The translations under genes were made by a program, and so were the position numbers. Source: Dactylosporangium vinaceum (GTDB taxonomy: Bacteria > Actinomycetota > Actinomycetes > Mycobacteriales > Micromonosporaceae). From it: DNA of 64,000 nt. Shown here piece after piece: positions 1 through 64,000 of this stretch. The stretch's first letter is position 1, and every line of letters begins with the position of its first letter. Location of the stretch: contig NZ_CP061913.1 of the NCBI RefSeq assembly GCF_019904175.1, positions 4,774,001 to 4,838,000 of the forward strand, given 5' to 3'. A model generated the notes under the pieces. It did no database searches. It had not been told where the DNA came from and saw nothing but the letters and a program-made list of their open reading frames with translations.

Positions 1-545
1 TGGCGGATCGCCGCCTCGATGAAGCCGACCTCGACGCCGCGCAGTTGGTCGGGACCCCCGATGCGCCCGGCCCGGATCGCCTCCCACGGCGCGAAATCCG
101 GCGAGGCGAACACGGATCGCACCGTGACGCCGGCCGGGTCGAGGACCACTGTGGACCGCCAGAAGCGGAAGGTCAGCACGGCGAGGCCGGCCGCGGACAG
201 GCCGATGCCCGCCACGATCCAGGCGTCGGGCACATCGATCGGGTCGACCCGCTTCTGCCACAGCACCACCGGGGTGAGGCCCAGGATCGTGAGGACCGGG
301 GCTGTCGCCGTCGCGACCATGGCCGGCGCCGGCGGGGCGACGAACCGGCCCGGGCGCACCACGAACGCCCGGCCCGGGCCCGGCAGCGCGACGAAGGGCA
401 GCACCGTCCCCACCGTCGGGAGGAACAGTTCCGCCGGCACCCACCACCAGAACATGAGATGCCCCTCGTCCACCGCGGTCTTCGTGGCCACGAGGGCGAC
501 GAAGACCGCGGCCGAGCACACCGAGACGATCAGGATGCGAACCAC
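1..545 (-). CDS. membrane protein with PH-like tail, cut by window edge
   Basis: A frame open to the left edge starts at a GTG (543-545), with an AGGGGG ribosome-binding site 5 nt upstream. The 181 visible residues begin with a hydrophobic segment (VRILIVSVCSAAVFVALVA), then a second around residues 30-55 (FWWWVPAELFLPTVG). Two more lie near residues 75-95 and 105-125. A soluble stretch with FRFWRSTVVLDPAGVTVRS follows, the typical entry into a small bacterial PH-type domain. The C-terminus is missing. Function unknown; a four-helix membrane protein with a cytoplasmic PH-like domain is the best description. The divergent neighbour begins about 200 bp away. Confidence 0.6.
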   Translation of the reverse strand, partial: MVRILIVSVCSAAVFVALVATKTAVDEGHLMFWWWVPAELFLPTVGTVLPFVALPGPGRAFVVRPGRFVAPPAPAMVATATAPVLTILGLTPVVLWQKRVDPIDVPDAWIVAGIGLSAAGLAVLTFRFWRSTVVLDPAGVTVRSVFASPDFAPWEAIRAGRIGGPDQLRGVEVGFIEAAIR

Positions 546-743
546 CGGCGACCCCCTGGGAGCACGTCACGTGACGCATGTCGAGGACCTGAGCGAGTAC
601 ACCTGCTGCGACGAGGACTCCATTGCAGCAGACGGCGGCTACCCGACGCGCCGGACGGCTTCGCCGATGCGCTGCTGCACGACCCCGGCCGGACCGGCTG
701 ATCGGGCCGCCCGCCGCCCCGCCGGCCATGCGATGCTGGGGGT

Positions 744-1217
744 GTGCAGCCTGTCGACAAGCGGTATTTCGAGGACTACGCCACCGGTGACGTGCACGCG
801 TTCCGCGACTCGGCGGTCGTCGTGGACGGCGAGGAGATGGTGGCGTTCGCGCGGCGCTTCGATCCGCAGCCCATCCACGTCGACGCGCAGTTCGCGGCGG
901 CCGGGCCGTTCCGGGGGCTGATCGCCAGCGGGTGGTTCACCGGCAGCGTGTTCATGCGGCTGTTCGCCGACCACTATCTGTCCACAGTGGCCAGTCTCGC
1001 GTCACCGGGGGTCGACGAGCTGCGCTGGCCGGTGCCGGTGCGGGCCGGGGACCGGCTCTGGCTGCGGGCCACGGTCCTCAGTGCCCGCCCCTCCAACTCC
1101 AAGCCGGACCGGGGCGTCGTGCAGACGAAGGGCGAGCTGCTCAACCAGGACGACGTGGTCGTGATGAGCCTGATCGCCGTCAACCTCCTGCGCAAGGGAA
1201 GCGTCGCGGGCGGATAG
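744..1217 (+). CDS. MaoC-like hot-dog dehydratase
   Basis: A 157-residue single hot-dog protein of the MaoC/(R)-specific enoyl-CoA hydratase family. The segment FARRFDPQPIHVDAQFAA carries the family's hydratase-type Asp and His, and is followed by GLIASGWFTGSVFMRL, the central helix. The C-terminal strands hold RAGDRLWLRATV. The start is the GTG that gives VQPVDKRYFEDY, matching the usual family N-terminus (YFEDY..G). It stands alone between a divergent membrane protein and the condensation-domain gene, so its acyl-CoA substrate cannot be deduced. No nearby partner for heterodimerisation is seen. Confidence 0.85.
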   Translation: MQPVDKRYFEDYATGDVHAFRDSAVVVDGEEMVAFARRFDPQPIHVDAQFAAAGPFRGLIASGWFTGSVFMRLFADHYLSTVASLASPGVDELRWPVPVRAGDRLWLRATVLSARPSNSKPDRGVVQTKGELLNQDDVVVMSLIAVNLLRKGSVAGG

Positions 1218-1405
1218 CGCGACCCGCCTGCGGTTGGGCAGCGCACCACCCGCAGCACACCGAGTGCCCCGGCCGCAAGGGTCCGGCCGGTGGGCGGCCC
1301 GGCCGGCGGCCCGCCTCGCGGCGCCTCGGCGGCGGCGATCGTGCTCATGGCCACGACCGGCGACGCGCGGGCCCGGCGTCGGAGCCCGGGCGGGCGGGGG
1401 AGCCG

Positions 1406-1422
1406 CCGTGAAACTTTCACGG
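1406..1422. promoter_or_regulatory. LacI-type palindromic operator
   Basis: The sequence CCGTGAAACTTTCACGG has perfect 8-bp arms around one central base. The GAAANTTTC core is typical of LacI-family operators that control sugar-utilisation genes in actinomycetes. It lies 74 bp before the condensation-domain gene, in an otherwise unremarkable 278-bp gap. No LacI gene is in the window, so the regulator is unknown. Confidence 0.5.
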
Positions 1423-1495
1423 GTGAGCAGCCCGGATGGGTCGGCGCGGGCGCGTGCGTTGACGGCCGGGGCGGGGCCGCCGAAAGCTCGCCTAC

Positions 1496-2800
1496 GTGGA
1501 GATCGTGGTGGAGTTCGAGGGGGCCGGCTCCGGGATCGCGGAGCTGACCTGGGGACAGCGCGACGTCTGGGACCTGATGCGCCAGACCGGGCGGACGATG
1601 AACATCGGCGGGACCATGCCGTGCGCGCCCGGTGAGACGATCGAGCACCTGGCCGGGCTGCTGCGGTTCATCGTGAGCCGCCACCAGGCCCTGCGCACGA
1701 GGATCACAGTCGACGGCGGGCGGCCCCGGCAGCACGTGCACGCGTCGGGCCGCATCGGGCTGGAGATCGTGGACGGCGGCCCGGACCCGGAGGGCACCGC
1801 CGAGCGGCTGCGGGTGCGCTACCAGACCACGCACTTCGACCCGGCCCGGGAGTGGCCGGTGCGGATGGGAGTCGTGGTCGACGGGGACCGGCCGACGCAC
1901 ACGGTGCTCATGTACTACCACGTCGTCATCGACGGGTTCGGCATCGACGCGATCGTGCGCGACCTGGCGAATCTCGGCGACCCCGCGGCGCCGGTGCAGG
2001 GTGTCACGCCGCTGGAGCTCGCGGCCCAGCAGGGCGAGCCGGGGGCGGTGCGGCAGAGCGAGAAGGCACGCCGGGCCTGGGAGAAGCAGATCGCCCGGAT
2101 CGCCGCGGCCGGCATCGCCGCCCCGGAGCCGGCCGATCCGGGCCTGGGGCAGCCGCGGCACTGGGAGGTCGTCTGCGAGTCGCCGGCCCTCGCCCTCGCG
2201 CTGCGGGCGGTCGGGGCGCGCACCGGGCTGGCGTCCGGGCCGATCCTGCTCGCCGCGTACGCCGTCGCGCTGAGCCGGGCGACGGGGGCGGACACCGCCG
2301 CCGTGCAGGTGATCGTCAGCAACCGGTTCCGGCCCGGGTTCGCCGACGCCGCGACGAGCCTGCGCCAGTTCGGCCTGGTGGTGCTGGAGACGGGCGCGGG
2401 GTTCGACGAGGTCGCCGCGCGGGCGTGGTCGGGGACGCTCTCGGCGTACAAACACGGGTATTTCGACAATGCCGGCCTGCCGGGCGTGCCGGAGCCGACG
2501 GCGTTCTTCAACGACCGCCGCCGCGGCACCGGCGAGTCCGGCGACGTGGTGGCGGCCGTCGGCGACATCGAGGCGGCGCGGGAGAAGACGAGCGTGCGGT
2601 GGGGTGTGCGCGAGGACACCTACGACGGGACGTTCTACCTGCACCTCGAGGACGAGCCGGGGCGGATCGTGTACACCCTGTGGGGCGACACGCACCGCTA
2701 CGCGCCCGCGGTCATCGAGCAGTGCGCGCGGGACCTGGAGGCCGTCGTCATCGCCGCAGCGGATGCGGGCGAGCACGTACCGTCGCTAAAGAAGATTTAA
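1496..2800 (+). CDS. stand-alone condensation-domain protein
   Basis: A 434-residue protein with the fold signature of NRPS condensation or acyltransferase domains. LTWGQRDVWDLMRQTG sits near the N-terminus (core C1) and SRHQALRTRI follows (core C2). YHVVIDGFGID sits at about residue 142 where the catalytic HHxxxDG is expected. The first His is Tyr here, but the second His and the DG are kept. Later cores are recognisable (VSNRFRPGF; LRQFGLVVLE). No adenylation or carrier domain is nearby, so it may act in trans on a carrier protein, or as a free acyltransferase of the PapA type. The start is a GTG. The LacI-like palindrome upstream suggests sugar-linked control. Confidence 0.8.
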   Translation: MEIVVEFEGAGSGIAELTWGQRDVWDLMRQTGRTMNIGGTMPCAPGETIEHLAGLLRFIVSRHQALRTRITVDGGRPRQHVHASGRIGLEIVDGGPDPEGTAERLRVRYQTTHFDPAREWPVRMGVVVDGDRPTHTVLMYYHVVIDGFGIDAIVRDLANLGDPAAPVQGVTPLELAAQQGEPGAVRQSEKARRAWEKQIARIAAAGIAAPEPADPGLGQPRHWEVVCESPALALALRAVGARTGLASGPILLAAYAVALSRATGADTAAVQVIVSNRFRPGFADAATSLRQFGLVVLETGAGFDEVAARAWSGTLSAYKHGYFDNAGLPGVPEPTAFFNDRRRGTGESGDVVAAVGDIEAAREKTSVRWGVREDTYDGTFYLHLEDEPGRIVYTLWGDTHRYAPAVIEQCARDLEAVVIAAADAGEHVPSLKKI

Positions 2801-2859
2801 GGTCGGGTTCGGCAAAAAACGTAATCGAGCGGCGGAACGGGCCCAGGTAACGATCTTCC

Positions 2860-2873
2860 AGAGAGCGCTCTCT
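2860..2873. promoter_or_regulatory. LacI-type operator (AGAGAGCGCTCTCT)
   Basis: A perfect 14-bp palindrome centred on GCGC, the form used by CebR/CelR-like LacI repressors of polysaccharide-degradation genes. It lies about 80 bp before the secreted carbohydrate-binding protein and is probably its operator. The flanking region is visibly more AT-rich than its surroundings, as expected for a promoter. Confidence 0.55.
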
Positions 2874-2953
2874 AAGTTTTCCTTTGGCCTCTTGAACCGG
2901 CAATTGGCACTTTGAATACTGGCTGCGCACCCGAGCCTACGAAAAGGATCGAC

Positions 2954-4402
2954 ATGCGCAGAACTCGCGTCCTGATAGCCGCCGCTGCCGTCGCAGCGCT
3001 CGGCGTCGCGGGCGGCGTCTACATGGCCACCGCGAACGCGGACGAGAACACCGCGCCGAAGCTGGAGGCCGAGGCGTTTTCGGCCCAGTCCGGCGCGCAG
3101 ACCGAGGGGACCCGCGACACCGGCGGCGGCAAGAACGTCGGCTGGCTCGCCAACGGCGACTGGCTGCAGTACGACGACGTGAGCATCGGCGGCGCCGACC
3201 TCAGCGTCCGCATCGCGGCGCAGAACCAGGCCGGCGGGGCCATCGAGCTGCACCTCGGCTCGCCGGCCGGGCCGCTGCTGGCCACGTTCCCGGTCGCCTC
3301 CACCGGCAACTGGCAGACCTGGAAGACGGTCACCGCCACCGCGACGAGCGTGCCGGCCGGCAAGCAGACGGTCGTGGCGGTCATGAAGAGCGCCCAGCAG
3401 TGGGACTTCGTGAACATCAACTGGTTCACGCTCGGCACCGGCGGCCGTCCGCCGGCGACGGCGACCGTCGCGCCTCCGGCCGGCGCCTCACCGACGAAGA
3501 CCGGATCGGTGACCCCCACGCCGACCGGCGGTACGACGAACGGCTCCGGCACTGCCGGCTGGGTCGACGTCGACCAGGCCGCCTGGCAGCAGCAGCTCGC
3601 CGCCTTCGACAAGATCCAGCAGCTGCCGATCCCGGGCGGCACGACCCGGGTCTCCGAGTTCCACACCGACTGCTCGGTGTCGGGCGAGGCGCCGGACGAC
3701 CCGATCGTCTTCCCGGGCCTGCCGGGCGCGTCGCACATGCACACGTTCTTCGGGCCGAAGGTCACCGCGACCAGCAAGCCGGCCGACCTGTTCGGCGAGA
3801 CCACCAACTGCAACGCGCCCGGCGACAACAGCGCGTACTGGGTGCCGCAGCTGCAGAAGAACGGCCAGCCGGTCAAGATGAAGAGCTTCCGGGTCTACTA
3901 CGGCAGCCGGCTGGCGGACCCGTCGGTGACCAAGCCGTTCCCGCCGGGCCTGGTCATGATCGCCGGTGACGCCAAGAAGCAGGCGGCCACGCCGAAGGGC
4001 CAGAACGGGCAGTTCTGGTGCGCCGGCAGCGCCGAGGTCGGCCGCAGCGCCGACGGCAACTGGCCGGTCTGCGCCCCGGGCGGCAACCTGATCTTCCAGC
4101 TCACGTTCACGGACTGCTGGGACGGCAAGCACATCGACTCGCCCGACCACAAGTCGCACATGGGCAACGCGGTCAACGGCAAGTGCCAGGGCGACTTCCC
4201 GGTCGCGATCCCCAACCTGTCGTTCATGGTCAACTACGACTCGCTCGGCGGCGACGGGCTGGCGCTGTCCTCCGGGATGGCCTCCTCGATGCACGGCGAC
4301 TTCATGAACGCCTGGAAGCCCGAGAACCTCAACCCGCTTGTCAAGGTCTGCCTGGACGCCAAGGCGAAGTGCGGCACCACCCCGTCGTTCACCGGCGGCT
4401 GA
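2954..4402 (+). CDS. secreted CBM6 plus DUF1996-type protein
   Basis: A 482-residue exported protein. The ATG follows AAAAGGATCG and opens a signal peptide (MRRTRVLIAAAAVAALGVAG). Residues about 30-165 form a CBM6-like carbohydrate-binding module: LEAEAFSAQSGAQTE, VGWLANGDWLQYDDV and WDFVNINWFTLG are its diagnostic strands. A Pro/Thr linker (about 165-210) leads into a DUF1996-type domain with FHTDCSVSG, ASHMHTFFG, DCWDGKHID and SHM. The several Cys and His residues suggest disulfides or metal binding. The product probably binds cell-wall or plant polysaccharide outside the cell; catalytic activity of DUF1996 is not established. It is a single-gene unit with its own operator and terminator. 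Confidence 0.88.
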   Translation: MRRTRVLIAAAAVAALGVAGGVYMATANADENTAPKLEAEAFSAQSGAQTEGTRDTGGGKNVGWLANGDWLQYDDVSIGGADLSVRIAAQNQAGGAIELHLGSPAGPLLATFPVASTGNWQTWKTVTATATSVPAGKQTVVAVMKSAQQWDFVNINWFTLGTGGRPPATATVAPPAGASPTKTGSVTPTPTGGTTNGSGTAGWVDVDQAAWQQQLAAFDKIQQLPIPGGTTRVSEFHTDCSVSGEAPDDPIVFPGLPGASHMHTFFGPKVTATSKPADLFGETTNCNAPGDNSAYWVPQLQKNGQPVKMKSFRVYYGSRLADPSVTKPFPPGLVMIAGDAKKQAATPKGQNGQFWCAGSAEVGRSADGNWPVCAPGGNLIFQLTFTDCWDGKHIDSPDHKSHMGNAVNGKCQGDFPVAIPNLSFMVNYDSLGGDGLALSSGMASSMHGDFMNAWKPENLNPLVKVCLDAKAKCGTTPSFTGG

Positions 4403-4421
4403 GTCCTTCCTCCACGCAGGT

Positions 4422-4464
4422 GCGGCGGGGTGTCTCCGGCTCAGGGAGACACCCCGCCGCTTTT
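4422..4464 (+). terminator. intrinsic terminator
   Basis: A perfect 16-bp stem (GCGGCGGGGTGTCTCC at 4422-4437, its complement at 4445-4460) with a 7-nt loop is followed by TTTT. It lies 20 bp after the stop of the secreted protein and separates it from the GH92 operon. Confidence 0.9.
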
Positions 4465-4515
4465 CTTCATCTCCTTGAAACCCAAGGCCAGGTGCCCGGA
4501 GGGTAAGGTCCCGTC

Positions 4516-6756
4516 ATCCTCGACGACGTAGATCCCTTCATCGGCACCTCCGCGACCGACCTGCCCGCCGCGCACGGTCTGGCCGCCAGCTGGTGGTGGC
4601 CCAAACCGCAGGTCGGCAACACGCACCCCGGGGCGACCTCGCCCCTGGGCATGGTCTCGGCCTGCGCGTACTCCGGGGCGTACCCCACCGGCTACGGCCG
4701 GTACGCCAAGAACACCGAGGGCGTGCCGGAGCTGCTCTTCGACCGGCTCCAGGCCAGCGGGTTCACCCACTTCCAGCAGTCCGGCACCGGCGCGATCCGC
4801 AAGTACTACAACTACGTGAAGGTCACGCCGATGGTCCAGGCGCTCGACGCGCTGGGCGAGGCGTGGCCGCTGCGCGACGAGGTGGCCGAGGCCGGGTACT
4901 ACGCGGCGACCCTCGGCACCGGCATCCGCTGCGAGATCACGGTCGGCGAGAAGGTCGCCGTGCACCGCTACACGTTCCCGGAGAGCAGCAGCGCCCGTAT
5001 CGTCATCGACCTGTCCGTCGGCGGCCTGGCCATCGACCTGGGCCGCACGGTGCCGCTGCGCGCCCACTGCGAGAGCCTGGGCCACGGGCACGTCCAGGGC
5101 ACGGTCGTCATGGAGGGCGTCCCGCTCTCCGTGCACGCCGAGGTCGTCAACCCCCGCTGGCGCCAGATGCTGTGGTACGACCGGCGGCTCATCGACGGCG
5201 GCACCCGGCTGGACTTCGACAGCATCCGGCACACCACCCTGCGCCCGTTCGGCATGCTCTTCATGGGTCCGACCCGGGCCGGCCAGACGGTGGAGATCCG
5301 CCTCGGCTTCTCCCTGCGCGGCTGCGAGCAGGCGGCGCGCAATCTCCAGCTCGAGTGCGGTACCGAGGAGCCCGCCTTCGATCTGGTCCGGGAGGCGACC
5401 CGGGACCGCTGGCGCGACCTGATGGGGCGGGTGCAGGTCGACGGCGGCACACCGGCCCGGCGGACCGTGTTCGCGACCTCGCTGTACCACAGCCTCATCA
5501 AGCCCTGCTTCGCCGACGACGAGAGCCCGTTCTGGCCCACCTCCGGCCCGTTCGCGTTCGACGTGTGCACCATGTGGGACATCTACAAGACCCAGCTGCC
5601 GCTGCTGGCCGCGCTCGCCCCGGACCGGGCCGCCGACCTGCTGGAGTCCCTGATCCGGGTGTGCGAGGAGGAGGGCAACTTCCCGATCGGCTACCGGATG
5701 GCCCGCGGCGCCGACCGGTTCTTCCGCCAGGCCAGCGCCCTCGCCCACACGGTGCTCGCCGACGCCCAGGCACTGGGCCGGGCGCCGCTGGACTGGAACT
5801 GGGCGCTCGTGCACATGGTCGACGACCTGCGGCGGATGTACGGTGAGGACTTCTTCGAGCACGGCATCGTGCACCCGATCAGCCACACCCTCGACCTCGC
5901 CTACGCCCACCACTGCACGGCCCAGGTCGCCCGCGCGCTCAACGACGTGCACCTGGCCGAGGACCTGGAGCGGCGCAGCCGGCACTGGATCAACGCGTTC
6001 GACCCGGTCACCGGCCTGCTGCGGGACTCCGAGTTCTACGAGGGCGGCAAGTGGAACTACTCGTTCCGCCTGCTGCACGACATGGCCGCCCGCATCGCGC
6101 TGGGCGGCGGCGACGCCGAGTTCATCGACAACCTCGACCGGTTCTTCGGCTACGGCGCCGGCCCCGTCACGCAGCCGGGGCGGCGCCCGCCACCGGCGGA
6201 GATGCTCGCCGGCTACGCCCTCAACCGGTTCGAGGGCCTCAACAACGAGCCGGACATGGAGGCACCGTGGGCGTACCACTACGCCGGGCGCCCCGACCGC
6301 ACCGCCGAGGTCGTCCAGGCGGCACTGACCTGGCAGTTCGGCACCGGCCCGGGCGGGCTGCCGGGCAACGACGACTCCGGCGGCCTGAGCTCCTGGTACG
6401 TCTGGGCCTCGCTCGGCCTCTTTCCGGTCGCCGGCCAGAGCCTGTTCCTGATCAACGCGCCCGCGTTCGAGCGCTCCGCCGTGCGGATCGACGACCGGGA
6501 GTTCATTGTGGAGACCAGCGGGCACCGGGCGAACCCCATCGGCGCCGATGGGATCGACCGCGACCCGGCACCGCAGTACGTCCAGTCGGTGACCCTCAAC
6601 GGCCGGCCCCTGGACGCAACCCACATCAGTGCCGCCGACGTCCATCGAGGGGGCCGGCTGCACCTGCGGCTCGGCCCGGAGCCGTCGGATTGGGGGCGCA
6701 AAGTCCGGCCCCCGTCCGCCTCGGATCAGGTTTTCGGTCTTAAGGAGACCAGGTGA
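4516..6756 (+). CDS. GH92 family alpha-mannosidase, non-canonical start
   Basis: A glycoside hydrolase family 92 enzyme, expected to release mannose from alpha-mannosides by a calcium-dependent inverting mechanism. Diagnostic segments run from VDPFIGT at the N-terminus through THFQQSGTG, FDVCTMWDIYKTQ and NNEPDMEAPWAYHYAG (about residue 577) to GNDDSGGLSSWYVWASLG (about 617), which holds the catalytic acid/base region. VDPFIGT is encoded from 4528, but no ATG, GTG or TTG occurs between the in-frame stop at 4504 and that point. The ATC at 4516, 11 nt after GGAGGGT, is chosen as a possible rare start. The first ordinary in-frame start (ATG 4651) would delete VDPFIGT and the WWWPKPQVGN segment. 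No signal peptide is present, so the enzyme is probably cytoplasmic. It is coupled to the next gene by a GTGA overlap. Confidence 0.88.
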   Translation: MLDDVDPFIGTSATDLPAAHGLAASWWWPKPQVGNTHPGATSPLGMVSACAYSGAYPTGYGRYAKNTEGVPELLFDRLQASGFTHFQQSGTGAIRKYYNYVKVTPMVQALDALGEAWPLRDEVAEAGYYAATLGTGIRCEITVGEKVAVHRYTFPESSSARIVIDLSVGGLAIDLGRTVPLRAHCESLGHGHVQGTVVMEGVPLSVHAEVVNPRWRQMLWYDRRLIDGGTRLDFDSIRHTTLRPFGMLFMGPTRAGQTVEIRLGFSLRGCEQAARNLQLECGTEEPAFDLVREATRDRWRDLMGRVQVDGGTPARRTVFATSLYHSLIKPCFADDESPFWPTSGPFAFDVCTMWDIYKTQLPLLAALAPDRAADLLESLIRVCEEEGNFPIGYRMARGADRFFRQASALAHTVLADAQALGRAPLDWNWALVHMVDDLRRMYGEDFFEHGIVHPISHTLDLAYAHHCTAQVARALNDVHLAEDLERRSRHWINAFDPVTGLLRDSEFYEGGKWNYSFRLLHDMAARIALGGGDAEFIDNLDRFFGYGAGPVTQPGRRPPPAEMLAGYALNRFEGLNNEPDMEAPWAYHYAGRPDRTAEVVQAALTWQFGTGPGGLPGNDDSGGLSSWYVWASLGLFPVAGQSLFLINAPAFERSAVRIDDREFIVETSGHRANPIGADGIDRDPAPQYVQSVTLNGRPLDATHISAADVHRGGRLHLRLGPEPSDWGRKVRPPSASDQVFGLKETR

Positions 6757-8021
6757 CGTACATCAACCGCCGCCTCGTCATCGTCGTGCGGGCCGACCCG
6801 GTCATCTGCGGGCACTCCGGCGAGGCCCGCAACCTGGCCGAGGTCGCGCTCCAGCGCGGCTTCGACGACGTGCGGCTGCTGACCTGGCCGATCGCGGCCC
6901 TGCAGGCGGCCGGCCTGCCGCTCAAACCCCTCGACCGGCTGCTGCCCTACAGCCCCGGCATCACCGTCGAGCGCCCCGAACCCGTCGGCGACTACCGCGT
7001 CCCCGACGGCCGCCACCTGGCCGGGCTCACCGGGCGCCTCACCGAGCTGCTGCTGGAGCCGGTGCCGACGACGTGCCTGTCGATGTACCTGGTGCCGCAC
7101 GCCACGGTCGTCGCCGACGCCGTCACCGCGGTCCGCGCGGCCGGCTTCAACCCGACGGTGCGCACGGTCGCCAAGGCCGTCGGCTCCGACGTCACGAACG
7201 TGATCCGCTCCTGCCTGCGCGACAACCGGATGGGCGCGGCGATCGCCCTGTTCACCACGTTCCTGGGCAACGACGAGCTGGTCGCGGTCTCGCAGTACAC
7301 GGCCGACGAGATCGTGGCCGCGGCCGAGCAGGTCGACGCCCGCTGCGGCACCCGCTTCGCCGAGCAGTGCGCGCACCGCGTCACCATCGGCTACCCGCCC
7401 ATCGACGCCTCGGCGTACCTGAACCTGGACCCGGACGACGTCGACCGGGCGCTGGCTCGCCGCGGGCTGGAGCGCGACGGGTACATCCTGTTCCTCTCGC
7501 GCGTCGCCCGGGCCAAGGGCATCCACGACCTCGTCCACGCCTACCAGCGGATGCGCTGCCGCTCGACGGTCAAGCTGGTCGTGGCCGGCAACGGCCCGGC
7601 CCTCGACGAGATCCGCGCCCTGGCCGCCGGCGACGACCGGATCGTCCTGCTGACCGACGTCGACGACAACGAGAAGCCGCTGCTCATGCGCGGCTGCGCG
7701 GCCTACGCCCTGCCGACCCGCCCGGAGCCCGACTTCGTCGAGACCTTCGGCATCGCCCTGGCCGAGAAGATGCTGGCCGGCGGCGGCCCGGTGATCACCA
7801 CGCTGACCGGCGGCACCGGCGAGGCGGTCGGCGACACCGCCGTCATCGTCGAGCCGTTCGACGTCGACGGGCTGGCCGCCGCGACCGACCGGGTGATCCT
7901 GGAGATGACGCCGGCCGAGCGGGCCGCGCGGGAGGCCCGGGCCCGTGCGTTTGCCATGGCCTTCGAGCGGACCGCGGTGTTCGACCGGCTGTTCCCGGAT
8001 GCGGTACCGTCCGTGCGGTGA
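6753..8021 (+). CDS. GT4-type glycosyltransferase
   Basis: A 422-residue GT-B fold glycosyltransferase. The N-terminal Rossmann domain starts LVIVVRADPVICGHSGEARN. The C-terminal nucleotide-sugar domain has GYILFLSRVARAKGIHDLV, KLVVAGNGPALDEI and the E-x7-E motif PDFVETFGIALAEKMLAGG (about residue 325), typical of retaining GT4 enzymes. Donor and acceptor are unknown. It is translationally coupled on both sides (GTGA with GH92 upstream and with the LanC-like gene downstream), so the three proteins are probably made together. The combination of a mannosidase, a glycosyltransferase and a LanC-like protein suggests processing of a glycosylated metabolite or peptide, but no peptide gene is seen nearby. 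Confidence 0.88.
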   Translation: MTYINRRLVIVVRADPVICGHSGEARNLAEVALQRGFDDVRLLTWPIAALQAAGLPLKPLDRLLPYSPGITVERPEPVGDYRVPDGRHLAGLTGRLTELLLEPVPTTCLSMYLVPHATVVADAVTAVRAAGFNPTVRTVAKAVGSDVTNVIRSCLRDNRMGAAIALFTTFLGNDELVAVSQYTADEIVAAAEQVDARCGTRFAEQCAHRVTIGYPPIDASAYLNLDPDDVDRALARRGLERDGYILFLSRVARAKGIHDLVHAYQRMRCRSTVKLVVAGNGPALDEIRALAAGDDRIVLLTDVDDNEKPLLMRGCAAYALPTRPEPDFVETFGIALAEKMLAGGGPVITTLTGGTGEAVGDTAVIVEPFDVDGLAAATDRVILEMTPAERAAREARARAFAMAFERTAVFDRLFPDAVPSVR

Positions 8022-9217
8022 CATACCGGACACTCGGCGAGTCGGCCTGGGCGTGGGTGCTGGACCAGGTCCAGGACTCCGACGGGCCGTGGCTGCCGGT
8101 ATCGGTTCCCGGCGCGCTCGCCGGTGACCGGGACTCGCTGTACGCCGGGATCGCCGGCCTCGCGCCGGTGCTGGCCGAGATCCGGCAGTATCGCGCGCCG
8201 ACGGCTCGCGAGTCGGCGCTGGCGGAGGCGATCGTGGCCCGCCTCGCCCGGGAGGCGGCGACGCGGACCGACGTGTCGCTGTTCGACGGGCTGGCCGGGG
8301 ACGCGACGGCGCTGCGGCTGCTCGACCCCGGCCGGGTCCCGGCGCTCGACGTGGCGCCGCCGGAGTACCACGACATCATCTCCGGCACGGCGGGTGTGCT
8401 GCTGACGCAGTCCTGGCTCGGGGTCGACACCGGCACGCTGCCCGACGCGCTCGTCGCCGGGGCCGAGCCGGCGCCCGGCGGGCTCGACTGGCGGATGAAG
8501 CCCGGCTACCGGTCCAGCTCCCCGAACTACTCGCACGGCACCGCGGGCGTCGCCACCGCGCTCGCCCTCACCGGCCGGGTCGACGCCGCCGTCCAGGGCG
8601 TGTCGCACCTGCTCGCCATCGCGGACCTGTCCGGCGGCGGGTTCGTCCTGGAGCACACCATCCCGCGCTCCACGCGGGAGGTGGAGCCGGTGACGTACAC
8701 CTGGTGCCACGGACCGGCCGGCACCTCCCACGTCTTCGCCGCCCTGGCCCACGCCGGCGTCGAGTCGGTCGGCGGCTACGCGGTCGACGACCTGCGCCGC
8801 CGGTGCCTGCACTCGACGCTGTCATCGGGGATCCCGGAGCGGTTGCGACCGGGTTTCTGGGACAACGACGGGCGCTGCTGCGGTACCGCGGGCGTCGGCG
8901 ACATCCTCCTGGACGCCTACCAGTCCCTGGGTGACGAGCGCTACCTCGACGGTGCCCGCCGGATGGGCGACGCCCTGGTCGAGCGGGCCGTCGACGGGCG
9001 ATACTGGCGGTTCGTGGAGTACCGCAGCGAGGAGCCGCTGCTCCCGCCGGGCACCGGCTGGATGCAGGGCGCCGCCGGAATCGCCGCGTTCCTGCTGCGC
9101 CTGGAGCGCGTCCTCGACCGTGGTCCGAGCGCCCCGATCGTGGACCGGCCGGACAACTGGTTCGCCGTGCCGGCCGGTCTGCGGGTGACGACGGCATCGG
9201 CGGACCGGTCCGCTTGA
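8018..9217 (+). CDS. LanC-like protein
   Basis: A 399-residue protein with the alpha/alpha-toroid signature of lanthionine cyclases: ISGTAGVLL, NYSHGTAGVATALAL (about residue 170), TYTWCHGPAGTSHVF (about 228), GRCCGTAGVGDILLDAY (about 287) and GWMQGAAGIAAFLLRLE. LanC enzymes bind zinc through Cys, Cys-His. Here the WCHG and CCG positions keep two Cys residues, but the second site reads CCG rather than CHG, so zinc ligation may differ. There is no LanB/LanM dehydratase domain and no obvious precursor peptide around it. It starts at a GTG overlapping the stop of the glycosyltransferase. It could be a stand-alone LanC-like protein with an unrelated role, perhaps on sugars or glutathione-type thiols. 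Confidence 0.85.
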   Translation: MTYRTLGESAWAWVLDQVQDSDGPWLPVSVPGALAGDRDSLYAGIAGLAPVLAEIRQYRAPTARESALAEAIVARLAREAATRTDVSLFDGLAGDATALRLLDPGRVPALDVAPPEYHDIISGTAGVLLTQSWLGVDTGTLPDALVAGAEPAPGGLDWRMKPGYRSSSPNYSHGTAGVATALALTGRVDAAVQGVSHLLAIADLSGGGFVLEHTIPRSTREVEPVTYTWCHGPAGTSHVFAALAHAGVESVGGYAVDDLRRRCLHSTLSSGIPERLRPGFWDNDGRCCGTAGVGDILLDAYQSLGDERYLDGARRMGDALVERAVDGRYWRFVEYRSEEPLLPPGTGWMQGAAGIAAFLLRLERVLDRGPSAPIVDRPDNWFAVPAGLRVTTASADRSA

Positions 9218-9281
9218 TCACCGCGGCCGTCACTGCCGGCCGCAGATGCGTGACCGCCGCCACGGCGGGTATCCGTCGGCC

Positions 9282-9407
9282 ATGCGAATCGGCAACGTCG
9301 AAGTGCGCGTGATGGGCGGCCCGCTGGGCTGCCTGCTGATGATCCTGGGCTCACTGCTGCTGTCGGTGCTGTGCACGCTCGGCGCGAACCTGCTGCTGCG
9401 GCGCTGA
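9282..9407 (+). CDS. 41-residue small membrane protein
   Basis: ATG to TGA encodes 41 residues: a short polar start (MRIGNVEVRVMGG), then one hydrophobic helix (LGCLLMILGSLLLSVLCTLG) and a basic end (LLLRR). This layout is common among conserved tiny proteins of actinomycetes. Orientation suggests a type I or tail-anchored single-pass peptide. It follows the LanC-like gene by 64 bp and runs toward the TetR gene, with only 3 bp between the two stop codons. Function unknown. Confidence 0.6.
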   Translation: MRIGNVEVRVMGGPLGCLLMILGSLLLSVLCTLGANLLLRR

Positions 9408-9410
9408 GCG

Positions 9411-9980
9411 CTACCGCGCGACGATCGTCACGAGGGTGTCCAGCAGCTCCTCGGCGGACGTGTGCCACTTCTCCTGGTTGAGGTGGCCGGAGACGGTCAT
9501 GCCGATGATGCCGTGGACGCTTGTCATGAGCAGCGCGCCGTAGCGGTGGGCGTCCGCCGCGCCGACCACCTCGGTGACGATCGCCAGGAACTCGTCCTGG
9601 CTGCGCTGCGCCGCGCGGACCACCGCCTCCGGGTCGCCGGCCGGGGTCATGAACATCTGCTGGTACAGGTGGGGGTGGCCGCGTCCGACGGCCATCAGCC
9701 CGGCCAGGCCGGTGCGCAGCTTCTCGGCCGGCGAGCGGTCCGGGTCGGCGCGCAGGGCGTGCACCTGCTCGCCGAGCCGGTCCCACGCCTCGGCCGCGAC
9801 CGCGGTGAGCAGGCTCTCCTTGTCGGGGAAGTGCCCGTAGGGCGCGCCCCGGCTCACACCCGCACGGGCCCCGACCTCGCGCAGCGTCACGGCGTCGGGC
9901 CCGCCCTCGTCGAGCAGCGCGGCGGCGGCGTCGAGCAGGGCGCGGCGGGTGGCGGCGGCGGCTTTGGCACGGGCGACCAT
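9411..9980 (-). CDS. TetR-family repressor
   Basis: A 189-residue TetR regulator. The N-terminal helix-turn-helix is DAVTLREVGARAGVSRGAPYGHF, about residues 28-52. The C-terminal domain (HLYQQMFMTP, ALLMTSVHGIIGMTVSGHL) is of the WHG/TetR_C_33 type. It is divergent from an SDR gene 51 bp away, with repeated GTCACATGAA half-sites in the gap. It therefore probably represses that SDR and itself, and is relieved by an unknown small molecule. Confidence 0.88.
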   Translation of the reverse strand: MVARAKAAAATRRALLDAAAALLDEGGPDAVTLREVGARAGVSRGAPYGHFPDKESLLTAVAAEAWDRLGEQVHALRADPDRSPAEKLRTGLAGLMAVGRGHPHLYQQMFMTPAGDPEAVVRAAQRSQDEFLAIVTEVVGAADAHRYGALLMTSVHGIIGMTVSGHLNQEKWHTSAEELLDTLVTIVAR

Positions 9981-9995
9981 GCACCCATTCTACGG

Positions 9996-10049
9996 TTGAC
10001 GCTGTCACATGAAACGCGTACCTTCATTCATATGACAACGTCACATGAA
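9996..10049. promoter_or_regulatory. SDR promoter with TetR half-sites
   Basis: TTGACG (9996-10001) and TACCTT (10019-10024) are separated by 17 nt and would start transcription at about 10031-10032, the A of the SDR ATG, giving a leaderless mRNA. An inverted repeat, TGTCACATGAA (10003-10013) and TTCATATGACA (10027-10037), matches at 10 of 11 positions and spans spacer and start codon. A third direct copy, GTCACATGAA, lies at 10040-10049. These are the likely operators of the divergent TetR protein. Confidence 0.65.
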
Positions 10050-10907
10050 ATCGTCGTCGTGACCGGCGCCTCGACAGGCATGGGCGCGGCCACCGCCCGC
10101 GAGCTGGCCCGGCAGGGCTACCACGTGCTGGCCGGGGTCCGCCGCGAGCGCGACGGCGACGCCCTCCGCGCGGCCGGCGTCGAGCCGGTCATCCTCGACA
10201 TCACCGACGCCGACCAGATCGCCGCCCTGGCCGCCCGGGTCGACGGCGCCACCGTCCGGGCCCTGGTCAACAACGCCGGCATCGCCGTCAACGCGCCGGT
10301 CGAGGCCCTGCCGCTGGCCGACTGGCGCCGCCTGTTCGAGGTCAACCTGTTCGGGCACGTCGCCGTCACCCAGGCGCTGCTGCCGGCCCTCCTGCGCAGC
10401 CGCGGCCGGATCGTCAACATCAGCTCACTGGGCGGGCGCGTCGCCATGCCCGCCTACGGCGCCTACGCGGGGAGCAAGTTCGCGCTCGAGGCCGTCAGCG
10501 ATGCGCTGCGCCAGGAGCTCGCCCCGCACGGCGTCCAGGTCGTGATCGTCGAGCCCGGCGGCGTGCAGACGGCGATGAACGGCCGCGGCGCCGCGGCCGC
10601 CGTCGGCCTGGCCGCCGCCATGACGGACCCGCAGCGCCGGCGCTACGGCAGCCTGATGCAGGCGGTCGTCGCGCACGCCGACGCGTTCACGAAGGCCGGC
10701 CGCTCCGCCGACGCCGCCGCCCGGGTCATCGCGAAGGCCGCGACCACCCCCCGCCCGCGCAGCCGCTACACGATCGGCCGCGACGCCGCCGTCCTCACCC
10801 GCCTGGCCCGCGTCCTGCCCGGCCGCCTGCTGGACCGGCTCGTGGCCGCCGACCTGCGCCGGCACTTCCCGAAGGACACCCGCGGAGCAGTCGCCGCCCG
10901 CGCGTGA
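10032..10907 (+). CDS. SDR oxidoreductase
   Basis: A 291-residue classical short-chain dehydrogenase. VVTGASTGMGAATA is the nucleotide-binding TGxxxGxG motif, NNAGIA follows, the catalytic Ser lies in NISSLGG, and YGAYAGSKFALE supplies the Tyr and Lys. VEPGGVQTAM is the post-Rossmann strand. The tail of about 60 residues (VLTRLARVLPGRLLDRLV) is typical of the oxidoreductases often sold as 'SDR family' drug- or lipid-modifying enzymes next to TetR genes. Substrate unknown. Its start ATG is probably the first transcribed base. Confidence 0.88.
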   Translation: MTTSHEIVVVTGASTGMGAATARELARQGYHVLAGVRRERDGDALRAAGVEPVILDITDADQIAALAARVDGATVRALVNNAGIAVNAPVEALPLADWRRLFEVNLFGHVAVTQALLPALLRSRGRIVNISSLGGRVAMPAYGAYAGSKFALEAVSDALRQELAPHGVQVVIVEPGGVQTAMNGRGAAAAVGLAAAMTDPQRRRYGSLMQAVVAHADAFTKAGRSADAAARVIAKAATTPRPRSRYTIGRDAAVLTRLARVLPGRLLDRLVAADLRRHFPKDTRGAVAARA

Positions 10908-10929
10908 GCCGTCGGCTACCGTTCGTGGC

Positions 10930-11808
10930 GTGACTGCGCACGAGCTCGACGATCCGGTGGGGGCGTCGCTACGGGGACGCCACGCGCACCTCGCCCGCCG
11001 GGCCGGGTCGGCGGCCACCTACGTCGACGGGGTCTCGACGTTCGCCGCGGTGCCGGCGGAGCCGGTGGCGGCCGACTGGGACGACCTGGCCCGCCTGCTC
11101 GGGCCCGGAGCATTCGCCGACCTGTTCAGTGCCGCGGTGACGCCGCCCGGGGACTGGGAGCCGGTGTTCGAGCTCGACGGTTTCCAGATGGTGCTCGACC
11201 GGCCGGCCACCGGCCCGGCCGGAGCGGAGCCTTCTGCGGCGGCGCTCTCTGCGGCGGGCTCGGCGGCGGCGCTCTCTGCGGCGGGCTCGGCGGCGGCACT
11301 CTCTGCGGCGGCTTCGTCGGCGGTGGTCTCGTCGGCGGTGCTCTCTGCGGCGGGCTCGGCGGCGGTGGTCTCGGCGGCGGGCTCGGCGGCGGCGCGGCCG
11401 GCGTTGGTGCGGCTTGGACTGGCGGATGTGCCGGACATGCTGGCGCTGACCGAGCAGGCGCGACCGGGGCCGTTCTGGGCGCGGACCATCGAGATGGGTG
11501 CCTTCTGCGGTGTGCGCGAGGAGGGTGCGCTGGTGGCCATGGCCGGGGAGCGCCTCGCACCGCCCGGCTGGACGGAGATCAGCGCCGTGTGCACCGCACC
11601 GCACGCCCGCGGCCGGGGCCTGGCCGAGCGGGTGGTCCGGCGCGCGATCGACGGGATTCTCGGGCGGGGCGAGCGGGTCCTGCTCCACGTCGCCGCGGCG
11701 AACACGGGGGCGATCCGGCTGTACGAGCGGCTGGGGTTCGTCGTGCGCCGTCCGGTCCGCTTCCACGGCTACCGGGTGCCGCCGGAGCCGCTCAGGCCAG
11801 CTGCTTGA
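10930..11808 (+). CDS. GNAT acetyltransferase with Ala/Ser repeat linker
   Basis: A 292-residue N-acetyltransferase of the FR47-like class. The C-terminal GNAT fold shows MGAFCGVREEGALVAMAGE, EISAVCTAPHARGRGLAERV (acetyl-CoA loop), HVAAANTGAIRLYERLGF and a closing basic strand. The N-terminal domain (residues 1-95) is joined to it by about 55 residues of AAALSAAGS-type repeat encoded by a tandem DNA repeat. Without that insert the protein would match the usual length of about 235. Start GTG. Substrate unknown. Its 3' end overlaps the convergent GNAT gene by 17 bp. Confidence 0.85.
   Translation: MTAHELDDPVGASLRGRHAHLARRAGSAATYVDGVSTFAAVPAEPVAADWDDLARLLGPGAFADLFSAAVTPPGDWEPVFELDGFQMVLDRPATGPAGAEPSAAALSAAGSAAALSAAGSAAALSAAASSAVVSSAVLSAAGSAAVVSAAGSAAARPALVRLGLADVPDMLALTEQARPGPFWARTIEMGAFCGVREEGALVAMAGERLAPPGWTEISAVCTAPHARGRGLAERVVRRAIDGILGRGERVLLHVAAANTGAIRLYERLGFVVRRPVRFHGYRVPPEPLRPAA
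11232..11397 (+). repeat. 27-bp in-frame tandem repeat
   Basis: Near-perfect copies of a 27-bp unit (core CTCTCTGCGGCGGGCTCG) encode AAALSAAGS repeats within the acetyltransferase, then degenerate into TCGTCGGCGGTG-type units. The period is a multiple of three, so the frame is kept. Confidence 0.85.
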
Positions 11809-12292
11809 TCAGGAACCGGCACGGGTCGGCGACCTCGTGGCGGCCGGTCTCGTCGGTGTAGTGGTAGAAGTCCATGTAGTGCAGGTCCGTCTCCCGATAG
11901 CCGAGGCGCAGGTAGAGGGCCGCCGCCCGCGGGTTGCCGTCGTCGACGCCGAGCCCGATCTGCCGGCAGCCGCGCTGCGTGGCAAGCGTCTCGGCGGCCC
12001 GGATCAGCGCGGTCCCGATACCCTGCGACTGCCACGCCGCGGCGACCGCCAGGGCGTTGATCTCCGGGCAGCCGGGGAAGCGCGCCCGCACCGGCTCCGC
12101 ATGGCCGCCGTCCCAGAGCAGCGAGGCGTGGCCGATCGGCTCGCCGCCCACGAACGCCAGCAGGTACGTGCCGTGCCCCGCGATCTGTCGCGCATACCGA
12201 GCATCGTGGTACCGGTTACGCCCCGTCGGCAACCGCCGCTCCAACGCGGCCAGGTCAGCTTCGCGGGCGGGTCGGATAAGCATCTCCGGCAT
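11792..12292 (-). CDS. GNAT N-acetyltransferase
   Basis: A 166-residue single-domain GNAT protein. MLIRPAREADLAALE opens the fold, YLLAFVGGEPIGHASLLWD is the central sheet, INALAVAAAWQSQGIGTALI holds the acetyl-CoA-binding Q/RxxGxG/A loop, and VDDGNPRAAALYLRLGYRE is the closing motif. It is close to RimI-like enzymes in form, but the substrate cannot be told. The start ATG (12290-12292) has AGGG about 9 nt upstream. It is convergent with the other GNAT gene. Confidence 0.85.
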   Translation of the reverse strand: MPEMLIRPAREADLAALERRLPTGRNRYHDARYARQIAGHGTYLLAFVGGEPIGHASLLWDGGHAEPVRARFPGCPEINALAVAAAWQSQGIGTALIRAAETLATQRGCRQIGLGVDDGNPRAAALYLRLGYRETDLHYMDFYHYTDETGRHEVADPCRFLIKQLA

Positions 12293-13217
12293 ACCGCCGA
12301 CCCTATCCGGCCCGCCCGCACCGGGCCGGAGCGGTGACAACCACGATTGACACCCGCAAATTGCGCGGCGGGCTCGGCGCGGACGGTGCTCGCCCACGAG
12401 ACGAACACCGTCCACAGTGCGCGTCCACGCAAACGCACAGCACCCCGCACATAAACGCATACTGCCGCCGCTGCTCAGGGCGCGCCTCGCATGCCCGCAG
12501 CCCATCTGCGCCCAGACACGCAGCCGCGTCGCCCGGCCAAGCGAGCGGCGTAGCCATCCACGCGCCGCTGACCACGCAACGTTTACGGCAGTCACTGGGC
12601 GATGCCGACCACGCGAACGCACATCTGGCGCCACGTGGACGCGCATCTCACGCGGGCACCACGTGCATCGCTGTCCGCCGCGTGCAGAGCAGGCCGGGCG
12701 AACGAGCATCCTGGGTCCTGCGTAGCGACGGAAATGTGCACCCGCTCACGTGCGAAGTTGCAACCGCGCAGACCGGCCGACCCAGACGCGCAACTCGCTT
12801 GCATGCGAAGTTGCAAGCGCACAAGCGCACAAGCGCACAAGCGCACAAACGCACGAACATGCAGACGCGCGAAAGTCCGACTGCTCGAGCGTCCGACTGC
12901 GCGAGCGTCCGACTGTGCGAGCGTCCGACTGTGCGAGCGTCCGACTGCGCGAACGCCCAGCCGTGCGCACGTCGACTGCGCGAGCGCCCAGCCGTGCGAG
13001 CGCCCAGCCGTGCGAGCGCCCAGCCGTGCGAACGTGTAGACGTGTGCGAATGTGCAGAACGACCGAGCTGAGCGCGTAAAGGTGCGTCTGCTCCTGAATG
13101 AAGACGTGCGAACAGTCGCGTTCGTGCAAGTGGATGCGTGCGGCCGCTCACATGTGGGCGGCCGCGCGTAAGTGTGCGTGTGTTTGGCGACAGTGGGTGT
13201 ATGTGTGGCGGCGTCTG
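12293..13217. other. 925-bp gene-free region with repeats
   Basis: No coding frame with protein-like composition is seen here. The stretch is less G+C-rich than its surroundings and full of short repeats. AAGCGCAC-type octamers recur at 12809-12851, and a 16-bp array covers 12869-13043. GTGCG/GCGCAC words are dense throughout. It lies upstream of a minus-strand GNAT gene and downstream of a fadE gene, so it may hold the former's promoter, but no clear -35/-10 pair was found. Confidence 0.6.
12869..13043. repeat. 16-bp tandem array, about 11 units
   Basis: Units such as GCGAGCGTCCGACTGT (12901-12916, 12917-12932) shade into GCGAGCGCCCAGCCGT (three copies at 12980-13027). All are 16 bp except one of 15 bp. 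There are no unique spacers, so this is a minisatellite rather than a CRISPR array. The period is not a multiple of three, consistent with non-coding DNA. Confidence 0.85.
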
Positions 13218-14243
13218 TTAATGCGCGAGCGCGTGGGGCAGGAGTTGGCGGCGGAGGGTGGGTGGGGCGCCGAAGAGGAGGTGGTTGGTTGTGGCGCGTT
13301 TCAGGTAGCGGTGGGCGGGGTGTTCCCAGGTGAAGCCGATGCCGCCCAGCAGCTGGATCGACTCGCGGGTGATCGTCCAGGCGGCCTCGGTGGCGGTCAG
13401 TTTGGCCAGGGGAGCGGCGGTGGCGAACTCCGGGGTGCCGAAGGTGCGCAGGGCGTAGCGGGCGGTCGAGGTCGCCTGTTCGTGCATGACGTACAGGTCG
13501 GCCACCCGGTGGCGGAGGGCCTGGAACGAGGCCAGCGGCACGCCGAACTGGTGGCGGCTGCGCAGGTGGTCCACAGTGGACTGTAGTGAGGCCCGGGCCA
13601 CGCCGATGGACTCCGCGGCCAGGAGGGCGTGCATGACGGCCAGGGCGTGGGCGGCGCCGGCCCGGGCGACCCGCCGGGCCGGGGTGGCGGTGAGGATCAG
13701 GGTGGCCTGGCCGCGGGTGTCGTCGATGGTCGGCACCGGCTGGACCACGGCGGCGTCGGTCGCGTACAGGTCGCCGCCGGCCTCGACGATGAACACGCCG
13801 GCCGTGTCGCCGTCCAGGACGTGTTCGGCCCGGCCGTCCAGCAGGTGTGTGGCGTGGCCGTCCTGGACTGGGCCGGGCGCGGCCGGGCGGGCCTCGACGC
13901 CGCTGCCCAGGGCGAGCGCGGCGACCGTGCTGCCCTCGGCGAGCGCCGGCAGGAGGTCGGCCGCGGCCGGCTCGGACGGGTCCAGGGCCAGGGCGGCGGC
14001 CGTCGTGGACAGCAGCGGCGCCGACAGCAGCGCGGCGCCGGCCTCCTCCAGCGCGAGGCCGGCCTCGACCGGGGTGGCGCCGAAGCCGCCGTGCTCCTCG
14101 GTGATCGCCAGTGCGGTGAGGCCGAGCTCGCCGGTGAGCCTCGCCCAGCTGTAGCCGGGCGAGGCCAGGAAGGCGCGGACCGAGTCGCGCAGCGCCAGCT
14201 GCTCCGGCGTGAACTCGCCGGCGAACGCCGCGTCGATCTCCAC
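13218..14243 (-). CDS. acyl-CoA dehydrogenase, small-subunit type
   Basis: A 341-residue FAD acyl-CoA dehydrogenase of the divergent subunit type found in alpha2-beta2 steroid enzymes. FTPEQLALRDSVRAFLAS opens the N-terminal helical domain, LGLTALAITEEHGGFGATPVE follows, and the C-terminal four-helix domain has SRHQFGVPLASFQALRHRVAD, IQLLGGIGFTWEHPAHRYLKRA. The middle is shortened relative to ordinary members. The GTG at 14243 is preferred because AGGAG lies 8 nt upstream. It is last in an operon with fadE30, an SDR and an F420-type enzyme. It probably pairs with another FadE to desaturate a CoA ester from HIP. Confidence 0.85.
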   Translation of the reverse strand: MEIDAAFAGEFTPEQLALRDSVRAFLASPGYSWARLTGELGLTALAITEEHGGFGATPVEAGLALEEAGAALLSAPLLSTTAAALALDPSEPAAADLLPALAEGSTVAALALGSGVEARPAAPGPVQDGHATHLLDGRAEHVLDGDTAGVFIVEAGGDLYATDAAVVQPVPTIDDTRGQATLILTATPARRVARAGAAHALAVMHALLAAESIGVARASLQSTVDHLRSRHQFGVPLASFQALRHRVADLYVMHEQATSTARYALRTFGTPEFATAAPLAKLTATEAAWTITRESIQLLGGIGFTWEHPAHRYLKRATTNHLLFGAPPTLRRQLLPHALAH

Positions 14244-14254
14244 TGTGGACACTC

Positions 14255-15400
14255 CTACGCTCGGGGGACGCGGCCGAGGAGACGGTCGGCGATGATGTTG
14301 CGCTGGATCTCGTTCGAGCCGCCGTAGATGGTGTCGGCCCGGGTGAACAGGAACAGGCGCTGGGCGTCGGTGAGGTTGTAGGGCGCGGCCCGGGCAACTG
14401 TCGCCGCCGGGCCCTCGACGGTCAGGGCCAGCTCGCCCAGGTCGCGGTGCCAGGTGGCCCAGAGCAGCTTGGCGACCGAGGCGGCGATCGGGTCGGGCTC
14501 GGTCGCGCCGAGCGTGCGCAGTGCGTGGTGGCGCAGGCCCTGCAGGCCGGCCCAGGCTGCGGCGATCCGGTCGCTGACGATCGGATCCTCGAGGGTACCC
14601 GTGACCCGCGCCCGATCCACAATGGACTGCAGCTCCCGGGCGAAGCCCAGCTGCTGCCCGAGGGTGGCCACCCCGCGCTCGAAGGCCAGGGTGCTCGTCG
14701 CGACCTTCCAGCCGTCGCCGGGCGCGCCGACGACCAGGTCGGCGTCGGTCTCGGCCCCGTCGAAGAAGACCTCGTTGAACTCGGAGGTGCCGGTCAGCTG
14801 GACGATCGGCCGCACGTCGACTCCGGGCTGCCGCATCGGCACCAGCAGGTACGACAAACCGGCCTTGCGTTTGTGTTCGAAATCGGTGCGGGCGAGCACG
14901 AAGCACCAGTCGGCGATGTGCGCCAGCGACGTCCAGACCTTCTGGCCGGTGATGCGCCAGCGGTCGCCGGTGCGCTCGGCGCGGGTCTGCACGCCCGCGA
15001 GGTCGGAGCCGGCGCCCGGTTCGGAGTAGCCCTGGCACCACAGTTCGTCGGCGCGGGCGATCGGCGGCAGGAACCGGGACCGCTGCGCCTCGGTACCGTG
15101 AGCGATGAGCGTCGGCGCGAGCAGGTACTCGCCGATGTGGCTCAGGCGGCCGGGCCCGCCGGCCCGCGCGTACTCCTCGAAGAACACGACCTGCTCGGCG
15201 ACGGAGGCACCGCGACCGTACGGCCGCGGCCAGCCCAGCCCGATCCAGCCGGCCGCGCCGAGCGCTCGCTCCCACTCGGCGCGCAGCTCGAGGTGCTCGT
15301 GCTCGCGCCCGGGGCCGCCGCTGCCGACGAGCACCGCGAACCGGCCGGTGAGGTGCTCGGCCAGCCACGCCCGCACCTCCGCGCGGAACTCAGGCTCCAT
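14255..15400 (-). CDS. fadE30: acyl-CoA dehydrogenase FadE30
   Basis: A 381-residue acyl-CoA dehydrogenase that closely resembles mycobacterial FadE30, which introduces a double bond into the propionyl-CoA side chain of 5-hydroxy-HIP-CoA. Shared features are GGPGREHEHLELRAEWER near the N-terminus, LWCQGYSEPGAGSDLAGVQT (FAD and substrate contact), GQKVWTSLAHIADWCFVLAR, EFNEVFFDGAETDADLVVG, FERGVATLGQQ and YGGSNEIQRNIIADRLLG. The start ATG overlaps the end of the upstream SDR by 11 bp. The operon runs from the KstR2-like operator at 17.1 kb. Confidence 0.88.
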   Translation of the reverse strand: MEPEFRAEVRAWLAEHLTGRFAVLVGSGGPGREHEHLELRAEWERALGAAGWIGLGWPRPYGRGASVAEQVVFFEEYARAGGPGRLSHIGEYLLAPTLIAHGTEAQRSRFLPPIARADELWCQGYSEPGAGSDLAGVQTRAERTGDRWRITGQKVWTSLAHIADWCFVLARTDFEHKRKAGLSYLLVPMRQPGVDVRPIVQLTGTSEFNEVFFDGAETDADLVVGAPGDGWKVATSTLAFERGVATLGQQLGFARELQSIVDRARVTGTLEDPIVSDRIAAAWAGLQGLRHHALRTLGATEPDPIAASVAKLLWATWHRDLGELALTVEGPAATVARAAPYNLTDAQRLFLFTRADTIYGGSNEIQRNIIADRLLGRVPRA

Positions 15401-16250
15401 ACACGGCCGCCGGCTGAGGTGCCCGGGTGAGCAGGTCGCGCACGACGGGGCCGAGCTCGTTCGGGTCCCAACGGCGCCCGGCGTCGGTGGCCGGGCCGTG
15501 CTGCCAGCCGTCGGCGATGCTCACGCTGCCGCCGGAGACCTCGAAGACGCGGCCGGTGACGAAGCCGGCCTCCGGCGACGCGAGCCAGACGACAAGCGGT
15601 GAGACGTTCTCGGGGGCCATCGCGTCGAAGCCGGTGTCGGGCGCGCGCATGGCGTCGGCGAACACGTCGGCCGTCATCGGGGTGCGGGCGCTGGGGGCGA
15701 TGGCGTTGACGGTGACGCCGTAGCGCTCCAGCTCGGCCGCGGCCACCACCGTGACGGCGGCGATGGCGGCCTTCGCGGCGCTGTAGTTCACCTGCCCGAC
15801 GTTACCCATGAGCCCGGCGCCGGAGGTGGTGTTCACGATGCGCGCGGCGACCGGCGTGCCGGCCTTCGCGAGCCCCTTCCAGTACGCGGACGCGTGCCGC
15901 AGCGGCGCGAAGTGGCCCTTGAGGTTGACCCGGATCGCGTCGTCCCACTCGGCTTCGGTCATGTTGGTGACCATCCGGTCGCGGGTCATCCCGGCGTTGT
16001 TGACGAGCGCGTCGAGGCGCCCGGTTGCGGCCACCGCCCGCTGCACGACGGACGCGGCGAAGTCCCAGTCGGCGATGTCGCCGGGCACCGCGGTCACCGT
16101 GGCGCCGGCCGTGGCACACTCCGCCGCGACCGCGTCGAGCCGTTCGGCGCCGAGGTCGTTGAGCACGACGTGATACCCGGCGGCGCCGAACGCGAGCGCG
16201 TGCGCGCGGCCGAGCCCCTGCCCGGCGCCGGTGATGACGACGGTTCTCAT
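15390..16250 (-). CDS. SDR, 3-hydroxyacyl-CoA dehydrogenase type
   Basis: A 286-residue short-chain dehydrogenase like the HSD17B4-type SDR beside mycobacterial HIP genes (Rv3548c-like). VVITGAGQGLGRAHALAFG binds NAD(P), NNAGMTRDRMVTNMTEAEWD follows, NTTSGAGLMGN gives the Ser, NYSAAKAAIAAVT the Tyr and Lys. The C-terminal SGGSVSIADGW closes the fold. It probably oxidises a 3-hydroxyacyl-CoA intermediate of ring degradation. It is coupled by ATGA to the upstream F420-type gene and overlaps fadE30 by 11 bp. Confidence 0.88.
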   Translation of the reverse strand: MRTVVITGAGQGLGRAHALAFGAAGYHVVLNDLGAERLDAVAAECATAGATVTAVPGDIADWDFAASVVQRAVAATGRLDALVNNAGMTRDRMVTNMTEAEWDDAIRVNLKGHFAPLRHASAYWKGLAKAGTPVAARIVNTTSGAGLMGNVGQVNYSAAKAAIAAVTVVAAAELERYGVTVNAIAPSARTPMTADVFADAMRAPDTGFDAMAPENVSPLVVWLASPEAGFVTGRVFEVSGGSVSIADGWQHGPATDAGRRWDPNELGPVVRDLLTRAPQPAAVYGA

Positions 16251-17101
16251 GTGTTCAGGACCTCCCGCTGGTAGCGACGCACCTTGTCCTGCAGCCCGAC
16301 CAGGTCGTCCGGGTCGGCCCGGATGACCACCCGGGCCACGCCGAGTGCGCGCAGCCGTTCGAGCTCGCCGCGGTCGCCGGGCGCTCGGGCGGTCACCTCG
16401 ACCGCGTCCGGGTCCCGGCCGGCCGCCGCACACTCGTCCCGCAGCGCCTGGCGCAGGCGCGCGAACTCGTCACCGCGCACGCCGAGCGGATACCACCCGT
16501 CGCCGAACCGGGCCGCCCGCCGGACCGCGGCCAGGCTGTGCCCGCCGACGACGATCGGCACCGTGCCGTGGGTCGGCCACGGCCGTGAATGCACAGGACC
16601 AAACGCAACGAAGCGGCCTGTGTACTGTGCGGGCGCCTGCGTCCACAGCGCGCGCATGGCCTCCAGGTATTCGTCGGCCCGTGCGCCGCGTTCCGCGAAG
16701 GGGACGCCGAGCGCGTCGTACTCCTCGCGCAGCCACCCGACGCCGATGCCCGCCAGCAGCCGCCCGCCGCTGAGCACGTCCACTGTGGCCAGTCGCTTGG
16801 CGAGGTCGACCGGGTTGTGCTCGGGCAGGATGAGCATGGCCGTGCCGAGCTTGAGGCTCGTGGTGTGCGCGGCGGCGAACGTGAGCCAGTGCAGCGGGTC
16901 GGGGATGTCGTCGCCGGTGGCCAGGGGCATGCGGCCGGTGGGGTCGTACGGGTACGAACTGTCGTAGGCGTCGGGCACCACGACGTGCTCGACCGCCCAC
17001 ACCGACTCGCAGCCGAGCTCCTCCAGCCGCCGCACGAACCGGGCAACGGTGGCCGGGGCGGCTCGGCCGTGCGCCGGCATGACCCCGAGTTTCAGCTCCA
17101 C
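16247..17101 (-). CDS. LLM-class F420-dependent oxidoreductase
   Basis: A 284-residue luciferase-like (LLM) oxidoreductase of the TIGR03619/Rv3520c-like kind, expected to use reduced F420. Evidence is LKLGVMPAHGRAAP at the first strand, WAVEHVVVPDAYDS, LKLGTAMLILPEHNPVDLAK, DVLSGGRLLAGIGVGWLREEY and PIVVGGHSLAAVRRAARFGDGWYP. Relatives occur in actinobacterial steroid loci, but their reaction is not settled. The GTG start lies 7 nt after a TAGAGT -10 that abuts a KstR2-like box, so the mRNA is probably leaderless. It is first in an operon with an SDR, fadE30 and a second fadE. Confidence 0.85.
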   Translation of the reverse strand: MELKLGVMPAHGRAAPATVARFVRRLEELGCESVWAVEHVVVPDAYDSSYPYDPTGRMPLATGDDIPDPLHWLTFAAAHTTSLKLGTAMLILPEHNPVDLAKRLATVDVLSGGRLLAGIGVGWLREEYDALGVPFAERGARADEYLEAMRALWTQAPAQYTGRFVAFGPVHSRPWPTHGTVPIVVGGHSLAAVRRAARFGDGWYPLGVRGDEFARLRQALRDECAAAGRDPDAVEVTARAPGDRGELERLRALGVARVVIRADPDDLVGLQDKVRRYQREVLNT

Positions 17102-17108
17102 GGCGGGT

Positions 17109-17136
17109 ACTCTACCAAACGCTTGCTTGGTAACGT
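17109..17136. promoter_or_regulatory. KstR2-like operator between divergent leaderless promoters
   Basis: ACCAAACGCTTGCT (17114-17127) matches AnCAAGnnCTTGnT with one mismatch, inside the longer palindrome TACCAAACGCTTGCTTGGTA (17113-17132). On the minus strand TAGAGT (17109-17114) is followed by 7 nt and the GTG of the F420-type gene. On the plus strand TAACGT (17131-17136) is followed by 7 nt and the ATG of the SDR. A repressor here would shut both directions. Confidence 0.75.
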
Positions 17137-17143
17137 ACCCGCC

Positions 17144-18190
17144 ATGCAGCAGGAATTCGCCAACCGCCCGGGGGTCGCAGTGGTCACCGGCGCCACCGGC
17201 GGCATCGGTGCCGCCGTGGCCCGCATGCTCGTGGCGCGCGGCTGCCGGGTCGTGCTCGCCTACCGCTCCGACGCCACCGCCGCCGCGGCTCTGGCCGCCG
17301 AACTCAACGCCCTGCCGCCCACCACCGCGCCCTCCGTCGTCGCCGGGCCGAGCGGGCCGAGCGGGCCGGGGGCTGGGCGCAACGCCGGGCCGTCCACCAC
17401 GCCGGCCGGCGACGCAACGGTTCACGCCACCGGCTTCACCGACCACGGCGACGGCGCCCGAACGCACGGCACCACGCACGGCACCATGCGCGGCGGCGAT
17501 ACGGGCGACGGTGACGGGGGCGGGGACGGAACCGCCGACGGCCGCGCCCGGGGTGGTGAGGCCGGCGACGGCCTCGCGCCGGGTGGTGACGGGCGGCGGG
17601 GGCTGCGCGCTGTGACCGTGCGGGCTGACCTGACCGACCCGGCGGCGTGCGCCGCGCTCATGGCGGCGGCCGGGGAGGTGCACACGCTCGTGCACGCGGC
17701 CGGTCCGCACGTGCCGATGCTGCACCTGAGCCGCGTCGAGCCTGAGCGGTTCGCGCGGCAGATCGCGCAGGATGTGCTCGCGGCGTTCAACATCGTGCAC
17801 GCCGCGCTGCCCGCGCTGCGCGCTTCGCACGGCAGCCTGGTCGCGGTGACGACGGCGGCCACGAGCCGGTATCCGGCCCGGGACGGGCTGTCGGCGGTGC
17901 CCAAGGGCGCGGTCGAGCAGTTGGTGCGCGGGATCGCCGCCGAGGAGGGCCGCTTCGGTGTGCGGGCGAACTGCGTCGGCCCGGGCATGCTCGTCGACGG
18001 CATGGCGACCCGGCTGATCGCGAGCGGTGAACTGCACGAACGCGCACTCGAGGCGGCGCGGGCGAACACGCCCCTGCGCACATTCGGCTCGGCGGTGGAC
18101 ATCGCCGAGGCGGTCTGCTTCCTGGCCGGCGACCGGGCCAGGTTCATCTCCGGTCAGAAACTCGACGTCGACGGCGGCTACGGGGCCTGA
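17144..18190 (+). CDS. SDR-like protein without catalytic Tyr, Gly-rich insert
   Basis: A 348-residue SDR-fold protein. VAVVTGATGGIGAAVARML binds the dinucleotide, and residues about 60-150 are a Gly/Thr/His-rich low-complexity insert with GPSGPSGPG and repeated HGT elements. The fold resumes at VTVRADLTDPAACAAL, and HAAGPH replaces the usual NNAG. In the catalytic segment, GLSAVPKGAVEQLV keeps the Lys but has Ser where the Tyr of YxxxK belongs. SGQKLDVDGGY closes the fold. It may bind a ligand or act by a non-standard mechanism. It is driven by a KstR2-boxed leaderless promoter and followed by an OsmC-like gene. Confidence 0.8.
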   Translation: MQQEFANRPGVAVVTGATGGIGAAVARMLVARGCRVVLAYRSDATAAAALAAELNALPPTTAPSVVAGPSGPSGPGAGRNAGPSTTPAGDATVHATGFTDHGDGARTHGTTHGTMRGGDTGDGDGGGDGTADGRARGGEAGDGLAPGGDGRRGLRAVTVRADLTDPAACAALMAAAGEVHTLVHAAGPHVPMLHLSRVEPERFARQIAQDVLAAFNIVHAALPALRASHGSLVAVTTAATSRYPARDGLSAVPKGAVEQLVRGIAAEEGRFGVRANCVGPGMLVDGMATRLIASGELHERALEAARANTPLRTFGSAVDIAEAVCFLAGDRARFISGQKLDVDGGYGA

Positions 18191-18207
18191 CCGGCGAAGA
18201 TGATCAG

Positions 18208-18600
18208 ATGGACTTCTCGGTCACCGTCGCAGCGGGCTCGCTCCGGTCGAGCAGTGGGCAGGCGGTCGCATTCCCGCACCGGTGGACACCCGAAGGCGTC
18301 ACCGTCGACGCCGAGTTCACCGGCGCCCACCTGCTGCATCTGGCCGCGGCCGGGTGCGTGCTGAACGACCTCTACCGCGAGGCGCAGACGCTCGGCGTGC
18401 ACCTGGACGGGGTCCGGGTGACGGCCGCGGGCGGCTTCGACCCGGGCACCTGGTCGTCGACGGGCATCACGTACCGCGTCGACCTCGACACGCCGGCGCC
18501 CACCGAGGACCGGGAACGGCTCCTGCAGCGGGTCGACGAGGTCGCCGAGATCCCCCGGGCCATCCGCGCCGGCGCGGCGGTCGAGCGGGCCGGGGCCTGA
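18208..18600 (+). CDS. OsmC-family protein
   Basis: A 130-residue OsmC/Ohr-fold protein. The core helix holds FTGAHLLHLAAAGCVLNDLY with the family's first, conserved Cys, and the following sheet has GVRVTAAGGFDP and ITYRVDLDTPAP. OsmC and Ohr proteins reduce organic or fatty-acid hydroperoxides with two Cys residues. Only one is evident here, so thiol peroxidase activity is uncertain. It follows the SDR-like gene by 17 bp and is probably in the same KstR2-controlled unit. Confidence 0.75.
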   Translation: MDFSVTVAAGSLRSSSGQAVAFPHRWTPEGVTVDAEFTGAHLLHLAAAGCVLNDLYREAQTLGVHLDGVRVTAAGGFDPGTWSSTGITYRVDLDTPAPTEDRERLLQRVDEVAEIPRAIRAGAAVERAGA

Positions 18601-18628
18601 GCCCCGGCCCGGCGCACCGTGCGCCTCG

Positions 18629-19192
18629 CTAGATTCTGGCGTTGAGGTACCAGTCCTGGTTCGAGCTGTCCGGGCTCGCCACCGGCCAGCCGATGACGGT
18701 GGCGCCAGGGCTCGTGTTGCCGCCGCGGATGTTGAGGGCGAGCCCACTGGCCGGGTTGACGATGTGCAGGAAGTGGTCGTAGTTGAGGATCGTCCAGTCC
18801 CACTCCTGGAGCTCGTCGAAGCGCCACTGCTGGTGCGCCGAGCCGTTGCACGGCCACTGGTAGACGGCGTCGCCCGCCAGGCCGTCGGTCTCGATGCACA
18901 TGTTGCTGTGCATGTTGCTGATGTAGCCGGTGCCGTACGTCGGGACGCTCCACAGCTGGTTCGTGCCGGCGTAGCCGCTGCTGGCTGTCGTCGAGTTCGT
19001 CCAGTTCGTGTGGATCGTCATGCCGGACCCGACCGACCAGCCCGGCACCTCCATGATCAGCCGGTAGTCCATCCTGCTCTGCAGCGCGATGTTGTTGTAT
19101 CCGGCCCAGGCGGCCGAGCCGCCGCCGACGACGACCACGCCGGTGATCGCGGCCAGGGTGAGCGTCAGTGCGAACGCGAGCTTCTTCAACAT
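18629..19192 (-). CDS. secreted ricin-type lectin
   Basis: A 187-residue exported protein. A Sec signal peptide (MLKKLAFALTLTLAAITGVV to AWAG) precedes a beta-trefoil RICIN-like domain. The QxW-type repeats are visible as TNQLWSV, HQQWRFDE and NQDWYLNA. Two Cys residues (NMCIETDG, WPCNG) could form a disulfide. Such domains bind galactose- or mannose-type glycans outside the cell. It is the downstream neighbour of the LAL regulator on the same strand, separated by 134 bp. Confidence 0.8.
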   Translation of the reverse strand: MLKKLAFALTLTLAAITGVVVVGGGSAAWAGYNNIALQSRMDYRLIMEVPGWSVGSGMTIHTNWTNSTTASSGYAGTNQLWSVPTYGTGYISNMHSNMCIETDGLAGDAVYQWPCNGSAHQQWRFDELQEWDWTILNYDHFLHIVNPASGLALNIRGGNTSPGATVIGWPVASPDSSNQDWYLNARI

Positions 19193-19326
19193 GGTGCCCT
19201 CCGGGTGTTGCGCCGGCCGGTGTGACCGGGCTGGACACCACGCTAGGAATAAGACACCGGGCCGCTCATCGGGCGAAATCCGTAGGCGCCGGTCGGGTAG
19301 GCGTCACCGGCTCGCGACCGCGATGC

Positions 19327-22257
19327 CTAGGACGCCGCCAGCAGACCCAGGCGGTGGGCGGTGCCGGCCGCCTCCGTGCGGTTGGCCGCCCCGATCTTGG
19401 CCAGGATGTTCGAGACGTGGACGCTCGCCGTCTTCGGGCTGATGTACAGCGCCGCCGCGATCTGCGCGTTGGAGCGCCCCTCGGCCAGCAGGACCAGCAC
19501 CTCGTGCTCGCGGTCGGTGAGCCGGAACCGGCGCTGCGGCCCGGCCGGGCCGGGCCGCTCGGCATCGGTGCGCAGCCGGGCCCGGCGGATCAGCGTCCGG
19601 ATGTCCTCGGCGACGGTGGTGGCCAGCTCGTCGGCGAGCCGGAGGCCCTCCTGGGCGGTCGCGGCCGCGGCCGCCGGGTCACCCGCCGCGGTCTGGGCCT
19701 CGGCCAGCCGGAACAGGGCGTAGCCCAGCAGGTAGGCCTCGTCGGCCCGGCGCGCCGCGTCCCCGGCCGCCCGCCAGGCGGCGACCTCGGACCGCCCGTC
19801 GCGGCGGGCCACCTCGGCCTCCGCCAGCGCCCGGTAGGCCGCGGCCGGTGCGGTGCTGCAGTCGACGGTCGCGGCCAGGTCCCGCAGCGCTGCCGTCGCG
19901 GCCGCGGGTGCGGCGCCCACCGGGTCGTCGGCCTCGATCCGCAGGCCGAGCCAGAGCAGTGGCCAGGCGTAGCGGACGGCCGTGCCGGCGATCGGCCGGT
20001 CCAGCGCGGCCCGGACCCGGTCCCGGGCCGCGGCGAACGCCCCGGCGATCCGGTCGAGGTCGGCCTCGATATAGGCGATCGGCAGGCTGTACTGCACGTC
20101 GTCGTCCCCGCCGCCGAGCTGGCGGCGGGCCTCGGCCGCGTCGTGCCGGGCCGGGCTCGTGTCGCCCTGCCACAGGTGCAGCTCGCCGCGCAGGATCAGC
20201 AGCGTGCTCGCGAACACGCCGCGCGGGTCCTCGGCAAGCGACTCCGTGATCAGGTCCAGGGCCTCCTGCCAGCGCCCGAGGCGGATCAGCGGCTCGGCGA
20301 CGTTGCCGGCCAGCATCGCGCCCTGGGACCGGCCATGACCCAGCCGGGTGGCCAGGGCCATGCCGGCGGCGGCGACCTCGGCCGCCTCGGCGTGCCGGCC
20401 GAGCAGCTCCAGGCAGTCCGACAGGTTGATGTGGCCGCGCAGGGCGACCCTGTGCAGGCCGTTGGCGGTGGCCAGCGCCAGCCCCTCACGCAGTGCCGCC
20501 AGTCCCGTCCCGGGATCGCCGAGATAGCAGGTGACGCTCAGGCTGACCAGGGCATCGGCCCGCGCCGCGGTGGCCCCGACGGCGGTCGCCGCGGCCACCG
20601 CCCGGCGGGCGACCACCTCGCACTCACCGTCCTCGCCGCTGCGCGCGAGCGAGTTGGCCAGGGCGGCCAGCAGCTCCGCGTGGGTGCTCGTCACCGGCGC
20701 GGCCGGGAGCACGGTCAACGCGTCGCGCAGCTGCCGGGTGGCCTCCTCGTCCCGGCCGAGCCAGCGCAGGACGGCCGAGCGCCGGTGCACCAGCCGGGCG
20801 TGCTCGACCGGGTCGGCGCCGGCGCCGGCCGCCGACATGACCTCGTCCATCAGGGACAGGGCCCGCTGCAGCTCGCCCGCGCCGACCGCCGCCTCCACGG
20901 CGCACAGCCCGACCTCGGACCAGGCCAGGCCGGCGACGCTGGCCGGGAGCGGCACGCGGGGCCAGATCTGCAGCGCCCGCTCCAGGTGGCGCAGCGCCTC
21001 GGCCGGGGTGAGCCCGGCGGCGTCCTGGGTGCCGGCGGCCACCGACGCGGCCAGGGCCCGGGGCAGGTCGAGCGCGGCGTACCAATGGTGGGCGAGGACG
21101 CCCGCGACGCTGCCGTCGTCGGCCAGCAGGCCCTGGTCGGTGGCGATCGCATGGCCGTAGGCGGCGTGCAGGCGGACCCGCTCGCCGGGCAGGAGGTCGT
21201 CGTAGAGCGCGTCGCGGGTCAGCTCGTGGCGGAAGGTGTAGCCCCGGCCGGACGCGTCGACGACGAGCAGGTGGTGCTCGACGGCCTCGCGCAGGGCCGG
21301 GTGCAGCGCGGTCTCGGGGACGGCGGCGACGATCTGCAGCAGGCGCTCCGTGACCCGCGGGCCGGCCACCGCGGCCGCCCGCAGGATCTCCTGGGCCGGG
21401 CCGGACACCGCCTCGGTGCGGGCCAGCAGCACATCGCGCAGCGACGGCGGGAGGTCGCCGGGGTCGGCGCCGCCGGCCACCGCGGCCAGGATCTCCTCGA
21501 CCAGGAACGCGTTGCCGTGCGAGCGCTCGTAGACCACGTCGGTGAGCCGGGCCGCGGACGGGCCACCGGCGATCGCCTCCACCTGCGCGGCGACCTCGGC
21601 CCGGCCGAAGCGCTCGACGTCGATGCGGTCCACGCCGCGGTTGCGCTCCCACGTGGCCAGCAGCGGCCGCAGCGGGTGGCGGCGGTGCAGCTCGTCGGAG
21701 CGGTACGTGATCAGCAGGAGGACGCCGACCTCGCGCACCGTCTGGATCAGGAACGCCACCAGGTCGCGGGTGGACCGGTCGGCCCAGTGCAGGTCCTCGA
21801 CGATCAGCAGCATCGGCCGGTCCGCGGCCAGGCGGGTCACCAGCCCCAGGACGTGCTCGCGCAGCTGGGCGGCCGAACCGTCGGACGGCGCGGCACCGGC
21901 GGCGGCCGGGTCCAGCTCCGGCAGCAGGCGGGCAAACTCCCGCCGGGCGGGGCCGAAACACGCGTCGAGGTGCTCGGGCGGCGTAGTGCGCACGATCGTG
22001 CGCAGGATGTCGGCCAGCGGCGCCAGGGGGATACCCTCCCCGCCCAGCTCGGCGCAGCCGCCGCTGAGCACCCGCACCCCGCGCTCGGCGGCCGCGCGGG
22101 CGATCTCGCCGGTGAGGCGGGTCTTGCCGACCCCGGCCTCACCCGCGAGCAGGGCCATCACGGGTTGTCCGGCGACCGCCCGGTCCAGCAGGGCGTGCAG
22201 CCGCTCCAGCTCCGCACGCCGGCCGATCAGGACAGGACTGGCGAGACCCCCGATCAC
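19327..22257 (-). CDS. LAL-type LuxR transcriptional regulator
   Basis: A large ATP-binding LuxR regulator of about 976 residues. The N-terminal AAA-like domain has the Walker A LLAGEAGVGKTRL (about residue 36) and Walker B LLIVEDLHWADRS. A long central region of TPR-like helices follows. The C-terminal LuxR helix-turn-helix is LTDREHEVLVLLAEGRSN through SPKTASVHVSNILAKIGA. LAL proteins activate secondary-metabolite, maltose or steroid genes after sensing an inducer. The GTG at 22257 is chosen because it begins conserved sequence (VIGGLASPVLIGRRAEL). It lies between two secreted lectin genes on the same strand and may control them. Confidence 0.9.
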   Translation of the reverse strand: MIGGLASPVLIGRRAELERLHALLDRAVAGQPVMALLAGEAGVGKTRLTGEIARAAAERGVRVLSGGCAELGGEGIPLAPLADILRTIVRTTPPEHLDACFGPARREFARLLPELDPAAAGAAPSDGSAAQLREHVLGLVTRLAADRPMLLIVEDLHWADRSTRDLVAFLIQTVREVGVLLLITYRSDELHRRHPLRPLLATWERNRGVDRIDVERFGRAEVAAQVEAIAGGPSAARLTDVVYERSHGNAFLVEEILAAVAGGADPGDLPPSLRDVLLARTEAVSGPAQEILRAAAVAGPRVTERLLQIVAAVPETALHPALREAVEHHLLVVDASGRGYTFRHELTRDALYDDLLPGERVRLHAAYGHAIATDQGLLADDGSVAGVLAHHWYAALDLPRALAASVAAGTQDAAGLTPAEALRHLERALQIWPRVPLPASVAGLAWSEVGLCAVEAAVGAGELQRALSLMDEVMSAAGAGADPVEHARLVHRRSAVLRWLGRDEEATRQLRDALTVLPAAPVTSTHAELLAALANSLARSGEDGECEVVARRAVAAATAVGATAARADALVSLSVTCYLGDPGTGLAALREGLALATANGLHRVALRGHINLSDCLELLGRHAEAAEVAAAGMALATRLGHGRSQGAMLAGNVAEPLIRLGRWQEALDLITESLAEDPRGVFASTLLILRGELHLWQGDTSPARHDAAEARRQLGGGDDDVQYSLPIAYIEADLDRIAGAFAAARDRVRAALDRPIAGTAVRYAWPLLWLGLRIEADDPVGAAPAAATAALRDLAATVDCSTAPAAAYRALAEAEVARRDGRSEVAAWRAAGDAARRADEAYLLGYALFRLAEAQTAAGDPAAAAATAQEGLRLADELATTVAEDIRTLIRRARLRTDAERPGPAGPQRRFRLTDREHEVLVLLAEGRSNAQIAAALYISPKTASVHVSNILAKIGAANRTEAAGTAHRLGLLAAS

Positions 22258-22283
22258 ATCGACGACAATACGCGCCTTGGGGG

Positions 22284-23522
22284 TCAGATCGGGGGTGCGC
22301 GGAAGTATTGCGCGGCGGCGCCGGTGAACGTGCGCGCGTCGACGTTGCCGGCGTTGTCGAGGTCGAGGTAGAGCCCGCTCGCGGCGTTGCGCAGCACCGC
22401 GGGCGCGATCAGGTTGAACCCGCTCCCCGGCTGCCACAGCTGCCCGCCGGTCTGGGCGCACCACCACTGGTACAGGGGGTGACCGGCGTTCTGATCGGTG
22501 GTCAGGCACAGGCCGCTGCCGGCGTTGACGATCTGGTAGAACTCGCCGACCGGTTCGAACCGCCAGGTCTCGCCGGCGTCTCCGGTCGGCGCCCCGGCCA
22601 CGATCCGGGCCCCGGCGACTGTCGACGAGCCGGCCACCTGCACCGTCAGCGCCGGGCTCTTCGCCGCGGTCAGCCGCGTCGCGAACCGGATCGGGGTGAG
22701 GGTCACGGCGGCCGGGGCATCGTCACCCGCCCGGGCGTAGACGGTGCCGGGAGGGCCGGAGCTCGATCCGCCACCGCCGCCGGCGGCGTACAGGTCGGCC
22801 GCCGAGCCCGAGCCCACGCTGTATCCGCCACCGCCACCACCGCCGCCCCAGTACGTGCCGTTCCGGCCGTTCCGGTCGTATTGCCCGCCCGGGTCGGCCG
22901 AGCCGCCGGGGGCGACCACGTCCGGGTGGCGGACGCTGAATCCGGCCTGCCCGACAGGTGTCCCACCGGCGCCGCCCGCGCCGTCCGCGCCCGCACCGCC
23001 GCCGCCCCCGGCGACGAGCAGCGACTGGCGGTGCCGGCTCGAGTCGCCGCAGGTGCTGATCGGGCACAGCTGCAGGCCGGACGCCCCGCCGCCGCCCGCG
23101 CCGCTGAGCGGGGGTACGGGCAGACCCGGTATGGTGTCGCCCTTCCACTCGGCCAATCCGCCGGTGCCGCCGCCGTTGAACCCGCCGGCGCCGATGGCGG
23201 CGTGCCCGCCGTAGGGGACGGTATTGCCACCGGCGCCGCCGACCTCCACATAGAGCGCGAGCCCCGGCATGACGACGACGTCGCCTTCCGCCCGGGCCCC
23301 CACGCCACCGGGAGACATGGCGCTGCCACCCCGGGCCCCCACCGCGGCGACGTGCAGCGCGTAGACCCCGTCCGGCACGGTGAAGAGGTGCTCGCCGGCC
23401 GCGGTGAACTGCACGGGCCCGGGGTCCGGCCGGGGCGCGTCGTCCGCGTGGGCCGGTGCCGCCGCGAGCAGGCCGGCGGCGCCCGCCAGCGCCGCCGCCA
23501 CCCGGCCGATTGCCCGGATCAT
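22284..23522 (-). CDS. secreted glycine-rich protein with lectin domain
   Basis: A 412-residue exported protein. The signal peptide begins MIRAIGRVAAALAGAAGLLA. A short beta-rich domain (VQFTAAGEHLFTVPDGVYAL) leads into a long Gly-rich region with runs such as GGGGGAGADGAGGAGG and WGGGGGGGGYSVG, as in Gly_rich/PE-PGRS-like surface proteins. The last 130 residues are a ricin-type beta-trefoil (GSGLCLTTDQNAGHPLYQWW; GGQLWQP). It probably sits at or near the cell surface and binds glycans. GAGGAG precedes the ATG at the usual distance. It is upstream of the LAL gene by 26 bp and may be co-transcribed with it. Confidence 0.8.
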   Translation of the reverse strand: MIRAIGRVAAALAGAAGLLAAAPAHADDAPRPDPGPVQFTAAGEHLFTVPDGVYALHVAAVGARGGSAMSPGGVGARAEGDVVVMPGLALYVEVGGAGGNTVPYGGHAAIGAGGFNGGGTGGLAEWKGDTIPGLPVPPLSGAGGGGASGLQLCPISTCGDSSRHRQSLLVAGGGGGAGADGAGGAGGTPVGQAGFSVRHPDVVAPGGSADPGGQYDRNGRNGTYWGGGGGGGGYSVGSGSAADLYAAGGGGGSSSGPPGTVYARAGDDAPAAVTLTPIRFATRLTAAKSPALTVQVAGSSTVAGARIVAGAPTGDAGETWRFEPVGEFYQIVNAGSGLCLTTDQNAGHPLYQWWCAQTGGQLWQPGSGFNLIAPAVLRNAASGLYLDLDNAGNVDARTFTGAAAQYFRAPPI

Positions 23523-23626
23523 GATCGTCTCCTCGTCGCTCGTCGATGCCTGCCTACACCGTGCGGCTAAGACGGTCCGGGCGGATACGGCGATCGCCCT
23601 ATCTGTGCGCTCAGATGGCGTGGGCG

Positions 23627-24943
23627 TCAGGGCGCGATGGTGTCGAGGGCGGCGCGGAGGCGGTGCAGGATCGCGCCGAGCTCGTCGAGGGGCGGGTTCG
23701 CCAGGGCCAGGCGCAGGGCGTGCGGGCGGTAGGGGCCGGTGGCGAACGCGTCGGCGGTGGAGACGAGGATGCCCTCGCCGGCCAGGAGCGCGGCCGCGTG
23801 ATCCATGCGCTGGTGCGGTTGCAGGTGCAGCCACACGGTGTAGGCGCCGGGGTGCGCGATCGTGTCCAGGCCGTGCAGGGCCGTGCGCGCGATGCGCTGC
23901 CGCGCCGCCGCGTCCGCGCGCCGGGTCTGCTCCAGCCGGGTCACGGTGCCGTCGCTCAGCCAGCCGGTGGCCAGGGCGGTGACCAGGGGCGGGCTGCCCC
24001 ACGTGGTGGTCCGCAGCCGCCGGATCGCCGCCGCCGTGTGGGCGTCCGGCAGCACCGCGAAGCCGAAGCGCAGCCCGGCGGCCACGTTCTTGGACAGGCC
24101 GGCCACGTAGCAGGTGCGCTCGGGGGCGAGGGCCTGCAGCGGTGGCGGGGCCGACGGCTCGAGGAAGGCGTAGGTGCCGTCCTCCACGATCAGGCAGTCA
24201 CGGGCCCGCGCGAACTCGACGATCCGGGCGCGTTCGCGCCGGCCGAGCACCCAGCCGAGCGGATTGTGCACTGTCGGGATGGCATAGACGGCGCGAACGG
24301 GCGTCCGGCGGGGCAGCGCGCCGAGGTCCGGGCCGGCGGCGGTCACCGGGATCGGGGCCAGGCGCAGGCCGTGCGCGGCGGCGAGCAGCCGGATGCCCGG
24401 GTAGGTGAGCGCGTCGACGGCCAGGACGTCGCCGGGCCTGGTCACGGCGCCGAGCACCGTGTCCAGGGCCGCCTGCGTCCCGCCGGTCAGCAGCACGTTC
24501 GCCGGCGCCGTGTCGACGCCCCGGCCGAGCAGGTAGCGGGCCACCGCGGCCCGGTCGCCGCGACGGCCGCCGGGCGGCTCCTGGTGCAGCAGGGTCTCGA
24601 TGTCCCCGGCGGCCGCGAGCCCGCGCAGCGCCCGCCGCAGTTCGCCGGCCTGCTGCGCGGCGAGGGGCTGGTTGAACGACAGGTCGGCGACCCGCGGGAC
24701 CGGCAGGGCCCGGGACGGCTCCGGGCCGTCGTACCCGGCGGGCTCGCGGACGTAGGTGCCGCGCCCCGGCTCGCCGACGGTCAGGCCGAGCCGGGCCAGC
24801 TCGGCGTACACGCGGGTCGCCGTGCCGACCGCGATCCCACGCTCCCGGGCCAGGTCGCGGTGGGTCGGCAGGCGCGTGCCGGGCGGCACCTGCCCCGAGC
24901 GGATCGACGCGGCGAGCTCGGCCGCGACCTGCTGGTACGACAT
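23627..24943 (-). CDS. MocR-type regulator (GntR-aminotransferase)
   Basis: A 438-residue fusion of a GntR winged helix (residues 1-70; PPGTRLPTHRDLARERGIAV, VYAELARLGLTVGEPGRGTY) with a type I aminotransferase-like domain. The PLP Lys is in VAGLSKNVAAGLRFGF, about residue 285, and the substrate-side region includes IPTVHNPLGWVL. MocR proteins sense PLP or amino-acid derivatives and control adjacent genes. The GACAATC inverted repeat in the divergent promoter, 13 bp from its start, is the likely operator. The neighbouring target is a crotonase gene, not the more usual pyridoxine gene. Confidence 0.88.
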   Translation of the reverse strand: MSYQQVAAELAASIRSGQVPPGTRLPTHRDLARERGIAVGTATRVYAELARLGLTVGEPGRGTYVREPAGYDGPEPSRALPVPRVADLSFNQPLAAQQAGELRRALRGLAAAGDIETLLHQEPPGGRRGDRAAVARYLLGRGVDTAPANVLLTGGTQAALDTVLGAVTRPGDVLAVDALTYPGIRLLAAAHGLRLAPIPVTAAGPDLGALPRRTPVRAVYAIPTVHNPLGWVLGRRERARIVEFARARDCLIVEDGTYAFLEPSAPPPLQALAPERTCYVAGLSKNVAAGLRFGFAVLPDAHTAAAIRRLRTTTWGSPPLVTALATGWLSDGTVTRLEQTRRADAAARQRIARTALHGLDTIAHPGAYTVWLHLQPHQRMDHAAALLAGEGILVSTADAFATGPYRPHALRLALANPPLDELGAILHRLRAALDTIAP

Positions 24944-24955
24944 CGCCGTCCTTAG

Positions 24956-24973
24956 GACAATCGTTGGATTGTC
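24956..24973. promoter_or_regulatory. MocR operator candidate
   Basis: A perfect inverted repeat, GACAATC-GTTG-GATTGTC, lies between the mocR start (24943) and the divergent enoyl-CoA hydratase. Its position over the promoter of both suggests autoregulation plus control of the hydratase. Confidence 0.6.
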
Positions 24974-25001
24974 ACACCGTAGCGCACCTACCGTGAGCGG
25001 C

Positions 25002-25778
25002 ATGATCGTCGAACTGCACGACCGGGTCGCCACGCTCACGATCGACCGCGAGGAGAAGCTCAACGCGCTCGACTATCCGGCGATCGACGCGCTGCTCGAG
25101 GCCCTGGACCGGATCGCGACCGACGGGACCGTCCGGGCCGTCATCCTGACCGGGGCCGGGCGCCGGGCGTTCAGCGCGGGCGCCAACATCCCGTCCCTGG
25201 CGGGGAGCATCGGCCTGGGCACCGAGCGGGCGCTGCACGACGTCGTCCGCCGGGGACAGGCGCTGACGCGCAGGATCGAGGAGTACCCGAAACCGGTGAT
25301 CGTGGCGGTGAACGGCCTGGCCTACGGGGCGGGCTGCGAGATCACCGAGGCGGCGCCCCTGGCCATCGCGGCCGACCACGCCACGTTCGCCAAGCCCGAG
25401 ATCGCGCTCGGCTTCCCGCCGCCGTTCGGCGGCACGCAGCGCCTGCCCCGCCACATCGGGCGCAAACGCGCGCTGGAGCTCATCCTGACCGGCGACCCGA
25501 TCCCGGCCGCCCGCGCCGCCGAGCTCGGCCTGGTCAATGCCGTCGTCCCGGCCGGCGAGCTGCTGCCGGCCGCGCGTGACCTGGCCGGCCGGGTGATCCG
25601 GCACGCCCCGACCGCGGTGGCCGCCTGCCTGCGCGCGGTCACCCGCGGCATCAACCTGCCGATCGACGAGGGGCTCGCGGTCGAGGCCGCCGCGTTCGCG
25701 GCCACCGTCGACTCCGCGGGTGTGCGGACCGGGCTGCGCCGCTTCCTCGACGCCCACCCGGGCGACGAGCAGCGTTAG
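25002..25778 (+). CDS. enoyl-CoA hydratase/isomerase (crotonase family)
   Basis: A 258-residue crotonase-fold protein. The oxyanion-hole segments are FSAGANIPSLAG and NGLAYGAGCEITEAAPLAIA. KPEIALGFPPPFGGTQRLPR carries a hydratase-type Glu, and LGLVNAVVPAGELLPAA is typical of the C-terminal domain. It would hydrate or isomerise an enoyl-CoA. An in-frame GTG nine bases upstream (24993) is an alternative start. It is divergent from a MocR regulator, which probably controls it. It lies outside the KstR2-boxed operons. Confidence 0.85.
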   Translation: MIVELHDRVATLTIDREEKLNALDYPAIDALLEALDRIATDGTVRAVILTGAGRRAFSAGANIPSLAGSIGLGTERALHDVVRRGQALTRRIEEYPKPVIVAVNGLAYGAGCEITEAAPLAIAADHATFAKPEIALGFPPPFGGTQRLPRHIGRKRALELILTGDPIPAARAAELGLVNAVVPAGELLPAARDLAGRVIRHAPTAVAACLRAVTRGINLPIDEGLAVEAAAFAATVDSAGVRTGLRRFLDAHPGDEQR

Positions 25779-26010
25779 AGCGCCGCAGCTTCTCGAGCCG
25801 CCCGCGGCCGGGCAGTGCGATGCCGCTCAGGTCGACGATCGGCTCCACGGTGCTGCCGTCGGCCTTGTGCTCCGTGCCGCACGCCTTGCGGTCGGCCCGG
25901 GCCGCGGTCGCCAGCGCGGCGCCCGGCGAGTAGTCGGGGTCAGCTTCTTGCCGTTGCAGCCGGTGATGGCGTTCTTGGCCGTCTCGCGATCGCTGATGAG
26001 CGGGAAGTCA
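25779..26010 (-). pseudogene. possible frameshifted gene remnant
   Basis: On the minus strand two frames read like parts of one protein. One gives DFPLISDRETAKNAITGCNG then KKLTP. A frame change near 25930 leads into DYSPGAALATAARADRKACG and then STVEPIVDLSGIALPGRGRL. No start codon or proper stop goes with them. This looks like the C-terminal debris of a secreted or enzyme protein interrupted by a one-base shift. The family is not recognised. The stretch fills the gap between the crotonase and the kinase-like gene. Confidence 0.3.
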
Positions 26011-26035
26011 ACTGGTGCTCACGGCGCCCCGGCGC

Positions 26036-26932
26036 TCAGCGGTCTCTGCGCGCCGAGCGCCGGGCGATGTTCGCCCGGAGGCTGTCGAGGAGCCCGGCCA
26101 GGTCCTTCGTGTGGCCGACCGACGTGTACCAGGTCCACAGCTCGACCGCGTGATACAGCCGGTACAGCTCGATCCGCTCGGCGCCGCGCGGCGGCAGCGG
26201 GCCGTAGCCGTCGAGCAGCGCGGCCCGCTTCGCCGGGGACTCGCGCGTGTCGAACTGCAGGGTCTTGGCCAGGTCGAGCATCGGGTCGGCGGCGATCGCG
26301 TTCTCGACGTCGACGAACCCGGTGACGGCGCCGCTGTCGTCGACCAGGACGTTGCCCTCGTGCAGGTCGGCGTGGCACAGGACGGCGCCGGAGCAGGTGG
26401 CGAAGGTCGGCGCGGCCGCGGCGGCGATGCGCTCGACGGCGTCGTGGATGTCGGCCGGGCCGCCGGCCGCGCGGAAGTTGTCCAGGTGCCCGGCGAATCG
26501 CCGCCGCATGAACTCCGCGTTGCCGGGCACCGGGTCGACGATCCCGGTCTCCAGTTCGCCGTACGCGGGCAGCCGGACCCGGTGCAGCTCGGCCAGGAAC
26601 GCGCCCATGCGCCGGTAGGCGGCCAGGACGGTGCCGGGCTCCGATTCGCGCTCCCACAGCGGCCGGCCCGGCAGGAGCGTGAGCACCGTCATCGCCCGCT
26701 CGTAGTCGGCCCGCACCACCCGCGGGACGGCGCTCACCGCTGTCGCCAGGCGGTAGACGTACACCTCCTTGGCCTGTTGTCGTCGCCACTCGGCGGCGTA
26801 CTGCTTGACGATCAGCGGCTCGGCGCCGGCCCGGCGGACCTCCCACACGGTGCTCATCGAGCCGCCGGTGCGCGGCAGGACCGCGGTGACGACCGAGCCC
26901 TCGGGCAGCACGGCGGACAGCGCCGGCGTCAC
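26036..26932 (-). CDS. APH-fold phosphotransferase
   Basis: A 298-residue protein with the aminoglycoside-phosphotransferase/choline-kinase fold. GGSMSTVWEVRRAGAEPLIV is the glycine-rich loop and ATP-binding Lys, LCHADLHEGNVLVDD is the catalytic Brenner loop, and TGFVDVENAIAADPMLDLA holds the metal-binding Asp. ELWTWYTSVGHTKDLAG closes the domain. Substrate unknown; such kinases in catabolic loci often phosphorylate small metabolites rather than drugs. It lies 104 bp downstream of the fadA6-SDR pair on the same strand. Confidence 0.85.
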   Translation of the reverse strand: MTPALSAVLPEGSVVTAVLPRTGGSMSTVWEVRRAGAEPLIVKQYAAEWRRQQAKEVYVYRLATAVSAVPRVVRADYERAMTVLTLLPGRPLWERESEPGTVLAAYRRMGAFLAELHRVRLPAYGELETGIVDPVPGNAEFMRRRFAGHLDNFRAAGGPADIHDAVERIAAAAAPTFATCSGAVLCHADLHEGNVLVDDSGAVTGFVDVENAIAADPMLDLAKTLQFDTRESPAKRAALLDGYGPLPPRGAERIELYRLYHAVELWTWYTSVGHTKDLAGLLDSLRANIARRSARRDR

Positions 26933-27036
26933 CGCACACCCCAGCGGTCCAGGAGCCCGCCAGCGGCGAGGACGTCGGCCGCGGGTGCGGCGAGGTCCGG
27001 ATCGGTACCCGTCACCGCGCCAGGATAGGCCGCGCG

Positions 27037-27801
27037 CTACCGGTCCGGGCGCGCCGTGTCGGAGTAGCGGGGCAGCTGGCCGCCGCCGTCGACGAGCAGC
27101 GAGGCGCCGGTGACGTAGCCGGCGAGGGGCGAGGTGAACAGCAGCACCGCATCGGCGATGTCGTCTGGTGTCGCCATTCTTCCGAGGGGTACCGTCGCGG
27201 CGACCGCGGCGAGCGCGTCCTCGTCACCGTAGTGCGCGGTGTTGTCGTCGGTGCGCACCACGCCCGCGGTCACCGTGTTGACCCGCACCTTCGGCGCCCA
27301 CTCCAGCGCGAGCGCGCGGGTGAGGACCTCGAGGCCGCCTTTCGCCGCCGCGTAGGCCGCGGTCCCCGGGGCCGGTCGCAGCGCCGACACGCTGCCGATG
27401 TTCACGATCAGCCCGCCGGTGTCCTGGGCCTGCATGACCGCGTTGGCGGCCTGGGCGACGAAGAACGGCGCCAGGAGGTTGAGCCGCACGACGGCCGTGA
27501 CCAGGTTCGGCGAGGCGGTCGCGGCCGGGACGGGAGGGCCGCCGCCGGCGTTGTTCACCGCCAGGTCGAGCCGGCCGAACCCGTCGGCCGCGGCCGCCAC
27601 CAGCGCGGCGGCCTGCTCAGGCTCGCGGACGTCGGCGCGGTGGAACGCGACGCCCGCGGGCAGGTCGCCGGGGTCGTGACGGCCGCAGGTGAGGACCCGG
27701 TAGCCGGCCGCGGCCAGCCGGGCCGCGATCGTCCGGCCGATGCCGCGGGTCCCGCCGGTGACGACCGCGGCCGGGCTAGAGGCGCTCGATGATCGTGACA
27801 T
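27037..27801 (-). CDS. SDR oxidoreductase of the HIP locus
   Basis: A 254-residue classical SDR. AAVVTGGTRGIGRTIAARLA binds NAD(P), NNAGGG follows, and NIGSVSALRP and TAAYAAAKGGLEVLTRALAL provide Ser, Tyr and Lys. VNTVTAGVVRTD and LLVDGGGQLPRYS close the fold. It resembles the SDR next to echA20 in mycobacterial HIP loci (Rv3549c-like), a probable 3-hydroxyacyl-CoA dehydrogenase. The ATG overlaps the end of fadA6 by 26 bp, so the two are translationally linked. Confidence 0.85.
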   Translation of the reverse strand: MSRSSSASSPAAVVTGGTRGIGRTIAARLAAAGYRVLTCGRHDPGDLPAGVAFHRADVREPEQAAALVAAAADGFGRLDLAVNNAGGGPPVPAATASPNLVTAVVRLNLLAPFFVAQAANAVMQAQDTGGLIVNIGSVSALRPAPGTAAYAAAKGGLEVLTRALALEWAPKVRVNTVTAGVVRTDDNTAHYGDEDALAAVAATVPLGRMATPDDIADAVLLFTSPLAGYVTGASLLVDGGGQLPRYSDTARPDR

Positions 27802-28927
27802 TGGCCGTCCCCCCGCCCTCGCACATGGTCTGCAGACCGTACCGGCCGCCGCTCGCCTCCAGTTCGTGCAGCATCGTGGTCATCAGCCGCGCGCCTGTCG
27901 CACCGAGCGGGTGGCCGAGCGCGACGGCGCCGCCGAGGGGGTTGACCCGGGCCGGGTCCGCGCCGGTCTCGCGCTGCCAGGCGAGCACCACGGGGACGAA
28001 CGCCTCATTGATCTCGACCACGTCGATGTCGTCGATTGCCAGTCCGGTTCTGCGCAGTGCGTGCTCGGTTGCCGGAATCGGTCCGGTCAGCATGTACACC
28101 GGGTCGTCGGCGCGGACGCTCAAGTGAGCGATTCGTGCACGGACGTGCAGTCCGTGCTCGCGCACTGCCCGCTCGGACGCGACGAGCAGCGCGGCCGCGC
28201 CGTCCGAGATCTGGCTCGCGAGGGCCGCGGTGACGACGCCGCCGGGCTTGAGCGTCGGCAGCCCGGCCATTTTCTGCAGGGTCGTGTCGCGCCGCGGGCC
28301 CTCGTCGGCCGCCACGCCGGCGATCGGCTCGATCTCGCGCGCGAACCGTCCACCGTCGATCGCGGCGGCCGCGCGGCGGTGGCTTTCCAGCGCGTACACC
28401 TCCATCTCCTCGCGGGTCAGCGCCCACTCGGCGGCGATCAGCTCGGCCGCCCGGAACTGGCTGATCTCCTGCGTGCCGTAGCGCGCATGCCAGCCGGCCG
28501 AGCCGCGGAACGGGTCGTCGAAGCCGTACTGCTGCCCGGCGAGCATCGCGGCGGAGATGGGGATGGCGCTCATGTTCTGCACGCCGCCGGCGACGACCAG
28601 GTCGGCCGTGCCCGACATGACCGCCTGCGCGGCGAAGTGCACGGCCTGCTGCGAGGAGCCGCACTGCCTGTCGACAGTCACCCCGGGCACGTGCTCGGGC
28701 AGGCCGGCCGCCAGCCAGCTGGTGCGGGCGATGTTCCCGGCCTGCGGGCCGAGCGCGTCGACGCAGCCGAAGATCACGTCGTCGACCGCGCCGGGGTCCA
28801 CGCCGCTGCGCGTGACGAGCGCGGTGAGCACGTGCGCGCCGAGGTCCGCGGGGTGGATCGCGGACAGCCCGCCGCCGCGCCGCCCGACCGGGGTACGCAC
28901 CGCCTCGACCAGAAATGCCTCCGTCAT
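27776..28927 (-). CDS. fadA6: thiolase FadA6
   Basis: A 383-residue thiolase very close in sequence to mycobacterial FadA6, which performs a late thiolysis in HIP catabolism. MTEAFLVEAVRTPVGRRGG is the start; the nucleophilic Cys is in GVTVDRQCGSSQQAVHFAAQ. EINEAFVPVVLAW, NPLGGAVALGHPLGATGARL and QTMCEGGGTANVTIIERL are the remaining thiolase signatures (catalytic His and second Cys). A TAAGGT -10 ends 7 nt before its ATG and abuts the KstR2-like box, so the transcript is probably leaderless. It is divergent from fadD3, as expected for a shared inducer. Confidence 0.93.
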   Translation of the reverse strand: MTEAFLVEAVRTPVGRRGGGLSAIHPADLGAHVLTALVTRSGVDPGAVDDVIFGCVDALGPQAGNIARTSWLAAGLPEHVPGVTVDRQCGSSQQAVHFAAQAVMSGTADLVVAGGVQNMSAIPISAAMLAGQQYGFDDPFRGSAGWHARYGTQEISQFRAAELIAAEWALTREEMEVYALESHRRAAAAIDGGRFAREIEPIAGVAADEGPRRDTTLQKMAGLPTLKPGGVVTAALASQISDGAAALLVASERAVREHGLHVRARIAHLSVRADDPVYMLTGPIPATEHALRRTGLAIDDIDVVEINEAFVPVVLAWQRETGADPARVNPLGGAVALGHPLGATGARLMTTMLHELEASGGRYGLQTMCEGGGTANVTIIERL

Positions 28928-28934
28928 GACTTGG

Positions 28935-28966
28935 ACCTTACCAAGCGCTTGCTTGGTTGGTAAGGT
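28935..28966. promoter_or_regulatory. KstR2-like operator with mirrored leaderless promoters
   Basis: ACCAAGCGCTTGCT (28940-28953) matches AnCAAGnnCTTGnT exactly. The flanks are mirror images: TAAGGT on the minus strand (28935-28940) is followed by 7 nt and the fadA6 ATG. TAAGGT on the plus strand (28961-28966) is followed by 7 nt and the fadD3 ATG. One repressor dimer could block both -10 elements. Confidence 0.85.
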
Positions 28967-28973
28967 GCCTCCC

Positions 28974-30473
28974 ATGGAACCGTTGGACGCGCGGACCATC
29001 CCCGATCTGGTCCGGGCCGGCGCCGCGCACTACCGCCGGCGCGAAGCGGTCGTCGACGGCGACGTCCGCCTCACCTACGCCGACCTCGGCGCCGAGGTCG
29101 CCCGCTGCGCCGAGGCCCTCGCGGCCCGGGGCGTCGGCAAGGGCGACCGGGTCGCGCTGTGGGCCCCGAACGGCTGGCGCTGGATCGTCGCCGCCCTCGG
29201 CATCGTCTCAGCCGGCGGCGTCCTCGTGCCCCTGAACACGCGATACAAGGGGCCCGAGGCGGCGTACATCCTGGCCCGCAGCGGCGCCCGGCTGCTGCTC
29301 GTCGACGACGGCTTCCTCGGCAACCGCTACATCGCGTCGCTCGCCGCCGCGGCCGCCGAGACGCCGACCCCGGCGCTCACCGACATCGTCACCTTCGCCG
29401 AGTGGGACCGGTTCATGGCCGTCGGCAAGGGCGTGGACGCGGTCGTGTACCCGGACGACCTCGCCGACCTGTTCTTCACGAGCGGCACCACCGGCCGCCC
29501 GAAGGGCGCGATGCTCACCCATCACCAGAGCACCGAGCTGTACGTCACGTGGAGCGAACTCGCCCAGGTGCGCGAAGGCGACAGATACCTGCTCGTCAAC
29601 CCCTGCTTCAACACCTTCGGCTACAAGGCCGGCGTCATCGCGTGCCTCCTGCGCGGCGCGACGATCGTGCCCCAGGCCGTCTTCGACGTGCCGACCACCC
29701 TGGACCTCGTGCAGCGCGAGCGGATCACGGTGCTGCCCGGACCCCCGACGTTGTACACGTCCATGCTCGACCATCCCGCCCGCGCGGCGTACGACCTGTC
29801 CAGCCTGCGGGTCGCCATCACCGGCGCGACAACTGTGCCCGTCGTGATGATCGAGCGGCTGCGGGCCGAGCTGCGCCTCGAAACCGTCCTCACCGCGTAC
29901 GGCCTGACCGAGAGCTGCGGGACGGCCACCATGTGCCGCCCCGACGACGACCCGAAGACCGTCGCCACCACGTGCGGCGCCGCCGTGCCCGGCGTCGAGG
30001 TCCGCATCGACGAGACCTCCGGTGAGGTCCTCATCCGGGGTTACAACATCATGCGGGGGTACTTCGACGACGACGCGAGCACCGCCGACGCCGTCGACAC
30101 CGAGGGCTGGCTGCACACGGGCGACGTCGGTGAGCTGGACGAGCGCGGCTACCTGCGCATCACCGACCGCCTGAAGGACATGTTCATCGTCGGCGGCTTC
30201 AACGCGTACCCGGCCGAGATCGAGCAGGTCCTCGCCCGGCACCCGTACGTGGCCGAGGTCGCCGTGATCGGCGTGCCCGACGCCCGGCTCGGCGAGGTCG
30301 CGCGCGCCTTCGTGGTACCGCGGCCGGGGTCGGTGTTCAGCTCTGACGACCTCGCCCGGTTCTGCCGGGAGCGGCTGGCCAACTTCAAGCTGCCCCGGTC
30401 GTTCGTGTTCCTCGACGCCCTGCCCCGCAACGCCAGCGGCAAGGTCCTCAAGACAACCCTGCGGAGCCGGTAG
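28974..30473 (+). CDS. fadD3: HIP-CoA ligase FadD3
   Basis: A 499-residue acyl-CoA synthetase of the ANL superfamily that resembles FadD3, the enzyme that activates HIP, the C/D-ring fragment of steroids. WAPNGWRWIVAALGIVSAGG is the N-terminal fold, LFFTSGTTGRPKGAMLTH the ATP-binding P-loop, and YGLTESCGTATMCRPDDDP and EGWLHTGDVGELDERG the A5 and A7 regions. ITDRLKDMFIVGGFNAYPAE is the hinge, and LPRNASGKVLKTTLR carries the catalytic Lys. It starts a four-gene KstR2-boxed operon (SDR, thiolase, SDR). Confidence 0.93.
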   Translation: MEPLDARTIPDLVRAGAAHYRRREAVVDGDVRLTYADLGAEVARCAEALAARGVGKGDRVALWAPNGWRWIVAALGIVSAGGVLVPLNTRYKGPEAAYILARSGARLLLVDDGFLGNRYIASLAAAAAETPTPALTDIVTFAEWDRFMAVGKGVDAVVYPDDLADLFFTSGTTGRPKGAMLTHHQSTELYVTWSELAQVREGDRYLLVNPCFNTFGYKAGVIACLLRGATIVPQAVFDVPTTLDLVQRERITVLPGPPTLYTSMLDHPARAAYDLSSLRVAITGATTVPVVMIERLRAELRLETVLTAYGLTESCGTATMCRPDDDPKTVATTCGAAVPGVEVRIDETSGEVLIRGYNIMRGYFDDDASTADAVDTEGWLHTGDVGELDERGYLRITDRLKDMFIVGGFNAYPAEIEQVLARHPYVAEVAVIGVPDARLGEVARAFVVPRPGSVFSSDDLARFCRERLANFKLPRSFVFLDALPRNASGKVLKTTLRSR

Positions 30474-30475
30474 CC

Positions 30476-31135
30476 ATGGATTCGGTAGTCGTCACCGGCG
30501 GCGCGAGCGGCATCGGCGCCGCCGTCGCCCGCCTCGCCGCACAGCAGGGCCTGCGCCCGATCGTCTGGGACCTCGCCGCGGTCGCCGACGGCTCCATCGT
30601 GGACGTGCGCGACCCGGCCGCGGTCGCCGCCGCCTTCGCCGCGGCCGGCCCGGTCCGCTACCTGGTCAACAACGCGGGCCCGGCCAGCGGCGGCCCGGCA
30701 CTGCCCTTCGTGGACGGTCTCGCGTCCACCGCCGGCAGCGTCGAGCTGGTGACGTCGGCGTGGCTGGCCACCGGCCCGCCCGACGGGTCCGCGGTGGTGA
30801 ACGTCGCCTCCGTCGCCGGCAACCTGGTCGGGACCGACTCCCCGTGGTACTCCGCGGGGAAGGCGGCGATCGCGGGGTACACCCGCCATCTCGCCACCCG
30901 GGCCGCCCCGCGCGTGCGGGCCAACGCCGTCGCCCCCGGCTTCATCGACACCCCGCGCATGGCCGGCTTCGCGGACACCGACCTCGGCCGGTCACTGATC
31001 GCCCGCAACCCGATGGGCCGGGCCGGTCGCCCCGAGGACGTCGCCGCCGCCGTCCTGTTCCTGCTTTCCCCAGCCGCCGCGTACATCAACGGCGTCCTGC
31101 TGCCCGTGGACGGGGGCTGGACCGTCTCCCAGTGA
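30476..31135 (+). CDS. short SDR oxidoreductase
   Basis: A 219-residue SDR, shorter than usual because the first half of the Rossmann fold is trimmed. VVVTGGASGIGAAVARLAAQ binds the cofactor, LVNNAGPAS follows, NVASVAGNLVG gives the Ser and SPWYSAGKAAIAGYTRHLA the Tyr and Lys. APGFIDTPRM and LLPVDGGWTVSQ complete it. Role is probably oxidation of a hydroxy intermediate in ring C/D breakdown. It begins 2 bp after fadD3. Confidence 0.85.
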   Translation: MDSVVVTGGASGIGAAVARLAAQQGLRPIVWDLAAVADGSIVDVRDPAAVAAAFAAAGPVRYLVNNAGPASGGPALPFVDGLASTAGSVELVTSAWLATGPPDGSAVVNVASVAGNLVGTDSPWYSAGKAAIAGYTRHLATRAAPRVRANAVAPGFIDTPRMAGFADTDLGRSLIARNPMGRAGRPEDVAAAVLFLLSPAAAYINGVLLPVDGGWTVSQ

Positions 31136-31150
31136 AAGGGGTGTTCCACT

Positions 31151-32341
31151 GTGGACGCCGTTATCGTCTCCGCCGTCCGCTCGCCGATCGGGCGGGCGTA
31201 CAAGGGCTCGCTGCAGAGCGTGCGCGCCGACGACCTCGCCGCGCAGATCGTGACCGCGGCCCTGGCCAGGGTGCCCGCGCTCGATCCGGCCACGCTCGAC
31301 GACCTGATGCTCGGCTGCGCCCAGCCGGCCGGGGAGCAGGGCTACAACCTCGGCCGCCAGGTCGCCGTGCACCTCGGCCTCGACACGGTCCCCGGCACCA
31401 CCGTCAACCGCTACTGCGCCTCGTCGCTGCAGGCGATCCGGATGGCCTTCCACGCCATCAGGGCGGGAGAGGGCCACGCGTTCGTCGCCGCCGGCGCCGA
31501 GGTCGTCTCGCACTACCCCGCCGGCAAGGCCGACGGCATGCCCGGCACCCGCAACCCGCGCTGGCCCGAGCGCACCTCCACCCTGCCCTGGACCGACCCG
31601 CGCTCGACCGGCGAGCTGCCGGATGTGTATATGGCGATGGGCGAGACGGCCGAGAACGTCGCCTCGCTGTGCGGCATCAGCCGGGCCGAGCAGGACGAGT
31701 TCGCCGTGCGCAGCCAGAACAACGCCGAGAAGGCCCAGGCCGACGGCTTCTGGGACCTCGACATCACCCCGGTCACCCTCCCCGGCGGCACCGTCGTGTC
31801 CCGCGACGACGGCCCCCGCGCGGGTGTGACCCTGGAGAAGGTGAGCACGCTGCAGCCGGTCTTCCGCGCCGACGGTACCGTCACCGCCGGCAACTGCTGC
31901 CCGCTGAACGACGGCGCCGCCGCCCTGGTCGTCATGAGCTCGGCCCGCGCCCGGGAGCTGGGCCTCACGCCGCTGGCCCGGATCGTGGCCACCGGCGTCT
32001 CCGCGCTCAGCCCCGAGATCATGGGCCTGGGTCCGGTGGAGGCGACCCGGCGCGCACTGGCGAACGCCCGGATGAGCATCGACGACATCGACCTGATCGA
32101 GATCAACGAGGCGTTCGCCGCCCAGGTCATCCCGTCCTACCGGCAGATGGGCGCCGACCCGGACCGCGTGAACGTCCACGGCGGCGCGATCGCCGTCGGC
32201 CACCCGTTCGGCATGACGGGCGCGCGCATCGCCACGACGCTGCTCAACGGCCTGTCGTTCCGCGACAAGCAGCTCGGCCTGGAGACGATGTGCACCGCCG
32301 GCGGCCAGGGGATGGCGATGATCGTGGAGCGCCTGTCGTGA
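31151..32341 (+). CDS. acetyl-CoA acetyltransferase (thiolase)
   Basis: A 396-residue thiolase. VIVSAVRSPIGRAYKGSLQS is the N-terminus, TTVNRYCASSLQAIRMAFHA holds the nucleophilic Cys, and EINEAFAAQVIPSY, GGAIAVGHPFGMTGARIATT and ETMCTAGGQGMAMIVER supply the His and second Cys. It is not close to FadA5 or FadA6 and looks like a general beta-ketoacyl-CoA thiolase. It probably cleaves a later acyl-CoA intermediate or acetoacetyl-CoA. The start GTG follows GAAAGGGG. It is coupled by GTGA to the next SDR. Confidence 0.9.
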   Translation: MDAVIVSAVRSPIGRAYKGSLQSVRADDLAAQIVTAALARVPALDPATLDDLMLGCAQPAGEQGYNLGRQVAVHLGLDTVPGTTVNRYCASSLQAIRMAFHAIRAGEGHAFVAAGAEVVSHYPAGKADGMPGTRNPRWPERTSTLPWTDPRSTGELPDVYMAMGETAENVASLCGISRAEQDEFAVRSQNNAEKAQADGFWDLDITPVTLPGGTVVSRDDGPRAGVTLEKVSTLQPVFRADGTVTAGNCCPLNDGAAALVVMSSARARELGLTPLARIVATGVSALSPEIMGLGPVEATRRALANARMSIDDIDLIEINEAFAAQVIPSYRQMGADPDRVNVHGGAIAVGHPFGMTGARIATTLLNGLSFRDKQLGLETMCTAGGQGMAMIVERLS

Positions 32342-33207
32342 GCGGCGGCCACCTGAGCGGCAAGGCGATAGTCGTCACGGGCGCCGGTCAGGGCCTGGGC
32401 GCGGCATACGCCCGGCTGGCCGCCGCCGAGGGGGCGTCGGTGATCGTGAACGACGTCGACGAGAGCCTGGCCGCGTCGGTCGCCGGCCAGATCCGAGCGG
32501 CGGGCGGCACGGCGGAGACCGCGGTCGGCTCGGTCGCGGACTGGCAGCGCGCAGGGTCGCTCATCCAAACGTGCATCGACGCCTTCGCAACGATCGACGG
32601 CCTGGTCAACAACGCCGGCATCTTCCGCCTGGCGCACCCGCTCGACCAGGACCCGGACGAGTTCCGCGCAGTCGTCGAGGTGAACGTCCTGGGCACCGCG
32701 TACTGCGGCCTGCACGCCATGCGCGCGATGCTCGAACGCGGCACCGGCTCGATCGTGAACGTCACGTCCGGTTCCCACGCCGGCTCGGCCGCGATGGGCG
32801 CGTACGGCGCGAGCAAGGGCGCCGTCGCCTCGCTCACCTACTGCTGGGCCGCCGACCTGGCCGGCACCGGTGTGCGCGTGAACGCGGTGTCCCCGAACGC
32901 GCACACGCGCATGGCCGACACGTACGAGGCATACCTGGGCGCCGCCGCGCAGGGCCAGAACGTGCACAAACCGGCATCCCAGAACGCCCCGGCGGTCGTC
33001 TACCTGCTCTCGGACGCGTCAGCCGACCTGCACGGCCAGATCGTCCGCATCGACGGCGACGAGCTGTCCATGATCGCCCACCCCACCGTCCAGGGCGACG
33101 GCGCCCGCAACCCCGCCTGGACCGTCTCCTCGGTGGCAGCGGCGTTCGCGGCGGGCCAGGTCGGTCCCCTGAGCGCGGTCGGCCTCCGCCGGACGCCGCT
33201 CGGCTGA
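32338..33207 (+). CDS. SDR with C-terminal extension
   Basis: A 289-residue SDR. IVVTGAGQGLGAAYARLAAA binds NAD(P), NNAGIFRLAHPLDQDPDEF follows, NVTSGSHAGSAAMGAYGASK has Ser, Tyr and Lys. AVSPNAHTRM and GQIVRIDGDELSMIAH close the core. About 40 C-terminal residues (NPAWTVSSVAAAFAAGQVGP) resemble the extra tail of the HSD17B4-type SDR in the first operon. It is last in the fadD3 operon. A 19-bp sequence at its 3' end is repeated 43 bp downstream. Confidence 0.85.
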   Translation: MSGGHLSGKAIVVTGAGQGLGAAYARLAAAEGASVIVNDVDESLAASVAGQIRAAGGTAETAVGSVADWQRAGSLIQTCIDAFATIDGLVNNAGIFRLAHPLDQDPDEFRAVVEVNVLGTAYCGLHAMRAMLERGTGSIVNVTSGSHAGSAAMGAYGASKGAVASLTYCWAADLAGTGVRVNAVSPNAHTRMADTYEAYLGAAAQGQNVHKPASQNAPAVVYLLSDASADLHGQIVRIDGDELSMIAHPTVQGDGARNPAWTVSSVAAAFAAGQVGPLSAVGLRRTPLG

Positions 33208-33246
33208 CGGCGGGCCTGGGGCCGCTCTGCGCCGGACGCCGCTCGG

Positions 33247-33840
33247 CTAACCGTGGGGCCGGGGATCGGCCGGCTCCACCGGAATGATGCCGCGCGGATC
33301 GATCGCGGCCCGCAGCTCGAACAGGGCGTCGTGCACCAGCGGGGCGCCCTCGTGCTGCTCGAACAGGACGACCAGACCGGCGTTGAACAGCTCGGCGAGC
33401 TCGACCGCCGACGGGGTCGGGGCGGTGTGCAGGATCTCCCGCACGGTCGCCGCCCAGAACGCCGGGCGCTGCCGCGGTGGATACGACGCCATCAGGGCCT
33501 CCGCGACCGCCGGCAGGTCCGGACCGGGCGCCCGGCCGCCGACGCCGGCGGTGTTGGCGGCCCGGGCCCTGGTGGCGGCGCCGGCAATGGCTGTGGTGTC
33601 GGCGGCGCCGGCCGTCGCGGTGGCGTCAGGGGCGCCGGCAAGGGCAGCGGGGCCGGTGGCGATGGCCGGACCGGCGGTGGCGGTAGTGGTCGGGTCAGCG
33701 GTGGTCATGGTGTGAAAGGTGCAGAGCAGTGCGGCGGCCCGGCGCGGCGACGGGCGCAGTTCCCGGCGGGCCGCCGCGTACACGCCGGCTGGGCCGGCCT
33801 CGTCGAGGTCGGTGACCTCGCGGGGCGGGTCGGCGGTCAC
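33247..33840 (-). CDS. hypothetical protein with Ala/Thr repeat
   Basis: A 197-residue protein of unknown family. Residues 1-45 and 108-197 look ordinary (YPPRQRPAFWAATVREIL, ELFNAGLVVLFEQHEGAPL). Residues about 46-105 are Ala/Thr-rich low-complexity sequence (TTTATAGPAIATGPAALAG). The conserved-looking flanks suggest a small helical protein split by a repeat expansion. The start is a GTG. It is convergent with the fadD3 operon. No function is proposed. Confidence 0.5.
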   Translation of the reverse strand: MTADPPREVTDLDEAGPAGVYAAARRELRPSPRRAAALLCTFHTMTTADPTTTATAGPAIATGPAALAGAPDATATAGAADTTAIAGAATRARAANTAGVGGRAPGPDLPAVAEALMASYPPRQRPAFWAATVREILHTAPTPSAVELAELFNAGLVVLFEQHEGAPLVHDALFELRAAIDPRGIIPVEPADPRPHG

Positions 33841-33977
33841 GCGCCTGTCGCGGCTGTGGCCATCGCCGCACTCTAGCGCCGGCGCCGGCCGGGGGAGGCG
33901 GATCGGCTCGGCTGGGCGGGTCGACTTCGCTGGGCCGGACGGGCTGTTTGCGCGGATCGATCACTCTTGAGTGCGTG

Positions 33978-34727
33978 ATGGGATCCTCACATGCCGTGTC
34001 GGGCGCCGCGGGCTGGTTGGCCGGGTGTGCGGTGCTGGCCGCGGCCGGGCACCCGGTCGCCGTACCCGTGATCATCGTCGGTGCGGTGGTGGCGGCCGGG
34101 TCGGCGCTGGTGCCGGACTGCGACCACCCCAGTTCGTCCGTTGCCCATACGTTCGGGCCGGTGAGCAAGTGGGCGTGCCGGCGGATCGGACGTATGTGCG
34201 CAGTGCTGCATGCGCGAACGCGCACGGCGCTTGACGTGCGCGATCTGGACGGCCATCGCACGCTGACGCACACCGTGCTGTTCGCGCTTGTCACGGGAGG
34301 GCTGATCGCGCTGGGCGGCCTGCTCGGCGGGCTGGTGTTCGCGGGCGTCGTGATGTTCGCGACGACCGGGCTCGCGGTGCGGGCACTGTGGCCGCGGCGG
34401 AAGCGGGGGGCGCTGGGGGCCACCCTGGCCGGGGTGCTCGCGGCGGCGGCGCTGCTCACGTTCGCGCCGACCGGCGGCTGGTGGTGGCTCGGCGTGCCTG
34501 TCGCATTCGGGTGTCTGGCGCACATCGGCGGCGACATGCTCACGAACACCGGGGTCCCGGCGCTGTTCCCGCTGATGCTGCGCGGGCGGCGGTGGCGGCG
34601 GCTGCGGGCGCCGCGGCCGTTGCGGTTCGGGACCGGGGGGCGGGCCGAGCACCTGGTGCGGTGGCTAATGCTGGCCGCGGGCGGTGTCGCGGCCGGGTGG
34701 TTGCTGCAGGTCGCGGCGCAGATGTGA
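33978..34727 (+). CDS. membrane-bound metal-dependent hydrolase (YdjM/DUF457-like)
   Basis: A 249-residue integral membrane protein of the YdjM-like hydrolase family. SSHAVSGAAGWLAG gives the first His, LVPDCDHPSSSVAHTFGP the metal-binding DxDH, DLDGHRTLTHTVLFALVTGG the HRxxTHT motif, and CLAHIGGDMLTNTGVPALFP the last HxxxD. About five hydrophobic helices are present. Members are thought to hydrolyse phospholipid- or lipid-like substrates, but this is poorly studied. It overlaps the end of a small membrane ORF encoded on the other strand downstream of kstR2. Confidence 0.82.
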   Translation: MGSSHAVSGAAGWLAGCAVLAAAGHPVAVPVIIVGAVVAAGSALVPDCDHPSSSVAHTFGPVSKWACRRIGRMCAVLHARTRTALDVRDLDGHRTLTHTVLFALVTGGLIALGGLLGGLVFAGVVMFATTGLAVRALWPRRKRGALGATLAGVLAAAALLTFAPTGGWWWLGVPVAFGCLAHIGGDMLTNTGVPALFPLMLRGRRWRRLRAPRPLRFGTGGRAEHLVRWLMLAAGGVAAGWLLQVAAQM

Positions 34728-34935
34728 CAGGTGCAGGCGGCGGGTGCGGGCGGTGAGCTGGGCGTACTTGAGCGCCCAGTACGCTGCGCCGGCCGCCAGG
34801 AACAGCGCGACAAGCGCCATCGGCGAGGACGTTCGGCGGCGTCGGGCGCACGTGCGGTACCCGGAAGACAAGCCAGCTGAGCAGCGGGATGTTGAGCAGT
34901 TCCAGCACGGCCAGGCGGCGGGTCCGGGCCCGCAT
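34665..34935 (-). pseudogene. small two-helix membrane protein, frame broken
   Basis: An ATG overlapping the kstR2 stop (TGATG) opens MRARTRRLAVLELLNIPLLS, then WLVFRVPHVRPTPPNVLADG. The protein-like sequence then continues in another frame from an ATG at 34820: MALVALFLAAGAAYWALKYA, then QLTARTRRLHLSHL. Together they read like one conserved actinobacterial small membrane protein of about 85 residues. A one-base shift, a sequencing error or two overlapping peptides (GATGGCG junction) could each explain this. The tail overlaps the convergent hydrolase gene. Confidence 0.45.
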
Positions 34936-35522
34936 CAGCGGCGGGACAGGCCGTCCAGGAACAGCGACGTGCAGTCCTCGGCCAGGCGGGTGATCGGGTA
35001 CTCCTTCGTCGGCTTGAACCAGCGCACCGACAGCCACACCGCGTCACGCATGAGCCGGTACAGGATCTTCGGGTCGAGGTCGGAGCGGATGACGCCCTGC
35101 GCGATGCCGGCCTCGATCACCTGGAGCCAGGCCGACTGGACCTCCTTGCCGGCGTTGCGCAGGTACCCGAAACGCTCAATTTGCGTCAGGTAGTTGACGT
35201 CGTTCTGGTAGATCTCGGTGGCGTGCGGGTGCGCCTCGACCACCTCGAGCGAGGCGACGATCAGATCGTGCAGCCTCGTGCGCGGATCGGTGTCCGCGGC
35301 GAGCACCCGCTTGTAGCGGGTGCGCAGATCCTCCAGGTAGGAGGTGACGATCTCGTCGACCATCGCCTCCTTCGACTCGAAGTGGTGATACAGGCTGCCG
35401 GACAGGATGCCCACCTCGTCGGCGATCTCACGCACCGTGGTCGCCGCCACGCCCTTGTTGGCGAACAGCGCCGCGGCGGACGCGAGGATTCGCTCGCGCC
35501 GCTCTCCAGACTCCCGCGCCAT
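34935..35522 (-). CDS. kstR2: TetR repressor KstR2
   Basis: A 195-residue TetR regulator that resembles mycobacterial KstR2, the repressor of HIP catabolism released by HIP-CoA. The DNA-binding domain is RILASAAALFANKGVAATTV then REIADEVGILSGSLYHHFES, and the C-terminal domain has RLMRDAVWLSVRWFKPTKEY, matching the family's WVSVRWYRP end. The ATG follows AAAGGA at 7 nt. It lies back-to-back with ipdA around an exact KstR2 box, so it should repress itself and the ipd operon. Five more boxes in the window define its probable local regulon. Confidence 0.9.
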   Translation of the reverse strand: MARESGERRERILASAAALFANKGVAATTVREIADEVGILSGSLYHHFESKEAMVDEIVTSYLEDLRTRYKRVLAADTDPRTRLHDLIVASLEVVEAHPHATEIYQNDVNYLTQIERFGYLRNAGKEVQSAWLQVIEAGIAQGVIRSDLDPKILYRLMRDAVWLSVRWFKPTKEYPITRLAEDCTSLFLDGLSRR

Positions 35523-35611
35523 GCCGTGTCCTTTACAGAGAAGAGTGTGTATCCCGCCGACTCCAGCACGGAGTGTACCGATCCCGCGAGAAAACGAGTG
35601 TAGCGTAATCA

Positions 35612-35630
35612 AGCAAGCGCTTGGTACGGT
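35612..35630. promoter_or_regulatory. KstR2-like operator, kstR2/ipdA
   Basis: AGCAAGCGCTTGGT (35612-35625) is an exact match to AnCAAGnnCTTGnT. Its last T begins TACGGT (35625-35630), a -10 hexamer toward ipdA with a predicted start near 35637, leaving a leader of about 38 nt. On the other strand TACACT (35597-35602) could serve kstR2. Confidence 0.8.
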
Positions 35631-35675
35631 CGTGGGGCAAGTCAGCCTGCGGGAGTAAGGCGGCCAAACACAGCG

Positions 35676-36506
35676 ATGGCGAACAAGCAGATGTCCCCTG
35701 ACGAGGTCGTGGCGCAGTTACGCTCCGGCATGACCATCGGGATCGGCGGCTGGGGGTCGCGGCGCAAGCCCATGGCCCTGGTCCGGGCGATCCTGCGCTC
35801 GGACCTCACCGACCTCACCGTTGTCACGTACGGCGGGCCCGACGTCGGCCTCCTGCTGGCCGCGAAGAAGGTCAGGCACCTGATCTACGGGTTCGTGTCG
35901 CTCGACTCGATTCCGCTCGAACCGCACTTCCGTGCGGCGCGCCAGGCGGGCGCGGTCGAGGTGAGCGAGTACGACGAGGGCATGCTGCAACTGGGGCTCT
36001 ACGCGGCCGCCTGCCGGCTGCCGTTCCTGCCCACCCGGGTCGGGCTCGGCTCCGACGTGCTCACGGTGAACCCGGCGCTGCGCACGGTGCTGTCGCCGTA
36101 CGGCGGCGAGGAGCTGCTCGCCGTGCCCGCACTGCACCTCGATGCGGCACTCGTGCATCTGAATCGCGCAGATGTGCACGGAAACGCGCAGTACCTGGGC
36201 ACCGACCCGTACTTCGACGACCTGTACTGCAAGGCGGCCGAGCGCGCGTACGTGTCCGTCGAGCGCATCGTGCCGACCGCCGAGCTGACCGCGAACGCGC
36301 CCGTGCAGAGCCTGCTGCTGCAGCGGTGGATGGTGCACGGCGTGGTCGAGGCCCCCGGCGGCGCCCACTTCACCTCGTGTGATCCCGATTACGGTCGCGA
36401 CGAGGCGTTCCAGCGCGAATACGTGGAGGCCGCCGGCGACCCGCAGCGCTGGCCCGCCTTCTACGAGCGCTACCTCAGCGACGACCAGGCGAAGGTGCAG
36501 GCATGA
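35676..36506 (+). CDS. ipdA: COCHEA-CoA hydrolase subunit IpdA
   Basis: A 276-residue alpha subunit of the CoA-transferase-like IpdAB, which hydrolytically opens the last steroid ring (ring C) as its CoA thioester. The fold resembles class I CoA transferases (MTIGIGGWGSRRKPMALVRA; VVTYGGPDVGLLLAAKKV), but the IpdAB branch is recognised by VEVSEYDEGMLQLGLYAAAC, which has acidic residues near position 101 where IpdA's functional Glu is expected. LPFLPTRVGLGSDV and LNRADVHGNAQYLG are also typical. It is first in the ipd operon and coupled to ipdB by ATGA. Confidence 0.92.
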   Translation: MANKQMSPDEVVAQLRSGMTIGIGGWGSRRKPMALVRAILRSDLTDLTVVTYGGPDVGLLLAAKKVRHLIYGFVSLDSIPLEPHFRAARQAGAVEVSEYDEGMLQLGLYAAACRLPFLPTRVGLGSDVLTVNPALRTVLSPYGGEELLAVPALHLDAALVHLNRADVHGNAQYLGTDPYFDDLYCKAAERAYVSVERIVPTAELTANAPVQSLLLQRWMVHGVVEAPGGAHFTSCDPDYGRDEAFQREYVEAAGDPQRWPAFYERYLSDDQAKVQA

Positions 36507-37267
36507 CGTCCGTGATGAGCCCGGTCACCCGGGCCGAGATCTGCGTCGTGGCGTGCGCCGAGGCGTGGCGGGGCGACGGCGAGATCCTGGCCAGCCCGAC
36601 CGGGACGGTGCCGAGCATCGCGGCCCGCCTGGCCCGCGCGACGTTCGCCTCCGAACTGCTCCTCTCCGACGGCGAGGCGCTGCTGGCCCGCGGCACCTGG
36701 GCGCTCGGCGAACGACCGGCCGAGGTCGAGGGCTGGATCCCGTTCCGGGCCGTGTTCGACCTGCTCTACACCGGACACCGGCACGTGATGATGATGCCGA
36801 GCCAGATCGACAGGTACGGCAACGCGAACATCTCGGCGATCGGCGACTTCGCCCGCCCGACCCGCCAGCTGCTCGGCGTCCGCGGCGCGCCCGGCAACAC
36901 GGTGAGCCACCCGACGAGCTACTGGGTGCCGAAGCACGGCCCGCGCGCGTTCGTGGCCGCGGTCGACATGGTCAGCGGCGTCGGCTACGACCGGGTCGCC
37001 GCGCTGCCGGCCGCCGCGAGGTTCCACGAGCTGCGCCGCGTGGTGAGCAACCTCGGCGTCTTCGACTTCGACACCGAGGACCACCGCATGCGCATCGTCT
37101 CGGTACACCCCGGGGTGACCGTCGCGGAGGTCCAGGCCGCGACGGCATTTGCTTTGGTGGTACCGCCAGAGGTCCCGCAAACCCGCCGCCCGACCGACGA
37201 GGAGCTGGCGCTCATCCGCGACGTCATCGACCCGAACAGCTCCCGGGACCGGGAGGTGCGAGCGTGA
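36503..37267 (+). CDS. ipdB: COCHEA-CoA hydrolase subunit IpdB
   Basis: A 254-residue beta subunit of IpdAB. It shows the CoA-transferase beta fold (EICVVACAEAWRGDGEILAS, PTGTVPSIAARLAR), then LLLSDGEALLARGT, MMMPSQIDRYGNANISAIG and NTVSHPTSYWVPKHGPRAFV. Its transferase Glu position is replaced as in other IpdB proteins, consistent with hydrolysis of a carbon-carbon bond rather than CoA transfer. Starts by an ATGA overlap with ipdA and ends in a GTGA overlap with a 31-codon reading frame. Confidence 0.92.
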   Translation: MTSVMSPVTRAEICVVACAEAWRGDGEILASPTGTVPSIAARLARATFASELLLSDGEALLARGTWALGERPAEVEGWIPFRAVFDLLYTGHRHVMMMPSQIDRYGNANISAIGDFARPTRQLLGVRGAPGNTVSHPTSYWVPKHGPRAFVAAVDMVSGVGYDRVAALPAAARFHELRRVVSNLGVFDFDTEDHRMRIVSVHPGVTVAEVQAATAFALVVPPEVPQTRRPTDEELALIRDVIDPNSSRDREVRA

Positions 37268-37359
37268 GCGGTAGTGCACGAAGCGACATGGCCGCGTGCA
37301 CGAGTTGCACGACGGCTGAGCCGGCGCCGGTGCCGATGTGTGCGGAGGTGTGGGCGTGA
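37264..37359 (+). CDS. 31-residue Cys-containing microprotein candidate
   Basis: GTG to TGA between ipdB and ipdC encodes 31 residues, MSGSARSDMAACTSCTTAEP then APVPMCAEVWA, including a CTSC pair and a third Cys. It overlaps ipdB by GTGA at its start and ipdC by GTGA at its end, so it fills the gap exactly. It could be a metal-binding peptide, or a coupling device that carries ribosomes to ipdC. It could also be chance, because ipdC has its own GGAGG. No family is recognised. Confidence 0.35.
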   Translation: MSGSARSDMAACTSCTTAEPAPVPMCAEVWA

Positions 37360-38411
37360 CGCCGGCCGCCCTGCACACACCGATCTGCGACCTGTTCGGG
37401 GTGCGGTATCCGATCGTGCAGACCGGCATGGGATGGGTGTCCGACGCCAGGCTCACCGCGGCGACCGCGAACGCCGGCGGCCTCGGCATCCTGGCCAGTG
37501 CCACGCTCTCGTACGACGAACTCGTCACCGCCATCGCCGAGGTCCGCGCACTCACGGACAGGCCGTTCGGCGTGAACCTGCGCGCGGACGCACCGGACGC
37601 CGCCCGGCGGGCCGATCTGCTCATCCGTGAGCAGGTCCGGGTCGCCTCGTTCGCGCTCGCGCCGAAGCCGGAGCTCATCGAGAAGCTCAAGGCGGCCGGC
37701 GTCGTCGTGGTCCCCTCCGTCGGGGCGCGCCGGCACGCCGAGAAGGTCGCGGCCTGGGGGGCCGACGCCGTGGTCGTGCAGGGCGGCGAGGGCGGCGGCC
37801 ACACCGGCCCGGTCCCGATCTCCCTGCTGCTCCCGCAGGTCGTCGACGCCGTGGACATCCCGGTCATCGCGGCCGGCGGCTACCACGACGGCCGCGGCCT
37901 GGTCGCCGCGCTCGCCTACGGCGCCGCCGGTATCGCCATGGGCACCCGCTTCCTGCTCACCACCGACAGCCCGATCGCCGAGGACGTCAAACGCCGCTAC
38001 CTGGCCGCGTCCGTGACCGACACCGTCGTCACCGACGCCCTCGACGGCGTGCCGCAGCGCGTGTTGCGCACCGGCTTCGTCGATGCGCTCGCGAAACCGT
38101 CGGTTCCGGGGCGTCGGTTTGCGCGCGCACTGTCCAGTGCGCGCGCGTTTCGCAAACTGTCCGGCCGTTCGTGGGCGTCGCTGCTGCGCGAGGGCCGGGC
38201 GATGCGCGGGCACGGGCTGCGCTACGACCAGGTCCTGCTCGCCGCGAACACGCCGATGCTCATCCGCAACGCGATGGTCGACGGCCGCCCCGACACGGGG
38301 GTGATGGCCAGCGGACAGGTGGCCGGGCTGATCGAGGACCTGCCCAGCTGCGCGGAGCTGATCGAGCGCATCATGGCCGAGGCCGAGGCCGCGTTGAAAC
38401 GGCTGACCTGA
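37356..38411 (+). CDS. ipdC: IpdC, NMO-type flavin reductase of the HIP pathway
   Basis: A 351-residue flavoprotein of the 2-nitropropane dioxygenase/nitronate monooxygenase family, here matching IpdC, which with IpdF rearranges the 5-oxo function of HIP-CoA. PICDLFGVRYPIVQTGMGWV starts the TIM barrel. PFGVNLRADAPDAARRADLL, VVVQGGEGGGHTGPVPISLL (flavin phosphate and active-site His), VIAAGGYHDGRGLVAALAYG and GAAGIAMGTRFLLTTDSP are the family's strands. The GTG has GGAGG 8 nt upstream. It is coupled by TGATG to the carbonic-anhydrase-like gene. Confidence 0.9.
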   Translation: MTPAALHTPICDLFGVRYPIVQTGMGWVSDARLTAATANAGGLGILASATLSYDELVTAIAEVRALTDRPFGVNLRADAPDAARRADLLIREQVRVASFALAPKPELIEKLKAAGVVVVPSVGARRHAEKVAAWGADAVVVQGGEGGGHTGPVPISLLLPQVVDAVDIPVIAAGGYHDGRGLVAALAYGAAGIAMGTRFLLTTDSPIAEDVKRRYLAASVTDTVVTDALDGVPQRVLRTGFVDALAKPSVPGRRFARALSSARAFRKLSGRSWASLLREGRAMRGHGLRYDQVLLAANTPMLIRNAMVDGRPDTGVMASGQVAGLIEDLPSCAELIERIMAEAEAALKRLT

Positions 38412-39241
38412 TGCCCGTGTACTCGTTCGAAGGCGTCATCCCGGTCGTCCACCCGCGCGCATTCGTGCATCCGACGGCCGTCCTGATCGGCGACGTGCAC
38501 GTGCGTGCAGCGTGCTATGTCGGACCGTTTGCGAGTCTGCGCGGAGACTTCGGCCGTATCGTCATGCTGGAGGGTTCGAATCTGCAGGACTCCTGCACGT
38601 TCCACACCTTTCCCGGCACGGAGGCGATCCTCGGCCGGGACGGGCACGTCGGGCACGGCGCGATCCTGCACGGCTGCCGCATCGGCGACGGTGCGCTCAT
38701 CGGCATGAACGCTGTCGTCATGGACGGTGCCGAGGTGGGCGCCGGGGCGTTCGTCGGCGCGCACGCCTTCGTCAGAGCCGGCTTCGTGGTGCCGCCACGG
38801 ACGCTCGCGGCCGGATCGCCCGCCCGGGTCGTGCGTGACCTGACCGCGCAGGAGCTCGCCTGGAAGGCCAACGGCACGAGGGTGTACCACGAGTTGACCG
38901 TCCGCAGCCGCGAAACGATGCGCGAGTGCGCACCGCTGCCCGAGATCGAGCCGGACCGCCCGGCGCTGACCACCGGCGCCGAGACCTCGGTGCCGCTGGA
39001 CGTCGCCCGAGCCGGACGGCCGGCCGGCTCTGCGGCGTCCGGCAGTTCGGACTCAGCTGGGTCCGGCAGTTCGGAGCCGCGCGCGCTGGCCGATGGTGCG
39101 GCATCACCCGCGTCGGCGGACCGTGCGGCGTTGCCCGTGCCCGTGGACGGCTTGGCATCGGCGGGGCCGCGGGCCGGCGGGCCGGTGATCGGGACCCGTT
39201 CGGCTGGGTCTGGTGAGCCAAGCAAGCGCTTGGTAGAGTGA
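38411..39241 (+). CDS. gamma-carbonic-anhydrase-like (PaaY type), long tail
   Basis: A 276-residue left-handed beta-helix protein. VHPRAFVHPTAVLIGDVHV, RGDFGRIVMLEGSNLQDSC, HVGHGAILHGCRIGDGALIG (zinc His residues) and GFVVPPRTLAAGSPARVVR match the PaaY/CaiE gamma-carbonic-anhydrase group, some of which are CoA thioesterases that rescue trapped CoA. The core ends near residue 195. The last 80 residues are Ala/Ser/Gly-rich (AASGSSDSAGSGSSEP) and are encoded partly by 24-bp repeats. The final codons cover the KstR2 box that serves ipdF. It may remove dead-end CoA esters of the pathway. Confidence 0.82.
   Translation: MPVYSFEGVIPVVHPRAFVHPTAVLIGDVHVRAACYVGPFASLRGDFGRIVMLEGSNLQDSCTFHTFPGTEAILGRDGHVGHGAILHGCRIGDGALIGMNAVVMDGAEVGAGAFVGAHAFVRAGFVVPPRTLAAGSPARVVRDLTAQELAWKANGTRVYHELTVRSRETMRECAPLPEIEPDRPALTTGAETSVPLDVARAGRPAGSAASGSSDSAGSGSSEPRALADGAASPASADRAALPVPVDGLASAGPRAGGPVIGTRSAGSGEPSKRLVE
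39221..39239. promoter_or_regulatory. KstR2-like operator, ipdF operon
   Basis: AGCAAGCGCTTGGTAGAGT contains an exact KstR2 box (39221-39234), and its last T begins a TAGAGT -10 (39234-39239). Seven nt later is the ipdF ATG, the same arrangement as at fadA6 and the F420-type gene. The box lies inside the last codons of the upstream gene. Confidence 0.85.
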
Positions 39242-39246
39242 CCGCC

Positions 39247-39999
39247 ATGGTGGAGAAACCCCCTGCTCACGGGCTGCTTGCCGGTCGTACGGTGCTCGTC
39301 ACCGCGGCGGCCGGGACCGGGATCGGGTTCGCGACCGCGCAGCGCTGCATCGAGGAGGGCGCGACAGTCGCCGTCAGCGATCGGCACGAACGGCGGCTCG
39401 CCGAGGCGGCCGAGAAGCTGGGAGCGTTCCCGGTGCCGTGCGACGTCACCGACGAGGCCCAGGTGCAGCGACTGTTCGACACGGTCGCCGAACAGCTGGG
39501 CGGGATCGACGTGCTCGTCAACAATGCGGGTCTCGGGGGGACCGCGAGCATCGTCGACATGACCGACGAGCAGTGGTCGGCCGTGCTCGATGTGACGCTC
39601 ACGGGCACGTTCCGGTGCACGCGCGCGGCGCTGCGGCACATGATGCCGCGCGGGCGTGGGGTCATCGTGAACAACGCCTCGGTCATCGGCTGGCGGGCGC
39701 AGGAGGGGCAGGCGCACTACGCCGCGGCCAAGGCGGGTGTCATGGCGCTCACCCGGGTCTCCGCGGTCGAGGCGGCCAAGGCCGGCGTCCGGGTCAATGC
39801 GGTCGCGCCGAGCCTGGCCATGCACCCGCACCTGGCCAAGGTCACCACCGAGGAGCTGCTGGCCGAGCTGGCCCGGCGGGAGGCGTTCGGGCGGCCGGCC
39901 GAGCCGTGGGAGATCGCGAACGTGATCGTGTTCCTGGCCAGCGACTACAGCACGTACATGACCGGCGAGGTCGTCTCGGTCAGCAGTCAGCATCCGTAG
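39247..39999 (+). CDS. ipdF: IpdF, SDR of HIP catabolism
   Basis: A 250-residue SDR that closely resembles mycobacterial IpdF (Rv3559c), which oxidises 5-hydroxy-HIP-type CoA esters. AHGLLAGRTVLVTAAAGTGI is characteristic, with TAAAGTGIG in place of the usual TGxxxGIG. NNAGLGGTASIVDMTDEQW, VIVNNASVIGWRAQEGQAHY and AAAKAGVMALTRVSAVEAAK give Asn, Ser, Tyr and Lys, and LASDYSTYMTGEVVSVSSQH is the end. The ATG at 39247 is preferred over an in-frame GTG at 39238 because the -10 predicts a start at the ATG. It is first in an operon of at least nine genes. Confidence 0.92.
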   Translation: MVEKPPAHGLLAGRTVLVTAAAGTGIGFATAQRCIEEGATVAVSDRHERRLAEAAEKLGAFPVPCDVTDEAQVQRLFDTVAEQLGGIDVLVNNAGLGGTASIVDMTDEQWSAVLDVTLTGTFRCTRAALRHMMPRGRGVIVNNASVIGWRAQEGQAHYAAAKAGVMALTRVSAVEAAKAGVRVNAVAPSLAMHPHLAKVTTEELLAELARREAFGRPAEPWEIANVIVFLASDYSTYMTGEVVSVSSQHP

Positions 40000-40020
40000 G
40001 ACCGGCCGGGAGGTTCACGC

Positions 40021-40446
40021 ATGGTCGACGACAGCGCCGCCGGCATCACCGGCGAGCCGTTCACCCTCGATGTCGAGCGCGGCAAGATCCGCGAGTTCGC
40101 CCGGGCCACGCACTCCGCGAACCCGGACTACCTGGAGGCGCCGCGGCCGGTGATCCCGCCGACGTTCCTCACCACCGCCTTCTTCTGGCAGCTGGGCAAG
40201 GCCGACCCGTGGATCGACGTGGCGATGGACCAGCACAAGGGCCTGCACGCCGAGCAGGAGTACGTGTTCCACGGGCCGCCGCCGCGGGCCGGGGACCGGC
40301 TCACCGGCCTGTCGCGGATCGAGTCCGTGACCCGCAAGGAGGGGCGCTCGGGGCCGCTCACGTTTGCCGTGATGGTGACCGAGTTCCGCGACGACACCGG
40401 CCGGCTGGTCGCCACCTCCAGGCTCACGGGGGTCGAGACCGCATGA
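40021..40446 (+). CDS. MaoC-like N-terminal hydratase subunit
   Basis: A 141-residue hot-dog domain of the FAS1-type MaoC N-terminal class: FTLDVERGKIREFARATHSA, NPDYLEAPRPVIPPTFLTTA and AEQEYVFHGPPPRAGDRLTG. These domains lack the catalytic Asp/His and bind the acyl chain while a partner supplies catalysis. The adjoining gene encodes that partner type, as in the ChsH1/ChsH2 heteromer of steroid side-chain degradation. Start ATG follows GGAGG. Coupled to the next gene by ATGA. Confidence 0.85.
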   Translation: MVDDSAAGITGEPFTLDVERGKIREFARATHSANPDYLEAPRPVIPPTFLTTAFFWQLGKADPWIDVAMDQHKGLHAEQEYVFHGPPPRAGDRLTGLSRIESVTRKEGRSGPLTFAVMVTEFRDDTGRLVATSRLTGVETA

Positions 40447-40835
40447 CCGCGTTCGTCGTCGGGCCGCTGACGCGGACGGATCTGGTCAGGTACCAGGGAG
40501 CGTCCGGGGACTTTCAACCGATCCACCACGATGAGGGCTTCGCGCGCGAGGCCGGGCTGCCGGCGCCGCTGTCGCTCGGCATGCTGCAGGCCGGGTTCCT
40601 GGCCACCTGGGCGACCGACCGGTTCGGCGCGGACAACGTTCGTGCATTCCGTGTGCGGTTCGCCGCGCGCGTCTTTCCCGGCGACACGCTCACCTGCGAC
40701 GGCACGGTCACCGGGACGCGCACGAACGAACACGGCGAACAGGTGCAGGACGTCGAGATGACGTGCACGAAACAGGACGGCACGGTCGCGGTGCACGGCT
40801 GGGCGACCTTCGCGACTGCGGATGGGGAGACATGA
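40443..40835 (+). CDS. MaoC-like catalytic hydratase subunit
   Basis: A 130-residue hot-dog enzyme subunit. RYQGASGDFQPIHHDEGFAR contains the Asp and His of the hydratase motif, followed by LSLGMLQAGFLATWATDRFG and RFAARVFPGDTLTCDGTVTG. Together with the preceding non-catalytic subunit it should form a heteromeric enoyl-CoA hydratase for a bulky or late HIP-derived substrate. ATGA overlaps on both sides tie it to the preceding subunit and echA20. Confidence 0.87.
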   Translation: MTAFVVGPLTRTDLVRYQGASGDFQPIHHDEGFAREAGLPAPLSLGMLQAGFLATWATDRFGADNVRAFRVRFAARVFPGDTLTCDGTVTGTRTNEHGEQVQDVEMTCTKQDGTVAVHGWATFATADGET

Positions 40836-41566
40836 TCGGTTCCACTGTGGACGAGCACGGCGTCGCCGAGATCGTCATGGACAACCCGCCCGTGAACGCG
40901 CTGCCGGTCAAGGGCTGGTTCGACCTGGCCGCGGCCCTCGACGCGGCCGGCGCCGACCCGGCCGTGCGGGCCGTGGTGCTGCGGGCCGAGGGGCGCGGGT
41001 TCAACGCCGGCGTCGACATCAAGGAGCTGCTGGCGGCGCGCGACCACAGTGCGCTCGTCGGCGTGAACCGGGGCTGTGCGGCCGCGTTCACCGCCGTGTA
41101 CGACTGCCCGGTGCCCGTCATCGTCGCCGTGCAGGGGTTCTGCCTCGGCGGCGGGATCGGGCTGTGCGGCAACGCCGACATCATCGTCGCCAGCGGCGAC
41201 GCGACATTCGGGCTGCCGGAGGTCGACCGGGGTGCGCTCGGCGCCGCGACCCACCTGTCCCGGCTCGTGCCCCAGCACAAGATGCGCGCGATGATGTACA
41301 CGTCCGCGACCGCGACAGCCGCCGAGCTGCACGCGTTCGGCTCGGTCCTGCGGGTCGTGCCGCGCGCCGAGCTGCGCGCAGCCGCGTTCACGGTCGCGCA
41401 CGACATCGCCCGTAAGGACCCGAACGTCATCCGGGCCGCGAAGGAGTCGCTCAACGGCATCGACCCGTGGGACCCCAAGCGCAGCTACCGCTACGAGCAG
41501 GGCTTCACCTTCGAGCTCAACCTCACCGGCGTCGCCGACAAGGTCCGCGACGAGTTCGGCCGATGA
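40832..41566 (+). CDS. echA20: ring-D-opening hydrolase EchA20
   Basis: A 244-residue crotonase-fold enzyme closely resembling EchA20, which hydrolytically cleaves ring D of the HIP-CoA intermediate. DNPPVNALPVKGWFDLAAAL, LRAEGRGFNAGVDIKELLAA and NRGCAAAFTAVYDCPVPVIV lead into GFCLGGGIGLCGNADIIVA. FGLPEVDRGALGAATHLSRL and YRYEQGFTFELNLTGVADKV are diagnostic. It lies downstream of ipdF and the MaoC pair and upstream of fadE31, an order that fits pathway use. Confidence 0.92.
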   Translation: MIGSTVDEHGVAEIVMDNPPVNALPVKGWFDLAAALDAAGADPAVRAVVLRAEGRGFNAGVDIKELLAARDHSALVGVNRGCAAAFTAVYDCPVPVIVAVQGFCLGGGIGLCGNADIIVASGDATFGLPEVDRGALGAATHLSRLVPQHKMRAMMYTSATATAAELHAFGSVLRVVPRAELRAAAFTVAHDIARKDPNVIRAAKESLNGIDPWDPKRSYRYEQGFTFELNLTGVADKVRDEFGR

Positions 41567-42717
41567 GCGCCGACCCGGCCGGAATCGACCTGACCGACAC
41601 GCCCACGGAGGCGGCGTTCCGGGCCGAGGCGCGCGACTGGCTGCGGGCCAGCGTGCCGGCCGAGCCGCTGCCGTCCGGCGACACCCGCGACGGCTTCGCC
41701 GCCCACCTCGAGTGGGAGCGGCGGCTGTTCGACGCACGGTGGGCGGTCGTGTCGTGGCCGGAGGCGTACGGCGGGCGCGACGCGTCGCTGTGGGAGTGGC
41801 TGATCTTCGAGGAGGAGTACTACGCGGCCGGAGCGCCGCAGCGGGTCACCCAGAACGGGATCTTCCTGCTCGCGCCGACGCTGTTCGAGTTCGGCACCGA
41901 CGAGCAGCGCGACACGCTGCTGCCGCGGATGGCGGCCGCGCAGGACCTGTGGTGTCAGGGCTGGTCCGAGCCCGGCGCCGGCAGCGACCTGGCCGGGATC
42001 GCCAGCCGGGCGGTGGCGGTGGACGGCGGGTGGCGGCTGTCCGGACAGAAGACGTGGACGACCCGGGGCGCGTTCAGCACGCACCTGTTCGGGCTGTTCC
42101 GCACGGACCCGGACGCGCCGCGGCACCGGGGGCTTACCTACTTCCTCGTGCCGCTGTCCGCCGACGGCGTGACCGTGCGCGGGTTCGGGCGCCTCGACGG
42201 CGACGAGGGGTTCGCGGAGGTCTTCTTCGACGACGTGTTCGTCCCGGACTCGGCCGTGCTGGGCGGCGTCCACCAGGGATGGAACGTGGCCATGGCGACC
42301 ACCGGCTCCGAGCGCGGGCTCACCCTGCGCTCGCCGGGCCGGTTCCTGCACGCCGCTGAGCGACTGATCGCTCTGGCGGTCGCACGCAAGGACCGGCTGC
42401 GGCCGGCGACGCGTGAGCGAGTTGTGCGCGCCTGGCTGCGCGCACGCGCATATCGACACTTCACGCTGCACCAGGTGACCGGGCTGATCGAAGGGCGACC
42501 GCCGGGTGCGCGTTCGAGCCTGAACAAACTGTACTGGTCGCAGCTGGACATCGACCTGCACGAGGTCGCGCTCGAACTGCTCGGCGCGGACGCGCTGCTC
42601 GACGGGGCGTGGACGAAGGGATACCAGTTCTCGCTGTCCGGGCCCATCTACGCCGGGACGAACGAGATCCAGCGCAACATCGTGGCCGAGCGCGTGCTCG
42701 GGCTGCCGCGGGCCTAG
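41563..42717 (+). CDS. acyl-CoA dehydrogenase FadE31-like
   Basis: A 384-residue acyl-CoA dehydrogenase with the layout of FadE31. WERRLFDARWAVVSWPEAYG, GRDASLWEWLIFEEEYYAAG and LWCQGWSEPGAGSDLAGIAS form the N-terminal and FAD regions. SGQKTWTTRGAFSTHLFGLF, TTGSERGLTLRSPGRFLHAA and GPIYAGTNEIQRNIVAERVL complete it. FadE31/32 desaturate the C-ring-opened diacid CoA (MOODA-CoA). The small FadE encoded 8 bp downstream is its probable partner in a heteromeric enzyme. Confidence 0.87.
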   Translation: MSADPAGIDLTDTPTEAAFRAEARDWLRASVPAEPLPSGDTRDGFAAHLEWERRLFDARWAVVSWPEAYGGRDASLWEWLIFEEEYYAAGAPQRVTQNGIFLLAPTLFEFGTDEQRDTLLPRMAAAQDLWCQGWSEPGAGSDLAGIASRAVAVDGGWRLSGQKTWTTRGAFSTHLFGLFRTDPDAPRHRGLTYFLVPLSADGVTVRGFGRLDGDEGFAEVFFDDVFVPDSAVLGGVHQGWNVAMATTGSERGLTLRSPGRFLHAAERLIALAVARKDRLRPATRERVVRAWLRARAYRHFTLHQVTGLIEGRPPGARSSLNKLYWSQLDIDLHEVALELLGADALLDGAWTKGYQFSLSGPIYAGTNEIQRNIVAERVLGLPRA

Positions 42718-42725
42718 GGGGTTCC

Positions 42726-43784
42726 ATGCACTTCGCGCCGACCGACGAGCAGCTCGCCCTCGCCGACGCCGTCCGTGCACCGCTCGCCGCGGGGGACTGG
42801 GAGGCACTGGCCGAGATCGGCGTGTTCGCCGCGTTCACCGAGCTCGGACTGGCCGAGACGGATCTTGTCGGGGTCCTCGAAGCGGCCGGCTACGCGGCGA
42901 TCGCCGAGCCGTTCTCCGCCACCGCGTTCGTCGCCGCGCCGCTGCTCGCCGCGATCGGCGACGCGCGGGGGACCGACGGTTCACGCATCGCGCTCGCCGG
43001 GCCGCACGGGCTTGCACCGTTCGGCGCGAAAGCGGACTGGATCCTGCACCTCGATGAGCGAACTGCGCGTTTGGGTGCGGCGGCCGGCGCGTCGGTGTCC
43101 GCGGTGGACAATTCGCTCAGCCTCGCCTACTCGACCGGCGCCGATATGCTCACCGACGACGTCGCACTTGTGCGCATCGCGCATCTGCGGGCCGGGATCG
43201 CGCTCGCCGCCGAGCTCGTCGGGGTCGGGCGGCGGATGCTCGACCTGACCGTTGCGTACGTCAAGCAGCGCCGGCAGTTCGGCGTGCCCGTCGGCAGCTT
43301 CCAGGCGGTCAAGCACCAGCTCGCCGACGTCCTGCTCGGCCTCGAGTTCGCCGGGCCCGAAGTGCTCGCGGCCGCGTGGGCGGTCGAGCACGACAGGGCC
43401 GCTCGGCACGCCGTGCATGCTCATCCGACCGCGGACGCTCGGCACGCCGTGCATGCTCATCCGACCGCGGCCGCTCGGCAAACCGGGCACTCTCGCCCGA
43501 CCGCGGACGCTCGGCAAGCTGCGGACGATACGTGGCACGGCGGGGGCGGACGGCCGGGCGTGGACGCGCAGCAGGCCGTCGACGCCGCCGTCGTGCTCGC
43601 GGCCGAGGCGTCCCACCGGGCCGGGCGGGTTGCCGTGCAGTGTCACGGTGCGATCGGGTACACGGTGGAGTACGAGCTGCACCGGTACCTCAAACGCGGC
43701 TGGGCCCTGGAAGCCCTCGCCGACACCGGGCGGCGCCTGGACCGGCTCGCCGCATCCCTCGACCTTCCGGGAGAGCGTCCATGA
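42726..43784 (+). CDS. small acyl-CoA dehydrogenase subunit, repeat insert
   Basis: A 352-residue FadE of the divergent subunit type. MHFAPTDEQLALADAVRAPL and LGLAETDLVGVLEAAGYAAI form the N-terminal part, RRQFGVPVGSFQAVKHQLAD the C-terminal domain, and QCHGAIGYTVEYELHRYLKR the closing helices. Residues about 226-265 are an insert of three 12-residue units (ARHAVHAHPTAD) between the two C-terminal helices. It would pair with the FadE31-like protein. Without the insert the length is near 312 residues, normal for this class. Confidence 0.82.
   Translation: MHFAPTDEQLALADAVRAPLAAGDWEALAEIGVFAAFTELGLAETDLVGVLEAAGYAAIAEPFSATAFVAAPLLAAIGDARGTDGSRIALAGPHGLAPFGAKADWILHLDERTARLGAAAGASVSAVDNSLSLAYSTGADMLTDDVALVRIAHLRAGIALAAELVGVGRRMLDLTVAYVKQRRQFGVPVGSFQAVKHQLADVLLGLEFAGPEVLAAAWAVEHDRAARHAVHAHPTADARHAVHAHPTAAARQTGHSRPTADARQAADDTWHGGGGRPGVDAQQAVDAAVVLAAEASHRAGRVAVQCHGAIGYTVEYELHRYLKRGWALEALADTGRRLDRLAASLDLPGERP
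43401..43520 (+). repeat. 36-bp in-frame tandem repeat
   Basis: Three units at 43401-43436, 43437-43472 and 43473-43508 with a partial fourth. The first two differ at a single base and the third has diverged. They encode ARHAVHAHPTAD-type repeats in the small FadE and keep the frame. Confidence 0.9.
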
Positions 43785-44623
43785 GCGACGATGACGTCGT
43801 CCTGTACCGCACCGACGGGCCCGTCGCCGTCGTCACCATGCATCGGCCGCAGTACCGCAACGCCCAGAACTCGGCCATGACGTACGCGCTCGACGACGCC
43901 TTCTCGCGCGCCGCCGCCGACGACGACGTCAAGGTGATCGTGCTGGCCGGCGCCGGTGAGCACTTCTCGGCCGGGCACGACATCGGCACGCCGGGCCGCG
44001 ACATCGACACGAGCTTCGAGCGCCGGGCCGGCCTGTGGTGGGACCACGTCGGCAAGGAGGGCGCGGAGAGCCGTTACGCACGAGAATCCGAGGTGTATCT
44101 CGGGATGTGCCGGCGGTGGCGCGAACTGCCCAAGCCGACCATCGCGATGGTGCAGGGTGCGTGCATCGCCGGTGGGCTCATGCTCGCGTGGTGCTGCGAC
44201 CTGGTCGTCGCGGCCGACAACGCGTTCTTCGCCGATCCCGTGGTGCGGATGGGCATTCCCGGCGTCGAGTACTTCGCGCACCCATGGGTGATGGGGCCGC
44301 GGTACGCCAAGGAGTTCCTCTTCCTCGGCGAGCGTGTCCACGCCGACCGGGCGCTCGCGCTGGGCATGGTGAACCGGGTCGTGCCGCGCGGCGAGCTCGA
44401 AACGTCCACCATGGACATCGCCAATCGGATCGCGGCCATGCCGCGGCTCGGGCTGGCGCTCACGAAGAAGGCGGTCAACCAGGCGGAGGACCTGATGGGT
44501 CTGCGCGCCGGGATGGACTCCGTGTTCGGGCTGCACCATGTCGCCCACGCGCACAACGCCGAAGTGGGCAAGGACTCCCTGGCCGGGCTCGACGCGCGCT
44601 CGATGCGCGACCGCTCGTCATGA
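43781..44623 (+). CDS. enoyl-CoA hydratase (EchA19-like)
   Basis: A 280-residue crotonase-family enzyme. VAVVTMHRPQYRNAQNSAMT, LAGAGEHFSAGHDIGTPGRD and GACIAGGLMLAWCCDLVVAA form the CoA and oxyanion-hole regions. FFADPVVRMGIPGVEYFAHP and LALGMVNRVVPRGELETSTM are typical of the EchA19 group in steroid clusters. A 35-residue insert (SFERRAGLWWDHVGKEGAES) near residue 80 also fits that group. Coupled by ATGA to the preceding FadE and following SDR genes. It probably hydrates an enoyl-CoA made by the FadE pair. Confidence 0.86.
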   Translation: MSDDDVVLYRTDGPVAVVTMHRPQYRNAQNSAMTYALDDAFSRAAADDDVKVIVLAGAGEHFSAGHDIGTPGRDIDTSFERRAGLWWDHVGKEGAESRYARESEVYLGMCRRWRELPKPTIAMVQGACIAGGLMLAWCCDLVVAADNAFFADPVVRMGIPGVEYFAHPWVMGPRYAKEFLFLGERVHADRALALGMVNRVVPRGELETSTMDIANRIAAMPRLGLALTKKAVNQAEDLMGLRAGMDSVFGLHHVAHAHNAEVGKDSLAGLDARSMRDRSS

Positions 44624-45345
44624 GGTACGCCGGCAGCGTCGCCCTGGTGACCGGGGGCGCCTCGGGCATCGGCGCGGCCACCGTCCGCCGCCTGCTGCGC
44701 GAAGGTGCCCGGGTCGCCGCGCTCGATCTGGCCGCGGTCAAGGAGTCGACCGACGACGTGCTGCCGCTGCACTGCGACGTGCGCGACGAGACCGCGGTGG
44801 AGGACGCGGTCGGGGCGGCCGTGGCCTGGGGCGGCCGGCTCGACCTGGTCGCCAACGTGGCCGGCGTCGCCTCGTACCAGCACACGACCGAGGTGGCCCT
44901 GGCCGAGTGGGACCGCATCATCGGCATCAACCTGACCGGCACGTTCCTGGTGTCGCGGGCCGCGCTGCCGTTCCTGGTCGCCACCCGTGGCGCGATCGTC
45001 AACGTCGCCTCGCTCGCCGGGGTGCGCGGGTGGCGGTACAGCGCCGCGTATTCGGCGGCGAAGGGCGGGGTCGTCGCCCTGACCCGGTCCCTGGCCGTGG
45101 AGATGGCGCCCGACGGTGTGCGGGTCTCGTGCGTCTGCCCCGGATCCGTGGACACGCCGCTGCGGGCCGGGCTGCGGGCAGTACCAAATCCGCATCCTCG
45201 TCTTGACGGGATCGGCGGTGCGCTCATCGATCCGCCGGTCGCCGATCCGGCCGAGGTCGCGGCCGCCATCGCTTATCTGGGCTCGGCCGAGGCGCGGTTC
45301 GCGACGGGTGCCGTGCTGCGACTCGACGGGGGAGCGGGTGTCTGA
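44620..45345 (+). CDS. SDR oxidoreductase
   Basis: A 241-residue SDR. VALVTGGASGIGAATVRRLL binds NAD(P), NVAGVASYQHTTEVALAEWD follows the usual NNAG position, NVASLAGVRGWRYSAAYSAA and KGGVVALTRSLAVEMAPDGV give Ser, Tyr and Lys. CPGSVDTPLRAG and GAVLRLDGGAGV finish the fold. Probably the 3-hydroxyacyl-CoA dehydrogenase step after the adjacent hydratase. ATGA overlap upstream; 8-bp overlap with the acyl-CoA ligase downstream. Confidence 0.86.
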   Translation: MRYAGSVALVTGGASGIGAATVRRLLREGARVAALDLAAVKESTDDVLPLHCDVRDETAVEDAVGAAVAWGGRLDLVANVAGVASYQHTTEVALAEWDRIIGINLTGTFLVSRAALPFLVATRGAIVNVASLAGVRGWRYSAAYSAAKGGVVALTRSLAVEMAPDGVRVSCVCPGSVDTPLRAGLRAVPNPHPRLDGIGGALIDPPVADPAEVAAAIAYLGSAEARFATGAVLRLDGGAGV

Positions 45346-46801
45346 GGAGACGATCGCCCAGTATGTGGCGGGCCACGATCCGGCGGCGGTGGCGTTTCAT
45401 GCACCGGAGGGAACGTTCACGTGGGGCGAGTACGACGACCTGTCTGCACGGCTCGCACAGTCCTATGTGGACGCAGGGTTCGCGCCGGGTGACCGGCTGG
45501 CCGTGCTGCTGACCGGTGGTGCACTGACGCACATCGCCTACCTGGCCGCGCAGAAGGCCGGGCTCGTCACGGTCGGCATCGGGCCGCGGGCCGGCGACGC
45601 GGAGATCACGCATCTGCTGCGCAAGACGGGCGCGGCTCTGGCCACCCGTGCGCTGCATCGGGGCCGTCCCGGCACGGACATCGCCGCACGGTGCGGTGCC
45701 GTCCGGCACGTCGTGCTGGACCTCGACGACCTGCCCGCCGCGGGCTGGACCGGGGCCGGTCTGCGCGCCGATGACGTGTTCTTCCTCAACTCGACCTCGG
45801 GCACCACCGGGCTGCCCAAGGTGGTCCGGCAGACGCTCGCCAACCGCAGGTACTTCGGCCCGCTCGCCCACGCCGCCGGTCGTATGGGCCCCAACGAGGT
45901 GTTCGCCAGCGTGCTGCCCGCGCCGTACGGGTTCGGGCTGTGGAGTGCGCACGTGGTGCCCGCGATGTACGGCTACCCGACGGTCCTCACCGCCGAGTTC
46001 GACGCGGCCGAGACGCTGCGGCTCATCGAACGGCACCGGGTGACCGTGCTGTGCGCCGTGACCGCACAGTTCATCATGCTGCTCAACAGCCCCGAGTTCG
46101 CCCGCGCCGACCTGTCGTCACTGCGCGTCATGTTCACCGGCGGCGAGCGGGTGCCGCTGGCCCGGGCCCGTGAGTTCGAGGAGCGCACGGGCTGCGCGGT
46201 GCTGCAGTTCTACGGGTCCAACGAGGCCGGTCCGATCTCGGTGACCACAGTGGACGATCCGGTCGAGCGCCGGCTGACCACCGCCGGGCGCCCGATCCCC
46301 GAGATGCGGCTGCGCCTGACCGCCGAGGGCCAGATCTCGGTCAACGGTCCCGGGTGCACGCCCGGGTACCTCGACGACGACGCCGCCAACGCCGCGCTGT
46401 TCCGCCCGGACGGCTGGCTGCTCACCGGCGACGTCGGCGCCGTCGACGCGGCCGGATACCTGTCCATCACCGGCCGCATCGCCGACTTCATCATCCGTGG
46501 CGGGCACAACGTGAGCGCTCTCGTCGTCGAGGAGGCCGTCGCGAGCCATCCGGCGGTGGCCGCGGTCGCGGTGGTCGCCGCGCCCGACGCGGTGCTCGGT
46601 GAGCGCGCGTGTGCGTTCGTGGTGTTGCGCACACCGCTCACGCTTGACGATCTGCGTGCACATTTGGACACGGGCGGAGTGAGCAAACAGAACTGGCCCG
46701 AGCACCTCGTCGAACTGCCCGATCTTCCCTTGGGTACCGGTGGCAAGGTGGACAAGGCCGCGCTGAGAGCCGACGCGGCCCGGCGTTTCGGATCTGGCTG
46801 A
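45338..46801 (+). CDS. acyl-CoA synthetase (cyclohexanecarboxylate/benzoate ligase-like)
   Basis: A 487-residue ANL-family ligase. DVFFLNSTSGTTGLPKVVRQ is the ATP loop, LPAPYGFGLWSAHVVPAMYG a subfamily mark, QFYGSNEAGPISVTTVDDPV the A5 region, DGWLLTGDVGAVDAAGYLSI the A7 and ITGRIADFIIRGGHNVSALV the hinge. LPLGTGGKVDKAALRADAAR carries the catalytic Lys. Together with the paralogue at 47.3-49.1 kb it forms a pair of related ligases. It could recycle free acids that leak from the pathway. Start GTG after GGGGGAG. Confidence 0.88.
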   Translation: MSEETIAQYVAGHDPAAVAFHAPEGTFTWGEYDDLSARLAQSYVDAGFAPGDRLAVLLTGGALTHIAYLAAQKAGLVTVGIGPRAGDAEITHLLRKTGAALATRALHRGRPGTDIAARCGAVRHVVLDLDDLPAAGWTGAGLRADDVFFLNSTSGTTGLPKVVRQTLANRRYFGPLAHAAGRMGPNEVFASVLPAPYGFGLWSAHVVPAMYGYPTVLTAEFDAAETLRLIERHRVTVLCAVTAQFIMLLNSPEFARADLSSLRVMFTGGERVPLARAREFEERTGCAVLQFYGSNEAGPISVTTVDDPVERRLTTAGRPIPEMRLRLTAEGQISVNGPGCTPGYLDDDAANAALFRPDGWLLTGDVGAVDAAGYLSITGRIADFIIRGGHNVSALVVEEAVASHPAVAAVAVVAAPDAVLGERACAFVVLRTPLTLDDLRAHLDTGGVSKQNWPEHLVELPDLPLGTGGKVDKAALRADAARRFGSG

Positions 46802-46845
46802 GCGCCTGGCAGTATTGATCACGACGCCTGGGAGAGGAACCCGCT

Positions 46846-47307
46846 ATGAACGTCGGCGACGTGGTCGAGGACTTCGAACTGCCGGATGAGACCGGCACCG
46901 CGCGCAAGCTCAGCACCCTGCTGGAGGACGGGCCGGTCGTGCTGTTCTTCTACCCGGCCGCGATGACCGCCGGCTGCACCAAAGAGGCGTGCCACTTCCG
47001 CGACATGGCCGGTGAGCTGCGCGCGGCCGGCGGCCAGCCGGTCGGGATCAGCGGCGATGAGATCGCGAAGCAGGCCGAGTTCGCGAACAAGCACAGCCTC
47101 GGCTACCCACTCCTGGCCGACCCGGCCGGCACGGTGCGTGAGCAGTTCGGCGTCAAGGGCGGCCTCGGCGGCCTCACCCCGACCAAGCGCACCACGTTCG
47201 TGATCGACACCGACCGGCGTGTCCTGGCCGTGGTGAAGAGCGAGATCCGCATGGACGTCCACGCGGACAAGGCCCTTGTCGCGCTCAGGAGCCGGACGAC
47301 CCCGTAG
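46846..47307 (+). CDS. peroxiredoxin (BCP/PrxQ type)
   Basis: A 153-residue AhpC/TSA-fold thiol peroxidase. VLFFYPAAMTAGCTKEACHF holds the peroxidatic Cys, and a second Cys five residues later is the resolving Cys of the atypical 2-Cys PrxQ class. GISGDEIAKQAEFANKHSLG and TPTKRTTFVIDTDRRVLAVV are conserved. It would remove peroxides formed by flavin dehydrogenases in the locus. The 3' end overlaps the convergent ligase gene by 23 bp. Confidence 0.92.
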   Translation: MNVGDVVEDFELPDETGTARKLSTLLEDGPVVLFFYPAAMTAGCTKEACHFRDMAGELRAAGGQPVGISGDEIAKQAEFANKHSLGYPLLADPAGTVREQFGVKGGLGGLTPTKRTTFVIDTDRRVLAVVKSEIRMDVHADKALVALRSRTTP

Positions 47308-49054
47308 CGGCGCCGGCGACCGCGCGGAGGCGGTCGCGGAGCTGCGATTTGGCGACCTTGCCGCCGGAGCCGCGCGGCAGGTCGTCGACGATCTCCAGGC
47401 GCTCCGGCCAGTTCTCCCGGGACACGCCGCGGGCGTCGAGGTGGGCGCGCAGATCGTGCAGGTCGAGCGTGGCCGCCTCGCGCAGCACGACGAACGCGCA
47501 CACCCGCTCGCCGAACGTCGGGTCGGGCACCGCGACCGCCGCCACCATCGCCACCGCCGGGTGGGTGCCGACCTGGTCCTCGACGGCGGCCGCGCTGATG
47601 TTCTTGCCGCCGCGGATGATGAAGTCGGACTTGCGGTCCACAACGCGCAGGTAGCCGTCCGCGTCAATGGTGCAGATGTCGCCGGTCAGCATCCAGCCGT
47701 CCGGTGTGAACAGCTTGTCGTTGGCCTCCGGGTCGGCGAAGTACCCGAGGCACGTCGCCGGGCCCGCGCACGCCGCCTGGCCCGGGCCGCCCACGGCGGT
47801 CACGTCGGTGCCGTCCTCCGCGAACAGCCGGACCTGCATCTCGTCGATGACCTTCCCGGCGGTGCGCAGGCGCTGCTCGACCGTGTCGGTGACGGACGTG
47901 CGCGACAGCGCGCCGGTCTCGTTCGAGCCGAAGAACTGCAGCACCTTGGCGCCGGTGCGCCGCTCGAACTCGGCCGCCCGCTCGAACGGCACCGCCTCAC
48001 CACCGGTGAACATGCACCGCAGCGACGACAGGTCGACCTCGTCGAGGACGGGCGAGTTCAGCATCATGATGAACTGCGTGCTCACACAGCAGACGACTGT
48101 CACCCGCTCGCGCTCGATGAGCCGCAGCGCCTCGTCGGCGCTGAACCGGGGCATGACGACCGTCGGCGCGCCCAGCAACGTCGGCGTGAAGTTGGCGGTC
48201 CACTGCGCGAACCCGTACGGCGCCGGGATGAGCGTCAGGAACACCTCGTCGGTGCGGAGGTCGCCGCACTCGACAGCGAGTTCGTGGTAGTAGAACCAGC
48301 GGTTCTGGTTGTGCACCACGCACTTGGGCATCCCGGTCGTGCCCGACGTCGAGTTGAGCAGGTGGATGTCGCCGAGGCCGAGCTGCCGCCCGTGAAGCGT
48401 TGCGTCGCCGTCGGTGTGCGAATGCGGTTGGTCGGGCCCGCCGTCGGTGTCCGAACGCGCAATGTCGGGTCCGCCGTCGGTGTGCGAATGTGCAGGTTTG
48501 CCGCTGTCGTTACTCGGGTGGGCAGGCGCGTTTGCGGCACTGCTGCTGGTGTGCGCGTCCATGATGCTGCCCGGGCCGAGGACGATGTGCGTGTCGATGC
48601 CCAGGCCGTCGATCAGGCCGGCGACCGGCTCCCCACGGTGTTCGTTCAGGCTGACCAAGGCCGTTGCGCCGCCGACCGTGAGCAGGTGACGGACCTCGAG
48701 ACGGGCGGCGCGGGGGCCGATCGCGACAACGACGACGCCGGCCTTCATCGCGGCCAGGTAGGCGACGTGTACCTCGACGCCGTCCGGCAACAGCACGCCG
48801 ACCCGGGCGCCTTTCGCCAGGCCGGACTGCACGAGCTGCTGCGCGAACGCGGTTGACCAGGCGTCGAAGTCGCGCCATGTCATGCGGTCGGCGCCGGCGA
48901 TGAAAGCCAGGCCGTCCGGGTGCTCGCGCGCGTGGCGGCGGACGACGTCCGGCAGTGTTTCCGCACCCCATCGGCCGACGTCGGCCAGGCGGTCCGCGAC
49001 ATACCGTTCGTGAACGCTGCCGGCCGCCGGTGCCGTGCCGGGTGGGAAGTGCAC
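47285..49054 (-). CDS. acyl-CoA synthetase with His/Asp repeat insert
   Basis: A 589-residue ANL ligase, paralogous to the one at 45.3 kb. HLLNSTSGTTGMPKCVVHNQ is the ATP loop, LIPAPYGFAQWTANFTPTLL the subfamily mark, QFFGSNETGALSRTSVTDTV, DGWMLTGDICTIDADGYLRV and VVDRKSDFIIRGGKNISAAA follow. LPRGSGGKVAKSQLRDRLRA has the catalytic Lys. Residues about 170-220 are a low-complexity insert with 11-residue units (SHTDGGPDQP). GTG start after AGAGGGG. The gene runs from a KstR2-like box shared with the divergent thioesterase gene. Confidence 0.86.
   Translation of the reverse strand: MHFPPGTAPAAGSVHERYVADRLADVGRWGAETLPDVVRRHAREHPDGLAFIAGADRMTWRDFDAWSTAFAQQLVQSGLAKGARVGVLLPDGVEVHVAYLAAMKAGVVVVAIGPRAARLEVRHLLTVGGATALVSLNEHRGEPVAGLIDGLGIDTHIVLGPGSIMDAHTSSSAANAPAHPSNDSGKPAHSHTDGGPDIARSDTDGGPDQPHSHTDGDATLHGRQLGLGDIHLLNSTSGTTGMPKCVVHNQNRWFYYHELAVECGDLRTDEVFLTLIPAPYGFAQWTANFTPTLLGAPTVVMPRFSADEALRLIERERVTVVCCVSTQFIMMLNSPVLDEVDLSSLRCMFTGGEAVPFERAAEFERRTGAKVLQFFGSNETGALSRTSVTDTVEQRLRTAGKVIDEMQVRLFAEDGTDVTAVGGPGQAACAGPATCLGYFADPEANDKLFTPDGWMLTGDICTIDADGYLRVVDRKSDFIIRGGKNISAAAVEDQVGTHPAVAMVAAVAVPDPTFGERVCAFVVLREAATLDLHDLRAHLDARGVSRENWPERLEIVDDLPRGSGGKVAKSQLRDRLRAVAGAATGSSGS
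48405..48497 (-). repeat. 33-bp in-frame repeat
   Basis: About three units of 33 bp encode HSHTDGGPDIA-like repeats inside the ligase, with the frame kept. GTGTGCGAATG words here recur in the intergenic arrays at 13.0 kb. Confidence 0.75.
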
Positions 49055-49079
49055 GAGCCGACCCCTCTCGCCTCTACCA

Positions 49080-49093
49080 AACAAGCGCTTGGT
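49080..49093. promoter_or_regulatory. KstR2-like operator between ligase and thioesterase
   Basis: AACAAGCGCTTGGT matches AnCAAGnnCTTGnT exactly. TAGAGG on the minus strand may serve the ligase. No clear -10 abuts the box on the plus strand, so this promoter is built differently from the leaderless ones. Confidence 0.75.
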
Positions 49094-49144
49094 TGTGCCA
49101 TTCTGTGTCGGTCGGAGAGACGGTGTCAAGGCGGGAGCGCGCGC

Positions 49145-49765
49145 GTGGACGACATCTGGCTGGTGCCGATCGGTGAGCCCCTCGACCTCGCCGTGTCGGC
49201 GGGGCTGCCACCGGTACCGCTGCCGGACCAGTGCCACGTCGAGCAGCTCATCTGGCACGGCGACGCGCTCACCGGCGAGTTGCGCGCCCACGTGACGGCG
49301 CGCAGTGCGAACACGGTCACTGTGCGCATCGTGCACGGCGCACGCCTCGTCGCGGATGTGCGAATCCGTCGTGGGCCGGTGCGCACTGCGCGAACGCACA
49401 CATTGCTGCGTCGGGAGCCGGAGACGGGCACGGCGCTGACCCGGCTGTTCCCGGTCACCAAGGACGTGACCACCGACCATGTCCCGGACGCCGATCCGGT
49501 CCTGAGCACCCCGTCGATCATCGCGTTCATGGAGGACACGGCGGCGGACATCCTGCGTGCGGTGTTCGCGCCGGGCACGGCGTCGCTCGGCACGTGGATC
49601 GGGGTGCGACACAGCGGGCCGGCCACGATCGGGCAGACCGTGACCGTGACGGCCGTGCTCGCGGATGTGCGTGGACGGCGGTACCTGTTCGATGTGCACG
49701 CGCACGTGGACGGGCGCGAAATCGGCGACGGGCAGGTGGCGCAAACGCTCATCGGGCGGCCATGA
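49145..49765 (+). CDS. FlK-like hot-dog thioesterase
   Basis: A 206-residue protein. The C-terminal half is a hot-dog of the fluoroacetyl-CoA-thioesterase-like kind: TPSIIAFMEDTAADILRAVF, SLGTWIGVRHSGPATIGQTV and TVTAVLADVRGRRYLFDVHA. The first 100 residues are not recognised; LIWHGDALTGELRAHVTARS could be another small beta domain. It probably hydrolyses short or unusual acyl-CoA esters, releasing CoA. Start GTG with GGGAG about 6 nt upstream. Divergent from the repeat-containing ligase across a KstR2-like box. Confidence 0.72.
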   Translation: MDDIWLVPIGEPLDLAVSAGLPPVPLPDQCHVEQLIWHGDALTGELRAHVTARSANTVTVRIVHGARLVADVRIRRGPVRTARTHTLLRREPETGTALTRLFPVTKDVTTDHVPDADPVLSTPSIIAFMEDTAADILRAVFAPGTASLGTWIGVRHSGPATIGQTVTVTAVLADVRGRRYLFDVHAHVDGREIGDGQVAQTLIGRP

Positions 49766-50115
49766 CCCATATGTCGGCGTGCACGACGTGAAACCTGGAT
49801 CGTGGACGAACTGAATCTGGAGCGCGCACGCCCGACATTCGGAGCGCGCACGCCCGACATCGAAAGCGTGCACGCCCGAGATGCGGAGCGTGCACAGCTC
49901 GACATCGAAAGCGCGCACGACCGGATGTCCAGTGTGCGGTCCCGACATCTACCGCCAGCCGTGCCAGGTAGCGGTGCAATGGCGGCGCCGATGCGTTGCA
50001 CGGCTCGACATCCGGCCGCGCACAACCCGACATGCGAGGTGTGCGCGACCAGACACCTGCGGCGTGCGCGATCGGACATGGGAGGCGGGCACGAACCGGC
50101 GTCTACGATGCTCGG
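49766..50115. other. 350-bp gene-free region with 22-bp repeats
   Basis: No convincing gene. Positions 49819-49950 hold five or six units of 22-23 bp with the core GCGCACGCCCGACAT. Further degraded CCGACAT and TGTGCG words run on to about 50090. The period is not a multiple of three. The region separates the thioesterase from a kinase-like gene and may include its promoter. Confidence 0.65.
49819..49950. repeat. 22-23-bp tandem array
   Basis: GGAGCGCGCACGCCCGACAT opens units at 49819 and 49841. Diverged copies follow at 49863, 49885 and 49908. There are no unique spacers. Confidence 0.8.
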
Positions 50116-51039
50116 GTGACGATCGGACTCGATGCGGTGCGCGCGGCGCTGCTGGAGGCGTGCCCGGGACTGCGGGTCGATGACATCCGGCCGCTGGAGG
50201 GCGGGTACACCAGCCGCCAGTGGGTCGCCGACACCGACGAGGGGCAGCTGCTGGCCAAGCACCCGGTGCGCAGCCCCGACCCCGAGCACATGCGCCGGCT
50301 CATCGCCGCGACCCGGCACGCCGCCGACGGGGCCGTGCCGGTTGTGCGGTTCCGGGCGTTCCAGCCGCACGCCGTAGCGCTCGGCGGGCCGCTGCTCGTG
50401 CAGGAGTTCCAGGCCGGCACGCCCGCGGACCAGGCGTGGGACGGGCTCGACGACCGGGAGCGGCGGGCGTTCGCGGCTGAGCTCGGCACGATCGTCGCGC
50501 GCATCCACACCTGCTACGGGCCGTGGTTCGGGGACGTGCTCGGGCGTGAGCGGTACGACGACGTTCGCGCGTTCCTGCACGCGCGAGTGGACAACCAGGT
50601 CGGCAAGGCCGGCCCCACGCTGCCGGCCGGGCTGATCGAGCGGGCCGGCCGGGCGCTGCACGCCGCCGTCGACATCGTGGTGCCCGAGGACGAGCACCCG
50701 GCGCTGCTGCACGGGGACCTGTGGCTGCCCAACATCCTGGTCCGCAACGGGCACATCCGGTGCATCCTCGACTTCGAGCACGGCCGGTGGGGTGACCGGT
50801 TCATGGACTTCGCCAAGCTGTACGAGCACATCTTCGACGGGTACCCGGACGGGCTCGTGCCGTTCCTGGAGGCGTACGACCTTCAGGCGGGACTGCCGGC
50901 CGACTGGGAGGACCGGGTCCGGTTCGGCAACGCGCTGCACTCGCTGAGCACGGCCGTGTACTTCGCACGGTGGAATCCGGAGTACGTGCCGCAGTACCTG
51001 GGCGAGCTGGAGACCTGGCTGGCCACCCCGGCCGACTGA
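50116..51039 (+). CDS. APH/fructosamine-kinase-like phosphotransferase
   Basis: A 307-residue kinase-fold protein. LEGGYTSRQWVADTDEGQLL and AKHPVR are the nucleotide loop and Lys, HPALLHGDLWLPNILVRNGH the catalytic loop, CILDFEHGRWGDRFMDFAKL the metal-binding DFE. Substrate unknown. It is not a close relative of the kinase-like gene at 26 kb. The start GTG lies just downstream of a repeat array. It ends before a convergent acyl-CoA ligase. Confidence 0.83.
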   Translation: MTIGLDAVRAALLEACPGLRVDDIRPLEGGYTSRQWVADTDEGQLLAKHPVRSPDPEHMRRLIAATRHAADGAVPVVRFRAFQPHAVALGGPLLVQEFQAGTPADQAWDGLDDRERRAFAAELGTIVARIHTCYGPWFGDVLGRERYDDVRAFLHARVDNQVGKAGPTLPAGLIERAGRALHAAVDIVVPEDEHPALLHGDLWLPNILVRNGHIRCILDFEHGRWGDRFMDFAKLYEHIFDGYPDGLVPFLEAYDLQAGLPADWEDRVRFGNALHSLSTAVYFARWNPEYVPQYLGELETWLATPAD

Positions 51040-51132
51040 GCAACGGCACGGGGCGAGCCGACCGGGCAGGCGGGCGGGCCGCCACGCGTCGGTGGGCCGC
51101 CGGGCCGACGCGCGCAGGAACGCTACGACACC

Positions 51133-52542
51133 TCAGTCGCCGGACACTAGCGCGCGCAGGCGGGTGCGCTGGATCTGCCCGGTCGCGGGCGTGCGCGGGA
51201 TCGCGTCGACGACGGACACCCGGCGCGGCTGCTTGAACGACGCCAGGCGGCCGGCGACGTGCGCGCGGACGTCGGCGACCGTGGGCGGTTCGGCGCCGGG
51301 CGGCACGACGAGGACCGCGCAGACCACCTCGCCCCAGCGGGCGTCCGGGACGCCGACGACGGCCAGGTCCAGAACGCCGGGCAGGCCGCGCAGCGCGTGC
51401 TCGACCTCGGCCGGGCCGACCGACTCGCCGCCGGTGCGGATGACCTCGCGGGTGCGGCCGGTCAGGTACAGGTAGCCGTCGTCGTCGATCCGGCCGACGT
51501 CGCCGGAGCGGTACACGCCGTCCAGAGGTTCGGCGCCGAGGTATCCGTGCATCAGCGCCGGGCCGCTCGTGCACACCTCGCCGCCGTCGCCGAGCCACAG
51601 CGCGTTCGGCGTGGCCGGCCGGCCGACGCTGCCGGGGCGCTGGGCCAGTTCCCAGTCGTGCAGGGCGGCCATGCGCCCGGCCTCGGTCGAGCCGTACAGG
51701 ATCGAGGTCGTGGTGCCGGGCAGCCGCGCCTTGATCCGCTCCACGAGGTCGCCGGCGACGGTTGACGTGCCGGTGTCGGCGTGCTGCAGCGAGCGCAGGT
51801 CGGCGTGGCGATGCTCGGGGTCGAGCAGGCGCTCCCAGACGGCCGGGATGCAGTACAGCGCCGATGGCCGGCGCCGTTCGACGACGGCGATCATGTCGGC
51901 GGCGTCGGCCCGGCGGACCAGGTGCACGGCCGTGCGGTGCTGCCACGCCTCCATGACATAGTGCCAGCCGCCATAGTGGTACAGCGGGAACGTGCATACC
52001 ACCCCGCCGTCACCGCGCAGCCCGGTCGTGAACGTGCCACCGCCCGGGGCCGCACGCAGCCAGCTGGCGCGGTGGCTGACCAGGGCACCCTTGGGTGCGC
52101 CCGTGCTGCCGCTGGTCAGGTACAGGATGTGCGGGTCGCCGTCGTGCAGCGGCACGCGGGCGAATCCGGGGGCGCCGCCGTCCAGGGTGGACGGGTGCAG
52201 TACCGCCGCCGAGAAGTCCACATCGGACAGCACGACCTTTGGGTCCACATAGGATCGGATCCGGTCGCGCTCCTCAGCCGGCAGGCCGGGGTTGACGGGT
52301 GCGAACACGGCGCCGACACGGGCGCACGCGACGAACACCTCGACCGAGCGCAGTGTCGGGTGCGCGCACCACAGCACGGTGTCGCCCCGCCCGGCGCCGA
52401 GCCCGGCCAGCGCGTTGGCGGCCCGGTCGGCGCGCACATCGAGCTCCCGGAACGTCAGCTCGTCGGGGCCGAGGGTGGCCGCGGTCGCGTGCGGCACGGT
52501 GAGGGCCGCGGCCGTCACGATGTCACCGATGAGCAGGCTCAC
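51133..52542 (-). CDS. acyl-CoA synthetase, FadD17/19-like
   Basis: A 469-residue ANL ligase. ILYLTSGSTGAPKGALVSHR is the ATP loop, FPLYHYGGWHYVMEAWQHRT a subfamily mark, SILYGSTEAGRMAALHDWEL the A5 region, DGVYRSGDVGRIDDDGYLYL the A7 and LTGRTREVIRTGGESVGPAE the hinge. The catalytic Lys segment is unusual: IPRTPATGQIQRTRLRALV has Gln where Lys is expected, so it may be weak in adenylation. The GTG at 52542 is chosen because VSLLIGDIV is the usual N-terminus. No KstR2 box precedes it. Confidence 0.82.
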   Translation of the reverse strand: MSLLIGDIVTAAALTVPHATAATLGPDELTFRELDVRADRAANALAGLGAGRGDTVLWCAHPTLRSVEVFVACARVGAVFAPVNPGLPAEERDRIRSYVDPKVVLSDVDFSAAVLHPSTLDGGAPGFARVPLHDGDPHILYLTSGSTGAPKGALVSHRASWLRAAPGGGTFTTGLRGDGGVVCTFPLYHYGGWHYVMEAWQHRTAVHLVRRADAADMIAVVERRRPSALYCIPAVWERLLDPEHRHADLRSLQHADTGTSTVAGDLVERIKARLPGTTTSILYGSTEAGRMAALHDWELAQRPGSVGRPATPNALWLGDGGEVCTSGPALMHGYLGAEPLDGVYRSGDVGRIDDDGYLYLTGRTREVIRTGGESVGPAEVEHALRGLPGVLDLAVVGVPDARWGEVVCAVLVVPPGAEPPTVADVRAHVAGRLASFKQPRRVSVVDAIPRTPATGQIQRTRLRALVSGD

Positions 52543-52876
52543 GCCGGCACCCCCGTTCTGCTGCCACACCGCCGATGTACTGGAACACCGGAATCTCGCC
52601 GGCGCGCCGGCGTCTCACCGCGACACGGGCGCTCTGCTGCGGCAGCGGCCTGTTGCTGCGGCAGCGGCCTGTTGCCGCGACGCCGACGCTGTGCTGCGGC
52701 ACCGGTGCTCGGTTCGGGCACCGCGTCTCGCCGGCGCATCAGCGTTGGCCCGAGCGCTGCGTCTGGCTGGGGCAATGCGGAGTCTGGCCGGGGTGTCGGC
52801 GTCTGGCTGAGGCGGCGGCCTGAGCGGGAACCGCCGGACTGCTGGATGGCGGCCACGTCGTTTGGTGCCACACCGC
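52543..52876. other. 334-bp gene-free region with 19-bp repeats
   Basis: No coding frame is supported. TGCTGCGGCAGCGGCCTGT occurs twice in tandem (52635-52653, 52654-52672), followed by two diverged 19-bp units to 52710. The rest is G+C-rich with GGCGTCTGGCTGGGGC-like near repeats. The region lies downstream of the alcohol dehydrogenase and upstream of the ligase, both on the minus strand. Confidence 0.6.
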
Positions 52877-54175
52877 TCATGCCCGATTCCAGTCGAAGAG
52901 GTCCACCTGGGCCGGCCCGAGAGCGCTGTATCTGCCCTTGTACCGCGTGATCTCCAACGCCTCCGGCAGCGCCTCGACACCGGCCAGGCGGTGGCTGATC
53001 AGCCCCTGCAGGTCGACGTCACCGCGCTGCACCAGACGCAGTGCGTGCTCGAACACGGTGCTGCCGGGCGCGTAGCCGCCGGCGCCCGAGCGCGGGTGCA
53101 GCAGCGACACTGAGCGTTCGCGCAGGCGGGCGAGCGGTGCCGGTGCGTGATCGGACAGCACGGACACCATCACGACCGTGCCGCCGCGCCGGGCGCACCG
53201 CACAGCCTGCTCGAACTCACCTGCACATTCGAACACCACGTCCGCGCCGATGCCGTCAGTTGCGTCCATGACGTGCGCGACGATGTCGTCTGCTGTCGCA
53301 TCGAGCACAAGATCAGCACCTGCTCGCTTCGCGAGTGCACGCTTGGCGGCGCTGCGGCCGGTGACGATGATGAGGCCCGCGTTGCCGTGCCGGGCGACCT
53401 GCGTGTGCAGCACACCCATGACGCCGGCTCCGATGACGAGCACCGTGTCGCCAGGCTTGACGGCGGCGATCGCGTGGCCGTGGATTGCGCCGGCCAGGGG
53501 CTGCACGGCGGCGGCGTGCGCGGCGGGCACGCCGTCGGGCACGCGCACGACGGTCCGGGCCGCAACGACGACCCGCTCGGCGAACGCGCCCGGGCCGGTG
53601 AAGCCGAGGACCTCCGGGGAGCGGCAGGCGTCCGGGCGGGCGCGGCGGCAGGCGGCGCACTGCCCGCAGGTGGCGGTCTCGACTGCGGTGACCCGATCGC
53701 CGACCGCAAGGCCGGAGTCGGGCCGACCGCCGGCCGGAGCAGATGTCGGAAACGCCGCGACCAGGGGCGTTCGAGTGGCCAGGTCCAGCTGTGAGGGGTA
53801 GCCGGCTGAGGAAGTGCCTGCCGAAGGCGCGCCCGGTGCAGGGGCGCCGAGTGCCGGGCTGACTGACGCGGGAGTACGCGACGGAGGGATGCGGGACGGG
53901 GGAGTACGCGGCGAAGGAGGGCGGGGCACGACGCCGGGGCCGAGGGCGGTGATCACGCCGGCGAACTCGTGGCCGCCGAACCGGGTCGGGCCGGCCGCGA
54001 GGCGCTCGGCCAGGACGGTGTGCATGGCGATCGGCTCGCCCGCCAGCAGCATGCATTCCGTGACGCTCGGCTGGACGCAGGCCACGTCGATGACGACCTC
54101 GCCGGGTCCGGGGACCGGGTCGGGGACGTCCTCGACGGCTGCGTCGCCGAAGCCGCGCAGGACCAGTGCCCGCAT
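52877..54175 (-). CDS. zinc-dependent alcohol dehydrogenase, repeat insert
   Basis: A 432-residue medium-chain dehydrogenase. MRALVLRGFGDAAVEDVPDP starts the GroES-like domain, FGGHEFAGVITALGPG carries a catalytic-zinc His/Glu pair, TATCGQCAACRRARPDACRS the four structural-zinc Cys, and DTVLVIGAGVMGVLHTQVAR the NAD(P)-binding Rossmann fold. Between GALGPG and LAVGDRVTAVETA, about 70 Pro/Ser-rich residues (PSRTPASVSPALGAPAPGAP) are inserted; removing them gives a normal length near 360. Likely oxidises an alcohol or threonine-like substrate. Divergent from the oxidoreductase operon across paired promoters. Confidence 0.85.
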   Translation of the reverse strand: MRALVLRGFGDAAVEDVPDPVPGPGEVVIDVACVQPSVTECMLLAGEPIAMHTVLAERLAAGPTRFGGHEFAGVITALGPGVVPRPPSPRTPPSRIPPSRTPASVSPALGAPAPGAPSAGTSSAGYPSQLDLATRTPLVAAFPTSAPAGGRPDSGLAVGDRVTAVETATCGQCAACRRARPDACRSPEVLGFTGPGAFAERVVVAARTVVRVPDGVPAAHAAAVQPLAGAIHGHAIAAVKPGDTVLVIGAGVMGVLHTQVARHGNAGLIIVTGRSAAKRALAKRAGADLVLDATADDIVAHVMDATDGIGADVVFECAGEFEQAVRCARRGGTVVMVSVLSDHAPAPLARLRERSVSLLHPRSGAGGYAPGSTVFEHALRLVQRGDVDLQGLISHRLAGVEALPEALEITRYKGRYSALGPAQVDLFDWNRA

Positions 54176-54187
54176 TCGCGACCTCCC

Positions 54188-54233
54188 TTGACGCTCGGAT
54201 TAGATTTTGTATTTAATATTCAAACCACGTCAA
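54188..54233. promoter_or_regulatory. face-to-face promoters in an AT-rich island
   Basis: CTTGACG (54187-54193) and CGTCAAG (54228-54234) flank an AT-rich core. On the plus strand TTGACG is followed at 16 nt by TATTTA (54210-54215), reading toward the oxidoreductase operon. On the minus strand TTGACG is followed at 16 nt by TACAAA (54206-54211), reading toward the dehydrogenase. TTTGTATTTAATATTCAAA inside could be an operator for the GntR-FCD protein of the operon. Confidence 0.55.
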
Positions 54234-54288
54234 GATTCGGACCGCGCCAAGGTCGGCGACGCGGAGGCCGAGGTCGGCAAGGAGGGGC

Positions 54289-54840
54289 ATGGAACGCGAA
54301 GTGCTCGTCACGGGCGTCGGGGGACAGGGGATCCAGCTGCTCGCCAAGACGCTCGCCCTGGCCGCGACCCGGGAAGGCCGCTACGCCATGCTCGCGGCCG
54401 ACTACGGCGGTGAGATGCGCGGCGGGCCGTCCAAGGCCGGCGTCGTCATCGGCGACGCCCCGCTCATGGCGCTGCCCATCCTGCCCTCGGCCTGGTCGGC
54501 GATCTTCGCCCACCACCGGCACAGCGAGGGCGTCGAGGACCGGCTGCGGACCGGGGCCCTGGTCCTGGCCAACACGCCGCTTGTCGACCCCGGCACGTTC
54601 CGGGCCGACCTGCGGGTGTTCGCCATCGACGCGATGGCCCGGGCGAAGGGCGCCGAGGCGCCGAACGCGTCCGGGTTCGTGCTGCTCGGGGCGTACAACG
54701 CGCTGACCGGGCTTGTCCGCGCCGGTTCGCTGGTGTCGGCGATGGAAGAGCTGCTCCCGCCGTACCGCAAACAGCACGCGGCCGCCAACGCACGAGCCCT
54801 GGAAGCGGGCGCTCAGGCCCTCGAAGGAGTCGCGGCATGA
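54289..54840 (+). CDS. 2-oxoacid:ferredoxin oxidoreductase, gamma subunit
   Basis: A 183-residue KorC/PorG-type subunit. EVLVTGVGGQGIQLLAKTLA is the glycine motif. MLAADYGGEMRGGPSKAGVV and PILPSAWSAIFAHHRHSEGV are typical. In four-subunit KORs the gamma protein docks on the alpha-beta core that converts a 2-oxoacid plus CoA and ferredoxin to an acyl-CoA and CO2. AAGGAGGGG precedes the ATG. First in an operon with alpha, beta and a GntR regulator. Confidence 0.87.
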   Translation: MEREVLVTGVGGQGIQLLAKTLALAATREGRYAMLAADYGGEMRGGPSKAGVVIGDAPLMALPILPSAWSAIFAHHRHSEGVEDRLRTGALVLANTPLVDPGTFRADLRVFAIDAMARAKGAEAPNASGFVLLGAYNALTGLVRAGSLVSAMEELLPPYRKQHAAANARALEAGAQALEGVAA

Positions 54841-54868
54841 CCCACACACCCCGGGAAGGGAGCGCCGC

Positions 54869-55927
54869 ATGACGCTTGAGCTGCTCGAAGGGACCGCGGC
54901 GATGGCCGAGGCCGCGATCGTCGCCGGCTGCCGGTTCTTCACCGGGTACCCGATGTCGCCGTTCACGGGACTTCTGGAGGAGATGTCGCGGCGGCTGCCC
55001 AAGGCCGGCGGGGTCTGCCTCAACGCGGAGAGTGAGATCGAGGGCGTCAACATGACGCTCGGTGCCGCCGCGGCCGGCGCGCGGGCGGCGACCGGGTCGT
55101 GCGGGCAGGGGATCGCGCTCATGCAGGAGGCGATCGCCGAGGCCGCGCTCAACGAGACCCCGTTCGTCGTGTTCAACCTGGCCCGCAACCAGCAGGACTA
55201 CTTCCAGGCGACCCGCGGCGGCGGCTGGGGCGACTACCGCACCATCACCCTCGCACCGAAGGACATCCCCGAGGCCGTCGAGCACACCCAGCTGCTGTTC
55301 CACCTGGCCGACAAGCACCGGGCGCCGGTCGTGCTCTACGGCGATCCACTGCTGGCCCAGACCCGGGTCGGCGTTGAGATCGAGCGCCGCGACTTCGGCG
55401 AGCTGCCCGCGAAGGACTGGGCGCTCGACGGTACGGGCGGCGGCACCGGGCACAGCCGCCAGATCTGGACCTGGGCCATGGGCAAGGCCACCGCCCCCGG
55501 ACTGGGGCCGGACGGGCACTGGCGGGCGATCGCCGAGAAGTTCGACCGCATCGGCGCGCTCGAGCAGCGGCACGAGGAGCGCGACCCGGGCGCCGAGACG
55601 ATGGTCGTCGCGTTCGGGTCGGCGGCCAAGTTCGTCGAGCACGTCACGGCCGAACTGCGCGCGGAGGGGCACGACATCGGCTGGTTCCGGCCGATCACGC
55701 TGTGGCCGTTCCCGGGCGACGCGCTCACCGCGGCCACCCGCGGCGCGAAGAACGTGCTCGTCTTCGAGCTCAACGGTGGGCAGATGCTCGACGATGTGCG
55801 CATACACGCGCACGATCGCTCAGCCGTGCGGTTCATCGGCGGGGTGAGCATCGCCGAGTCCGGCCTGTCGTACGGCCCGCTCCTGGACGCCCCCGTCCTG
55901 CGCCGCCGCATCCTGGAGGCCCTGTGA
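54869..55927 (+). CDS. korA: 2-oxoacid:ferredoxin oxidoreductase, alpha subunit
   Basis: A 352-residue alpha subunit with the transketolase-like domains of KorA: TAAMAEAAIVAGCRFFTGYP, MSPFTGLLEEMSRRLPKAGG and NAESEIEGVNMTLGAAAAGA (a conserved Glu in the binding region). RAATGSCGQGIALMQEAIAE and NLARNQQDYFQATRGGGWGD follow, and ITLWPFPGDALTAATRGAKN is the third domain. Oxygen-tolerant KORs of this type occur in actinobacteria and work on 2-oxoglutarate or branched 2-oxoacids; substrate not determined here. GTGA overlap with beta. Confidence 0.88.
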   Translation: MTLELLEGTAAMAEAAIVAGCRFFTGYPMSPFTGLLEEMSRRLPKAGGVCLNAESEIEGVNMTLGAAAAGARAATGSCGQGIALMQEAIAEAALNETPFVVFNLARNQQDYFQATRGGGWGDYRTITLAPKDIPEAVEHTQLLFHLADKHRAPVVLYGDPLLAQTRVGVEIERRDFGELPAKDWALDGTGGGTGHSRQIWTWAMGKATAPGLGPDGHWRAIAEKFDRIGALEQRHEERDPGAETMVVAFGSAAKFVEHVTAELRAEGHDIGWFRPITLWPFPGDALTAATRGAKNVLVFELNGGQMLDDVRIHAHDRSAVRFIGGVSIAESGLSYGPLLDAPVLRRRILEAL

Positions 55928-56229
55928 CCACGGACGACGCTGTAACCACGGACGACGCTGCTTCGACGGGCGATGCAGTGACCAGGCATGACGCCGTGAC
56001 AACGAGCGACGCTGTCACCACGAACAGCGCTGCGACGATGAACGGTGCTGTCACCACAACCGGCGCCGCGACGACGAGCAGTGCTGTCACCACAACCGGA
56101 GCCGCGACGACGAGCGGCGGTGTCACCACGAACAGCGTTGTGACCACGAGCGGCGCTGCGAGGGCGAGCGGCGCCGTCGCCGCGGACGATGCTGCGACGA
56201 CGAGCGGCGCTGTGGCCACGATCGACACC
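55924..56229 (+). repeat. 18-bp in-frame tandem repeat, 17 units
   Basis: Seventeen consecutive 18-bp units, for example GTCACCACAACCGGCGCC and GCGACGACGAGCGGCGCT, run from the start codon of the beta subunit. The units differ from each other mostly at synonymous or Thr/Ser/Asp/Asn positions, so the array is old or shaped by selection. Confidence 0.92.
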
Positions 56230-56979
56230 TCACGGCCGCCGGTCCGGCCGGCGAAGACGGCGGCTGCGGCGAAGCCGAACCTGATCCTCGGCGAGCACTC
56301 GCTGTGCCCCGGCTGCGGCGAACCGGTCGCGCTGCGCATTCTGCTCGAGGTGCTGCAGGACCTGGACATCGTGCAGCGCACCATCGGGGTTGTCGGGCAC
56401 GGCTGCTACGGCAGCTTCGTGCGCATCATGGACGTCGACGTGCTGCAGTGTCTGCACGGTCGTGCACCGGCGTGCGCGACAGGCATCAAACGTGTGCGGC
56501 CCGGCGTCGCGGTGTTCACGCTGCAGGGCGACGGCGACATGGCGAACGAGGGGCTGCAGGAGGTCCTGCACGCGGCTGCGCGCGGTGAGAACATCACGTG
56601 CGTGATGCTCAACAACGGCGTGTTCGGCGACACCGGCGGACAGCAGACGGCGACGACAGTGCTCGGCCAGCGGACGAAAACGAGCATCGACGGGCGTGAC
56701 CCCGAGACGCACGGCTACCCGATCCCGGTGGCCGACCTGGTCGCCGGGCTGGACGGCGTCGGCTATGTGGCTCGCGGTGCGGTCTCCACGGCGGGCGCGG
56801 TACTGCAGACCAAGCGCATGATCCGCAAAGCCTTCGAGACCCAGCTCAACCGCGGCGGCTTCTCGCTCGTCGAGATCCTCACCATGTGCCCGACCGGCTG
56901 GTTCGTCCCCACCGCGGAAGGGCCCGAATACCAGCAGGACACCATGGAGCAGCGGTACAAACTGGGCGAGCTGGTATGA
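55924..56979 (+). CDS. korB: 2-oxoacid:ferredoxin oxidoreductase, beta subunit with repeat leader
   Basis: A 351-residue TPP-binding beta subunit. Residues 1-102 are 17 hexapeptide repeats ([VA]TT[DSTN][DSG]A), with a Pro/Ala linker to about 115. The enzyme proper starts NLILGEHSLCPGCGEPVALR, where CPGC gives two of the Fe-S Cys. GCYGSFVRIMDVDVLQCLHG, LQGDGDMANEGLQEVLHAAA (TPP-binding GDG...N, about residue 201) and NNGVFGDTGGQQTATTVLGQ follow. Normal KorB is about 240-280 residues, so the N-terminus is an expansion. The true start could be inside it, but no better ribosome-binding site is evident. Confidence 0.85.
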   Translation: MTTDDAVTTDDAASTGDAVTRHDAVTTSDAVTTNSAATMNGAVTTTGAATTSSAVTTTGAATTSGGVTTNSVVTTSGAARASGAVAADDAATTSGAVATIDTSRPPVRPAKTAAAAKPNLILGEHSLCPGCGEPVALRILLEVLQDLDIVQRTIGVVGHGCYGSFVRIMDVDVLQCLHGRAPACATGIKRVRPGVAVFTLQGDGDMANEGLQEVLHAAARGENITCVMLNNGVFGDTGGQQTATTVLGQRTKTSIDGRDPETHGYPIPVADLVAGLDGVGYVARGAVSTAGAVLQTKRMIRKAFETQLNRGGFSLVEILTMCPTGWFVPTAEGPEYQQDTMEQRYKLGELV

Positions 56980-57683
56980 AACTGGAGCGCGCGAACACCA
57001 GCGAGGCCGTCGCCGCCTACGTGCTCGGCCGCCTGTTCTCCGGCGAACTGCGCAGCGGGCAGCGCCTCGACCTCGACGCCATCGCCGAGGAGCTCGGGGT
57101 CAGCCGGGTCCCCGTCCGCGAGGGCCTCATCCAGCTCGAACGCGACGGACTCGTCGAACGTGCACACTACAAACGCGCGTTCGTGAGCGATTTCGACGAC
57201 GCGACCGTGCGCGAGGCGTTCGAGTTGTACGGCATGCTCAGCGCGCTCACCAACCGGCGCGTCGCCCGCCGCCGCGACCCCGCGGTGCTCGAGGCGCTCG
57301 GCAAGCTCGACGAGTCGCTGGCCGGCTGCGACGACCCGGACGAGTTCGAGGCGCTGGCCCGCGAGTTCCGCCGGGTCGTCAACGTCGCCGGCGCCGGCAA
57401 CCACCTGCGTGCACTGCTGCGCACGTTCTCCGGCCTGGTGCCGGTCGCCGCCCGGTTCGCGATTGACGATTCGCTCACCGACGAACGCGCGGCTCTGCAC
57501 GCCGAGTACATCGCGCTGCGCGATCGCTCACCGGCCGCGGCCGGCGCGGCGGCCCTCGCGCACATCCGCCTGACCGCTGACAACGCCATCGCGGCCCTGC
57601 ATCGCCGCGGGGTCTTCCCGGTCGTCACGCCGGGCGACGACTGGGACGACGTCGCCGAAGTCGTGGATGAGAGCGACGCATGA
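56976..57683 (+). CDS. GntR-family regulator, FCD domain
   Basis: A 235-residue FadR-type GntR regulator. The winged helix is LDAIAEELGVSRVPVREGLI plus QLERDGLVERAHYKR, about residues 28-65, and the C-terminal FCD helical domain includes FELYGMLSALTNRRVARRRD, VAGAGNHLRALLRTF and AALAHIRLTADNAIAALHRR. FCD proteins bind organic acids through a metal site of Asp and His residues. It is coupled by ATGA to the beta subunit and probably controls the KOR operon. Confidence 0.87.
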   Translation: MKLERANTSEAVAAYVLGRLFSGELRSGQRLDLDAIAEELGVSRVPVREGLIQLERDGLVERAHYKRAFVSDFDDATVREAFELYGMLSALTNRRVARRRDPAVLEALGKLDESLAGCDDPDEFEALAREFRRVVNVAGAGNHLRALLRTFSGLVPVAARFAIDDSLTDERAALHAEYIALRDRSPAAAGAAALAHIRLTADNAIAALHRRGVFPVVTPGDDWDDVAEVVDESDA

Positions 57684-57827
57684 CGCGCGCATCGGCCGCG
57701 CAAGTGTGCACATGAGGTGCACCGGCCGGGTGGCTGGGCGTGGCGGTGTGCGAGTTGGGCATGACGTGCATCACCCCGAGTCGGCGAGCGCACGCATCGG
57801 TGGCGACGTTGTGGAAGGAGGAGGCGC

Positions 57828-58073
57828 ATGAATCAGAGCGCTCGCATCACCCGGGGGACCCTGCTCATCGAGGCCGACAAGTGCAAGGGCTGCGAGCTGT
57901 GCATCGCCGCCTGTCCGCCGGATGTGCTCGCCATGTCGGCCACGGTGAACGAGCTCGGCTACCGCTATCCGGTCCTGCACGAGGGCTGCACCGGCTGCAC
58001 CGCCTGCCAGCTCGTCTGCCCCGATTTCGTGCTCACCGTGTACCGGTACGATGGCGAGGGTGTCCAACGATGA
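57828..58073 (+). CDS. 2[4Fe-4S] ferredoxin (KOR delta)
   Basis: An 81-residue ferredoxin with two clusters: CKGCELCIAACPPDVLAMSA and CTGCTACQLVCPDFVLTVY. This is the delta subunit form (KorD) of four-subunit 2-oxoacid oxidoreductases, carrying electrons from the beta subunit. GGAAGGAGGAGG precedes the ATG. It overlaps the next gene by 23 bp and follows the GntR gene after 144 bp. Confidence 0.88.
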   Translation: MNQSARITRGTLLIEADKCKGCELCIAACPPDVLAMSATVNELGYRYPVLHEGCTGCTACQLVCPDFVLTVYRYDGEGVQR

Positions 58074-60897
58074 CCTGGTGGCCCGGCTCGCCCGGGCCGG
58101 GGTGAGTGACGTCCTCGTCGATGCGGCGCACCGCTCGGCCTACGGCAGTGACGCCTCCCTCTACCGGGTCGTACCCCGGGCCATTGTGCGCCCCCGCCAC
58201 GAGGACGACGTCGCGGCCACGCTCGAGGTGTGCCGCACGCTCGGCGTGCCCGTCACCGCCCGCGGCGCCGGCACCTCCGTCGCCGGCAACGCGATCGGGC
58301 CCGGGGTCGTGCTCGACTTCAGCCGGCACATGGACCGGGTGCTCGGCGTCGACCCGGCCACCCGCACCGCGCGCGTGCAGGCCGGGGCGGTGCACGCCAC
58401 CCTGCAGGCCGCCGCGAAGCCGCACGGCCTGCGGTTCGGGCCCGACCCGTCGACGCACACGCGCTGCACGATCGGCGGGATGATCGGCAACAACTCGTGC
58501 GGGTCGCGCACGCTCGGATACGGCCGGACCTCCGACAACGTCATCGGCGTCGACGCGCTCACCATCGACGGGGAGCGGTTCGCCACCGGGCGTGACGAGC
58601 GTGGGCGGCCCACCCTCGAGGGCGCCAAGGCCATCGCCGACACCCTCGCGGCCGTCACCCAGGCCAACCTCGCCGTCGCCCGCACCGAGTTCGCCACGTT
58701 CCCGCGCCAGGTGTCCGGATACGCCATCGAGCACCTCCTGCCCGAGCGTGGCCTCGACCTGACCGGGCTCCTCGTCGGCAGCGAGGGCACCCTGGCCGTG
58801 GTGACCGAGGCCACGGTACGGCTCGTCGTCGACCCCGCGCATCGGCTGCTCGTCGTGCTGGGGTACCCGGACTTCGGGACCGCCGGTGACATCGTGCCGA
58901 CGATCCTCACCTTCACGCCGACCGCGTGCGAGGGCATCGACTCGCGCATTGTCGAGCTCGTCCGGAGCCGTCGGGGGGCTGCGGCGGTACCCCCGCTGCC
59001 CGGAGGTTTGTCGTGGCTTTTCGTCGAGATCGCGGGTGATGACCTCGACGAGTGCCGCGACCGCGCGCGGCGCCTGGTCGACGCGGCGGGGGCGCTCGAC
59101 GCGCTGATCGAGGAGGACGCCGCGAAGGCCGCACCGCTGTGGCGGATTCGCGAGGACGGCGCAGGGCTGGCCGGGCGGGCGCCGTCGGGACTGCCCGCGC
59201 ACGCCGGCTGGGAGGACGCGGCCGTGCCACCGGCCCGCATCGGCGACTACCTGCGCGACTTCGACGTGCTGTGCGAGCGGCACGGGCTGTCGGTGATGCC
59301 GTACGGGCACCTCGGCGACGGCTGCGTCCACGTGCGGCTCGACTATCCGCTCGACCGGCCGGGCGGCCCCGCGAAGTTCCGCGCGTTCCTCGAGGACGCC
59401 GCGGACCTCGTCGTCAGCTACGGCGGGTCGCTGTCCGGCGAGCACGGCGACGGCCGCGCCCGCAGTGAACTGCTGTCGCGGATGTACTCCGCGCAGGCCC
59501 TCGGCCTGTTCAAGGCGGTCAAGCACGCGTTCGACCCGGCCAACCTGCTCAACCCCGGGGTGCTCGTCGACCCCGACCCGGTCGACGCGAACATCCGGGT
59601 CGCGTCCGGGCGCCCGGTCAAGCAGCCGCTGGCGTTCGGCTACCACGCCGACCACGGCGACTTCAACCAGGCCGTGCACCGCTGCACCGGCGTCGGCAAG
59701 TGCCGGGCCGACACGACGGTGCTCGGCGGCGTGATGTGCCCGTCCTTCCTGGCCACCCGCGACGAGAAGGACTCGACGCGCGGTCGCGCCCGGGTGCTGC
59801 AGGAGATGCTCGACGGCGACCTGGCCCCCGACTGGCGCGCGCCCGCCGTGCACGACGCCCTCGACCTGTGCCTGTCCTGCAAGGGCTGCGCGTCGGACTG
59901 CCCGACCGGGATCGACATGGCCGCGTACAAGGCGGAGGTGCTGCACCAGAGCTTCAAGGGCCGCATCCGCCCCCGCTCGCACTACGCGCTGGGCCGGCTG
60001 CCGATGTGGTCACGGCTCGCGTCGCGGCTGCCCCGCATCGCCAACGCGCTCACCGCCGCGCCCGGGCTGCGCGGGATCGCCCTCTGGTTCGCCGGCGTCG
60101 ACGCCCGCCGCTCCATTCCGGCGTTCGCGTCGCAGACGTTCCGCCGCTGGTTCCGCGCGACCGCGCCGCAGCGCACCGCGGGCGGCCGGCCGGTCCTGCT
60201 GTTCGTGGACAGCTTCACCGACCACTTCGCCCCGGACATCGCCAAGGCCGCCGTCGAGGTGCTCGCCGCCGCCGGCTACGCGCCCGAGCTCACCGCCGCC
60301 TCCGCGTGCTGCGGCCTGACCTGGATCAGCACGGGTCAGCTCGACGCCGCAAAACGCATCCTGGGGGGTACCGTCGCCGCCCTGACCGACGCCGCCGAGC
60401 GCGGCATCCCGATCGTCGGGCTCGAGCCGTCCTGCACCGGCGTGCTGCGCAGCGACCTCGTGGAGCTCGTCGACACCGACGCGGCCCGCGCGGTGTCGGC
60501 GGCGACCGTGACGGTGGCGGAGCTGCTCGCCCGGACGCCCGGCTGGACGCCGCCGTCCCTCGAGGGTGTGCGCGTGATCGCCCAGCCGCACTGCCATCAC
60601 CATGCGGTCATGGGGTGGGAGGCCGACGCGAAGCTGCTCAAGGCGACGGGCGCGACCGTGCAGCGGCTCGGCGGGTGCTGCGGGCTGGCGGGCAACTTCG
60701 GCGTGGAGCGCGGGCACTACGAGGTGTCGGTGCAGGTGGCGGAGCAGCAGCTGCTGCCGGCCCTGCGCCAGGCGGGCCCGGGCGATGTACTGCTGGCCGA
60801 TGGGTTCTCGTGCCGCACGCAGGCTTCCGATCTGGCGTCGACGGACGGCCGGCACCTGGTCGAGCTGCTGGCGGAGGCGCTGCGCAAGCAGTCGTGA
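58051..60897 (+). CDS. FAD/Fe-S 2-hydroxyacid dehydrogenase (Ydij/GlcD-like)
   Basis: A 948-residue multi-domain oxidase. Residues about 40-175 are a PCMH-type FAD domain (VPVTARGAGTSVAGNAIGPG; CTIGGMIGNNSCGSRTLGYG). Residues about 215-475 are the FAD-linked oxidase C domain (GYPDFGTAGDIVPTIL; YGHLGDGCVHVRLDYPLDRP; GSLSGEHGDGRARSELLSRM). A Fe-S region holds RCTGVGKCRADT and CLSCKGCASDCPTGIDMAAY (about 605). Two CCG domains hold SACCGLTWISTG (about 751) and GGCCGLAGNFG (about 874). The architecture is that of D-2-hydroxyglutarate/lactate dehydrogenases. It could feed 2-oxoacid to the adjacent KOR. Confidence 0.92.
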   Translation: MARVSNDDLVARLARAGVSDVLVDAAHRSAYGSDASLYRVVPRAIVRPRHEDDVAATLEVCRTLGVPVTARGAGTSVAGNAIGPGVVLDFSRHMDRVLGVDPATRTARVQAGAVHATLQAAAKPHGLRFGPDPSTHTRCTIGGMIGNNSCGSRTLGYGRTSDNVIGVDALTIDGERFATGRDERGRPTLEGAKAIADTLAAVTQANLAVARTEFATFPRQVSGYAIEHLLPERGLDLTGLLVGSEGTLAVVTEATVRLVVDPAHRLLVVLGYPDFGTAGDIVPTILTFTPTACEGIDSRIVELVRSRRGAAAVPPLPGGLSWLFVEIAGDDLDECRDRARRLVDAAGALDALIEEDAAKAAPLWRIREDGAGLAGRAPSGLPAHAGWEDAAVPPARIGDYLRDFDVLCERHGLSVMPYGHLGDGCVHVRLDYPLDRPGGPAKFRAFLEDAADLVVSYGGSLSGEHGDGRARSELLSRMYSAQALGLFKAVKHAFDPANLLNPGVLVDPDPVDANIRVASGRPVKQPLAFGYHADHGDFNQAVHRCTGVGKCRADTTVLGGVMCPSFLATRDEKDSTRGRARVLQEMLDGDLAPDWRAPAVHDALDLCLSCKGCASDCPTGIDMAAYKAEVLHQSFKGRIRPRSHYALGRLPMWSRLASRLPRIANALTAAPGLRGIALWFAGVDARRSIPAFASQTFRRWFRATAPQRTAGGRPVLLFVDSFTDHFAPDIAKAAVEVLAAAGYAPELTAASACCGLTWISTGQLDAAKRILGGTVAALTDAAERGIPIVGLEPSCTGVLRSDLVELVDTDAARAVSAATVTVAELLARTPGWTPPSLEGVRVIAQPHCHHHAVMGWEADAKLLKATGATVQRLGGCCGLAGNFGVERGHYEVSVQVAEQQLLPALRQAGPGDVLLADGFSCRTQASDLASTDGRHLVELLAEALRKQS

Positions 60898-60958
60898 CAC
60901 GTCGGGGGCCGCGGCCGCGCGCGGCTGGATCTCCATCGCAGCCGGCCGGCAAGGGATG

Positions 60959-60972
60959 AGTAAGCGCTTGGT
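60959..60972. promoter_or_regulatory. KstR2-like site, one mismatch
   Basis: AGTAAGCGCTTGGT fits AnCAAGnnCTTGnT except for T at the third position. It lies between the oxidase stop and a GntR gene whose product has its own operator. It may be a weak or vestigial site. Confidence 0.45.
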
Positions 60973-60975
60973 TGC

Positions 60976-61012
60976 TTGACGTCGGTACAATTGCACTAGT
61001 TCACTAACGCAA
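60976..61012. promoter_or_regulatory. GntR autoregulatory site over the promoter
   Basis: TTGACG (60976-60981) is a -35 candidate; a -10 near 60999-61005 would start at the ATG. Symmetric elements TTGC/GCAA (60991-60994, 61009-61012) and TAGT/ACTA (60997-61000, 61003-61006) make an imperfect 22-bp palindrome ending on the start codon. Confidence 0.5.
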
Positions 61013-61383
61013 TGAGTGTTTCGACGCTGTTCCGGGTCGACCGGCGCGGCGGCACGGCCGTATACGCCCAGCTCGTCCAGCAGGTCCGGCAGGCCATCCG
61101 GGTCGGGCGGCTCAAGGGCGGCGACCGGCTGCCCACCGCCCGCGAGGTCGCCGAGGGCCTGGGCGTCAACCCGAACACCGTGCTCAAGGCGTACCGGGAG
61201 CTGGAGGCCGTCGGGCTCGTCGAGGCCCGCCAGGGGTCCGGCACGTACGTGCGCGACCAGCCGCCCCTCGACGTCGCCGACCTGCGGGCCGACCTCGCCG
61301 CGTGGGTCGCCCGGGCCACTGCCGCCGGGCTCGAGCGGGCCGACCTGCACGCGCTGCTCGACGAGGCGTGCCGTGTCGCCTGA
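61012..61383 (+). CDS. YtrA-type GntR regulator
   Basis: A 123-residue GntR regulator with only a short C-terminal tail, the YtrA type paired with ABC exporters. The winged helix is YAQLVQQVRQAIRVGRLKGG, then DRLPTAREVAEGLGVNPNTV, LKAYRELEAVGLVEARQGSG. The ATG is probably the first transcribed base. It overlaps the ATPase gene by 11 bp. It likely represses its own ABC operon until a membrane-active or antibiotic signal appears. Confidence 0.9.
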   Translation: MSVSTLFRVDRRGGTAVYAQLVQQVRQAIRVGRLKGGDRLPTAREVAEGLGVNPNTVLKAYRELEAVGLVEARQGSGTYVRDQPPLDVADLRADLAAWVARATAAGLERADLHALLDEACRVA

Positions 61384-62251
61384 CCCCGCCCTCGGGCTGC
61401 CCGCACCGGCCCTCATCGCCGACGGCGTGACAGTGGCCTACGGTGACCGGCGGGCACTCGACGACTGCTCGTTCGCCGTCCCAGCCGGCTCGGTCACCGC
61501 GCTCGTCGGCCGCAACGGCGCCGGGAAGACCACGCTGCTGCGCGCGGCCGCCGGGCTCCTGCGGCCCGACCGCGGCACCGTCACCGTCCTCGGCGGCCCG
61601 CCGGGTGACCGTGCGCTGCCCCGGATCGGTTTCCTCGCCCAGGATTCGCCGCTGTACCGCCAGCTGTCCGTCGCCGAGACCCTGCGCCTCGGGGCCAGGC
61701 TCAACCCCGGCTGGGCCGCGGACCACGCATGGGAACTGGCCCGGGCGGCCGGCCTGCCCCTCCAGGAGCGCGTCGGCCGGCTGGCCCCGGGGGTGCGGGC
61801 CCGGCTGGCGCTCATCATGGCCCTCGGCAAGCGGCCCGACCTGCTACTGCTCGACGAGCCCCTGGCCGCGCTGGACCCCGTGGCCCGGGCCGAGTCCGTC
61901 CGGGCGCTGATGGGGGCGGCGGCCGGCGGTACCACCGTCGTGCTCTCCACCCACGCCGTCGCCGACCTCGCCGGCGTCTGCGACCACGTCGTCGTGCTCG
62001 ACCGGGGCCGGGTGCGCGCCGCCGTCGAGGTCGACGCCGCGCTGGCCGGGCACCGCCTGGTCAACGGGGCCGAGGCCGACCTGCCCGCCCTCGACGGCGC
62101 CGACGTCATCGAACTGCGCCGCGCCGGCGACGGCTTCACCGCCCTCGTCCGCGTCGCCGAACCCGTCCCGGCCGGCACCCTGGCCTGGCACACCCCCAAC
62201 CTGGAGGAGCTCGTGCTCGGATACCTGCGCGGGCGGGACGGTGCGGCGTGA
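61373..62251 (+). CDS. ABC transporter ATPase
   Basis: A 292-residue export-type ATPase. Walker A is LVGRNGAGKTTLLRAAAGLL (about residue 45), Walker B LLLLDEPLAALDPVARAESV (about 157), and the H loop VVLSTHAVADLAGVC. The signature motif is degenerate (LAPGVRARLALIMALG). The C-terminal part (ELRRAGDGFTALVRVAEPVP) is of the YtrB/BcrA kind. It forms one transporter with the permease encoded next, coupled by GTGA. Confidence 0.9.
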   Translation: MSPDPALGLPAPALIADGVTVAYGDRRALDDCSFAVPAGSVTALVGRNGAGKTTLLRAAAGLLRPDRGTVTVLGGPPGDRALPRIGFLAQDSPLYRQLSVAETLRLGARLNPGWAADHAWELARAAGLPLQERVGRLAPGVRARLALIMALGKRPDLLLLDEPLAALDPVARAESVRALMGAAAGGTTVVLSTHAVADLAGVCDHVVVLDRGRVRAAVEVDAALAGHRLVNGAEADLPALDGADVIELRRAGDGFTALVRVAEPVPAGTLAWHTPNLEELVLGYLRGRDGAA

Positions 62252-63027
62252 CGTGGCTCGCGGTCCGTCTGCTGCGGCCGTACCTCATCGGCGCCGCCGC
62301 CCTCGGCGCACTGCTCACCACCGTCATCCTGGCCGCCGCGGCCACGGTGCAGGACCGGCTCGACGCGCTCGGGCGACCGGACTGCCTCAACCCCAACCTG
62401 TGCTATCAGGCCGGTACACCCGTCCTGCTCATGCAGCTGACGGCGGCGTTCGGGCCGGCGCTCATCGGCCTGCTGCTCGGTGTGCCGCTGTTCGCCGGTG
62501 AGCGTGCGGACGACACGATCGCGTTCGCGCTCACGCAGTCCGTGCCGCGCGGGCGGTGGGTGCTGGGCAAGTTCGGTGTCGCCCTGTGCGCGAGTGTGCT
62601 CGTGACAGGGGTCGTGGCCACCGTGTATCGCCTGGTCGCGGCCCGGTACACGGTGCTCGCGAACGACACGTACGAACTGCTCGACCTGTTCCATCTGAAC
62701 AACATCGCGTTCATGGTGATGCGCGCGGTGCTCACCCTGTCCGTTGCCGCACTGCTCGGTCTGCTCACCGGCAGCACACTGCGCACGGCGATCCTGTCCG
62801 TCGTGCTGTGGCCGTTCGGCCTGCTCGCGGCGTGCGGTGTCACACTGCTCCTGCCGGTCCGGTCCGGCGCGAGCATCGAGCCTGTGTACGCGCCCACCGA
62901 CGACCGCTACTGGGCCGCCGACATCACCTACCTCGACCCGCTCGCCTGGCCCGCCGCCGGCCTGACCGTCCTCTACGTGATCGGCCTGGTCCTGCTCATG
63001 CGCCGCAGCGTCGGCCGGAAGGCATGA
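62248..63027 (+). CDS. ABC transporter permease
   Basis: A 259-residue membrane protein with about six helices: LIGAAALGALLTTVILAAAA at the N-terminus, an extracellular loop with two Cys (RPDCLNPNLCYQ), LTAAFGPALIGLLLGVPLFA, VLVTGVVATVYRLVAA, VMRAVLTLSVAALLGLLTGS and AAGLTVLYVIGLVLLMRR. It is the partner of the preceding ATPase in a GntR-controlled exporter. Substrate unknown; such systems often give resistance to peptides or antibiotics. Confidence 0.87.
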   Translation: MTWLAVRLLRPYLIGAAALGALLTTVILAAAATVQDRLDALGRPDCLNPNLCYQAGTPVLLMQLTAAFGPALIGLLLGVPLFAGERADDTIAFALTQSVPRGRWVLGKFGVALCASVLVTGVVATVYRLVAARYTVLANDTYELLDLFHLNNIAFMVMRAVLTLSVAALLGLLTGSTLRTAILSVVLWPFGLLAACGVTLLLPVRSGASIEPVYAPTDDRYWAADITYLDPLAWPAAGLTVLYVIGLVLLMRRSVGRKA

Positions 63028-63059
63028 ACGTCTCCCTGATGCGACGACGGCCCGCCCCT

Positions 63060-63125
63060 GCGGCCGGCCCGCCATCACCGAGACGCCGCCGGCCGGCGCG
63101 GCGGTGCATGCGCCGGGCCGGCCGC
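63060..63125. terminator. possible bidirectional terminator
   Basis: GCGGCCGGCCCG (63060-63071) and CGGGCCGGCCGC (63114-63125) form a perfect 12-bp stem with a 42-nt loop, in the gap between convergent operons. There is no T-run on the plus strand, so it may be only a structured G+C-rich separator. Confidence 0.4.
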
Positions 63126-63138
63126 CGCGGCCGCGCGC

Positions 63139-63954
63139 TCAGCCCTTGACGCCCGAGGCCGCCACGCCACGGACGAAGAAGCGCTGGAAGACGATGAAGA
63201 CGGCGGCGACCGGCACGATGGTCAGGATCGAACCGGCCATCATGACCGGGTAGTCGTAGGACTGACCACCGGCGCCGCCGCGGCCGAGCGTGGACAGCCC
63301 GAACGGGAGCGTCCACAGCGACGGGCTCGCCCGGACCACGATGAGCGGGAGCAGGAACTCGTTCCAGACGCCCTGGAACGACAGGATCGTGAGGGTCAGC
63401 AGGGCCGGGCGGGCCAGCGGCAGGACGATGTGCCAGTACGCGCCGAAGATGGACGCGCCGTCGATCCGGGCCGCCTCCTCCAGCTCGCGGGGGAGCTCGA
63501 CGAAGAACTGGCGCATGAGGAAGATGCCCATGGCGTCGACGGCCAGGGGCAGGATGAGCCCGGTGTACGAGTTCAGCAGCGTCAGCTCCTTGAGGACCAG
63601 GAACCGGGGGACCGTGAGCACGATCGGCGGTACCGCCAGCACCGAGACGACCCCCGCGAAGACGACGCCCCGGCCCCGCCAGTCCAGGCGGGCGAGCGCG
63701 TAGCCGGCGAGGGAGTCCAGGAAGACGCGCAGCAGCGTCGCGGCGACGGTCACCACGATCGAGTTGAACGTCCACAGTGGAAAATCGCTGTGCAGCAGGA
63801 CGTCGCCCCAGGCCCGCAGGTCGAAGCTGCGGGGCCACGGGGTGACCGGATGCGCGGCCACCTCCGGGCGGGACTTGAACGACGTGGCCAGCGACAGCAG
63901 GAACGGGTAGATGAAGATGACCGCGAACAGCGTGAGGACGGCCCGGCGTAGCAT
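63139..63954 (-). CDS. sugar ABC transporter permease (MalG type)
   Basis: A 271-residue inner-membrane permease of carbohydrate ABC importers. LFAVIFIYPFLLSLATSFKS is the first helix and loop. SDFPLWTFNSIVVTVAATLL, PPIVLTVPRFLVLKELTLLN and SYTGLILPLAVDAMGIFLMR follow. The EAA loop that contacts the ATPase is LEEAARIDGASIFGAYWHIV plus LPLARPALL. Five or six helices are present. The start ATG overlaps the upstream permease stop (TGATG). The solute-binding protein and ATPase are outside the window. Confidence 0.92.
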   Translation of the reverse strand: MLRRAVLTLFAVIFIYPFLLSLATSFKSRPEVAAHPVTPWPRSFDLRAWGDVLLHSDFPLWTFNSIVVTVAATLLRVFLDSLAGYALARLDWRGRGVVFAGVVSVLAVPPIVLTVPRFLVLKELTLLNSYTGLILPLAVDAMGIFLMRQFFVELPRELEEAARIDGASIFGAYWHIVLPLARPALLTLTILSFQGVWNEFLLPLIVVRASPSLWTLPFGLSTLGRGGAGGQSYDYPVMMAGSILTIVPVAAVFIVFQRFFVRGVAASGVKG

Positions 63955-64000
63955 CAGCGCTCCCTGCGCAGGACCAGCCGCTGCAGGCCGGTGAAGACGA
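63954..64000 (-). CDS. C-terminal end of upstream sugar permease (partial)
   Basis: The minus-strand frame running in from the right edge ends FTGLQRLVLRRER and a TGA that overlaps the MalG-type start as TGATG. Ending with a basic tail and coupled to MalG, it is almost certainly the MalF-type partner permease. Only 15 codons and part of another are visible, so the family call rests on context. Confidence 0.6.
   Translation of the reverse strand, partial: VFTGLQRLVLRRER

What the first reader, a model, noticed from the sequence alone, without database searches (positions are those of the whole stretch)
55924..56229. Seventeen hexapeptide repeats at the N-terminus of KorB
The beta subunit of a four-subunit oxidoreductase begins with 17 perfect 18-bp units ([VA]TT[DST][DSG]A) before the CPGC cluster region. 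KorB normally starts close to CPGC. The leader is Thr-rich and could be a disordered tether, a glycosylated arm or a translation artefact. Its first codon overlaps the alpha stop (GTGA), so translation of the repeats is likely.
Basis: seen in the sequence. Interest (0 to 1): 0.7.

Follow-up and report, generated by a model that had tools for sequence, protein, structure and literature searches.

The report
In-frame repeat leader on KorB
One soil actinobacterium (a Dactylosporangium) carries a stuttered 18-base repeat at the very start of a conserved metabolic enzyme gene, adding about 97 probably floppy amino acids that none of its relatives have; it looks like a local coding minisatellite, one of several in-frame repeat insertions in neighbouring enzyme genes, rather than a new functional domain.

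Summary
The array is real. Seventeen in-phase 18-bp units fill 55924-56229, but they are degenerate (mean pairwise identity 66%; 8 of 17 fit the stated motif). The gene encodes the beta subunit of a 2-oxoacid:acceptor oxidoreductase in a Dactylosporangium genome. All six held congeners and more distant orthologues lack the array. Congener KorB starts M/V-(T/I)-IDTSxPP, 27-30 residues before CPGC. In the window the last unit (VATIDT) is that ancestral start, so 97 codons (291 bp) have been gained precisely between an unchanged Shine-Dalgarno/start codon and the old second codon. Only the first GTG has a strong Shine-Dalgarno. There are no in-frame stops and no indels, so I expect the leader to be translated. 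AlphaFold gives the leader pLDDT of about 28-47. The unit occurs nowhere else in the genome as an array, and its codons are not adapted (GCT is 10 of 24 Ala codons, against 2% elsewhere). Four other enzyme genes within 17 kb carry repeat-rich or low-complexity in-frame inserts absent from compared congeners, with lowered GC3. Most likely this is a tolerated in-frame minisatellite expansion at the ancestral start codon, in a repeat-rich stretch of chromosome. A selected function is not shown.

The parts
55915..55919 (+). Shine-Dalgarno GGAGG, 4 nt before the GTG start; same ATCCTGGAGG context in G001-G004
   Evidence: duplex energy -9.3 kcal/mol
55924..56211 (+). units 1-16 of the 18-bp array (derived hexapeptides, VTTxxA-like)
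   Evidence: absent in all six held congeners
56212..56229 (+). unit 17, GTGGCCACGATCGACACC = VATIDT, corresponds to the ancestral KorB start M/V-T-IDT; also resembles the other units (11.0/18 matches against 5.7 for in-frame control 18-mers)
55924..56979 (+). korB, beta subunit of 2-oxoacid:acceptor oxidoreductase, 351 aa including the leader; C128, C131, C161, C322 and GDGD invariant across homologues
54289..54840 (+). gamma subunit (POR domain, PorC/KorC-like)
54869..55927 (+). alpha subunit (POR_N + PFOR_II; VorB-like); stop overlaps korB start
56976..57683 (+). GntR-family regulator, ATGA overlap with korB stop
57828..58073 (+). delta-like ferredoxin subunit (best NCBIfam match OorD, below cut-off)
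53735..53935 (-). repeat/low-complexity insert in Zn-dependent alcohol dehydrogenase gene, absent in four compared congeners
48386..48574 (-). in-frame insert (11-aa units HTDGGPDxxxS) in acyl-CoA synthetase just before STSGTTG, absent in four compared congeners
43392..43556 (+). in-frame insert (12-aa units ARHAVHAHPTAD) in acyl-CoA dehydrogenase, absent in the three congeners aligned
39032..39223 (+). C-terminal Ala/Ser/Gly/Pro-rich extension of gamma-carbonic-anhydrase-like hexapeptide protein, absent in four compared congeners
52546..52874 (.). intergenic lineage-specific degenerate repeat (period 19)

Best explanation
The array is an in-frame coding minisatellite that grew at the start of korB in one Dactylosporangium lineage. 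SHOWN: 97 codons sit between the ancestral ribosome-binding site/start codon and the ancestral second codon; the last unit is the old start; all other orthologues examined lack the array; the rest of KorB is conserved with all cluster cysteines and the GDGD motif. INFERRED: the first six or so codons were copied in tandem by slippage or unequal exchange, later in 36-bp pairs, and diverged by point mutation; ribosomes still start at the original site through coupling with the alpha stop, so the enzyme carries a flexible, Thr/Ala-rich, exposed N-terminal leader that does not disturb the fold. It is tolerated, nearly neutral baggage, part of a repeat-rich chromosome stretch in which neighbouring enzymes also gained repeat-rich inserts.
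For: Orthologue starts and the exact 291-bp difference from G003/G004. Last unit equals the ancestral start and resembles the other units. 36-bp super-period and near-identical unit pairs. Zero indels and no in-frame stop, while several intergenic arrays in the window carry indels and non-triplet periods. Strong Shine-Dalgarno only at the first GTG. Unadapted codons: GCT 10 of 24 Ala against 2%; GC3 0.77 against 0.89-0.95. Core under purifying constraint: 88-90% amino-acid identity despite 0.42-0.50 fourfold-site divergence. Leader pLDDT 28-47, core mostly 70-98. Four further enzyme inserts nearby with lowered GC3.
Against: Unit-to-unit pN/pS is 0.60 in frame but 0.65 in a shifted frame, so selection on the peptide is neither shown nor excluded. 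Absence of stops is weak evidence: P = 0.81 under random substitution of the consensus. The window genome branches outside the other held congeners, so age and copy-number dynamics cannot be dated. No strain-level or expression data. Many units are quite diverged, so slippage must be old or followed by fast divergence. The Zn-ADH, synthetase and carbonic-anhydrase-like inserts are only partly periodic.
Confidence: 0.72

Rival explanations
1. The leader is a selected, functional disordered tether or docking arm, for example for partner recruitment, oxygen protection of the [4Fe-4S] cluster next to the N-terminus, or solubility.
For: Frame and register kept over 17 units without indels; chemically consistent T/A/D/S/G composition; the leader attaches about 30 residues before the first cluster cysteines.
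Against: Absent in every other orthologue examined; unadapted rare codons; no frame-specific purifying signal among units; neighbouring unrelated enzymes gained unrelated inserts, which points to a DNA-level process.
Confidence: 0.13
2. Translation really begins at an internal start (GTG 56212, the ancestral start, or another in-array start); the array is an untranslated or poorly translated spacer between alpha and beta.
For: In-frame GTG/ATG codons occur at 55978, 55996, 56038, 56140 and 56212; 56212 corresponds to the ancestral start.
Against: Internal starts have weak or no Shine-Dalgarno (-0.8 to -4.7 kcal/mol against -9.3 at 55924); no indel or stop in 306 bp; the GTGA overlap with alpha favours coupled initiation at 55924.
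Confidence: 0.12
3. The array is a folded beta-solenoid of hexapeptide repeats.
For: Six-residue period; AlphaFold draws short strands every six residues at pLDDT about 35-42.
Against: None of the units matches the left-handed beta-helix motif [LIV][GAED]xx[STAV]x in any register; no Pfam match even at E of 1; confidence far too low, and from general knowledge such models are a common artefact with tandem repeats.
Confidence: 0.02

Closest known systems
Intragenic tandem repeats / coding minisatellites (VNTR) of bacteria, e.g. in-frame structural variants in pe/ppe genes and tandem-repeat copy-number variation in M. tuberculosis (PMC12817950)
   Same: Head-to-tail units, length a multiple of three, frame kept, higher-order duplications; private to a lineage
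   Different: Sits at the start codon of a cytosolic redox enzyme, not in a surface protein or promoter; strain-to-strain copy-number variation not tested; units more degenerate than typical VNTRs (inference)
PARCEL repeat coding elements (PMC2996958) and Rickettsia palindromic elements (in-frame insertion from general knowledge; mentioned in PMC10969869, found but not read)
   Same: Repeat DNA that adds in-frame peptide to proteins
   Different: Those are dispersed families; this unit is found as an array at one locus only and neighbouring inserts have unrelated sequences
2-oxoacid:ferredoxin oxidoreductase beta subunits (solved chains 5b46_B and 6n2n_B)
   Same: Conserved CPGC, third and fourth Cys, GDGD; gamma-alpha-beta gene order with a ferredoxin gene nearby
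   Different: N-terminal leader of 97 extra residues; scores below NCBIfam cut-offs, so the substrate-level family is undefined

Membership tests
2-oxoacid:acceptor oxidoreductase beta subunit (PorB/KorB) | TPP-binding domain and relatedness to solved OFOR beta chains | tested here: met
   PF02775 E 1.9e-17; phmmer 5b46_B E 4e-22, 6n2n_B 2e-17
2-oxoacid:acceptor oxidoreductase beta subunit (PorB/KorB) | cluster cysteines CxxC...C...C and GDGD motif | tested here: met
   C128, C131, C161, C322 and G202-D205 invariant in 23 homologues
NCBIfam TIGR02177 PorB_KorB | score above curated cut-off | tested here: not met
   105 bits against 261.9: related, but not a member of that subfamily model
Coding minisatellite / VNTR | tandem head-to-tail units keeping the reading frame | tested here: met
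   17 x 18 bp, no indel, no stop
Coding minisatellite / VNTR | copy number varies between strains | not testable with these tools
   no second strain of this species held; congeners have zero copies
Dispersed in-frame repeat element (RPE/PARCEL-like) | same unit at many genomic loci | tested here: not met
   no other array; outside korB the best pattern hit is a lone site with one mismatch, the rest have two, and reversed-pattern controls give 10 hits
Left-handed beta-helix hexapeptide repeat | [LIV][GAED]xx[STAV]x in successive units | tested here: not met
   0 units, 0 in any register; no Pfam hit

The most novel reading that the evidence does not exclude
This chromosome stretch is subject to an active process that seeds and expands degenerate, frame-preserving tandem repeats at start codons, loops and spacers of ordinary metabolic genes, unrelated in sequence from site to site, so that several enzymes of one catabolic region acquired disordered inserts in a single lineage.
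Probability: 0.15. Interest if true: 0.6.

Novelty: new member of a known kind. Interest (0 to 1): 0.36.

Why it matters
It is a clean, polarised example of a 97-residue N-terminal extension arising by short tandem duplication at a start codon, with the ancestral start still readable as the last unit. The clustering of such inserts in neighbouring conserved enzymes of one species offers a test case for how bacteria with very large, GC-rich genomes gain disordered protein segments. It also warns that automated start-site calls and 'novel domain' readings at such loci should be checked against congeners.

Tried and rejected
Dispersed element: array protein and unit pattern searched in the whole own genome; no second array. 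Beta-helix: motif absent, no Pfam hit. Structured RNA in the array: fold z-score only -1.4. Selection on the peptide: pN/pS not frame-specific. Genome-wide repeat excess as the whole explanation: random samples give 14.5 arrays per 100 kb in G000, 13.8 in G003, 11.5 in G016; the window (28) and right flank (25) are locally rich, the left flank (10) is not, and random samples are overdispersed. Three core syntenic regions (nuo, pfkA, hyd) show only a mild G000 length excess; a fourth (pfkB) was barely syntenic and uninformative. Paper searches found no description of these repeats in Dactylosporangium. Family scans with wrong coordinates failed four times and were repeated (then 22, 23).

Full report
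OBSERVATION. The sequence at 55924-56229 holds seventeen 18-bp units in register, read GTG ACC ACG GAC GAC GCT ... GTG GCC ACG ATC GAC ACC. Lag-18 identity is 0.625 against 0.39 +/- 0.027 in codon shuffles (z 8.7); lag-36 identity is 0.71, so the latest duplications probably copied pairs of units. No unit has an indel and no in-frame stop occurs.

HOST AND GENE. The window is C1:4774001-4838000 of a single-contig 11.96-Mb genome. The genes are gamma (54289-54840), alpha (54869-55927), beta (55924-56979), a GntR regulator and a ferredoxin-like delta subunit, followed by an FAD/Fe-S oxidase. KorB is related to solved OFOR beta chains and keeps four invariant cysteines and GDGD, but is below NCBIfam equivalog and subfamily cut-offs, so the substrate is not assigned.

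COMPARISON. In six congeners KorB begins MTIDTS.PP, VTIDTS.PP or MIIDTS.PP; in G003/G004 the start is the same GTGA overlap after ATCCTGGAGG. More distant orthologues from Sciscionella, Solirubrobacterales, Acidimicrobiales and Microthrixaceae also start a few tens of residues before the C(P/A)GC motif. The window gene has 97 extra codons (291 bp; 343 against 52 bp in the gap): sixteen hexapeptides plus one codon. Its last unit, VATIDT, aligns with the ancestral start and resembles the other units (11.0/18 matches against 5.7 +/- 1.5 for 1708 in-frame control 18-mers, one of which does as well). I infer that the array was seeded from the gene's own first codons. The congener start hexamers themselves match less well (6.5-8.3/18), so this inference is moderate.

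TRANSLATION. The first GTG has the only strong Shine-Dalgarno (-9.3 kcal/mol; internal starts -0.8 to -4.7) and the overlap with the alpha stop. The coding arrays at 43400, 48406, 53865 and 55922 keep triplet periods without indels, while several arrays outside recognised genes (49819-49927, 52635-52819, 12867-13035) have indels and non-triplet periods. Absence of stops alone is weak evidence (P 0.81). Translation is therefore likely but not demonstrated.

NATURE OF THE LEADER. Composition is T 28%, A 24%, V 12%, D 10%, S 10%, G 9%. AlphaFold gives pLDDT 28-47 for the leader and mostly 70-98 for the core, with some low loops. Low-confidence strands every six residues are probably a repeat artefact; the left-handed beta-helix motif is absent and Pfam finds nothing. 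Codons are unadapted: GCT makes 10 of 24 Ala codons against 2% in the neighbouring genes, and GC3 is 0.77 against 0.89-0.95. Unit pN/pS is 0.60 in frame and 0.65 in one shifted frame, so selection on the peptide is not visible. The window genome lies outside the other held congeners (fourfold divergence 0.42-0.50 in korB), so there has been ample time for units to diverge.

SURROUNDINGS. Syntenic comparison with G003, G004, G005 and G006 shows 5-8 segments of 60-600 bp longer in the window genome and 0-2 longer in the congener across 15-25 kb. Besides korB, four enzyme genes carry inserts or extensions absent from the compared congeners: a gamma-carbonic-anhydrase-like protein (C-terminus), an acyl-CoA dehydrogenase, an acyl-CoA synthetase and a Zn-alcohol dehydrogenase; GC3 of the inserts is 0.66-0.83 against 0.84-0.91 for the rest. 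Control syntenic regions (nuo, pfkA, hyd) show a milder excess in the window genome. Repeat density is 28 per 100 kb in the window and 25 in the right flank, against 10 in the left flank and a mean of 14.5 in random samples, which are overdispersed. About 7 kb past the window another acyl-CoA ligase-like ORF holds three 10-aa repeats before its SGGAALP motif; whether congeners lack it was not tested. The local enrichment is suggestive, not proven exceptional.

CONCLUSION. The best-supported account is a tolerated in-frame minisatellite at the ancestral korB start. Shown: precise lineage-specific gain at the start, conserved core, kept frame. Inferred: slippage origin, translation, disorder, neutrality. 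The kind of object (coding tandem repeat) is known; its position at the start codon of a central redox enzyme, and the company of several private in-frame inserts in neighbouring enzymes, are the unusual points.

Noticed in passing
window 43392-43556: Acyl-CoA dehydrogenase has about 55 extra residues made of 12-aa units ARHAVHAHPTAD, absent in the three congeners aligned.
   Followed up: partly
window 48386-48574 (minus strand): Acyl-CoA synthetase has 11-aa repeat units (HTDGGPDxxxS) inserted shortly before its STSGTTG motif, absent in four congeners.
   Followed up: partly
window 53735-53935 (minus strand): Zn-dependent alcohol dehydrogenase carries a Pro/Ala/Ser-rich low-complexity insert not present in four congeners.
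   Followed up: partly
window 12867-13035, 49819-49927, 52546-52874: Degenerate arrays with periods 16, 22/44 and 19; the one at 52546-52874 is an intergenic gain against four congeners.
   Followed up: partly
G000:C1:4845084-4845165 (locus L194, about 7 kb right of the window): Another acyl-CoA ligase-like ORF with three 10-aa repeats (AEQRAQLSxA) just before its SGGAALP motif.
   Followed up: no
window 11236-11403: Ala/Ser-rich repeat (period 27, SAAALSAAG units) in an ORF; not compared with congeners.
   Followed up: no
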